From the IMG/VR virus record IMGVR_UViG_3300045970_000298, positions 1 through 30,572 of that record: a stretch of 30,572 bases of DNA, one strand, 5' to 3'. Under the pieces are notes generated by a model. It was not told the origin of the DNA. It saw only the letters and a list, made by a program, of their open reading frames with translations, and did not search any database. Position numbers and translations under genes: made by a program. Of the stretch, positions 1 to 30,572 are shown piece by piece. The DNA is from a virus. Numbering within the stretch: position 1 is the stretch's first letter; every line of letters begins with the position of its first letter.

Positions 1-11
1 GGTAATTCGCA

Positions 12-41
12 CCCCGATGTTTCGGTAGTTACGGGGTTTTT
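12..41 (+). terminator. hairpin with T-run before terminase genes
   Basis: CCCCG (12-16) and CGGGG (32-36) can pair around a 15-base loop, and five T's follow directly (37-41). This has the shape of an intrinsic terminator, or of a leader hairpin, just before the first packaging gene. The stem is only 5 bp and the loop is long, so a terminator role is uncertain. The window begins too close to it to show what lies upstream; in lambda the cos site is in this position. Confidence 0.35.
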
Positions 42-52
42 GCTAGGGGGTT

Positions 53-574
53 ATGCTGTTGATTGATCTTGATATTGAAGCAACCCAGCCAGAGTTCGCC
101 GCGCTGATCGGGATCTCACAGCCAGCGGTTTCCGCCCTGGTGAAGCGCGGAATCTTGTCTGCTGGCCAGACCATTGGTGAGTGGTTGCAGGCATACATCT
201 CCAACCTGCGCGAACAAGCCGCCGGCCGCTCCCTGGAACTGTCCGAAGAACGCGCCGGCCTGGCTCGTGAGCAAAAGCTCTTGGCGCGCATCAAGAAACA
301 GCGCGAGCTGGGCGAATGGGCGCCCATCGAGAATTTGACCCTGTTGCTTTCCAAGGTCACCTCACAGATGGCCTCCACGTTCGAAAGCATCCCGATCCAG
401 ATCAAGCGCCAATTCCCGGAGATGACCGCAGAACAGCTGAATCTGGTGCGTGAGGAACTGGCCAAGGCTCGCAACCTGCTAGTTTCCGTGGGATCAGAAG
501 CCGTCAAAGAAGCCGCCATGAGCATCGCTGACTACGTGGAAGAATACGACGATGGCGCCACCACGGCAGAATAA
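53..574 (+). CDS. terminase small subunit (Nu1-like)
   Basis: 173 residues. The N-terminal part (about residues 10-35, with EFAALIGISQPAVSALVKRG) is a helix-turn-helix that would recognise the cos or pac region. The middle (about 55-110) is Glu/Arg/Lys-rich and helical, and the C-terminus is acidic, where lambda Nu1 contacts the large subunit. In the family this protein marks phage DNA and recruits the large subunit for cutting and packaging. The ATG at 53 follows a GGGGG run at good spacing. It overlaps the large subunit gene by 23 bases, as Nu1 and A are closely coupled in lambda. Identification rests on the HTH plus the adjacent GpA-type large subunit. Confidence 0.85.
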   Translation: MLLIDLDIEATQPEFAALIGISQPAVSALVKRGILSAGQTIGEWLQAYISNLREQAAGRSLELSEERAGLAREQKLLARIKKQRELGEWAPIENLTLLLSKVTSQMASTFESIPIQIKRQFPEMTAEQLNLVREELAKARNLLVSVGSEAVKEAAMSIADYVEEYDDGATTAE

Positions 575-2600
575 CCCGCGTCGCGCTGCTGCCGACCGCA
601 TCATCCAGGCGGTCCTGCTGGGCCTGGAACCCTTGCGCGTCGCCGCCCCCATGCGCCTGTCCCAATGGGCTGCCAAGCACTTCTACCTTTCCGCCGAATC
701 CTCCTACACCGAGGCCCGTTGGGTCGCCTACCCATTCCAAACCGCCATCCTCGACTGCATCGGCAACGACGATATCATCGAAGTCGATTTCATGAAATCC
801 GCGCGTGTTGGCTACACCAAAATGATCCTGGCCGCCATTGGCTACTTCGCCGAGCACAAAAAGCGCAACCAGGCCCTCTGGCAGCCCAGCGATGCTGACC
901 GCGACGAATTCACCAAAGTCGAGCTGGAGCCCATGCTCCGAGACGTCCCGGTAATGGAAAAAGTCTTCCCCGTATTCCTCCAGCGTCACAAAGACAACAC
1001 CCTCAAAGCCAAAAAATTCCTCACCGGAATGCTGCATCTACGCGGCGGCACGGCCGCCAAAAACTACCGACGTATCAGCGTCGACGTCGTCTACCTCGAC
1101 GAACTGGACGGCTTCGACCAAGACATCGAAGGCGAAGGCGAGCCCTTTGCCCTGGCCCGCAAGCGCACCGAAGGCGCAATCTTCCCCAAGCTCATCTGCG
1201 GCACCACTCCAAAAACCGCCAACCTATCCCACATCGAAACCCGCGTCCGCCAGGCGCGCGAAATCTTCCTGTTCCATATTCCCTGCCCACATTGCGACTA
1301 TGAGCACCCCCTCACCTGGGGCGGAAAAGGCGAAAAAAAAGAAGCTATCGGCTTCATCTGGCGCGAAAACGACCCCAGCACCGTCGCCCACCTCTGCCCC
1401 GACTGCGGCGCCCTCTACGGACAGCATGAATACCTCAGCGTCAGCCCGCGTGGCCGCTGGATCAACCCCAATACCGGCACCTGGATCGACCCGCAAAGCC
1501 AGTTTCGCAGCCCCGAAAACCACCTCATCCAGCCGCCCGCACACCTCGCCTTCCTTGTCTGGACTGCCTATAGCCCGCAGGCCACCTGGGAAAACATCGT
1601 GCGCGAATACGTCAACGCCGCCGCCAAGGCCGCCGCAGGCGACAAAACCTCCCTCAAAACCTTCATCAACACCACCCTCGGAGAACCCTTTGAAGAAGAA
1701 GTCGAAAAAGGCGATGCCCAAGAGCTCATCCGCCGCGCCGAACCCTACCCCCTGCGCGTCGTCCCGCGCGATGTGTTGGTGCTGGTCGCCTTTGTCGATG
1801 TACAAAACAACCGCTTTGAAATGGTCGTCTGGGGCTTTGGTCGAGGCGATGAAATGTGGGTCATCGACTACCAAGTTCTGGAAGACGTCAACCCCTTCCT
1901 CGACACCGACTGGGAGCAGCTGGACCAACACATGGAACGCCGGTACCCCCATGCTCGTGGCGGCACCATCGGCATCGAAATCGCCGGCATCGACACCGGC
2001 TATGCCACCCACCAGGCGTACCGATTCTGCCGCCCCCGGGAGCGCCGGAAAATCTATGCCACCAAGGGCGAAACCCAAGACAACCGACCCATCAAAAGCC
2101 GCAGATCCCTGGTCGACGTCAAGCAGCGCACGGGCCACCCCATCAAAAACGGCTGCAAGCTTTGGTTTATCGGCACCGATGCGGCGAAAGACACCATCTG
2201 GGGCCGCCTGCAAGTGGCGGAACCCGGGCCCGGTTACGTCCATTTCTCCAGCCAGCTGCCCAAGGCCTTCTACGACCAACTGGTCGCAGAAGTCCGCGTC
2301 AGCCAAAAAACCGGCGGACAACACATCTACAAATGGATCAAACCCACCCAGGCCACCCGCAACGAAGTACTGGATTGCACCGTCGGCGCTTTGTGGGGGC
2401 TGGAAATGCTCGTCGAGCGCTACCGTGACATCAACTTGTTCTGGAACGAAATGGACCGTCGCATTGCCCAGCCAGACCTGTTCGATGCCGCAGAGTATCC
2501 CGCCGCCGAACCGGAAGCACCTGCAAAACCCGCCCTCCCCATCCCACCCGCCTACACCGGCGGCGGCATTAACCTCAGCGGCTGGGCGCGTGGACAGTGA
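552..2600 (+). CDS. terminase large subunit (GpA family)
   Basis: 682 residues, the usual length for lambda gpA-type terminases. The Walker A-like segment is at about 82-90 (KSARVGYTK), a form typical of GpA. The Walker B-like stretch with acidic residues is at about 178-187 (DVVYLDELDG). Two CxxC pairs (C245/C248 and C282/C285) suggest a small zinc ribbon between the ATPase and nuclease halves. The C-terminal nuclease region begins near 'FVDVQNNRFE' at about 405. The enzyme cuts concatemeric DNA and pumps it into the prohead through the portal. The ATG at 552 lies inside the end of the small subunit gene. The stop overlaps the next start (GTGA), so the next gene is probably translationally coupled. 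Confidence 0.96.
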   Translation: MAPPRQNNPRRAAADRIIQAVLLGLEPLRVAAPMRLSQWAAKHFYLSAESSYTEARWVAYPFQTAILDCIGNDDIIEVDFMKSARVGYTKMILAAIGYFAEHKKRNQALWQPSDADRDEFTKVELEPMLRDVPVMEKVFPVFLQRHKDNTLKAKKFLTGMLHLRGGTAAKNYRRISVDVVYLDELDGFDQDIEGEGEPFALARKRTEGAIFPKLICGTTPKTANLSHIETRVRQAREIFLFHIPCPHCDYEHPLTWGGKGEKKEAIGFIWRENDPSTVAHLCPDCGALYGQHEYLSVSPRGRWINPNTGTWIDPQSQFRSPENHLIQPPAHLAFLVWTAYSPQATWENIVREYVNAAAKAAAGDKTSLKTFINTTLGEPFEEEVEKGDAQELIRRAEPYPLRVVPRDVLVLVAFVDVQNNRFEMVVWGFGRGDEMWVIDYQVLEDVNPFLDTDWEQLDQHMERRYPHARGGTIGIEIAGIDTGYATHQAYRFCRPRERRKIYATKGETQDNRPIKSRRSLVDVKQRTGHPIKNGCKLWFIGTDAAKDTIWGRLQVAEPGPGYVHFSSQLPKAFYDQLVAEVRVSQKTGGQHIYKWIKPTQATRNEVLDCTVGALWGLEMLVERYRDINLFWNEMDRRIAQPDLFDAAEYPAAEPEAPAKPALPIPPAYTGGGINLSGWARGQ

Positions 2601-2866
2601 GCGAAAGTCGCGACGTGGTCAGCGATATCCTGGACCGCGTACTGGCCACGCTGCCCGGCTGCACGCCGGAAATGGTGCAGGATCTGGAAATCACCATCCG
2701 CCGCGAATGGGGAGGAGAGCGGCACTACGTCAAAAAGCCCGACGCCATCACTCCACGCCTCCACGAAGCTCGGCAGGCACTGCGCCAGGGCGCGCCGATT
2801 GCGGAAGTGAAGGCGGAATATGGGATTTCTCGGTCGACGATTTACAACATCCTGAAGAAAAAATGA
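2597..2866 (+). CDS. Mor-family transcription activator
   Basis: 89 residues. The segment around 35-48 (RREWGGERHYV) and a C-terminal helix-turn-helix (about 67-88, PIAEVKAEYGISRSTIYNIL) match the Mor/C family of Mu-type activators, which bind dyad DNA sites and turn on middle or late transcription. It starts with GTG in a 4-base GTGA overlap with the terminase stop. An activator made from within the packaging operon could drive downstream late genes; the dyads at 3291-3315 and 10802-10828 are candidate sites (inference). The family call is good; the target is unknown. Confidence 0.75.
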   Translation: MSESRDVVSDILDRVLATLPGCTPEMVQDLEITIRREWGGERHYVKKPDAITPRLHEARQALRQGAPIAEVKAEYGISRSTIYNILKKK

Positions 2867-2909
2867 TCTTTTTTTGGCAAAATTAGCTTTTCAAATGGAG
2901 GATGGACCG

Positions 2910-3275
2910 ATGAAAACTCTGTGTATTTTTGCCTATGTACTGCTTTCTTCCATTAATTTTGCCAATGCCGGGGCATATAAATGCGATGTAAATGGGAAAC
3001 TGGTTTTCCAAGATCATCCTTGCTTAGGCGGTACAGGCGAAGCGTTGAAACTTGACCCTGTCCCATTGGCCGATCCATTCGAATCGCTTGCTGGAGCCGG
3101 TAAAGTCATTCCCGGGATGACTGAAAAGCAAGTGAAACGCGCATGGGGAGAGCCTACCAGCATCAATCCATCATTTACTGCTGGGCACTCATTCGCGCAA
3201 TGGGTGTATCGTCGCGATATCAGCCGTTCGCAGTACATTTATTTTCAAGATGGGATCGTAACGGGCTGGAATTGA
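2910..3275 (+). CDS. secreted DUF4124/BamE-like protein, likely moron
   Basis: 121 residues. Residues 1-20 form a signal peptide (MKTLCIF...FANA) with a probable signal peptidase I site at ANA/G. Residues 22-40 (AYKCDVNGKLVFQDHPC) fit DUF4124, with two cysteines that could pair in the periplasm. Residues 66-121 (VIPGMTEKQVKRAWGEP ... QWVYRR ... YFQDGIVTGW) resemble the SmpA/OmlA (BamE) fold. The ATG at 2910 is chosen over an in-frame TTG at 2874 because it opens the signal peptide and has GGAGGA at 2897-2902. The gene is visibly AT-richer than its neighbours and has no counterpart in lambda packaging operons, so it is probably acquired cargo expressed in the lysogen's envelope. A role in surface change or superinfection immunity is a guess. 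Confidence 0.7.
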   Translation: MKTLCIFAYVLLSSINFANAGAYKCDVNGKLVFQDHPCLGGTGEALKLDPVPLADPFESLAGAGKVIPGMTEKQVKRAWGEPTSINPSFTAGHSFAQWVYRRDISRSQYIYFQDGIVTGWN

Positions 3276-3287
3276 CCCGGCCAAAAA

Positions 3288-3341
3288 AATTCCACCGTTT
3301 TGCCTATTCCGTGGACAGCCACGCCGGTAGGCTCCCCGGTC
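3288..3341 (+). promoter_or_regulatory. conserved leader element, copy 1 (pseudoknot or dyad)
   Basis: This 54-base leader ends at the start codon of the head-tail joiner. TCCAC (3291-3295) pairs with GTGGA (3311-3315). GCCTA (3302-3306), inside that loop, pairs with TAGGC (3328-3332) downstream, which gives an H-type pseudoknot topology. GGTAGG (3326-3331), the only Shine-Dalgarno-like sequence before the ATG, is largely inside the 3' strand. The same element, with identical spacing, lies before the protease gene (10800-10853). It could be a translational switch or, instead, a DNA dyad plus a -10-like TAGGCT recognised by the Mor-like activator. Confidence 0.6.
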
Positions 3342-3572
3342 ATGAGCACCGGAATCACCCTCGCACAAGCACAGACCCAACTCCAGAAATATCTGGACGC
3401 GGAAACCGCCATTTTGTCTGGGCAGCGCTATGAGCTGAACGGGCGCGCCTTGTGGCGGGCTGATTTGGCCGCCGTGCAAGCGGGGATTGAGACCTGGAAC
3501 AAGCGCGTGCAAGCCCTGGCCGCCAGCGAGTCGGGCCGTGGGCGCACCATGGTCGTGCAGCCGAGGTGGTAA
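3342..3572 (+). CDS. head-tail joining protein (gpW-like, DUF6148)
   Basis: 76 residues, helical, with the pattern GITLAQAQTQLQKYLDAE ... SGQRYELNGRALWRADL ... TWNKRV typical of DUF6148 proteins, which hold the position of lambda gpW between terminase and portal. gpW-type proteins stabilise packaged DNA at the portal and form part of the neck. The ATG at 3342 is used. An upstream in-frame TTG at 3300 would place the start inside the conserved leader and add residues (PIPWTATPVGSP) that do not look coding. Its TAA overlaps the portal ATG by one base (TAATG). Confidence 0.75.
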   Translation: MSTGITLAQAQTQLQKYLDAETAILSGQRYELNGRALWRADLAAVQAGIETWNKRVQALAASESGRGRTMVVQPRW

Positions 3573-5194
3573 TGGGCATTGGTCAACTGATCGACAGCGC
3601 CATCTCCACCGTAAACCCCGAATGGGGCGTGCGACGCGCCAAGGCGCGTGCGATGTTGGCCTTCAGTGGTGGCTACCATGGCGGCAGTCTGTCGCGGCAG
3701 ACCATGGCCGGGTTTTTGCCCGCCAATCTCGACGCCGACACCAGCCTCAGCCCGGCCTTGCCCTTGCTGCGCTCCCGTTCGCGGGATCTGGCGCGGAACA
3801 GTCCCGTGGCCCTGGGCGCACTCAACACCATGGTCACCAATGTCATCGGCACCGGCCTCAGCCTGCAATGTCATCTGGAGCCCGAGGCCCTGGGCCTGAC
3901 GCAAGACCAGGTCAGCGCCTGGCAAACCAAAACCCAGCGACTGTTCCGCATCTGGGCAGAGTCCACCGACTGCGACGCCACCCGCACCCAATCCTTTTAC
4001 GAGCTCCAGTCCCTGGCGTTCCGCTCCCTGCTGGAATCCGGCGATGTGTTTGCCTTGATGCCCAATCTGCAGCGCCAGGGCCGCGACCACCTGGCCGTGC
4101 AGCTCATCGAGGCCGACCGCATCAGCAATCCCGACAACGGCATCGACTCCGGCAAGCTGATCGGCGGCATTCGGCAGGATGACTGGGGCGCGCCCGTCAC
4201 CTATTACGTGTGCAATCGCCACCCCGGCGCCTTCCTCGCCACCGACGCCCCCAAATGGCAGCCAGTCCCGGCATTCGGCGCGAACACGGGCCGCCGCAAC
4301 ATCCTGCACCTGTTCGAGCGTCGCCGCCCTGGGCAATCGCGCGGCATTCCCTATCTGGCCCCGGTCATTGAGCCGCTCAAGCAGCTGGCCCGCTACACCG
4401 ACGCCGAACTGCAGGCCGCCGTGGTGGCGGGGGCGTTTGCCGTGTTCATCAAGATGGACCCCAACGCCTTCCAGGACATTTTCGACGACACCGGGCGCAC
4501 GCAATACCTGGCCTCCAGCATGGGCTGGAACGGCAGTTATCCGGTGGGCGGCATGGAAGGTCCGGGCAAAGCAGTGAATCTGCTGCCCGGCGAATCCATC
4601 GAGGCCAGCAACCCGGGCCGCCCCAATGCCGAGTTCGATCCCTTCGTGCAGGCCATCCTGCGCCAGATCGGCGTGGCACTGGAGCTGCCGTTCGAGGTGC
4701 TGATCAAGCACTTCCAGTCCAGCTACAGCGCCGCCCGCGCCGCCCTGCTCGATGCCTGGCGACTATTCCGTACCCGTCGCGAGATTTTCAGCACCCAATT
4801 CTGCCAGCCCATCTATGAAGAGTGGCTGTACTGGGAAATCGCATCTGGTCGCATTTCCGCGCCCGGCTACCTGGTCGACCCCACCCTCCGCGCGCTCTAC
4901 AACTGCGCCCAGTGGGTAGGCGACGGGCCGGGCAGCATCGACCCAGAAAAAGAAGTCAATGCCGCCATCCTGCGCATCGATACCGGCATCAGCACCCTGT
5001 CATCGGAGTCGATCCTCTACGACGGCCAAGACTGGGAAAGCAAAAACCGCCAACGCCAACGCGAGACCCAGGCCCGCCGCGATGCCGGGCTAGAACTGCC
5101 GCCCCAGGCCGCGCCCAGCAAACCCAATCCATCCCGACCGCAAATGGCCAGCCTGGCGAATGCGGAGGATCCCGAATCCAACCCGACGGAGTAA
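3572..5194 (+). CDS. portal protein (lambda gpB family)
   Basis: 540 residues, the normal size for lambda-type portals. Typical features are the N-terminal 'SRDLARNSPVALGALNTMVTNVIGTGL' region (about residues 70-95, quoted in part), the 'LESGDVFALMP' strand, and the conserved clip/stem segment 'LPFEVLIKHFQSSYSAARAA' near 370-390. The dodecameric portal occupies one capsid vertex, nucleates prohead assembly and passes DNA during packaging and ejection. ATG 3572 overlaps the upstream TAA; a GTG at 3566 is possible but has no better ribosome site. In lambda the protease gene follows at once; here 5.6 kb of other genes intervene. Confidence 0.95.
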   Translation: MGIGQLIDSAISTVNPEWGVRRAKARAMLAFSGGYHGGSLSRQTMAGFLPANLDADTSLSPALPLLRSRSRDLARNSPVALGALNTMVTNVIGTGLSLQCHLEPEALGLTQDQVSAWQTKTQRLFRIWAESTDCDATRTQSFYELQSLAFRSLLESGDVFALMPNLQRQGRDHLAVQLIEADRISNPDNGIDSGKLIGGIRQDDWGAPVTYYVCNRHPGAFLATDAPKWQPVPAFGANTGRRNILHLFERRRPGQSRGIPYLAPVIEPLKQLARYTDAELQAAVVAGAFAVFIKMDPNAFQDIFDDTGRTQYLASSMGWNGSYPVGGMEGPGKAVNLLPGESIEASNPGRPNAEFDPFVQAILRQIGVALELPFEVLIKHFQSSYSAARAALLDAWRLFRTRREIFSTQFCQPIYEEWLYWEIASGRISAPGYLVDPTLRALYNCAQWVGDGPGSIDPEKEVNAAILRIDTGISTLSSESILYDGQDWESKNRQRQRETQARRDAGLELPPQAAPSKPNPSRPQMASLANAEDPESNPTE

Positions 5195-5197
5195 GCC

Positions 5198-5854
5198 ATG
5201 TCGTCCATGTCCGATTACCTGGAAAACAAGCTGATCGATCACTTGTTCAAAGCCACCGCCTTCACCGCGCCTGCCGCCATGGCCGTGGCGCTGTTCGCGG
5301 TCAGCAAGGGCCAGCGCGCCAACAGCACCGCCTATGCCCTCAATGACACCATCTGGCTCACCGCCAACGACACCAAAACCCACATTTACAAATGCACCAC
5401 CGCAGGCACCACCGCAGCGGCGCAGAGCACCCTGTATCCCGGCGCGATTGCCGAGGCCATCACCGACGGCACAGCAGTCTTTACCGAACAGTCCACGGCG
5501 TTCGACTCCAACAGCAACACCGCCATGGAGGTGTCCACCACCAGCACCGGCTATGCCCGCGTATCGATAAACCCATCCTCCACGGCCAACTGGCTCAACA
5601 CCCAGGGCACCGCGTCCGGCGCATCCAGCGGCACCACCGGCACCACCAGCAACCAGAGCACCATCACCTTCGGCTCGCCGACGGCCACCTGGGGCGGAGC
5701 AGGAGCTATGATCGCCGCCATGGGCGTCTACGACGCCACCAGTGCCGGAAACCTGCTGTTCTGGGGCACCCTTACCACACCCAAAACCGTCAACAACGGC
5801 GACGCCGCACCCACGTTTGCCGCGTCGGCGCTGAGCTTCCAGATCGATAACTAA
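5198..5854 (+). CDS. phage tail-fibre-like protein (Gp80-type) with inserted module
   Basis: 218 residues. The start 'YLENKLIDHLFKATAFTAPA' (8-27) and the end (GGAGAMIAAMGVYD ... NLLFWGTLTTPKTVNNGD) match small tail-fibre-annotated proteins of siphophages (Gp80-like), a compact beta-sandwich. Between them, about residues 45-100 form an extra segment (LNDTIWLTAN ... YKCTTAGTT ... DGTAVFTE) that resembles the 'YkcttaGts...DGtvtW' module found in many phage decoration and fibre proteins, suggesting a domain insertion. It has a clear GGAGTAAGCC ribosome site, a cassette repeated before two other genes. It opens the accessory block; surface location on the virion is inferred. Confidence 0.6.
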   Translation: MSSMSDYLENKLIDHLFKATAFTAPAAMAVALFAVSKGQRANSTAYALNDTIWLTANDTKTHIYKCTTAGTTAAAQSTLYPGAIAEAITDGTAVFTEQSTAFDSNSNTAMEVSTTSTGYARVSINPSSTANWLNTQGTASGASSGTTGTTSNQSTITFGSPTATWGGAGAMIAAMGVYDATSAGNLLFWGTLTTPKTVNNGDAAPTFAASALSFQIDN

Positions 5855-5855
5855 C

Positions 5856-6992
5856 ATGTCGAGCATCGACGTCTCCGGCATCGTCCAAATCCAGCCCGAT
5901 GGGGCGGGTAAGGCCATTGATGCCTCCGTGGTTACCACCGATGCGGCTGCGGTTGTCTATCGCCAGCGCATCAATGTAGCGGACCCAATTGCCGACAATC
6001 ACGCGGGCGTAGGCAGCACGCCGGCCATGGACGAAGACGCGCTGTATGTGCGGGATTTAAACGGTCCCCAACGCGGCGATCCCATCATTGTCACCCAGGA
6101 TCTGGACAGCAACGGTCCGTTGATCGTCGCTCAGGGGGAAGGGCTTTGGCGGGAAATTGCCCAGGCCCGCGACCCCAATGGCGCAATCCGCGACCTAAAT
6201 TGCGACCCGCTGGGTAATCTGCAGATCTCCAACACAGTTTCGGATCTCTATCGATTCAGCTTTTCGGCATCGGGCCAGACCAGTCAGGCCATCCCGCTGA
6301 ATGGCGCGACGCAGCTCATCCTCAGTTATGTCTCCGGCGCCGGCAATATCGCGGTGGACGCCAGCCTTGATGGCGTCAGCTGGGTCGCTTGCGATCTGTT
6401 CAGCTTCGCGGCGGTGGCGCCGTCCGGAACCTCGTTCGGAACGGCCACGCACTATCGGGTGTGCGTGTCCGGGTTTGTTTACGCCCGCATCCGCGCATCC
6501 ACTTTCACGACGCTGATACAGGGGGTTGTGAGGGTCACGAGCGGGATTGGATACATCCCGGTGAATACCGGGTTTTCACTTACGGCAGCAGCGGCGGCAA
6601 CAACGACCAGCGCAGTGGCCGTGGCGCTCAGCCCGAACACGCCGGTGCCAACCATGTCGCAGATTAATAGTGCAGCGACGACGAATGCCACCAGCATCAA
6701 GGCCAGCGCTGGAACGATTTACAACGTCATTGCCAGCAACGCGGGAGCGGCGGCGGTTTACGTCAAATTCTATAACCTCGCAGCAGCGCCCACAGTGGGA
6801 ACCAGTGTGCCCGTCTTTATTATTTCCCTCGGCGCAGCGGGTACGGCAGACGCGACAAAAGTCCTCGACTTCGGCCTCATTGGCCAGCGATTTACGACGG
6901 GCATCGCGCTCGCGATTACCAACTTGCCAGCGGACAGCGACACGACAGTGATTGCTGCTGCCCAAGTAAAAGTCTCCACTTCATACATTTAG
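5856..6992 (+). CDS. virion structural protein, unknown role
   Basis: 378 residues, rich in Ala, Thr, Ser and Val, low in charge, without membrane segments. The first 110 residues contain short strands (RDPNGAIRDLNCDPLGNLQIS). Residues about 120-215 look like a beta-sandwich (SQAIPLNGATQLILSYVSG ... YARIRAST). The C-terminal part from about 265 (NATSIKASAGTIYNVIASN ... AVYVKFYN) is a common beta-domain in phage structural proteins. The ATG follows the upstream stop by one base. I infer a fibre, baseplate or capsid-surface protein; no enzyme motif is visible. Confidence 0.55.
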   Translation: MSSIDVSGIVQIQPDGAGKAIDASVVTTDAAAVVYRQRINVADPIADNHAGVGSTPAMDEDALYVRDLNGPQRGDPIIVTQDLDSNGPLIVAQGEGLWREIAQARDPNGAIRDLNCDPLGNLQISNTVSDLYRFSFSASGQTSQAIPLNGATQLILSYVSGAGNIAVDASLDGVSWVACDLFSFAAVAPSGTSFGTATHYRVCVSGFVYARIRASTFTTLIQGVVRVTSGIGYIPVNTGFSLTAAAAATTTSAVAVALSPNTPVPTMSQINSAATTNATSIKASAGTIYNVIASNAGAAAVYVKFYNLAAAPTVGTSVPVFIISLGAAGTADATKVLDFGLIGQRFTTGIALAITNLPADSDTTVIAAAQVKVSTSYI

Positions 6993-7003
6993 CAGGTACT
7001 CAC

Positions 7004-7636
7004 ATGCTCGCAGAAGGCAAAGCAGGCAAGAAGATTCTTAACTCCGGAGCGCTGGTTGAACTGCGCCTCGGTCCCACGGGTGCGCTGGTCCAGCAGGACG
7101 GACACGCCCGCTATTACGAAACCACCCGCAACGGCGACTGCTACACCGCCATTGCCACAGCGGTGACCATCGCCGCCACCCACGTTTCCCCGGCAACGGC
7201 GAACACGGGCACGCCGATTATCGGTCTATTCAACCCGGCGAACTCCGGTAAAAACCTTTCCCTGATCGCGCTGGATCTCCAGACGATCTCGGGTACTCCG
7301 GGTGGCCCGTTCTATTGGAATGTGATCCCAGCGCCTTGCGGCATTACTGCTGCGGGAACCGCCGGCCTGAACTCTGCCAGCTTCGCGGCGGGCGGCGTAG
7401 CGAAGGTGTTCGGCAATGCCGCTACCACGGGCAGCTTGGCGGGTACAGTGTTCCGCGTATTGGGTGGCCCTGCGGCGATCGCTGCGGGCGCGGGCATCTA
7501 TTCGGTTGAGGACGAGGTGGCGGGTTCCATCATCATTCCTCCTGGCGCTTTTGCCGGTGTTTACGCCAAAGCCGTAGGCACCACGCACATTGTGGATGCG
7601 TCCATCGTGTGGGAAGAAGTGACCATCACGACCTAG
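7004..7636 (+). CDS. virion structural protein, unknown role
   Basis: 210 residues, Gly/Ala/Thr-rich, probably all beta. The segment 'PIIGLFNPANSGKNLSLIALDL' (about 70-90, quoted in part) and the C-terminal 'IIPPGAFAGVYAKAVGTTHIVDASIVWEE' region read like virion surface proteins in which a hydrophobic strand core alternates with Gly/Ala loops. No catalytic motif or membrane helix is seen. Only a weak ribosome site (CAGG) precedes the ATG. It lies between two other putative structural genes in one direction, so co-expression as a virion module is likely. The specific role is unknown. Confidence 0.5.
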   Translation: MLAEGKAGKKILNSGALVELRLGPTGALVQQDGHARYYETTRNGDCYTAIATAVTIAATHVSPATANTGTPIIGLFNPANSGKNLSLIALDLQTISGTPGGPFYWNVIPAPCGITAAGTAGLNSASFAAGGVAKVFGNAATTGSLAGTVFRVLGGPAAIAAGAGIYSVEDEVAGSIIIPPGAFAGVYAKAVGTTHIVDASIVWEEVTITT

Positions 7637-7645
7637 TGATACGCG

Positions 7646-8545
7646 ATGTCACTGCTGCTTTTATTTAACCAGCAGGCCGCCGCTGCAGGCTCCTTTGCCT
7701 CGGCGGCGGGCGCTTCGGCGTCGGTTAGCGCCGGGCTGTCTACGCAATTGCAGATGGCGGCGGTTGCGTCTGCGTCTGCATCCGCATCGCCCGCGCTGAC
7801 CACGGGAGGGTCCGCCGCTGCCCTGCAGTCATCGGCAAGCGCCGCCAGCGCTGCCGTCGCCGCGCTCACTGCGCAAGTGCAGCTGTTTGCTGCCGCCACT
7901 GGCATCAGCACAGTCACGCCCGCCCTCACCGCGCAGATCCCGCTAGCATCGTCCGCCCCGGTCATCTCCGCCACCACGGCAGCCTTCACCAACCAGATCC
8001 GCTTTGCCAGCGCCGCCACCGCGCAGGCCAGCACCACCCTCGCACTCACGGCAGGACCATCCGGCAGTTTGGCAGCGGCGTTGGCGGCATCGGCCAGCAG
8101 TACCGTCGCTTTCACCGCGCAGATCCGCCTGGCCGCCACCACCACCAGCCAGGCCACCACCGCTGCATCCCTCACCACCAGCGCGGCCAGCGGCATGGCG
8201 GTTACGGCATCGGCCTCGTCCAGCGTATCGCCTTCGCTCACTACCCAGGTACGCATGGCCTCGGTCACGGTAGCGACGGCGGCGGCCAACTCCGCGATGA
8301 CTTGCGGCATCACCCTGGGGGCCGTCCATGCAGCCAGCGCGAGAGTGACCGCTGCGGGCCTGGTCACCACCTTGCGCCTGGGCGCGCAGGCCGCCAACAG
8401 TTGCAGCCTGGTGGCGTCCCTGGCTTCCGGAATCACGGCGGTGGAAGACCCGCGCTACCGTGTCCACCCTGCCGCGCGCACCTGGCAAGCCAGCCAGTCC
8501 CGCGCCTGGGCAGTCAAACCAACACCACGAAAATGGGTAGCCTGA
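7646..8545 (+). CDS. Ala/Ser/Thr-rich repeat protein, ~20-residue repeats
   Basis: 299 residues. From about residue 30 to 265 the chain is built from about twelve degenerate units near 20 residues long, each with a strand-like start such as LTAQVQLFAA, LTAQIPLASS, FTNQIRFASA, FTAQIRLAAT or LTTQVRMASV, followed by a small-residue run. Charge is almost absent until the last 35 residues, which turn basic and aromatic (ARTWQASQSRAWAV ... PRKW). The regular period suggests a repetitive beta structure or extended fibre. The tail may dock onto another virion protein. The stop abuts the next ATG (TGAATG). I know similar phage proteins only as hypothetical. Confidence 0.6.
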   Translation: MSLLLLFNQQAAAAGSFASAAGASASVSAGLSTQLQMAAVASASASASPALTTGGSAAALQSSASAASAAVAALTAQVQLFAAATGISTVTPALTAQIPLASSAPVISATTAAFTNQIRFASAATAQASTTLALTAGPSGSLAAALAASASSTVAFTAQIRLAATTTSQATTAASLTTSAASGMAVTASASSSVSPSLTTQVRMASVTVATAAANSAMTCGITLGAVHAASARVTAAGLVTTLRLGAQAANSCSLVASLASGITAVEDPRYRVHPAARTWQASQSRAWAVKPTPRKWVA

Positions 8546-8857
8546 ATGCTGGACGTCACGGTAGAACCCAAAGCCACCGAAGAAAAGATTGTCATCACCT
8601 TCTATTTCACCGACGAACTGGCCCCGGCAGAAACCCTCACCGGCGCCATCACGAGTTCGTTTACGGTGGTCAAAGGCACCGACGGCAACCCAAGCGCCAT
8701 GGCCAACGGGTCCGCCGTTTTCGACTCCACGGGCAAAAAGATTCTATTGCCCATCCAGGGCGGCTTGGCGGGCAATCAATACCGCATCAAGGTGGTCAGT
8801 GCGACCACCAATGCCAGCAAAACCCTGGCCCGGTCAGCGCTCATCAGCATCGAGTAA
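8546..8857 (+). CDS. small phage structural protein (beta-sandwich)
   Basis: 103 residues. It opens with alternating strands (DVTVEPKATEEKIVITFYFT) and continues with 'SAMANGSAVFDSTGKKILLPIQGGLAGNQYRIKV', an Ig-like layout common in small phage proteins that follow repeat or fibre genes. It starts directly after the stop of the repeat protein and ends seven bases before the next start, so these genes are tightly coupled. No enzyme motif. It is probably an accessory virion protein or a binding partner of the basic C-terminus of the preceding protein; the partnership is inference from adjacency only. Confidence 0.5.
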   Translation: MLDVTVEPKATEEKIVITFYFTDELAPAETLTGAITSSFTVVKGTDGNPSAMANGSAVFDSTGKKILLPIQGGLAGNQYRIKVVSATTNASKTLARSALISIE

Positions 8858-8863
8858 GGAACC

Positions 8864-9214
8864 ATGACCACGGAAAACAGTTACAACCCAAACGTCCGCC
8901 CCAGTGACCAAATCGCGGGGATTACCTCTGCACAGGTACAGGCCATTTACGGCATCCCGCAGGGCGGCACCATCAAGATCTACCCCACCGTGGCGGGCAG
9001 CGCCACGCTGTATACCTCGTGTTCACCTCTGGCGACCATTGCCGCCGATGTGGCCGGCAGTGACCTGACCACGCCGGGGGCCTCGGCCTTGCGCTGGGAC
9101 GCTTCCATTTCGGGTGTCGTCACCACCACCGACATTGTCATCGCCGCCGGAGCGCTCAAGGCCGCCGCGCTGAAAGTCAGCTCAGGCACCTGGACCATGG
9201 AGGTGGTGCGTTAA
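8864..9214 (+). CDS. small structural protein, unknown function
   Basis: 116 residues, mostly polar and small, with strands such as 'GGTIKIYPTVAGSATLYTS' (about 35-53) and 'GTWTMEVVR' at the end. A good AAGGA ribosome site lies at 8856-8860. The TAA overlaps the ATG of the SGNH hydrolase gene by one base, which suggests that the two are made together. Its size and beta-rich pattern fit an adaptor or capping protein, but I do not recognise the family. Confidence 0.5.
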   Translation: MTTENSYNPNVRPSDQIAGITSAQVQAIYGIPQGGTIKIYPTVAGSATLYTSCSPLATIAADVAGSDLTTPGASALRWDASISGVVTTTDIVIAAGALKAAALKVSSGTWTMEVVR

Positions 9215-10545
9215 TGGGCAAAACCGCCACCGTCCATTACAAGTCCCGGTTTACGGCATCCCAGTTCCCGGAGATCGTGGTGGGCGCCATCGGCGATTCC
9301 ATCGTTAACAACGGCGTCATCAACGGCAGCAACGACACCGATGCCTATTCCTATGCGCAAGTCTCCTGGCTGTTCGCTGGAGCGCGCCAGGCCAATGGGC
9401 TATGGATCGCCGGGCCGCATTTCGGCGTCGGCGGCTACACCTCCGCGCAGATCCTCGCCGCCGCGCCGTCCTGGACGCCGCTACAAGATCCCTATTGCAC
9501 CCATGTCTGCGTCATGTCTGGCACCAACGACATCGGCAGCTCATTAACTGCCGAGCAGTCCATCGCCGGGATCACCGCCATCTGGGACCTGGTGCTGAGC
9601 ACTGGCAGAGTACCTGTTGCCTGCTCGCTCCTCCCACGCGCCAGCGCCACCGATGCGCAACTGATTTTTAATGCGAAGGTGAATTGGTACATCCGCAAGG
9701 CCGCCGCGCGGTATGGCATTCCCTTCGCTGACTTCCTGACTGCCTGCCTGGACCCGGCCAGCGGCAACGCCATGAACTGGAAAACCAATTATCTCCTTAA
9801 TGGAGACTCCATCCATCCAGGACCGGCAGGCGCATGGGCCATGGGTGGCGCACTGAACGCCGCCATTCAGAGCATCGCGCCGGCAGTTTCAAAAACCTTC
9901 CCTAAAGCCTATTACCAGGGTACGGCAGCGGGCGTTTTGCCTGCCAATAACCTATTCCGCACCCTTACCGGAACCATCAACGTCAGTGGTTCCACGCCCA
10001 CATCCTTCGCCACCGTCACCGGGTCGCCGGTGCAGATCGTCTACGACCAGGCGACCTTCAATGCCACTTATCCTGGAAATGCCATGGCTCCTTATGGCGG
10101 GTCGAACGTGTGGGAGCTGGCCATCGATTCGGTGCAGAACTTCGTCACCATCAACAGCAGCGGCGCACCCATGACCGGTTTTTCTGCGGGCGACCGGGTA
10201 GGCTTTGCCTTTAACTTTAAGGTGGTGCCTGCCGGAGCGGAGGTGAACGCCATCCCGGGCTTTCAGATCGGCCTGCGTGACGCAGGAAATACCGCCGCGC
10301 AGATGCTGTGTTTTGGCAAAGTCACCGGCACCAGCTATTCCAGCCCCAACAGCGCCCTCACCGCCGGAGGCATGGCGGATGAGGGCTACATCTATCTGGA
10401 GCGGTCCCTCCCGGCGGGGCTGACCGCCAGCGGTTTATGTCTGTACGCAAGCATGAGCCAAACCGCCGGAAAAACCGGCGGCAAGTTGTTGCTCAGCAAT
10501 CTGATGGTCATCAATTACACAACCGGCGGAGCCATGGTGGTTTAA
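9214..10545 (+). CDS. SGNH/GDSL hydrolase with C-terminal beta domain
   Basis: 443 residues. The N-terminal domain (about 20-220) has the SGNH blocks: GDS with nucleophile Ser29, the block II glycine in 'GVGGYT' (about 72-77), GTND at 104-107 and the Asp199/His202 pair in DSIHP. All catalytic residues are present, so an active esterase is expected, probably removing acyl groups from a surface polysaccharide. Residues about 230-443 form a beta-rich domain with many Gly/Thr residues, likely for binding or virion attachment. No signal peptide is seen, consistent with assembly into particles. It sits in the accessory block between fibre-like genes and a membrane protein. The substrate is unknown. 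Confidence 0.8.
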   Translation: MGKTATVHYKSRFTASQFPEIVVGAIGDSIVNNGVINGSNDTDAYSYAQVSWLFAGARQANGLWIAGPHFGVGGYTSAQILAAAPSWTPLQDPYCTHVCVMSGTNDIGSSLTAEQSIAGITAIWDLVLSTGRVPVACSLLPRASATDAQLIFNAKVNWYIRKAAARYGIPFADFLTACLDPASGNAMNWKTNYLLNGDSIHPGPAGAWAMGGALNAAIQSIAPAVSKTFPKAYYQGTAAGVLPANNLFRTLTGTINVSGSTPTSFATVTGSPVQIVYDQATFNATYPGNAMAPYGGSNVWELAIDSVQNFVTINSSGAPMTGFSAGDRVGFAFNFKVVPAGAEVNAIPGFQIGLRDAGNTAAQMLCFGKVTGTSYSSPNSALTAGGMADEGYIYLERSLPAGLTASGLCLYASMSQTAGKTGGKLLLSNLMVINYTTGGAMVV

Positions 10546-10797
10546 ATGCAAGATCCAATCATCGAACGTCGCCGATCCTACGATCAGATGATCGGCGAGC
10601 TGCTGGCAGAGGTGCGCCACATCAAGGACGCCCTACAGCAAACCCAGGAAAAGCTGGACGAGATCCAGGGCCGCATGAACGTCATTGACGATATGCGCAG
10701 CCAGGGCAAGGGCGCGCTACTGATCCTGGGTGCGCTGTTTGTCTTTATCGGCTACCTGGCCAACCACCTGTTCGACCGCATTTTCCCGCCAACGTAA
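10546..10797 (+). CDS. coiled-coil plus one membrane helix protein (XhlA-like)
   Basis: 83 residues. Residues about 8-50 are a heptad-rich coiled coil (EVRHIKDALQQTQEKLDEI). About 56-74 is one hydrophobic helix (ALLILGALFVFIGYLANHLF), followed by a short tail with FDRIFPPT. This layout matches XhlA/hemolysin-type small phage proteins that assist holins, and also some membrane anchors of unknown role. It begins directly after the stop of the hydrolase gene and ends just before the second leader element. A lysis role is possible, but no endolysin gene is nearby. Confidence 0.55.
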   Translation: MQDPIIERRRSYDQMIGELLAEVRHIKDALQQTQEKLDEIQGRMNVIDDMRSQGKGALLILGALFVFIGYLANHLFDRIFPPT

Positions 10798-10799
10798 AA

Positions 10800-10853
10800 A
10801 AGTCCACCGTTTTGCCTATTCGGTGGACAAACGCCTCGGTAGGCTTCTGCACC
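10800..10853 (+). promoter_or_regulatory. conserved leader element, copy 2 (pseudoknot or dyad)
   Basis: It aligns without a gap to 3288-3341, including 18 identical bases (10803-10820), and ends at the protease ATG. GTCCACCG (10802-10809) pairs perfectly with CGGTGGAC (10821-10828). GCCTA (10814-10818), in that loop, pairs with TAGGC (10840-10844). The 3' strand covers the GGTAGG region that would bind the ribosome. The outer stem is 8 bp here against 5 bp in copy 1. The two copies differ in the linker (10830-10837) and just before the ATG, while the paired segments are kept. Confidence 0.65.
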
Positions 10854-12140
10854 ATGAGCGAACGCACCGAAAATCACCACATCCTCTCGGCCATTCTGTC
10901 CGAGTCCTGGGCCATCCAGCCGGAGGCGCTGACGGGCATTCTGTCCATCGCCAGCCGCGCCAACGAAAGCCCCGAGGCCGTCGCCACGCGCCTGGGCCGT
11001 CCACTGGAAAACTCCCAGGCCGTCACACGCCGTGACGCCACCGCCATCGTTCCGGTCAAGGGTCCGATTTTCCGTTACGCCAATCTATTCACCCAGGTTT
11101 CCGGCGCCACCAGCATCCAGGTACTGGCTACCGATCTGCAGGCCGCCATGGATGACCCCAGCGTCAAATCCATCGTACTGGAGATCGACTCGCCCGGCGG
11201 GCAAGTGGCCGGCATTGCCGAGTTCGCCGCCCAGGTCCGCGCTGCCAGCGCCGTCAAGCCGGTGATCGCCTATGTCAGCGATCTGGGCGCATCCGCCGCT
11301 TACTGGATCGCCGCCGCCGCGTCCGAAATCGTCGCCTCCGACACCGCCATGCTGGGCTCCATCGGCGTGGTGATGACGGCCTCCACCGGCGGCGACGCCA
11401 AGACCATCAAATTTGTCAGTTCGCAGTCACCGGCGAAACACGCAGACCCTAGCTCCGATTTGGGCCAGCAACGCTACCAACAACAGGTAGATGCGCTGGC
11501 CTCTGTTTTTGTCTTGCAGGTGGCCCAGTATCGCGGCGTAGATCCGCAGAAGGTGCTTACGGATTTTGGCCAGGGCGGCGTATTGATCGGCGCGGCGGCG
11601 GTGGCCGCCGGCATGGCGGACCGACTTGGTTCGCTCGAATCCATTCTTGCCGGGTTGTCCGGCGCAACTCAGCAACGAGGTAATACCATGAGTGCATCCA
11701 ACCAACCGGACGCGCTGCCCATCACGGCGGATACGCTGCGGGCACAGCACCCGGACGTTTATCAAGCCGTTTTCGACACGGGCGCCAAGGCCGAGCGGGA
11801 ACGCATTCAGGGCGTCGAAGAGCAGCTGATTCCGGGCCATGAAGCCCTGATAGCCGCGCTCAAGTTCGACGGCAAAACCAGCGGGCCAGAGGCCGCCGTC
11901 AAGGTGCTCAACGCCGAGAAGGCCGCCCGCACCACCGCGCTGGACCAACGCCGCGCTGACGCACCCAAGCCATTGCCCCACGCAGAAGCGCCGCTCACCG
12001 ACGCTCCGGCCGCCAGCAAAAAGCCGAAAACCGCCGAACAAATCGCCGCCGCCGCCACCCGTTACCAGCTGGAGCAGAAAGCCCTGGGCATCACGGTGGA
12101 CGACGTCACCGCCGTCAACTACGTCCTGCATGGGGAGTAA
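10854..12140 (+). CDS. S49 prohead protease fused to scaffold (lambda C-like)
   Basis: 428 residues. The protease domain (about 60-285) has the S49 (SppA/ClpP-fold) signatures 'LEIDSPGGQVAG' (109-120) and 'GASAAYWIAAAA' (145-156), with Ser147 the likely nucleophile. A lysine near 195 (SPAKH) is the candidate general base. The C-terminal 150 residues are polar, Ala/Glu/Lys-rich and helical, as in a Nu3-type scaffold. In lambda-type phages the protein helps form the prohead and then cleaves the scaffold. ATG 10854 sits right after the leader element; an earlier in-frame start at 10812 would lie inside that element and is rejected. Confidence 0.92.
   Translation: MSERTENHHILSAILSESWAIQPEALTGILSIASRANESPEAVATRLGRPLENSQAVTRRDATAIVPVKGPIFRYANLFTQVSGATSIQVLATDLQAAMDDPSVKSIVLEIDSPGGQVAGIAEFAAQVRAASAVKPVIAYVSDLGASAAYWIAAAASEIVASDTAMLGSIGVVMTASTGGDAKTIKFVSSQSPAKHADPSSDLGQQRYQQQVDALASVFVLQVAQYRGVDPQKVLTDFGQGGVLIGAAAVAAGMADRLGSLESILAGLSGATQQRGNTMSASNQPDALPITADTLRAQHPDVYQAVFDTGAKAERERIQGVEEQLIPGHEALIAALKFDGKTSGPEAAVKVLNAEKAARTTALDQRRADAPKPLPHAEAPLTDAPAASKKPKTAEQIAAAATRYQLEQKALGITVDDVTAVNYVLHGE
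11688..12140 (+). CDS. nested scaffolding protein (Nu3-like internal start)
   Basis: An in-frame ATG at 11688 inside the protease gene is preceded by AACGAGG (11674-11680) at ideal spacing. It would give a 150-residue protein (MSASNQPDALPITADTL...) equal to the scaffold part alone. This mirrors lambda, where Nu3 is made from an internal start in gene C. The product is acidic to neutral, Ala-rich and helical, with 'AGAKAERERIQGVEEQLIPGHE'-type helices (in part) shared by such scaffolds. The ribosome site falls at the junction of protease and scaffold, as expected if functional. Confidence 0.7.
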   Translation: MSASNQPDALPITADTLRAQHPDVYQAVFDTGAKAERERIQGVEEQLIPGHEALIAALKFDGKTSGPEAAVKVLNAEKAARTTALDQRRADAPKPLPHAEAPLTDAPAASKKPKTAEQIAAAATRYQLEQKALGITVDDVTAVNYVLHGE

Positions 12141-12143
12141 GCC

Positions 12144-12542
12144 ATGTCCTGGCATAACCGAGATATCACCAAGGCGTACAACGCATCCGGCGTCATCGCC
12201 GCCTATACCGTCGTCAAGTTCGGCGCCAACGACACCACCGTCAGCCCGGCCGCCGCCGTGTCCGACCTGCTGTTCGGCGTCGCCAACGAGCTGGGCATCA
12301 GCGCCGCCGACGCCACCGCCGGAGCCACCATCGACGTCATCATCGACGGCGTGGCCGAAGCCCTGGCAGGCGCTGCCATCACGCGCGGATCGCGCCTGAC
12401 GGTGGACGCCAATGGCCGCGTGGTCGCCGCTGCCCCGGCAGCAGGCACCAACAACCAGATCATCGGCATCGCCCTCAAGTCCGCAGGCGCAGCTAACGAC
12501 GTGATCCCCATCCTCATCGCACCCGGCACCGTTCAGGGTTAA
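12144..12542 (+). CDS. capsid decoration/cement protein (gpD position)
   Basis: 132 residues, beta-rich, Ala/Val/Ile-rich. It follows the protease/scaffold and precedes the major capsid gene, the place of lambda gpD. The pattern 'LLFGVANELG ... AGATIDVIIDG ... ITRGSRLTVDANGRVV ... IGIALKSAGA' fits DUF2190-like capsid cement proteins, which bind the outer capsid surface after expansion. It has a strong GGAG ribosome site four bases before the upstream TAA (GGAGTAAGCCATG). Confidence 0.75.
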   Translation: MSWHNRDITKAYNASGVIAAYTVVKFGANDTTVSPAAAVSDLLFGVANELGISAADATAGATIDVIIDGVAEALAGAAITRGSRLTVDANGRVVAAAPAAGTNNQIIGIALKSAGAANDVIPILIAPGTVQG

Positions 12543-12554
12543 TCGGAGACTCTC

Positions 12555-13490
12555 ATGGCAGACGCACAAAGCCCCTTATACATCCGTCCGGATCTCAGCG
12601 CGATTGCGATCAAGTACCGGCAGAACAACTTCATCGCCGACGAGGTGATGCCGCGCACCCTGGTGGAAAAGCAGGAGTTCGTCCACCTGGCCGATCGCAT
12701 CGCCGAGTGGATCACGCCGCCCGACACCACCGTGGGCCGCACCTCCACGCCCAATGCGCTGAGCAACAGCTCCCAAGACCCGACCACCTACGCCACGGTA
12801 AATCAGGGCTTGGACGAGCCGGTACCCAACCAGGACCAGCAGAATGGCCCCAGCGAGAGCGCCCTGCAACGCGCCACCCAGCGCGTCATGAGCTTCGTCG
12901 AGCTGCGTCGCGAGATCCGCGTGGCGGGCATCGTCAGCACCTCCGGCAATTACGCCAACTCGGCCACCTTGTCCGGAACCTCGCAATGGTCCGACTTCAC
13001 CAACAGCGACCCGATCCAGGCGCTGCTGGGCTATCTGGACACGCCCTTCATGCGCCCCAACACCATGGTCATCGGCCAGGACGTCTGGACCAAGATCCGC
13101 CAACATCCCAAGGTCATCAGTGCCGTCAACTACTACGGTGGCGGATCGGGTCAGGGTGTGGCATCGAAAGAACAGATCGCCGCCGCCATGGGCATCGATC
13201 AGATCATCGTCGGCCAGGGTTGGTACAACACCGCCAACAAAGGCCAGGCCACCACCAAGGCGCGCGTATGGGGCAAGTTTTGCGCCCTGCTCTATCTGGG
13301 TCAGAACGGCGGTCCGGACAGTGGCAACACCTGGGGCTATACCGCCCAGTTTGGCCAGCGCATTGCCGGTGTCCGTGCCGACGCCAACATCGGCCTGTTC
13401 GGTGGGCAGTGGGTGCGTGCCGGTGAATCCGTCAAAGAAGTGGTCGCCGCGCCCGAGTTCGGCTACCTGCTTTCTTCCGTCGTCGGATAA
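12555..13490 (+). CDS. major capsid protein
   Basis: 311 residues. Position (after cement, before connectors) and content indicate the HK97-fold shell protein. The N-terminus 'IAIKYRQNNFIADEVMP' and the region 'PVPNQDQQNG' resemble capsid proteins of temperate siphophages. The A-domain part near 170-215 (MRPNTMVIGQDVWTKIRQHP, then 'KEQIAAAMGIDQIIVG') is characteristic. No N-terminal delta domain is obvious, in line with a separate Nu3-like scaffold. It has a strong CGGAGACTCTC ribosome site, very similar to the one before the next gene. High expression is expected. Confidence 0.9.
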   Translation: MADAQSPLYIRPDLSAIAIKYRQNNFIADEVMPRTLVEKQEFVHLADRIAEWITPPDTTVGRTSTPNALSNSSQDPTTYATVNQGLDEPVPNQDQQNGPSESALQRATQRVMSFVELRREIRVAGIVSTSGNYANSATLSGTSQWSDFTNSDPIQALLGYLDTPFMRPNTMVIGQDVWTKIRQHPKVISAVNYYGGGSGQGVASKEQIAAAMGIDQIIVGQGWYNTANKGQATTKARVWGKFCALLYLGQNGGPDSGNTWGYTAQFGQRIAGVRADANIGLFGGQWVRAGESVKEVVAAPEFGYLLSSVVG

Positions 13491-13500
13491 GGAGACTCCC

Positions 13501-13698
13501 ATGGCCAAAGCCAAACCCCAATACCGCGCCATCGACAATATCGAGCACGATGGCCTGCTGATCGCAAAAGGCAGCGTTACCGACCTCTTCACCGAAGAAT
13601 CGGCTGCGCTGTTAATCCGCGCCGGAGCGCTGGAGATCTTCAACCCGGATGAAGAAATCACCATTACCGACCCGGCAGAGCCGGCGGTGGAAGGCTAG
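13501..13698 (+). CDS. small head protein (DUF7210-like, FI position)
   Basis: 65 residues, acidic at the C-terminus. The pattern 'NIEHDGLLIAKGSVTDL ... EESAALLIRAGALE' (15-47, in part) fits DUF7210-like proteins found between capsid and connector genes. The start is ATG 13501, after a clear AGGAGACTCCC ribosome site; a longer reading frame extending upstream through the capsid gene is a shadow. In lambda this spot holds gpFI, a packaging accessory protein. Its TAG overlaps the next start (TAGTG). Confidence 0.7.
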   Translation: MAKAKPQYRAIDNIEHDGLLIAKGSVTDLFTEESAALLIRAGALEIFNPDEEITITDPAEPAVEG

Positions 13699-13988
13699 TG
13701 GACTACGACGGCGACCTCGTCACCATGCTGGCGGACTTTGGCGAGCCCATTACTCTCACCAACAGCCTTGCCGTGGCGACACCCGTCACTGCCATCGTCG
13801 ACATCGTCAACAGCCAGGAGTCCGGCGGCATGAACGTGATCCAGACCACGCTGATCACCCGCACCTCCCAGGTGCAGGCCGCCGGCATTGCCGTGGGCGA
13901 CACCGCCACGTTTCGCGGCAAGGACTACCGCATTGTCGACCTGGTGCCCGATGAACCGGCGCTGACCCATCTGATGGTGCGCGCCTAA
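13698..13988 (+). CDS. head-tail connector (gpFII-like stopper)
   Basis: 96 residues, mostly beta. The end (ATFRGKDYRIVDLVPDE ... LTHLMVRA) is the typical finish of lambda gpFII-type head completion proteins, which close the portal after packaging and form the tail docking site. It uses a GTG start sharing one base with the upstream TAG, and its TAA overlaps the next ATG, so three connector genes are linked by stop-start overlaps. The call rests on pattern and position. Confidence 0.7.
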   Translation: MDYDGDLVTMLADFGEPITLTNSLAVATPVTAIVDIVNSQESGGMNVIQTTLITRTSQVQAAGIAVGDTATFRGKDYRIVDLVPDEPALTHLMVRA

Positions 13989-14422
13989 TGCCCAACATCC
14001 TGGATGCAGAACCGCTGATCGTCGCGCGGATTCAGCAGCAACTGCCGGACCTGGTCACGGTGGCCGGGTTCAGCACCATTGCCGGAGCCGTGCAAGTAGG
14101 CAGCCTGATCCCTGGCGCGTGGATCATCGCCGAGGGAGCGTCCGTGGATGGGCAAAGCACACGCAACCGCATTTTGGAGCGCGATCAATGGTCGCTGTTG
14201 CTCATGGTCCCGTATCAACGCGATGGCCAGAGCATCGTCACCTGGGAGAGCGGCGCGGGCAGTCTGATCGAGCGTCTGATCCAGGCGCTGCACGGCTGGT
14301 CAGTGCAGCAGGCGCTGCGGGTGGAATACCAAGGCAGGGAGGGCGTGACGTACAAGGAGGGGTATCTCGAAATCAAGCTGCGGTTTGAAACCCGCAACGT
14401 CATTGAATGCAACAACTTTTAA
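13988..14422 (+). CDS. tail terminator / minor tail protein (Gp37-like)
   Basis: 144 residues. 'ILDAEPLIVARIQQQLP' at the start, 'GAWIIAEGASVDGQST' and 'RNRILERDQWSLLLMVPY' in the middle fit Gp37-type proteins that sit between connectors and the tube gene, the place of lambda Z/U. Such proteins cap the finished tail and join it to the head. The C-terminus (YLEIKLRFETRNVI) is a beta strand pair. It is coupled to the connector through TAATG. Confidence 0.7.
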   Translation: MPNILDAEPLIVARIQQQLPDLVTVAGFSTIAGAVQVGSLIPGAWIIAEGASVDGQSTRNRILERDQWSLLLMVPYQRDGQSIVTWESGAGSLIERLIQALHGWSVQQALRVEYQGREGVTYKEGYLEIKLRFETRNVIECNNF

Positions 14423-14434
14423 GCGGAGTAAGCC

Positions 14435-15202
14435 ATGTCCGGCGTAATTCTTGAAGGCACCATGTACTGGAACCAGCTGGTGTCCGGCACCTATCAGGGC
14501 ATCCAAAAGTGGCCCGGTCTGGCCAAGGCCGAGGTCAAGCCCAATTCCGATATCGTCGAGTCCGTGTCGAAAGATCGCGGACTGTACGGCACCATCACGG
14601 CATCGGTGGCCATCGCCAAGCCGTCAGAAGTGTCCATCATGCTGCGCGATGTCTCCGGACAAGCGCTGGCCATGGCCTTGCAGGGATCGCGCTCGGCGCT
14701 GTCCTACTCCAGCGGCAACCTCACGGCGGCATCCTTCACCGCTAAAAAGGGCGCTTGGGTAGAACTGACCAGTGGCGGCAACCCCATTCGCAATATCCAG
14801 ACGGCTGGGTTTGTGGTCAAGAACGCAGCGGATACCGTCACCTACACGGCGGGCACCGACTACAACGTCAATTACAACCTGGGGCTGCTGGAAATTCCCA
14901 CTGCCAGCACCATCGTCGACGCCAGCACCATCCACGTCACCTGCACCTTCAACGCCGTCACCGGCGACCTGGTGCTGGGATCGACCCTCGCCAACGTGCG
15001 AGGAAAGGTGTGGATCGACGGCAAAAACCTGGTCGACGGCCTGCCCTGCATCATCACCTTCTGGGACGCACTGCTCACCGCAGACGGAGCCATCGACTTC
15101 ATGAGTGACAAGCTGGTGGAACTGGGCCTCAAGGGCCGCGCCATGAACGTCACCGGCAAGTCCAGTCCGTACCAGCTGGAATATGGCATGACGTTCGCGT
15201 AA
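14435..15202 (+). CDS. major tail tube protein
   Basis: 255 residues. Strands at the start (TMYWNQLVSGTYQG) and end (VTGKSSPYQLEYGMTF) and the central 'FVVKNAADTVTYTAGTDYNV' segment fit tail tube proteins of long-tailed siphophages, which stack as hexameric rings around the tape measure. The position, right after the terminator and before the tape measure, supports it. The ribosome site GGAGTAAGCC is identical to the one before the cement gene, although here the upstream stop lies earlier. The gene is followed by a non-coding palindrome instead of tail chaperone genes. Confidence 0.85.
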   Translation: MSGVILEGTMYWNQLVSGTYQGIQKWPGLAKAEVKPNSDIVESVSKDRGLYGTITASVAIAKPSEVSIMLRDVSGQALAMALQGSRSALSYSSGNLTAASFTAKKGAWVELTSGGNPIRNIQTAGFVVKNAADTVTYTAGTDYNVNYNLGLLEIPTASTIVDASTIHVTCTFNAVTGDLVLGSTLANVRGKVWIDGKNLVDGLPCIITFWDALLTADGAIDFMSDKLVELGLKGRAMNVTGKSSPYQLEYGMTFA

Positions 15203-15214
15203 TCCCTCGCGACC

Positions 15215-15286
15215 GATGCGCCTCCTGCGTCGGCACATCCTATGTATTTGAATGGATAGGATGTGCTGAGCGCAGCGAAGCGCATC
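15215..15286 (+). repeat. REP/BIME-like nested palindrome
   Basis: A nested inverted repeat. GCACATCCTAT (15233-15243) and ATAGGATGTGC (15256-15266) are perfect over 11 bp around a 12-base loop. CTGCG (15225-15229) pairs with CGCAG (15271-15275), and GATGCGC (15215-15221) with GCGCATC (15280-15286). Each half can also fold alone (GATGCGC..GCACATC and GATGTGC..GCGCATC), as in paired REP elements. The right half contains TGAGCGCAGCGAA, a core I associate with palindromes common between genes of gammaproteobacteria. It may act as a terminator for the antisense gene that ends at 15297. Confidence 0.7.
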
Positions 15287-15296
15287 ATCGGAGGAT

Positions 15297-15479
15297 CTAC
15301 GAAAAAATCCAGCGCAGAAAGTTGACCCAGAAGCGCAGGGCAAACCAGGCCACCAGGGCAAGGCTGCCCCAGACCACGATGTTGCTCCAGGCTCCGGTCG
15401 ATTTCAGGTATTCCACGGTTCCGATCATCGCAACCGCGAGCAGAATCGTTCCCCATCCCACTTTGGTGTTGTAATTCAT
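15297..15479 (-). CDS. small two-helix membrane protein, antisense
   Basis: 60 residues (MNYNTKVGWG...FLRWIFS), with two hydrophobic segments at about 8-27 and 33-57 and charged or aromatic caps. The ATG (15479-15477) overlaps the tape measure ATG (15478-15480) in the palindrome CATG, so the two genes are divergent with shared bases. A GGAG sits about 10 bases upstream on its strand. The stop lies 11 bases from the palindromic element. It is the only coding strand reversal among the late genes. It could be an acquired envelope gene, or an orphan frame with chance hydrophobicity; the clean helix pattern favours a real gene. Confidence 0.5.
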   Translation of the reverse strand: MNYNTKVGWGTILLAVAMIGTVEYLKSTGAWSNIVVWGSLALVAWFALRFWVNFLRWIFS

Positions 15480-18400
15480 GGCATTCGGCTCCGACTTAGG
15501 CATTCGTCTGATTATCGCCGCCCAGGACATGACCGGCGGCGCAGTGCGTTCGGCGCGGGATGGATTGCAGTCCATCAGCACCACTGCCGAGCGGATGTAC
15601 AATTCCCTCAAGCAGTTTCTAACCTTCTACGTCAGTATATCCGGCGCAGAGCAAGTCATCGCCCTGGGCGATCAATTCGAGAACCTCAAGGCCCGCATTC
15701 GCCTGGCGACCAGCTCCCAGGAAGAATACAACGCCGCCCAGGAAGGGCTATTCAACATCGCGCAAGAGACCCGCTCCGATCTGGAGGCCGTGGTGTCCCT
15801 GTACGGCAAGACCGCCAAAGCCATCAAGGAGATGGGCGGCAGCCAGCAGGACGCGCTGAACCTCAACCGGCTCATCGCCGAAACCTTCAAAATCTCCGGA
15901 GCCTCGGCAGAAGAGGCGAAAAATGGCATGCTGCAGCTCAGCCAGGCCATGGCCAGCGGCGTGCTGCGCGGGGATGAGTTCAACTCCGTGATGGAAAACG
16001 CCCCGCGCCTGGCGCAAGCCATGGCCGACGGACTCAACGTGCCCATCGGCAGCCTGCGCAAAATGGCCGAAAACGGCGAACTCACCGCCCGCCGAGTCAC
16101 CGCCGCCCTGCTGCAACAAAAAGACGCCATCGAGCGCGACTATGCGCAGATCCCGCTGACCGTCGAAGGCGCCATGACGCAGGCCAACAACAGCCTGTTG
16201 AAGTATGTGGGGCAGCTGAACGAGAGCTACAACATCACGCAAACCGTCGCGGGTGGCATTCAGTTTCTGTCCTCACACATCAGCGAGTTGGCGACTGCGG
16301 CAAAACTACTGGCAGAAGTCTGGGGCGTCAAAGTGGTGGGCGGTTTCCTGGCCGCCTCACAGGCGCAGCTACAGGCCCTCGCCACCTCGCGCCAACAAGC
16401 CGCCGCCGCCGCAGAAGAACGCGCCGCCCTGCTCGCCACCGCCGAGGCCCGCGTCGCAGAAACGCGCGCCACCATCGCCTCCACCGAGGCCAGCATTGCC
16501 GAGTTCCGTGCACGGTCCGAGTCCATTCTCGCCGCCCAGACTCAGAATCGCTTACTCACCGAGCTGGCCGCACAACGCGCCGCACTGGCCACGGAAGAGC
16601 AGGCTCTGGCGCGATTGCAAGGCACTACTGCGGTGGCAGTGACTGCCACAGCGCGGGCATTCCAGTTGCTCAATGGGGCGATGAGTGCGTTCCTGGCGTG
16701 GGAAGTGGGCACGACCATCGGCGAATGGCTCAACCAGTTCAAGTTCGTACAAGATGCCGGCGTCAAGATCGCCGAAGTCTTCACCGATCTGCAGTTCCGC
16801 ATCACCAACCTGGATCTGCGCTTTTCCGATCCGGCGGAGTTTGATCGGCAGCTGGCCAACATCCACGAGCAATATCGCCAAATAGCGGAAGACACGGACA
16901 AGCTGCAAAAGGGCAACCAGAAACTGCAGGATTCCAACAATCAAACCGGCGACTCGTTGAAAAAACTGGCGGGTGGTTTGGCGGATGTGGATTTAACCTC
17001 CAAAAAACTGCTGGCCACCCAAGAAGCCCAGGACAAGCTGCTGCAGGCGCAGATCAGCACCCGGCAGACGCTGCTGCAAAACGAAATCGACGACCTCGAC
17101 GTCAAGCGCAAAGAGGCGGAGGCCCTGGGACGAATTGGCGAGGCGCGGCAACTGGAAGCGCAGTTGCTGGATGTGGTGGGGCAGAAAAAACGCCAGGAGA
17201 TCAGCGATGCCAACGCATTGGCGGCCGCCAAGGAGAAAGAGTATCAAGCCGCAGCCAACGACCTGCAGTTGCTGGAAAAAGAAACCGCCGCAAAAAAGGA
17301 CAACAGTGAGGCCGCGCAGACTGCCATTCTCAACGCCCAGACAGAAGCCGAAACTCGCCACCTGGCCGCCATCGCCGCCAAGGACCACGCCGATCAGCTG
17401 ACACGGTTGCCGCCTACCTTGGCGCAGGTCACCAACGCCCAGGCGCTACAGAACTCTCAAGTCAAAAGCTATTACAACGCCGCGCTCATCGCGACCAAAA
17501 ATGCCCGCGATCTACAGCAAGCCCAGCAGGACGGAGCGGCAACCGCGCAGGAAGTCGCCAAGGCCATGGCCGATGCGGCAGTGGCCGTGGATCAATTGGC
17601 GGAAGCTTCCAAGCGCGCCACCGTCCTGGAAGACGTCAACGCCGCCGTCCAGCGCCTAACCCAATCGGAACGCGACCACGCCGCTGCCGTCCGCAGTCGT
17701 CAGGCTGCCGACGAAGAGGCCACGCAGCGCGCCAAAGAATACGCCGCCGCAGCCGATCATGCCGCCCATGATTCCCTGGGCTTTGCTTCCGCCTTCAACC
17801 AGCTGTTCCACTCCATGCTCGACCCGGTGGCGACGCTTTCCAAAAGCGCCGGGAATGCCATCGTCAAGCTGGCCGGGGACCTGGTGCATGCCGGGCAGAG
17901 CTTTTCCGACTTCTGGCCGGTGTTTGCGGTCGGCAACGACATCTTCAAGGCACAGCAGGCGCAGCTGGAGCGCAACGCCGCCGCCACAGACGCCCTCAGT
18001 CAGGCCATGGCCAATGGCGTCAACATGTCCCAGGCGTTGAGCATCGCCCAGCAGCAGCTGGCCGCCAGCCAGGCCGGCATGGTCGATTTTACCGGTCGCG
18101 CCATCGATGGTTTTCAGTTACTGGATAAACAGCAGCTTTCCGGTTTGCAGTCCGCCATCGATTCCGCCAAGCAAAAAATGCAATCCCTCAACGATTCGGC
18201 GCGCTCCACCCTGCAGTCCCTGCAGGAGGAATTGTTCCAAATGGAAGGCAACGCCCAGGCGGTGGAGAACCTGCAATATCAGCAGAAAAAGCTGGAGCTG
18301 CAGGAGCGCATCAACGAGGCGCGCAATCAAGGCAACGCCAAGGCCCTGGCGGATCTGCAGGCCTCGCTGGATCTGGAAAACCGCATCCATGCCAAAAAGC

Positions 18401-18618
18401 TGCAATCGCTCCAAGCCCAGGCCGCTGCCGATACCCTGGCCAGCGCCAAGTCCGCCAGTACCAACCCGGCAGCGCCTGCGGGCGGTCAAAAGCCCACCGA
18501 CACCGTCCACGTCAATTTCACCCTACCCAACGGCAGCACCGCATCCGGCGACTTTAACAAAAACGACGCGGACACCCTGATCAAGTTCTTGAAGACCGCC
18601 AAGGGGTTTAGCGTGTGA
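15478..18618 (+). CDS. tail tape measure protein
   Basis: 1046 residues. The N-terminal domain (about 45-215) is the 'tape measure domain' (VSISGAEQVIALGDQFENLK ... EFNSVMENAPRLAQAMADGL, in parts). It is followed by long Ala/Gln/Glu helices (290-370, 530-760, 890-990). The family sets tail length at roughly 0.15 nm per residue, so a tail of about 150 nm would be expected. The hydrophobic stretch near 395-415 may insert into the host membrane. The ATG at 15478 has no strong Shine-Dalgarno sequence. The stop overlaps the next GTG (GTGA). No frameshifted chaperone pair precedes it. Confidence 0.93.
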   Translation: MAFGSDLGIRLIIAAQDMTGGAVRSARDGLQSISTTAERMYNSLKQFLTFYVSISGAEQVIALGDQFENLKARIRLATSSQEEYNAAQEGLFNIAQETRSDLEAVVSLYGKTAKAIKEMGGSQQDALNLNRLIAETFKISGASAEEAKNGMLQLSQAMASGVLRGDEFNSVMENAPRLAQAMADGLNVPIGSLRKMAENGELTARRVTAALLQQKDAIERDYAQIPLTVEGAMTQANNSLLKYVGQLNESYNITQTVAGGIQFLSSHISELATAAKLLAEVWGVKVVGGFLAASQAQLQALATSRQQAAAAAEERAALLATAEARVAETRATIASTEASIAEFRARSESILAAQTQNRLLTELAAQRAALATEEQALARLQGTTAVAVTATARAFQLLNGAMSAFLAWEVGTTIGEWLNQFKFVQDAGVKIAEVFTDLQFRITNLDLRFSDPAEFDRQLANIHEQYRQIAEDTDKLQKGNQKLQDSNNQTGDSLKKLAGGLADVDLTSKKLLATQEAQDKLLQAQISTRQTLLQNEIDDLDVKRKEAEALGRIGEARQLEAQLLDVVGQKKRQEISDANALAAAKEKEYQAAANDLQLLEKETAAKKDNSEAAQTAILNAQTEAETRHLAAIAAKDHADQLTRLPPTLAQVTNAQALQNSQVKSYYNAALIATKNARDLQQAQQDGAATAQEVAKAMADAAVAVDQLAEASKRATVLEDVNAAVQRLTQSERDHAAAVRSRQAADEEATQRAKEYAAAADHAAHDSLGFASAFNQLFHSMLDPVATLSKSAGNAIVKLAGDLVHAGQSFSDFWPVFAVGNDIFKAQQAQLERNAAATDALSQAMANGVNMSQALSIAQQQLAASQAGMVDFTGRAIDGFQLLDKQQLSGLQSAIDSAKQKMQSLNDSARSTLQSLQEELFQMEGNAQAVENLQYQQKKLELQERINEARNQGNAKALADLQASLDLENRIHAKKLQSLQAQAAADTLASAKSASTNPAAPAGGQKPTDTVHVNFTLPNGSTASGDFNKNDADTLIKFLKTAKGFSV

Positions 18619-19013
18619 GCAACATCACCCTTACCCACCTGACCACCACGGTCACCCTGCCGGCAGATCTGGACTGGACCGATGAGTACGACTGGCACCC
18701 GGTCATGCATGCGGTGGATTACACCCTGACCGGCGCATTGGTGGTACAGACCAGCACGCGCCAGGCGGGCCGCAACATCACACTGGAAGGCAGCAATTCC
18801 AGCGGCTGGATGGCGCGGTCGGATCTGGATGCTCTGCGCGCCCTGGCCGCCATCGAGGGCGCAGTGTGCACGCTCAGCATGCCGGGCCGCGCAGACAAGC
18901 AGGTGATGTTCCGCCACCAGGACACCGCCGTGCAGGCACACCCCGTTTACACGCCAGTGCCGCCCGCAGCGGATGACTGGTTCTATATCACCGTAAAACT
19001 GATGGAGGTTTAA
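18615..19013 (+). CDS. minor tail protein at tail tip (Dit/gpM position)
   Basis: 132 residues, beta-rich. 'LPADLDWTDEYDWHPV' and 'GRNITLEGSNSSGWM' fit small tail proteins that directly follow the tape measure in related siphophages. In lambda, gpM holds this place and starts tip assembly. It begins with a GTG overlapping the tape measure stop and ends two bases before the next gene, so it is probably coupled to both. The exact homologue within the tail tip is uncertain. Confidence 0.65.
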   Translation: MSNITLTHLTTTVTLPADLDWTDEYDWHPVMHAVDYTLTGALVVQTSTRQAGRNITLEGSNSSGWMARSDLDALRALAAIEGAVCTLSMPGRADKQVMFRHQDTAVQAHPVYTPVPPAADDWFYITVKLMEV

Positions 19014-19015
19014 CC

Positions 19016-22000
19016 GTGGCCGTATTGGACGCCGATCTAAAACTGATGCGCTCCGAGCGCCTGGGCGATACCGACGATGCCGGCGGACGCATGTCCGGCA
19101 CCGAAGTAGTGGACGGAGCCAGCAACAACCTGTTCCCGGATGTCTCGGCGCTGGACCGCACCATTGGCCGCGTCAACATCGCCAAGGCGTTTTTAAATGT
19201 GGCCACGCCCAACACCGACAACCTGTACGGTGCGCATGTGATCCTCGACGACGCCCCGGACGATCCTGCCGTCAGCGCCACGCTGTTTACCACTGCCAAC
19301 TGGTTTGACCACCGCGCCGACCACCAGAACCACATCGAGAGCTATCTGGCGCGGGGCGGAAAATGGCAGGGCTATGTCTACGAGACCCAACTGGCCGGGC
19401 AGCGCGCCATCCAGATCATCCAGCGCGAGAACGTGGCGATCCCCGACGTGGGCACCGTGTTTGTGCTGATCGGTCACGAGAACCTGTCCGATGAGTTCTA
19501 CCAGTTCGTTCGGGTCACCGCTGTTTCCAGCCTGGTGCAGAGCTTCTACAACGCCTCGGCCAACCACGACTTCACTCGCCGGGTGGTGACACTGACGATT
19601 TCCGATCCGCTGCTGTACAACTTCATCGGCTATGCCGCTACGGAAGGCGACCCGACCAACTCCACCTGCGTTCTCCGCACCACCATCGTCGCCGATGCCG
19701 CCAAGTATTACGGCATCCAACCGCTACACGCCGCCGCCAGCAGCGGGCAGTTTTCCGTAACGGCGGAGACCATCTACAACCAGCTGGTGCCGGGCGCAAC
19801 GCAAGAGACACCCATGGTGGACCTGACGGTTACCGGCACCTCTGGCGCGCTGATCGCAGGGGCCGGGAGCAATATCAGCTTCACCCTGGGCAGCACCCTC
19901 AGTCCCGGGGTCAGCTTGTACCTGGGCAATCCTTGCGTACCCGGCACCCTCACCATCACCGCCACCGGCCTGTCCATGACCGACAAGGCCGGCGACCTGA
20001 TCGTATCGGGCACCGCCGTGGGCACCATCGACTACGCCCATGGCCAGCTCAATTTCAGCGCCTCGGCGGGCAATTACACCGGCACCAAAACCGTCAGCTT
20101 TCGTCCAGCCGGGCAGCCGGTTCGGGTACAAGACACCGCATCCGTGCCCATCGACGCCAGCAGCCGGGGCTATGCCTATGCCCTCACTCTGGCGCCGATC
20201 CCCGCGCCAGGCACGCTCACCATCAGCTATCGCGCCATGGGCAAATGGTACGACCTGGTGGACAGTGGCGACGGACTGCTGCTGGGATCGGACACCAGTT
20301 TCGGTGCGGGCAGCCTCAACTTCACCACCGGAAGCATCCTGCTGACGCTAGGTGCGCTACCGGACATTGGTGCGGATCTGCTGTTTTCCTGGGGCGCGGC
20401 TCCGTCCACTTTCGACCGCTCCGAGGGCAGCGTTCTTGGGCCGGCATATCAATACACCACGGTGACGCCAGGCATCGTTCCCGGCAGCCTGACCATCACC
20501 TGGTTAGTCAGTGCCGTGACCAAGACTGCCGTGGACAACGGCAGCGGCACGCTGTCGGGAGACGCTCTGGGCAGCGTGGAATACACCAGCGGCAAGCTGG
20601 TGTGGCGGCCTACCTTTATGGTTGCGCCGGGCACGCAGTTCACCATCGCCTATCAGACCGCCGCGCAGACCCAGGAGGTCTTCACCAACTACAGCCTCAC
20701 CGGCACCACCGGCACCTTCACTCTGGCGCATCAGCCGGTGGTCGGGCATTCGGTGCAGATCGATTTCAACCTCACCGGACACGGCTACTATGACAAATCC
20801 GGCGTGGCCGTGGACCGGGCAGAAACCCTGACCATTCACGACGTTCCGGGCGGAGGCAGCACCGGAACCTGGGACAACGGCGTTACCGGCAGCATTAACT
20901 ACACCACCGGTGCGATCAGCGTCAACGTCACCCGCACCATCGACCAATACACACCCCATTACACCTATCGCGGCTACGGCGTGAACTTGGGTGGTGGATG
21001 GGTGTACGACGGGCTGACGCTCACTCATGACGGCCAACTGTTGCCGCCGGGAACGGGGCGCACCGCCACCGTCACCTATCGCTACGCCACCACGCCCACC
21101 GCGCAATCGGAAACCTACACGCCCGCCAGCTCCCTGGCGCTGGACCTCACCGACCGCTATGCGGAGACCATCGTTCCCGGATCGGTGCGATTCACTCTGG
21201 GCGGAAAAACCTACATCGACCGCCTCGGCCAGCTGTATGCGGACGTGGACGCACTGAGTGGCGCGGGAACATTGGCAGGCTCCCTGGATTACGACTCCGG
21301 GCAGTGCAGCATTACCTACTGGAGCACTGGCGGCACCAGCGCCGTGGCGCTCAAGTCGCTGCTCACCGACGTGGCTCTGCACCCGGTTGCCAGTCTGCGC
21401 TTTCGCATCCCCATCGCCCCGGTGCGCTCCGGATCCGTGCAGATCCGCGCCACGCCCCTGGGCGGCAGCCAGATCAGCGCCACCGCAGACAGCAATGGCA
21501 ACTTTTCCGTCACCGGAATGATCGGCACCGTGGATTATCTGACCGGAGTGGTCAAACTGCGCTTTGGGCAGATGGTCACCGCCGCCGGCAACGAAACCCA
21601 GCCCTGGTACGATGCCGCGCAGATTGTCAGCGGCCAGATCTTCAAGCCGATTCCGGTCTATGCCGAAACCATCCGCTACGATGCCGTCGCCACTACCTAC
21701 ATGCCCTTGCCTGCGGATCTGCTCGGCCTGGACCCGGTACGTCTGCCCATCGATGGCCGCGTGCCCATCTTTCGTAAGGGCGATGTGGCCGTGGTGCACC
21801 ACACCGGCACCGTCGCCGTCAGCAGCCCCACCGCCGGCAGCACGCTGGATCTGGGCCGCACGCGGTTGGCGCGGGTGTGGGTGCAGGATTCGCTGGGCGT
21901 CAAATTGGCGACATCCCTCTACAGCGTAGACCTCAACACCGGCATTCTCACCTGGGCCAATCCTTTGGTGCTGACCGGCTACACCGGACCCTACACGGTC

Positions 22001-22579
22001 TATCAGCGCATCGAGGACATGAGCCTGGTGTCCGACGTGGAAATCTCCGGCAAGCTCACCTTCACCCGACCCATCACCCACGATTTCCCGACCGGCTCCC
22101 AGGTGTCCTCGGCGCTGCTCATCGGCGATCTGCAGGCGCGCTACACCAGTCTTTTCGAGCAGGGCAGCTGGACCAATGTCTGGCAGGACAGCCTGATCGG
22201 GTCTGCGCCCGTGGCGGTGTATGACGATCTCAACTATCCGCTCACCGTGCGCAACGATGGCGCCACCCAGGAGCGCTGGGCGCTGATCTTCACCAACAGC
22301 ACCACCTATCGCTGCGTGGGACAAAACGTCGGCGAAATCGCCAACGGCATCTCCACCACCGTCAACTTCTCGCCCACCAACCCGGCCACCGGTCACCCGT
22401 ATTTCACCATCCAGGGCCTGGGTTTTGGCGGCGGCTGGTCCACGGGAAATGTGCTGCGCTTCAACACCATCGCCGCCAACTACCCGTTCGAGGTGGCGCG
22501 CACCATTTTGCAATCCAGCCCCACGCTGCAGTCGGATCGGTTCTCGATCCAGATTCGTGGCGATTCCGATCATCCGTAG
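19016..22579 (+). CDS. large tail protein with six beta repeats
   Basis: 1187 residues with a GTG start. Residues 1-240 form a unique N-terminal domain, probably the tail-attachment part. From about 308 to 850 there are six degenerate repeats with a PGS(L/V)xI opening and a G(S/T)(I/V)xYxxG closing: about 309-345, 398-441, 489-528, 603-634, 720-764 and 806-847. Several contain an Asp/Gly turn (VDNGSGTLSGD). Residues 870-1187 are a further beta-rich region. The tandem units suggest a rigid rod of Ig-like or similar modules at the tail tip, with possible variation in repeat number. It is the longest gene of the window and the likely central fibre or receptor-contact protein. Confidence 0.65.
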   Translation: MAVLDADLKLMRSERLGDTDDAGGRMSGTEVVDGASNNLFPDVSALDRTIGRVNIAKAFLNVATPNTDNLYGAHVILDDAPDDPAVSATLFTTANWFDHRADHQNHIESYLARGGKWQGYVYETQLAGQRAIQIIQRENVAIPDVGTVFVLIGHENLSDEFYQFVRVTAVSSLVQSFYNASANHDFTRRVVTLTISDPLLYNFIGYAATEGDPTNSTCVLRTTIVADAAKYYGIQPLHAAASSGQFSVTAETIYNQLVPGATQETPMVDLTVTGTSGALIAGAGSNISFTLGSTLSPGVSLYLGNPCVPGTLTITATGLSMTDKAGDLIVSGTAVGTIDYAHGQLNFSASAGNYTGTKTVSFRPAGQPVRVQDTASVPIDASSRGYAYALTLAPIPAPGTLTISYRAMGKWYDLVDSGDGLLLGSDTSFGAGSLNFTTGSILLTLGALPDIGADLLFSWGAAPSTFDRSEGSVLGPAYQYTTVTPGIVPGSLTITWLVSAVTKTAVDNGSGTLSGDALGSVEYTSGKLVWRPTFMVAPGTQFTIAYQTAAQTQEVFTNYSLTGTTGTFTLAHQPVVGHSVQIDFNLTGHGYYDKSGVAVDRAETLTIHDVPGGGSTGTWDNGVTGSINYTTGAISVNVTRTIDQYTPHYTYRGYGVNLGGGWVYDGLTLTHDGQLLPPGTGRTATVTYRYATTPTAQSETYTPASSLALDLTDRYAETIVPGSVRFTLGGKTYIDRLGQLYADVDALSGAGTLAGSLDYDSGQCSITYWSTGGTSAVALKSLLTDVALHPVASLRFRIPIAPVRSGSVQIRATPLGGSQISATADSNGNFSVTGMIGTVDYLTGVVKLRFGQMVTAAGNETQPWYDAAQIVSGQIFKPIPVYAETIRYDAVATTYMPLPADLLGLDPVRLPIDGRVPIFRKGDVAVVHHTGTVAVSSPTAGSTLDLGRTRLARVWVQDSLGVKLATSLYSVDLNTGILTWANPLVLTGYTGPYTVYQRIEDMSLVSDVEISGKLTFTRPITHDFPTGSQVSSALLIGDLQARYTSLFEQGSWTNVWQDSLIGSAPVAVYDDLNYPLTVRNDGATQERWALIFTNSTTYRCVGQNVGEIANGISTTVNFSPTNPATGHPYFTIQGLGFGGGWSTGNVLRFNTIAANYPFEVARTILQSSPTLQSDRFSIQIRGDSDHP

Positions 22580-22587
22580 AGGTCACC

Positions 22588-22857
22588 ATGAGCATTCTTT
22601 CCGCCATCGATTCCGCCTATCAGGCATTGCAAACCGGCAAGCAACTCGCCAATCCACACGCCTGGAGCAACGCCGCCACCACCAAAGGCCTGCTGGCCTC
22701 ATTGATCACTGCGCTGGTCGGCCTGGCCCATGCCTATGACATTCCCATTGAGGTGAGCGGCGTGGACGTGCAAAGCATGGCCCTGGGCCTGTCTTCCCTG
22801 GGCATGGTGATCTCGCAGTTGCTGCACATCGTCAGCAACAAAAACGCGGGGTTGTAA
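22588..22857 (+). CDS. small membrane protein, holin-like
   Basis: 89 residues. Two hydrophobic stretches (about 33-48, 'KGLLASLITALVGLAHAY', and about 62-83, 'SMALGLSSLGMVISQLLHIV') are separated by a short polar loop, with a Lys at the C-terminus. This is the size and layout of small phage holins, but similar proteins of unknown role are also found among tail genes. An AGAGG ribosome site is present. It is coupled to the next gene by TAATG. There is no endolysin next to it, so the lysis call is tentative. Confidence 0.45.
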   Translation: MSILSAIDSAYQALQTGKQLANPHAWSNAATTKGLLASLITALVGLAHAYDIPIEVSGVDVQSMALGLSSLGMVISQLLHIVSNKNAGL

Positions 22858-24089
22858 TGGCCAACGAAACCAAATTATTCAAATCCACCGACTCTGGCGC
22901 GCCGGTACTCAGCGGGTCCGCCGGGGCGCTGCTCAGCGTGCTGGATGCCTGCCTGATCAACGGCTACAACTCCAAGGCGGTGCAGGGCATTACCCGGTCT
23001 GGCGCAGTCGCTACCCTCACCTATGCCAGCGCCCACAACTACCTGGTCAACGACATCATCACCGTGGCCGGGGCGGATCAGGCGGAATACAACGGCGTGT
23101 TCCGTGTCGTCAGTACGCCGACCACCACCAGCCTGACCGTCGCCGTTACCGGCACGCCCGCCACGCCCGCCACCACATCCACCAGTCTGTCCAGCCTCAA
23201 ATCTCCGGTCGGCGGCTGGACCAAGGCCTTCACCGGCACCAATCTGGGCGCGTACAAATCCACCGATGGCCTGGCCACCGGCATGTACATCAACGTCGAC
23301 GACACCACCGGCACCGGCAAATACGCCACCATCAACGGCTTTGAGGCGATGACCGCCATCAGCACCGGCACCGGCAACTTCGGCACGCAGTACTTCCACA
23401 AGTCCAGCACCGCAGACGCCACCGCCCGACCCTGGATGGTGATCGCCGACTCGCGCATGGTGTTTCTGTTGATCGGCTGGAACCAAGCCGCCCCACCCAG
23501 CTCCACGACGCAGTACGACTGTTTTTGCTTTGGCGATGTGAATAGTTACGTGACGGGGGATGCCTATCACTATCTGCTGAAAGGGTGCACGGTCACCAAC
23601 CCGGCGGGGATCGGAGCGGGTAGCAATATGTCTGCGGCAGCAGTGACCAACGGTACCCAAGCACCTGCGCGATTTGCGCGGAGCTATGCGCAGATCGCGC
23701 CTGTGGACAGCTATCAATTCAGCGCCGCTGGAGCGCGATCCTCCAGCGGGGCCGGCAATGCGGACATGTGGTCTGGGAATACCCGGGGCGGTGGTGGCGT
23801 CTACCCGAATCATATGTACGCCCTAAATCCATCCGATTTGGGCCTGCATTTTTGCACTGTATACGTGTGCGACTGGATTTCAGCGGACACGAAATACTCC
23901 ATTCGTGGGACCTACCCAGGATTGCAGCACATCATGGAGATGGGGGTCATCGACCTGGGGTCGTCGGAATCTCTGCTGATGTCCGGTGTGGCAGGGATCG
24001 ATAACGGGCTTTTGTTGGCGGTGCGCTCACAGTACAACTCTTCTTATGGAACGGCATTTCTTGCCTTCAGTCTCGGCAACTGGAGATAG
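22857..24089 (+). CDS. tail protein, fibre- or baseplate-like
   Basis: 410 residues. The opening 'KLFKSTDSGAPVLSGSAGALLSVLDACLI' (about 5-34, in part) followed by 'AEYNGVFRVV' and the Thr/Pro-rich linker 'TGTPATPATTSTS' recalls a family of tail proteins common in Burkholderia- and Pseudomonas-type temperate phages. The central part (about 120-330) is beta-rich with many aromatic residues (YDCFCFGDVNSYV). No catalytic motif is seen. It precedes two small tail genes and the hub. Composition becomes less GC-biased from about 23520 on, which may mark a mosaic join within the gene. Confidence 0.65.
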   Translation: MANETKLFKSTDSGAPVLSGSAGALLSVLDACLINGYNSKAVQGITRSGAVATLTYASAHNYLVNDIITVAGADQAEYNGVFRVVSTPTTTSLTVAVTGTPATPATTSTSLSSLKSPVGGWTKAFTGTNLGAYKSTDGLATGMYINVDDTTGTGKYATINGFEAMTAISTGTGNFGTQYFHKSSTADATARPWMVIADSRMVFLLIGWNQAAPPSSTTQYDCFCFGDVNSYVTGDAYHYLLKGCTVTNPAGIGAGSNMSAAAVTNGTQAPARFARSYAQIAPVDSYQFSAAGARSSSGAGNADMWSGNTRGGGGVYPNHMYALNPSDLGLHFCTVYVCDWISADTKYSIRGTYPGLQHIMEMGVIDLGSSESLLMSGVAGIDNGLLLAVRSQYNSSYGTAFLAFSLGNWR

Positions 24090-24091
24090 CC

Positions 24092-24454
24092 ATGACGCTA
24101 CCTACGGTCGTCCGCATCAACGCCGCCACGCCACGATTTTTCACGCGCGTTACCGCGCCAGTTCCTACCCGAAAAATGCTGCCCGATACCTTGAAGCCGT
24201 GGGGAAATGCACCCGATTGGCGCGGTGCCGGCAGCATTGCCGGGCATGTGCAGATCGGCTCTCTGCCCGTCTCCAAACGGGTGCGCTGCTACGACCGCAA
24301 AACCGGAAAGCTGGTGGCGGAGACCTGGTCCGATGCGGGCACCGGGGCCTATACCTTCGCCAGGCTCAACCCTCTGCGCCTGTACACGGTGCTGGCCATT
24401 GACGATGCCAATCAATACAACGCCGTGGCCGCCGATGAAATTACGCCGGGGTAA
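24092..24454 (+). CDS. small tail-associated beta protein
   Basis: 120 residues. The C-terminal two thirds (GSIAGHVQIGSLPVSKRVRC ... TGAYTFARLNPLRLYTVLAIDD, in parts) have the layout of a carboxypeptidase-regulatory-like beta-sandwich, a fold used in phage tips for binding. The N-terminal 45 residues are basic and Pro-rich. It starts three bases after the upstream TAG and is followed by a GGGGTAAGCC ribosome site for the next gene. The role is probably structural. Confidence 0.55.
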   Translation: MTLPTVVRINAATPRFFTRVTAPVPTRKMLPDTLKPWGNAPDWRGAGSIAGHVQIGSLPVSKRVRCYDRKTGKLVAETWSDAGTGAYTFARLNPLRLYTVLAIDDANQYNAVAADEITPG

Positions 24455-24457
24455 GCC

Positions 24458-24874
24458 ATGAGCGCGCTGTCTCTCAACGTTACGGTCCGCAACAGCCGCG
24501 CCCAGCAAATTTTCAACGCGCTGGACGCCAACACCAACCCGGGCGTCTGGCAGTTTTACACCGCACCACGCCCCACCCTACCGGGCGACGCCGTCACCAC
24601 GCAGACTTTGCTCGGCACCTGCACGCTGTCCAAACCCAGCGGCACCGTCAGCGCCGGCGTGGCCACCTTCGCCAGCATCACCGACGACGCCCTGGCCGAT
24701 GCCGATGGTTATGTGGCCTGGGTGCGCATGCTCGATGGTGCGGGAGGATGGGTGGCGGACTGTGATGTCACCCTCACCAGCGGGGCCGGACCCATCAAGC
24801 TGCCCTCCTTGCGCATCTACCAGGGCGGCACCATCCACGTCGCCACTGCCGTACTCACCGAGGGCAATGCCTGA
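24458..24874 (+). CDS. small tail protein upstream of hub
   Basis: 138 residues. 'RNSRAQQIFNALDANTNPG' followed by 'FYTAPRP' and 'TLLGTCTLSKPSG' is a pattern seen in small structural proteins of siphophages just before the hub gene. The rest is beta-rich, with a conserved-looking end (SLRIYQGGTIHVATAVLTEG). The TGA overlaps the hub ATG (TGATGG), so the two are coupled. No enzymatic motif is present. Confidence 0.6.
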   Translation: MSALSLNVTVRNSRAQQIFNALDANTNPGVWQFYTAPRPTLPGDAVTTQTLLGTCTLSKPSGTVSAGVATFASITDDALADADGYVAWVRMLDGAGGWVADCDVTLTSGAGPIKLPSLRIYQGGTIHVATAVLTEGNA

Positions 24875-26751
24875 TGGCTGCCTACCAGGCGCCGCCGTTT
24901 GATCAGGTCAACCTGTTTCTGGCCGACGCGCCGCCGCTGGATGCGGAGCTCAATCTCGACATCGCCCAATACGGCCACAGCAACGCCAGCTTGGTGGTTA
25001 CCCTGGAGGGCGTCACCCTTCAGGCCCTGGGCCGCTGGAACTTCATTCATTCTGCAGATTTCGCCGCCAGCCTGGACGATGTGGGCTTGGCTGCCTCGGG
25101 CGCATTCGACATCAATGTCTGGCGCGGCGTGCTGGGCAAAGTGGACGGAGCCTGGCAAATGGCCGACACCCACGCGCCGCAAAATCGCGGGCCGTGGGCA
25201 GACTCCACCCATGTGCGGGAGGAGGATCGCATCGGCATTACTTCTGCCGATGGCCTGGGAACGCGTGCCTATTTGAGCTGGGCCGATGACCTGCCCTTGC
25301 GCAATGCCTCGCACATCGCCCACACCGAAGCGGATCGGCTACAGACTGCACGCGGATCTGCTTTTATGGGGCTATATCCCCATCGGCTGGATCAGTATCA
25401 GGTGTATACCGAGGCGGATCACCGCAAGACGGCCAGCGGATCGGTGTGGATGTACCTTTATCCGCATCGAGCAGGCGATGCTTTAGGTTGGATGGATGCC
25501 GATCTTAAATCACTCACATCTGAGTCATTATGGCGGCGCGAGGCCCTGGGGCATCTCATCGGCCGCGTGTTCCCCTGGCAAATGGGCCGCCCCCCCTTGC
25601 CGGGCTCCAGCACCGTCATCGATCCCGTTCCGCCCACCGTCACGCCGCCCTATCTGCCGCCCGATCACGCCGACGTTATCCTGCGATTTGCGGCACTGCT
25701 GCCGGTCAACACCACGCTGATCCTCGGCGGTTTGCCGGTTCCCATCCTTCCCTCCCTACGGGTTTACATCGTGGCCAACTCCATCGCCCTGGTCCGCCTT
25801 GCGGACAATGTCACCATCCTCTGCAACCGCATCAACCTCAGCACCGATTTCAAATCCTGGTGCTGGTCCTTCGATGCGGACGTGCCCTATTCCGAGCTCA
25901 GCAAATTCAACTTGCTCAATGGTCCGGTGGAGCTGCAACTCACCCTCAACGGGTTGACCTGGAAACTCATGGCCGAGCAAATGCGCGACACCCGCAAGTT
26001 CGGCGGAAACTCCCTATCCATTTCTGGGCGCTCCCTGTCCGCCTACCTGGCCGCGCCCTATGCGCCCGTGCAAAGCACCGCCAACACCGTCGCCCGCAAC
26101 GCCGCGCAGCTGGCCGACGACGCCCTGGCCAACACCGGCTGGACCATGGACTGGGCCGCGCAGGACTGGCTGGTCACCGCCGGGGCCTACAGCATCGAGC
26201 GGCTGACGCCCATCGAAATCATCAACCGCCTGGCCGAAGCCGCCGGGGCCTATGCGCAAAGCGACGACAGTGCCAAGACCATCCACGTCCAACCCGTCTA
26301 CCCGCTGCTGCCCTGGGTGTGGGACTCGTCCACGCCCAACATCATCCTGTCCGAGTCGGCGATCCGCTCCATCGGCAGCGAGTGGAAAGAAAAGCCCGGC
26401 TACAACGTCGTCAACGTCACCGGCCAGCAGCAAGGCGTCAGCGTCAATGCCGTGATCAACGGCACCGCCGGCGACGTGGCCGCGCCGCAAATCGTCGACG
26501 CCCTGTGCACCCATCCCGACATGGGCCGCGCCAGGGCCATGGCCGTGCTGGGCGACACCGGCAAACAATCCACCATCACCCTCGATCTACCGGTGTACGA
26601 CACCACCGGCGTGATCCATCCCGGCAAACTGTTGCGCATCGACGGCAGTAGTTCCTGGTTCGGCCTGACCCGTGCCGTGCGCGTCTCCGCCGACTGGTCC
26701 GACGGCCTGCGCATAAACCAAAGCATCGAACTGGAGCGCCACCATGCCTAA
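24874..26751 (+). CDS. tail hub protein (gp27/gpP-like)
   Basis: 625 residues. From about 270 to the end the protein resembles baseplate/tail hub proteins (CNRINLSTDFKSWCWSFD, 'TPIEIINRLAEAAGAYAQ', 'EKPGYNVVNVTGQQQG'). In gp27-type hubs this region forms a trimeric ring at the tail tip. The N-terminal 230 residues are an additional region with a tandem repeat of about 28 residues (152-179 and 180-207), each with EAD, GS and LYPHR, followed by a partial third unit. A Pro-rich linker (SSTVIDPVPPTVTPPYLPP) separates the halves. The last bases overlap the following small gene by eight. Confidence 0.75.
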   Translation: MAAYQAPPFDQVNLFLADAPPLDAELNLDIAQYGHSNASLVVTLEGVTLQALGRWNFIHSADFAASLDDVGLAASGAFDINVWRGVLGKVDGAWQMADTHAPQNRGPWADSTHVREEDRIGITSADGLGTRAYLSWADDLPLRNASHIAHTEADRLQTARGSAFMGLYPHRLDQYQVYTEADHRKTASGSVWMYLYPHRAGDALGWMDADLKSLTSESLWRREALGHLIGRVFPWQMGRPPLPGSSTVIDPVPPTVTPPYLPPDHADVILRFAALLPVNTTLILGGLPVPILPSLRVYIVANSIALVRLADNVTILCNRINLSTDFKSWCWSFDADVPYSELSKFNLLNGPVELQLTLNGLTWKLMAEQMRDTRKFGGNSLSISGRSLSAYLAAPYAPVQSTANTVARNAAQLADDALANTGWTMDWAAQDWLVTAGAYSIERLTPIEIINRLAEAAGAYAQSDDSAKTIHVQPVYPLLPWVWDSSTPNIILSESAIRSIGSEWKEKPGYNVVNVTGQQQGVSVNAVINGTAGDVAAPQIVDALCTHPDMGRARAMAVLGDTGKQSTITLDLPVYDTTGVIHPGKLLRIDGSSSWFGLTRAVRVSADWSDGLRINQSIELERHHA

Positions 26752-26968
26752 CCCCTGGGCCGAGTTCCGGCAGCTCTTTCCCAACGCACCCAACCTCATC
26801 GGCACCGTCCTCGAGACCCACAGCGACGGCACCGTCACAGTCCACTTTCCCGACGGCGGCACGCAGCGCGTGCTGGGCACCAACTCCGTAGGCGTCACCG
26901 TGCTCGTGCGAGAGGGCATCGTGCTCAGCGAATCGCCGAGCTTGCCCACCTACACACTCTACATCTGA
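26744..26968 (+). CDS. small OB-like tail tip protein
   Basis: 74 residues. It reads as a short beta-barrel: 'NLIGTVLETHSDGTVTVHFPDGG' (about 17-39, in part) and 'VGVTVLVREGIVLSE'. The pattern, a strand followed by a DGT turn and further strands, resembles the OB-fold part of gpV-type baseplate spike proteins, which sit under the hub. It overlaps the hub gene by eight bases, supporting a shared role. Without a C-terminal spike domain it may be only an adaptor. Confidence 0.6.
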   Translation: MPNPWAEFRQLFPNAPNLIGTVLETHSDGTVTVHFPDGGTQRVLGTNSVGVTVLVREGIVLSESPSLPTYTLYI

Positions 26969-26975
26969 GGGTTTT

Positions 26976-27194
26976 ATGCAAATCGCAAAACTGGAAACCG
27001 CAGCCGAGCACTTCGCCCAGTCCGGGCTATCTTTGCTGAAAGGATTAATCCACATCGTCAGCGCCCTGGCGCCCGTGGCGGAAGTCGTTGGAGCAGCAGT
27101 AGGACAGCCCGAAGTCGCGGCGGCCGCCAAGCTGGCGGAAGCTACAGCAACGGCAGCGGATGCGGCGTTGGAGAAGGTGACAGCAGGGGGTTAA
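26976..27194 (+). CDS. small helical protein at the end of the tail operon
   Basis: 72 residues, almost entirely helical and Ala-rich (KLETAAEHFAQSGLSLLKGL, then 'AAAAKLAEATATAADAALEK'), with one weakly hydrophobic segment (about 24-42). It has a GAGGG ribosome site directly after the previous stop. It is the last gene of the rightward late operon before the attachment region. It could be an amphipathic membrane-active or lysis accessory protein; I do not recognise a family. Confidence 0.45.
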   Translation: MQIAKLETAAEHFAQSGLSLLKGLIHIVSALAPVAEVVGAAVGQPEVAAAAKLAEATATAADAALEKVTAGG

Positions 27195-27219
27195 TCTGCT
27201 ATTTCTGGATATGGGTAAA

Positions 27220-27245
27220 GAGCGGGGCTGTTGCCGGCCTCGCTC
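27220..27245 (+). terminator. stem-loop after the tail operon
   Basis: GAGCGGGGC (27220-27228) pairs with GCCTCGCTC (27237-27245) over 9 bp with one G-T pair and an 8-base loop. It sits 26 bases after the last late gene. No T-run follows, so it is not a standard intrinsic terminator; it could protect the 3' end of the late transcript or aid Rho-independent pausing. Confidence 0.4.
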
Positions 27246-27250
27246 ACCTG

Positions 27251-27260
27251 GAGTGTGGCA
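27251..27260 (+). repeat. 10-bp direct repeat, left arm
   Basis: GAGTGTGGCA recurs exactly at 27457-27466. The two copies flank the tRNA-Cys core, 47 bases to its left and 100 bases to its right. Paired short direct repeats on both sides of a core are what arm-type integrase sites look like in lambda-like attP regions; binding is inferred. Confidence 0.4.
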
Positions 27261-27307
27261 AGAAATTGCGCCAGCACCATACAGCCCGCATGAATCCTAA
27301 ATTTCGC

Positions 27308-27356
27308 GCGGCCTGCAAAGCCGTCTAAGCCGGTTCGATTCCGACCTCAGCCTCCA
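27308..27356 (+). other. attP: attP core: 3' half of a tRNA-Cys gene
   Basis: The 49 bases correspond to tRNA positions 27-76 without variable-length surprises. They give an anticodon stem GCGGC/GCCGT around the loop CTGCAAA (anticodon GCA, Cys), a variable loop, a T-arm with loop TTCGATT, and the acceptor strand CTCAGCC, discriminator T and CCA. The T-stem has one C-A mismatch. The acceptor 5' strand and D-arm are missing upstream, so this is not a working tRNA. It is the usual target segment for tyrosine integrases that restore the 3' end of a tRNA on insertion. Confidence 0.85.
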
Positions 27357-27408
27357 TTCAAATCCTTAATCCAAAAAGAATTAGCCAGTAATATGGCCAT
27401 TTCTGCAT

Positions 27409-27438
27409 TTGCCAAAACCATCCTAAAACCGGTATAAA
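27409..27438 (+). promoter_or_regulatory. candidate integrase promoter
   Basis: TTGCCA (27409-27414) and TATAAA (27433-27438) are separated by 18 bases and resemble sigma-70 -35 and -10 boxes. Transcription would start near 27445, ahead of the palindrome at 27461 and the integrase ATG at 27500. It lies in the AT-rich part of the region. Confidence 0.5.
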
Positions 27439-27456
27439 ACGGCCTAATTTCGCCCC

Positions 27457-27475
27457 GAGTGTGGCACGGTGCCAC
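27457..27475 (+). promoter_or_regulatory. palindrome overlapping right direct repeat
   Basis: GTGGCAC G GTGCCAC (27461-27475) is a perfect 7-bp dyad with one central base. It overlaps the second copy of GAGTGTGGCA (27457-27466). It lies just after the predicted transcription start and 24 bases before the integrase ATG, so it could be an operator for the integrase or a repressor, or a leader hairpin. Confidence 0.45.
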
Positions 27476-27499
27476 GCGGGATTGCTAAAAAGGCCGTCT

Positions 27500-28552
27500 A
27501 TGTCCACCGTCCGAAAACGCCCCAACGGAACCTACCAGGTCACGATCCGGCGCAATATCCTGCCTAAGCCCCATTACGCCACCTTTGATACAGAGGCGGA
27601 AGCGACTCGGTATGCGCAGCGTATGGAGACTTTATTGAATCGCGGCGTGGTGCCGGATGCGTTGCGAGCGGAGCCTAAGCGGGAGGTGGTGATTGGGGAT
27701 TGGGTGGATCGGTATTTGTCCCAGGTGCATGTATCTGCCCATGATCGGGATGTGTTGACGCGGCTGGATCTGCAGTCTCTACGTGGCGTTGAGGTGCATT
27801 TGCTGGATGTGCATCGGGTGATGCAGTGGGTGACGGCGATGAAGACCGCCGGCCTGGCGCCGGGGACGATTCGGAAAAAGGTGGGCGCGATGGCGCGGGT
27901 GTTTGATTGGTGCGTGATTGCGGAGTTGGCGGATCTGAATCCTTTTCGCCTGATCCCGAAGCGCTATTCCATCTACACGCCTTCCGATGGTGAGGCGGTG
28001 CGGGATGTGGAGCGGGATCGGCGGCTGCATCCGGGCGAAGAGGATGCCTTGCGGGCGGCCATGGCGGGGATGTTGTCGGTGGATCGGGATGCCTGGGTGC
28101 TGTTGTTTACCCTGGCCATCGAGACGGCGATGCGTCTGCGGGAGATGTACACGCTCCGGTGGGAGCAGGTGGACGTGGATCGGCGCACGATCTTTCTGGA
28201 CAAGACCAAAAACGGCGATAAGCGCCAGGTGCCGCTGTCCAGCGTTGCCCTTGCCTGTCTGGGCGGCATTCCTGCGCGCAGCGGGTTGTTGTTCCCCTGG
28301 TGGGATGGGAATGATCGAAGCCTGAAAAAAACCACCGCGAGGTTATCCTCGAAATGGTCGCGGATTGCGCGGGATGCGGGCTGTGAGGATCTGAACTTTC
28401 ACGACCTTCGGCACGAGGCGACTTGCCGATTGTATGAGCGCACGCGGTTGACGGATGTGCAGATTGCCCGGATCACCGGTCACAAAACGCTGATTATGCT
28501 CAAGCGCTATGCCAGCCTGCGCGGCAGTGATTTAGCTGGGGAGCTCTGGTAG
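27500..28552 (+). CDS. int: tyrosine integrase
   Basis: 350 residues. The N-terminal part (1-60) is a basic arm-binding domain (STVRKRPNGTYQVTIRR). About 62-155 is the core-binding domain, and 175-350 the catalytic domain. Catalytic residues visible are Arg212 (AMRLRE), Lys237 (TKNGDK), His301 and Arg304 (HDLRHE), His328 (TGHKT) and Tyr337 (LKRYAS). The enzyme would recombine attP with the host tRNA-Cys gene. ATG 27500 has AAAAAGG seven bases upstream; an in-frame earlier start at 27461 lies in the palindrome and is rejected. It overlaps the opposite-strand excisionase-like gene by 21 bases at the 3' ends. The G-rich codon use differs from the C-rich late genes. Confidence 0.95.
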   Translation: MSTVRKRPNGTYQVTIRRNILPKPHYATFDTEAEATRYAQRMETLLNRGVVPDALRAEPKREVVIGDWVDRYLSQVHVSAHDRDVLTRLDLQSLRGVEVHLLDVHRVMQWVTAMKTAGLAPGTIRKKVGAMARVFDWCVIAELADLNPFRLIPKRYSIYTPSDGEAVRDVERDRRLHPGEEDALRAAMAGMLSVDRDAWVLLFTLAIETAMRLREMYTLRWEQVDVDRRTIFLDKTKNGDKRQVPLSSVALACLGGIPARSGLLFPWWDGNDRSLKKTTARLSSKWSRIARDAGCEDLNFHDLRHEATCRLYERTRLTDVQIARITGHKTLIMLKRYASLRGSDLAGELW

Positions 28553-28828
28553 CTCCACAGCGCCACGCCTGCGCTTTGGCGCAGGTTTATGGATGGTGGT
28601 TTCTGCCTTTCTGCGCGCCTGCTCTCGTTTGGCCCTGGCGCGGAAATAGGCGATCAGATCCTCGCGCAGGAATACCCATTTCGCCGGTCTGCCCGCCTTC
28701 CCAACTCCGGACTCATCGCCCAGGCAGACCGCCGGGATTTCTCCGCTGGCGGCCAGGCTAATCACTTCCGATGTCTGCATGCGCAGTAGTTCTGCGGCTT
28801 CTTGTTGGGTTAGGGTTTCCATAACCAT
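28532..28828 (-). CDS. excisionase-like HTH protein
   Basis: 98 residues. The first 60 contain a MerR/Xis-type winged HTH (TQQEAAELLRMQTSEVISLAA ... WVFLREDLIAYFR, in parts), the pattern 'helix - AAELL - turn - V..L...G.IPA' typical of helix-turn-helix excisionases. The tail is basic (RAKREQARRKAE ... KRRRG), which suits DNA binding. It is the last gene of the leftward operon and meets the integrase tail to tail. A recombination directionality role is likely by position; it could also be a repressor. Start at 28828 with GGGA seven bases upstream. Confidence 0.65.
   Translation of the reverse strand: MVMETLTQQEAAELLRMQTSEVISLAASGEIPAVCLGDESGVGKAGRPAKWVFLREDLIAYFRARAKREQARRKAETTIHKPAPKRRRGAVELPELPS
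28568..28590 (+). terminator. hairpin after integrase gene
   Basis: CCTGCGC (28568-28574) and GCGCAGG (28579-28585) form a perfect 7-bp stem with a 4-base loop (TTTG), followed by TTTAT. It starts 15 bases after the integrase stop and lies within the opposite-strand gene. The T-run is short, so termination would be partial. Confidence 0.5.
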
Positions 28829-28860
28829 TAATTAATCCCAGATATCCAAAATATTAAAGG
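28825..28860 (-). repeat. junction repeat, copy 1
   Basis: A near-repeat of 29184-29222. On the + strand both carry CCATTAATTAATC, CAGATATCC and ATTAAAGG with small length differences (2 and 1 bases). On the coding strand it spans the end of one gene (F-N-x-x-D-I-W), its TAA and the start of the next gene. Confidence 0.7.
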
Positions 28861-28891
28861 TGGAGTTGCATTGGGTTTCAAATTCTTTCAT
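28832..28891 (-). CDS. 19-residue mini-gene resembling the ends of 29191-29361
   Basis: The frame encodes MKEFETQCNSTFNILDIWD. It begins in an ATGA overlap with the stop of the 99-residue gene and ends right before the TTAATTAATG that starts the excisionase-like gene. The 56-residue gene at 29191-29361 likewise begins MKE in an ATGA overlap and ends FNVWDIWGD before TTAATTAATG. The mini-gene therefore looks like a duplicated copy with its middle removed. It is either a translated tiny peptide, a coupling device that brings ribosomes to the next start, or a remnant. Confidence 0.45.
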   Translation of the reverse strand: MKEFETQCNSTFNILDIWD

Positions 28892-29187
28892 TGCTGCGTT
28901 CCATCCGGGCTACATTCTGGGTTCTCCTTGCTAGGTATAAGGTATAACTTTTCTAGTATCTTATTTGCCGTTTTGTGCCACGCCAGTACCACTCCATGTG
29001 CCTGCTCTAACATTTCTTGCAGCGCTCTTATCCGCGCCTCAAGCTCCTCGATTCTCTTATCTCTATGGGCAAACTCCGCAGCAATTCTCCTTTTGCTGTT
29101 TAGCTGCTCTGTCGTCATCGCGCTTATGTGCCTGGTGTAGTAAGGCTCAAGTTCCTCGATGTCTCTTTCTGCGTATAGTTTTTCCAT
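28888..29187 (-). CDS. coiled-coil early protein, unknown function
   Basis: 99 residues, highly charged and helical. About 25-65 is a strong coiled coil (KRRIAAEFAHRDKRIEELEA). The last 15 residues are disordered (SKENPECSPDGTQQ). It has GGGGAG eight bases before its ATG. The stop overlaps the next ATG (ATGA). Small coiled-coil genes of this type are usual in the early operons of temperate phages between the integrase and replication genes; the function is unknown. Confidence 0.6.
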   Translation of the reverse strand: MEKLYAERDIEELEPYYTRHISAMTTEQLNSKRRIAAEFAHRDKRIEELEARIRALQEMLEQAHGVVLAWHKTANKILEKLYLIPSKENPECSPDGTQQ

Positions 29188-29222
29188 TAATTAATCTCCC
29201 CAGATATCCCAAACATTAAAGG
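29184..29222 (-). repeat. junction repeat, copy 2
   Basis: Partner of 28825-28860. It holds the C-terminal codons (AFNVWDIWGD) and stop of the 56-residue gene and the ribosome site and start of the 99-residue gene. Confidence 0.7.
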
Positions 29223-29361
29223 CAGGCTTTCCGCAGATACTACAAGTGGCGCTCTGCACTAATCCCATGCCCGTATCGAGTTCTTTGAGTGGTCCCTTAA
29301 TATCGCATTCATGGGGATCAACGGGAGGTTGCGGCGACTGATTGTGTATGTATTCTTTCAT
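29191..29361 (-). CDS. small protein with CxxC, unknown function
   Basis: 56 residues from ATG 29361, which overlaps the upstream stop (ATGA); a start four codons earlier is possible. Cysteines at about 19 and a CSIC pair near 40-43, with a histidine at about 17, suggest a small zinc knuckle (HEC ... CSIC). The C-terminus (AFNVWDIWGD) is repeated in the mini-gene at 28832-28891. It belongs to the leftward early operon. I do not recognise the family. Confidence 0.6.
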   Translation of the reverse strand: MKEYIHNQSPQPPVDPHECDIKGPLKELDTGMGLVQSATCSICGKPAFNVWDIWGD

Positions 29362-29549
29362 CTCTTCACCCACTCCGGCTTTTTCAATAATGGAGCCCAG
29401 GCTAAATACTGCCCCTCGTCATACCAAGTACCGACCACGGTAATCCCTCCGGAGGTATACAGAAATAACCTTTCTCCTTTCGGCGGTGGCTCAATGGCGG
29501 GGTTGTGCCATTGGGTGGTATGGACGGGTTCCGGTTGGTCGGTGTGCAT
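29358..29549 (-). CDS. DUF551-like small protein
   Basis: 63 residues. 'TQWHNPAIEPPPKGERLFLYTSGGITVVGTWYDEG' (in part) and the end 'LAWAPLLKKPEW' are the core of DUF551 proteins: a short beta-rich domain with a WAPL.KP end that is frequent in early regions of proteobacterial phages. The function is not known. The stop overlaps the next ATG by four bases, and eight bases separate it from the preceding gene. Confidence 0.7.
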   Translation of the reverse strand: MHTDQPEPVHTTQWHNPAIEPPPKGERLFLYTSGGITVVGTWYDEGQYLAWAPLLKKPEWVKR

Positions 29550-29557
29550 GGCGATCT

Positions 29558-29791
29558 TTAGTTTCTGGACAAACGCTTGGGCTCATCCGCCATGCTCGGC
29601 ATAAATCCGCTGCCGTGCGATTGGCCGGTGGCCTTGATGTAATCCACCTCGGCTTTGGCGCTGTTGACCAGTACCTGGGCGACGTCGGCGATGGCCCTGG
29701 CGCGGTCGATGTCCATGGGTTTTTCTTCGTCTTGCAGGGCTTCCAGGGTGGCAAACAAATGGTTTCTTAAATCTTCAATCTTATTTTTCAT
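29558..29791 (-). CDS. conserved small phage protein next to HNH gene
   Basis: 77 residues, mostly helical: 'KNKIEDLRNHLFATLEALQD' then 'RARAIADVAQVLVNSAKAEVDYIKATG' (in parts). I recognise this pattern from many temperate phages and prophages, where it lies near an HNH or replication gene. No catalytic motif is visible. It overlaps the end of the HNH gene by 11 bases, so they are coupled. The function is unknown. Confidence 0.7.
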   Translation of the reverse strand: MKNKIEDLRNHLFATLEALQDEEKPMDIDRARAIADVAQVLVNSAKAEVDYIKATGQSHGSGFMPSMADEPKRLSRN

Positions 29792-30428
29792 CTCGGCTCT
29801 CGATTTTGCGTTTGAGTTTGGCGACGGTGCGGATGCAGTCTTTGAGTTCTTTTGGGTATCTGTGAATGGTATTTCGGCGCATCAATTCTTTGCGGTCGAT
29901 GGCTTCCAGGTTTTCAATCGTGCAATTCTTTTTATTGCCGTCCTTGAATACGACGACATGGCCGTTGGGTAATGGTCCGTGATGCTCGATCCAGAGTAAT
30001 ACATGGACTCCCATATAATCCTTTCGGGTGATTCCGGTTTCTGCGACTTTGCGTTCCGTATACCCTTCTTTGGTGACTCTCTCAAAACCCAGGGGTTGCC
30101 GGTTGTGTGCAACGGTGCCGGGCTTGAATTGGGTCTGTATGGCGCGCTCGTTGCTGACGATGACGGTTTTGCCTTTGTTCCATGAGGCGTGCCCGGGTTG
30201 AAATCGATGGCCGTTGTCTTGGCAATCCCGGGTTTTGCGGCCAGAGGCTGGGCTATTCATAAATTCATCGGATTTGCGCAGGCCGAGTTGGATGGCTTTT
30301 TGGTATATGCCAGTCAGCCCGCGATCCAGTTCGTCGGCGATGGTTTGGGTTTTGGTGTCTGGATAAAGTTGGCGCAAGCGCTCCAACTCCCTTAAGCTCC
30401 AGTGGCGTTTTTTACGCTTCGTCGTCAT
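29781..30428 (-). CDS. HNH endonuclease (HNH_3-type)
   Basis: 215 residues from ATG 30428. Residues 1-55 are a basic helical segment with a helix-turn-helix-like part (WSLRELERLRQLYP ... TIADELDRGLTGIYQKAIQLGL), likely DNA binding. The nuclease motif lies at 140-186 (VHVLLWIEHHGPLP ... FKDGNKKNCTIENLEAI, then ELMRRN). The second His of the classic H-DGN motif is Phe161, as in several phage HNH proteins, so activity is not assured. It may be a free-standing homing nuclease or have a role in early DNA metabolism. A longer frame upstream of 30428 overlaps the Lar-like gene and is rejected. Confidence 0.8.
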   Translation of the reverse strand: MTTKRKKRHWSLRELERLRQLYPDTKTQTIADELDRGLTGIYQKAIQLGLRKSDEFMNSPASGRKTRDCQDNGHRFQPGHASWNKGKTVIVSNERAIQTQFKPGTVAHNRQPLGFERVTKEGYTERKVAETGITRKDYMGVHVLLWIEHHGPLPNGHVVVFKDGNKKNCTIENLEAIDRKELMRRNTIHRYPKELKDCIRTVAKLKRKIESRDEK

Positions 30429-30572
30429 CGAATATGTCCGCCGTTTGATGATCGATGGGCATGCGTTGGTTCCATACGTGCAGCGCTTGGTGCTGTCCGG
30501 TGCTGGCGATTTCGTGACTGGCAATAGGTCCAGTGCAGCCGCATTGGTCGCAAAGGACTGCGTATACATTCA
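30412..30572 (-). CDS. Lar-like zinc-binding protein, partial
   Basis: The frame enters from beyond the right edge and ends at TAA 30412-30414, overlapping the HNH start by 17 bases. The visible part has 'VLCDQCGCTGPIASHEIA' and 'ALHVWNQRM', i.e. a CxxCG knuckle followed by GP and a WNxR end. This is the pattern of Lar-family restriction-alleviation proteins, small zinc proteins that dampen host type I restriction. The start lies outside the window. The frame is supported by the motif and by the absence of stops. Confidence 0.65.
   Translation of the reverse strand, partial: NVYAVLCDQCGCTGPIASHEIASTGQHQALHVWNQRMPIDHQTADIFDDDEA

Follow-up and report, generated by a model that had tools for sequence, protein, structure and literature searches.

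The two leaders in front of the gpW-like joiner gene and the S49 protease gene of the virus analyzed here are, at a probability of about 0.86, activator-dependent sigma-70 DNA promoters, which would be bound by the Mor/C-like product of the gene at 2597-2866. The analyzed stretch, in the following called the window, is a virus record of 30,572 bases, which contains two copies of the element in total. A first-pass annotation of this DNA had proposed a translational operator with an RNA pseudoknot; its suggestion that one regulatory element is used twice, at two head-assembly genes, is retained here, whereas the pseudoknot operator is given up because the pairing is at chance level in relatives.

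The repeat pair comprises 64 nt with 80% identity (3284-3347 and 10796-10859) and aligns without a gap. Within it, the coordinates and letters given earlier for 3288-3341 and 10800-10853 were correct, and the 18 identical bases were re-found as TCCACCGTTTTGCCTATT, which occurs in the window at 3291-3308 and 10803-10820 and nowhere else. Both copies indeed have the same distance between the stem arms (20 bases), from GTGGA to TAGGC (17 bases) and to the ATG. Copy 2 does form the described 8-bp stem and copy 1 does contain the C-C mismatch, and the downstream genes were identified as a gpW-like joiner (PF19645/phrog_118) and an S49 protease. The two-copy leader is far above chance: allowing up to three mismatches, the 17-mer CCACCGTTTTGCCTATT was found twice, compared to 0.04 occurrences expected from shuffles. 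An exact search of IMG/VR with this 17-mer gave no match beyond the window, and a single-protein search of IMG/VR with the window protease yielded no relatives. The positions of all parts are listed in Table 1.

Table 1. Activator gene, element copies and downstream genes in the window.
Feature	Position	Strand	Remark
Mor/C-like activator gene, 89 aa	2597..2866	+	GTG start overlaps terL stop
Copy 1, left arm TTCCACCG	3290..3297	+	TTCCAC in register of consensus GTCTCA
Copy 1, conserved core TGCCTA	3301..3306	+	consensus GCCCTA; C and T 100% in 72 elements
Copy 1, right arm CCGTGGAC	3309..3316	+	
Copy 1, predicted -10 hexamer TAGGCT	3328..3333	+	predicted transcription start ~3340-3342
gpW-like head-tail joiner gene	3342..3572	+	leaderless mRNA predicted; -10 box to ATG 8 nt
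Copy 2, left arm GTCCACCG	10802..10809	+	
Copy 2, conserved core TGCCTA	10813..10818	+	
Copy 2, right arm CGGTGGAC	10821..10828	+	
Copy 2, predicted -10 hexamer TAGGCT	10840..10845	+	predicted transcription start ~10852-10854
S49 head-maturation protease gene	10854..12140	+	leaderless mRNA predicted

Apart from these features, the window contains a small gene between the activator gene and copy 1 (2910-3275), which has a signal peptide-like start, resembles DUF4124 by eye and looks like an inserted gene, a moron. In the large insert that separates portal and protease (5198-10797), the encoded products are a gp80-like fibre protein, a GDSL/lipase-like protein (9214-10545), a small membrane protein (10546-10797) and several family-less proteins rich in Ala, Ser and Thr. 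The relatives L006, L009, and L007 carry cargo in this place as well. A tyrosine integrase gene is located at 27461-28552 (+) and an HNH endonuclease gene at the window end (29781-30569, -).

Related phages were collected via portal-protein searches and, for a later set, via a separate protease search. More than 20 of them have a repeat that is common to the gpW leader and the protease leader, with letters that vary by phage (for example, CGTCTCAAAACCTCCCTTATTTTGAGACG in L007, TTGTCGCAATTTGGCCTAGTTTT in L010, and GTCGTCTCACTTTGCCCTATTTGAGACG in L085). Since the letters differ between phages but are shared within a phage, each phage keeps its own matched pair. The near-full phage genomes G001 (L007, 40.5 kb) and G002 (L073, 39.8 kb) carry the repeat twice each and at no other site, and the element profile matched the coding strand in every case. 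Where hosts are named in the genome set, they belong to the Betaproteobacteria (Noviherbaspirillum, Nitrotoga, Rubrivivax, and a Rhodocyclaceae MAG); the GTCTCA form was not found in 399 whole genomes from the order of the Noviherbaspirillum sp. Root189 genome (L011). Some phages showed individual deviations. L084 has a third copy (5714-5765), followed by a gene whose product resembles a head decoration protein at its start and extends into a longer cargo protein. In L114 (3681-3722) and L115 (7494-7535), an extra element directly follows the activator gene and precedes the gpW copy by about 170 bp, and L137 has everted arms (9650-9700; GTGAGAC ... GTCTCAC) despite the default helix ISRATLYR.

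For the analysis of the promoter architecture, 80 elements were collected (72 distinct, from 53 contigs) and anchored on the core. The computation revealed a conserved layout, in which an inverted repeat around a CCCTA core is followed after 21 bp by a hexamer. In the core (xxCCTA), C and T are invariant. The arm and core columns have a high information content, which is near nil over about ten further columns and goes up again at two columns with A (93%) and T (93%). These two are four bases apart and represent positions 2 and 6 of a TAnnnT hexamer (for example, TAGAGT, GAAAGT, TAAAGT, or TAATCT). They correspond to positions -11 and -7 of the sigma-70 -10 box. Hexamer positions 2 and 6 are the -10 box bases that sigma-70 needs most; at position -12, T occurs in 54% only. 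The spacing of 21 bp between core and hexamer applies to 66 of the 72 elements, whereby the choice among candidate hexamers slightly favored this spacing and the A and T columns emerge with core-only anchoring too. A -35 hexamer was not detected above chance, with 2.46 matches to TTGACA compared to 2.42 in shuffled sequences. The inverted arms are perfect in 58 of the 72 elements, and the right arm is absent, with the left arm kept, in both copies of L010, L011, and L118 as well as in single copies of L082, L094, and others. Thus, an inverted repeat, a -10 box and no -35 box were found, as in target promoters of the Mor/C family.

The candidate regulator is encoded next to the element. Between terL and gpW, usually directly before gpW, phages with the repeat contain an open reading frame of about 90-105 codons, the product of which has a helix-turn-helix at its C-terminus, and a homologue of this Mor-like gene is present in all 21 phages with the two-copy element. 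Computed over the 90 loci with both genes, which counts related phages separately, repeat and gene co-occur in 20 loci, the repeat alone is present in 1, the gene alone in 8, and neither in 61 (Fisher 1e-12). In the one repeat-only locus (L076), the locus ended early, and the same contig carries the gene past an inserted methyltransferase gene. The element was not found in L009 and L113, though both carry the Mor-like gene; in some gene-only phages (L006, L070, L071, and, from the later set, L193 and L203), the Mor-like gene runs straight into gpW and the element was detected only at the protease.

The protein is most probably an activator that is distantly related to the Mor/C family of phage Mu, judging from profile comparisons. 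The best solved-structure match of the family profile is Mu Mor (1rr7), with an E-value of 8.6e-4 for 21 sequences and 8.6e-5 for 27 sequences, and the alignment covers the GG-x-VYI strand and the C-terminal helix-turn-helix, which represents a profile relation to Mor/C. The commonest PHROG match of the family is to late transcriptional activators. Pfam Mor (PF08765) was matched at E<=0.1 by 13 of 21 family members, and the homologue at the same genomic position in L085 reaches the cut-off with 28.7 bits. The window protein scored 16.1 bits, below the cut-off of 24.9, and for this reason it is named Mor/C-like rather than regarded as a proven member. Its AlphaFold monomer (pLDDT 82.5, pTM 0.42) had no significant match in Foldseek and no match to a Mor structure. 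A P2 Ogr-type zinc-finger late activator was also considered and rejected, as the window protein has one cysteine and no cysteine-rich zinc-binding motif.

The recognition helix of the family follows the pattern [IV]-p1-R-p3-T-x-Y-R (GISRSTIYN in the window protein, with p1=S78 and p3=S80), and two of its residues covary with the arms. Among 43 phages, p3=R occurs together with G at arm base 3 (GTGnCA) in 5 of 5 cases and never otherwise, and p1=D/H with G at arm base 4 (GTCGCA) in 4 of 4 cases and never otherwise, so that the rule holds in 43/43 phages, whereby the arm letters of this training set were partly assigned by eye and those of L006 and L067 were taken from the right arm. On a tree built without the helix, these represent 5 separate changes for p3/base 3 and 4 for p1/base 4; well-supported branches provide 3 and 1 pairs, respectively, which is below what a sign test needs. 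In a scan of all protein columns, no other column came close to p3 (z ~12) and p1 (z ~10) in its association with these bases; the next one reached at most about 5. Furthermore, for phages from the separate protease search, arms were predicted from the helix and recorded before the DNA was read. All 10 blind predictions were correct, 6 of them for the default arm and 4 for a non-default arm (L168 GTGCCA, L178 GTGACA, L208 GTCGCA, and the protease copy of L174, GTGCCA); the L174 Mor-like protein is identical to that of an earlier locus, and only its protease copy was new to the blind test. L215, for which no prediction had been recorded, has p3=R and an arm with GTG. The window's own combination of arm GTCCAC and helix ISRSTIYN is a singleton, so the code rests on the other phages and not on this one. 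DNA specificity may be set by the two helix residues, which would constitute a simple matching code of activator and site across many related phages.

Since covariation reveals binding specificity and not the regulatory sign, the Mor-like protein might also be a repressor or a dual regulator that keeps the head genes silent until another signal arrives, and a repressor, too, could occupy this site, which overlaps the promoter region. We consider this improbable, as no -35 hexamer is present above chance and an activator is therefore expected to be needed, and as the nearest characterized relatives, Mu Mor and C, are activators (PMC4390567; PMC4461284).

For the activator-dependent promoter, we infer the following course. 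The activator would be produced together with the terminase, because its gene overlaps the end of terL, and would then turn on the head genes, which would thus be expressed later than the terminase. It would bind both dyads, each an inverted repeat (arms GTCCACCG/CGGTGGAC, core TTTTGCCTA) that is centered about 37 bp upstream of the predicted start and would replace the -35 box. RNA polymerase would be recruited or positioned in this way at promoters without a -35 box, use the TAGGCT hexamer as -10 box, and start at the ATG or up to about 2 bases from it. The products would be a leaderless gpW-portal mRNA and a leaderless protease-capsid mRNA.

The prediction of leaderless mRNAs derives from the spacing. 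In both window copies, the hexamer is 8 nt away from the ATG, and a start 7 nt past the hexamer would lie at most about 2 bases from the ATG, so both window promoters are predicted to give mRNAs that begin on or near the start codon. Among the collected elements, 21 of 31 distinct protease copies have 6-9 nt between hexamer end and start codon, and the others have 22-27 nt. Most gpW copies have 21-30 nt at this place, and a Shine-Dalgarno motif occurs within the predicted transcribed part in 28 of 37 such leaders. As a separate observation, predicted gpW leaders of 20-30 nt often have a hairpin at the extreme 5' end, the 3' arm of which contains the Shine-Dalgarno sequence (L085, L092, L159, L163, L084, L013, and others); stems of at least 5 bp occur in 28% compared to 7% in shuffled sequences. 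In protease leaders of 22-27 nt, a hairpin is often located just 5' of the ATG, and a Shine-Dalgarno sequence is mostly absent.

A structured RNA leader that regulates gpW and protease at the level of translation, be it an H-type pseudoknot or only the stem, would fit several features of the window: base pairing between GCCTA and TAGGC is possible in both copies, copy 2 has the 8-bp stem, and the inverted arms are retained in most elements. However, the comparison of homologous leaders makes this reading very unlikely. Complementarity of at least 5 bp between loop and downstream part occurs in 10% of the 72 elements and equally in 10% of shuffled sequences, and full 5/5 pairing in the window's register is present in the window only; a conserved loop:TAGGC pairing is absent. 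Each copy folded alone gave stem A for copy 2 and a GCCTA/TAGGC hairpin in place of stem A for copy 1, so that there is no common predicted structure, and Rfam yielded no covariance-model match at either copy. Several phages lost the right arm while other parts stay, 30 of 33 arm mismatches are not G-U (3/33 are), and the arm letters follow the helix of a DNA-binding protein. We know of no way in which an RNA structure would yield such a helix-arm covariation. The GGTAGG that had been taken for a Shine-Dalgarno sequence overlaps the predicted -10 hexamer, with its A and T at fixed spacing inside the supposed RNA element. Finally, the first-pass annotation had held that a transcript start inside or after the element would refute an RNA operator, and the computed start lies at or just before the ATG.

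The least probable explanation, already disfavored, is that the element represents a boundary or recombination sequence of cargo inserted in front of gpW and protease. Inserted genes do precede both window copies (2910-3275 and 5198-10797), but many phages (e.g., L085, L118, and L010) contain the element without any portal-protease cargo. Moreover, the element invariably lies on the coding strand and keeps a constant distance to the -10-like box.

The activator-dependent promoters proposed here are closest to a known system of phage Mu, in which Mor binds inverted repeats that replace the -35 box of Pm (PMC4390567). Common to both are a small phage helix-turn-helix activator, an inverted repeat with a G/C-rich center in place of the -35 box, and a recognizable -10 hexamer. 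Unlike in Mu, the gene is located here at the end of the terminase gene, beside its own target, and there are two target promoters, both at head genes. In addition, the dyad is wider (~24-28 bp compared to the 16-bp Mu Mor site) and closer to the start (~-37 compared to -43.5 at Pm), and it has a fixed CCCTA core with arms that vary between phages. Mu C, a late-gene activator of the same family, has several target promoters per phage (PMC4461284). It drives four late operons (lys, I, P, and mom) with different sites and genes, whereas here two copies are present, before gpW and protease only. With the T4 gene 32 pseudoknot, the window shares only the topology on paper (arm, loop, and downstream complement); unlike there, the pairing is not conserved in relatives and a -10 box occupies that place. 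Lambda cI transcribed from PRM is a leaderless phage mRNA. The transcripts predicted here would likewise begin at the AUG, but for late structural genes and with a Mor-like activator.

Mor/C activators and their promoters are already known. In the literature covered by the search, largely open-access papers, we found no description of a Mor-like gene with promoters at gpW and protease, nor of a branch that combines a packaging-operon gene, two head promoters, a wide fixed-core dyad, repeated specificity switches, and a predicted leaderless protease mRNA. We see an even chance that the Mor-like activators of these phages with lambda-type heads form a distinct branch, in which a packaging-operon activator serves two dedicated head promoters via half-sites that flank a fixed CCCTA core at wide spacing, two specificity-setting helix residues have repeatedly been switched with the sites, the protease mRNA is leaderless, and head assembly is timed by the choice of promoter and ribosome.

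For the biology of these phages, the results assign a regulator and its target to many phages with unannotated late regulation. They provide a testable protein-DNA code, in which a single recognition-helix residue predicts an operator base, and would offer a natural series for an activator and all its sites changing specificity together. They also illustrate how an RNA-like pattern from a single genome becomes a promoter after comparison of relatives. Provided that the predicted start sites are correct, a leaderless mRNA would serve for the translation of a late structural operon, which would be unusual.

Follow-up and report, generated by a model that had tools for sequence, protein, structure and literature searches.

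A half tRNA-Cys gene between tail and integrase genes, the probable attP of an unintegrated temperate phage

According to the Islander account (PMC4383910), tyrosine integrases split a tRNA gene, which the element restores while a displaced fragment is left behind, and tRNA gene fragments misread as genes are the subject of PMC9897764. One described element with a tRNA-cys target is the hopAR1 prophage of Pseudomonas syringae, for which PCR is reported to have shown excision and circularisation (PMC10107160); its likeness to the locus described here lies in the target. Curvibacter phage PCA1, isolated on plates and sequenced, is reported to possess 84 genes and one tRNA gene (PMC9763317). The annotated tRNA-Cys of PCA1 (OP588919, 23382-23453; L089 5760-5831) has the tail genes on one side and the integrase on the other, its sequence is a 3' half, and ARAGORN does not find a tRNA there. 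This reported phage tRNA gene is most likely, from its sequence, an attachment site (attP) rather than a working tRNA gene. Two Pseudomonas phages, 8P and vB_PaeM_USP_18, possess integrases 47% and 46% identical to the one described below, each with a half tRNA upstream. No account of the phage studied here was found in a narrow check of the literature.

The DNA analysed (the window) is the entire virus record IMGVR_UViG_3300045970_000298, 30,572 bases long; the features discussed are listed in Table 1. An initial annotation had identified 49 bases of the window as the 3' half of tRNA-Cys, including CCA, and this assignment is correct to the base. Read by hand, the core consists of the anticodon stem and loop (GCGGC, loop CTGCAAA with anticodon GCA, GCCGT), the variable bases CTAA, the T arm (GCCGG-TTCGATT-CCGAC), the acceptor strand CTCAGCC, a T and CCA. 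It matches the tRNA-Cys copies of a Methylococcaceae genome at 46 of 49 bases (E 3.7e-15) and the intact tRNA-Cys of genome G087 at 48 of 49, the best match among the genomes searched, a likeness to bacterial tRNA-Cys that, as a matter of sequence, is far beyond chance. The proposed comparison with bacterial tRNA-Cys genes thus gave close matches but no exact one: no genome contig that was searched contains the full 49-mer, nor does any searched viral contig contain a 46-base part of it. A phage collection searched with the att region returned three records with tRNA sequences at 86-87%, two of them annotated as tRNA-Cys. The 3' end of the tRNA is present in the window and the gene is not whole, the 5' half being absent from the left flank of the core. 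No complete tRNA was found by ARAGORN anywhere in the window. Rfam has no match in the window, nor in a 261-base stretch around the core at E values up to 1, a silence that fits a core which is only half a tRNA.

Table 1. Positions of the features discussed, numbered from the first base of the window.
Feature	Position	Strand	Evidence or remark
Terminase small subunit, Nu1-like	53..574	+	PF07471, phrog_57
Terminase large subunit, GpA type	552..2600	+	PF05876, PF20454
Tail protein	24874..26751	+	phrog_6079 E 6.9e-126; 36% to PCA1 tail protein
Small tail-end gene	26744..26968	+	phrog_5076 E 1.8e-17; PCA1 match at 22655-22855
72-aa ORF between tail module and probable attP	26976..27194	+	open reading frame
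Direct repeat D2	27198-27213 / 27396-27411
Putative integrase arm site, left (P) arm, GAGTGTGGCA	27251..27260	+	repeat of right-arm site; TGTGGCA starts at -54 from core
Probable attP core, tRNA-Cys 3' half (tRNA positions 27-76 including CCA)	27308..27356	+	reading by hand; tRNA-Cys gene matches
Putative integrase arm site, right (P') arm, GAGTGTGGCA	27457..27466	+	same 10 bases as left-arm site
Second putative right-arm site, inverted, CGTGGCA	27470..27476	-	motif; right-arm alignment with G321
Tyrosine integrase, 350 aa from ATG 27500	27500..28552	+	PF00589 E 1.2e-19; phrog_1 integrase E 4e-43
Excisionase-like HTH protein	28532..28828	-	HTH_17 E 8.1e-9; phrog_66 excisionase E 2.7e-5

Tail genes stand to the left of the core, and a tyrosine integrase followed by an excisionase-like gene to its right. 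The core sits 143 bases upstream of the integrase start; the integrase frame is open from GTG 27461. Residues R212, H301xxR304, H328 and Y337 of this integrase, which we take to be catalytic, are invariant in a four-sequence alignment. The excisionase-like protein also matches TIGR01764, under the cut-off of the model. On the left side, the counterpart of the small tail-end gene in PCA1 is the final same-strand tail-side gene ahead of the PCA1 attP, and the 72-aa reading frame between the tail module and the core has no PHROG or Pfam match. The remaining genes scanned encode terminase, portal, head and tail proteins and phage proteins of unknown function. PHROG and Pfam scans of the window genes thus agree with the initial annotation that tail genes lie on the left and the integrase on the right, with no host-like DNA among them, and neither an intact tRNA-Cys (ARAGORN) nor host genes (gene scans) were found beside the core in this record. 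The tail side joins the integrase side at one core, and no host DNA intervenes; the window is therefore very probably unintegrated phage DNA, and the junction the attP of a lambda-like temperate siphophage whose integrase would target the 3' half of a host tRNA-Cys. An attP of this kind is textbook material and ordinary phage biology; the present analysis adds an integrase family whose members use either of two tRNAs, integrated relatives that match the window, and another interpretation of the tRNA annotated in PCA1.

PCA1 has the same gene order as the window: tail protein, small gene, half tRNA-Cys, tyrosine integrase, excisionase. With the PCA1 record treated as circular, 12 of the 38 window proteins have collinear matches in it, and the common order includes tail module, core and integrase in succession. 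PCA1 differs from the window in its level of protein identity (24-42%), its arm sequences, its host, the length of its record (57.8 kb) and an extra minus-strand gene ahead of the core. In 8P and vB_PaeM_USP_18 the half tRNA is the 3' half of tRNA-Val, whereas that of the window is from tRNA-Cys.

Relatives of the window integrase were found in four viral contigs and at 54 genome loci. Upstream of the integrases at these 54 loci, ARAGORN identified an intact tRNA-Cys at 35, mostly with one or more tRNA-Gly genes ahead of it, a tRNA-Val(TAC) at 13, and none at six; among the six, inspection by eye shows a tRNA-Cys 3' half at L061 and L024 and a tRNA-Val 3' half at L046, the 5' half being absent. 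To judge from these neighbouring genes, the integrase family of the window inserts at tRNA genes. In a tree of 55 integrases, which leaves out two short proteins (L058 and L060) and in which L004, L005, L061, L062 and L066 were not entered, the window integrase clusters with four integrases of Methylococcaceae (support 96/93). The users of tRNA-Val form a single clade (100/100) that includes L046 and the integrases of 8P and vB_PaeM_USP_18; its tRNA-Val(TAC) loci are L032, L036, L038-L040, L045, L047-L049, L051, L063, L064, L087 and L088. Placed on a single tree and divided between two tRNA targets, these integrases offer suitable material for the study of target change. It seems rather likely that the window derives from a temperate phage of methanotrophs (Methylococcales) not yet represented in genome collections, with an integrase from a family widespread in Proteobacteria, in which tRNA-Cys is the main target and one lineage has switched to tRNA-Val(TAC). 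If so, the family would constitute a natural series on how tyrosine integrases change their target.

The 6.1 kb contig of Chromobacterium sphagni (L061) has an attR left arm joined to the integrase end of a prophage that is also integrated in the same assembly (L016/L070; 99.8% identity over 4390 bases), so that an attP-type junction is present beside attL and attR in one isolate assembly. The integrase frame of L061 is broken relative to that of L016. In the first 400 bases of a 51 kb contig from a Gallionellaceae MAG (L024), a tRNA-Cys 3' half without its 5' half stands upstream of a family integrase; by its sequence, this is another attP-type junction.

A search with the att region covered 26 genomes, representing 27 of the 54 integrase loci, and found many second copies of the core. 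Eighteen attL/attR pairs were assembled, 16 from this search and one each from the virus contig L002/L009 and from genome G321. Both cores are on one contig, 8.6-56 kb apart, in 15 of the 18 prophages, and the pairing is presumed for L028, L056 and L055, since their two cores are on different contigs. Among the 20 stretches taken, L080-L083 had an intact tRNA-Cys at the core and were excluded as attR; each of them is either an attL or an unoccupied gene copy. The left flanks of the attR sites are not tRNA, nor is the left flank of the core in the window. Identity between attL and attR begins at or before core position 6 in all 18 pairs and ends between positions 32 and 82. The anticodon loop consequently lies within the shared segment, and strand exchange probably takes place in the part of it that begins with this loop.

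In these integrated relatives the tRNA beside the integrase is intact, and the opposite end bears a copy of the core. On the virus contig L002 (G001; IMGVR_UViG_3300045049_000262), an intact tRNA-Cys with the integrase is present at one end and a second core 49 kb away at the other. The integrase of this contig is 49% identical to that of the window and its tRNA-Cys core 90% identical; unlike the window, it is integrated, with both attL and attR present, and has minus-strand ORFs of unknown kind at its attR end. The closest integrated relative is the prophage of G321, which possesses an integrase 66% identical to that of the window, beside it an excisionase-like gene whose product is 50% identical, an intact tRNA-Cys, and an attR 56 kb away. 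This prophage differs from the window in being integrated, and no other window protein was matched in the stretches searched. A 3287-aa reading frame without a PHROG match occupies the part of the G321 prophage beside attR (L133 2949-12812). Counterparts of the two flanks of the window core are found at opposite ends of the G321 prophage; by the arm comparisons given below, sequences that are 56 kb apart in G321 have counterparts that meet at one core in the window. The proposal that integration would place the tail side and the integrase side at the two extremities of a prophage is supported by these relatives, and prophages with attL and attR do exist in the family, though none carries the exact core of the window in the contigs searched.

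The right arms of the window and G321 align with a score of 33, which none of 1000 shuffles reached. The left arms give no significant score in plain local alignment (81 of 1000 shuffles), whereas anchoring the left arms of the window and of the G321 attR at the core reveals nine consecutive bases in common at an equal distance from it (2 of 5000 shuffles), and TGTGGCA, which has its place in the window left arm (Table 1), is found at -53 in G321. Of 20 left arms, those of 18 prophages, of PCA1 and of the window, 12 have a motif NGTGGYW on the plus strand at -57..-51, and none of 95 control blocks further inside has it; this count is to be taken as descriptive because the motif was read off the same arms and its first base was freed after a first version (A, C or G at base 1) had missed the left arm of the window. 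The informative part of this result is the strict position. The motif is present in 11 of the 15 same-contig pairs and in none of the three different-contig pairs, and is absent at the left position in PCA1. In the window, this conserved motif, derived from those same arms, flanks the core on both sides, and the GAGTGTGGCA and CGTGGCA sites are putative integrase-binding sites. The identification of the core as attP by the initial annotation thus gains support from the integrated relatives, from the junctions of published phages and from a putative arm motif on both sides.

According to the proposed mechanism, the integrase would bind the core around the anticodon stem-loop together with the putative arm sites on either side, and would recombine attP with an attB in the host tRNA-Cys. 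Beside the integrase, the phage-borne 3' half would make the tRNA whole again (attL), and the host's own 3' half, now displaced, would mark the tail end (attR). The excisionase-like protein may help to reverse the integration. The unintegrated DNA may have come from virions or have been replicating or excised, and would have been assembled as a linear fragment.

The initial annotation had called the window the circular or free form of the phage. The junction bears out the unintegrated state, but circularity is not established: the 30572-base record has neither direct nor inverted terminal repeats of at least 10 bases, nor is it a closed sequence. It is a linear fragment, beginning 52 bases ahead of the small terminase gene and stopping inside an open reading frame. 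Among terminase relatives the nearest is L213 (80% protein identity, and 78% DNA identity over 2.5 kb), which has about 7.9 kb upstream of its small terminase gene, where a repressor-like protein, a helicase and a primase were recognized by eye among the ORFs. Because this upstream stretch matches none of the other proteins of the window, the early part at least appears to be missing from the record. A megablast search of the phage collection with 12 kb of the late genes found no match, and a scan of viral contigs with the tail protein found no relative.

An identical local junction would be produced by a tandem lysogen, in which the attR tail end of one prophage stands directly before the integrase end of a second element at the same tRNA-Cys site. 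Tandems do not appear to be common, as a family integrase is present in the host-side flank (about 1 kb) of none of the 18 attR sites, even if L066 (Caballeronia mineralivorans) has a partial integrase match, 58 residues long, some 2.3 kb beyond the attR of a prophage, possibly the remnant of an earlier neighbouring element. Two elements would fit the step in G+C content after 28.5 kb (about 0.51 at 28501-30572, in the early region, and about 0.6 elsewhere), which is also compatible with a module border. They would fit as well the distribution of the integrase: of the 37 virus records taken from 82 loci with related terminase or capsid genes, only two have any integrase match, and these are distant, while none has the integrase family of the window, so that near relatives show no regular pairing of these late genes with this integrase. 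On the other hand, the isolated phage PCA1 has the order of tail genes, attP and integrase within one genome, and both arms of the window contain the identical 10-base putative site. A tandem is, on balance, improbable.

Still less probable is an assembly chimera, by which attR and attL reads of integrated phages would have been joined through the core. A 49-base repeat can confuse short k-mers, but junctions of the same kind recur in published phage records and in the C. sphagni isolate assembly that also contains the integrated form, and a chimera would require integrated copies, none of which was found with the exact core in the contigs searched. That the core might play no part in integration, being a phage-encoded tRNA gene or a degraded tRNA remnant, is hardly credible: phages do carry tRNAs, and the PCA1 core was annotated as one, yet the 5' half is absent, ARAGORN is silent in both phages, and the core stands shortly upstream of an integrase whose relatives adjoin tRNA-Cys.

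The initial annotation expected the core to reveal the chromosomal target and thereby the host. For the window, tRNA-Cys is supported as the target, but the host cannot be read from the core alone, which is weakly informative because it has no exact match and its near matches occur in more than one order. In the order of Methylococcaceae bacterium isolate 8 (G005), to which G321 also belongs and which is presumably Methylococcales, 25 of 311 genomes match the core with up to three mismatches, 10 of 311 with up to two, and one (G087) with a single mismatch; in the class of G005, six of 369 genomes match with up to two mismatches. The inference of a host rests on the integrase tree, which, more than the core, points to Methylococcaceae. 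At the level of order and no finer, the host probably belongs to the Methylococcales. A single junction thus indicates the lifestyle of the phage (temperate) and its chromosomal target (tRNA-Cys), and probably the order of its host.

Two other genes of the window deserve mention. A 77-aa protein (29558-29791) matches phrog_2044, labelled RNA polymerase beta subunit, a label that looks doubtful for so small a protein. A GDSL-like lipase/esterase is encoded within the head gene region (9214-10542).
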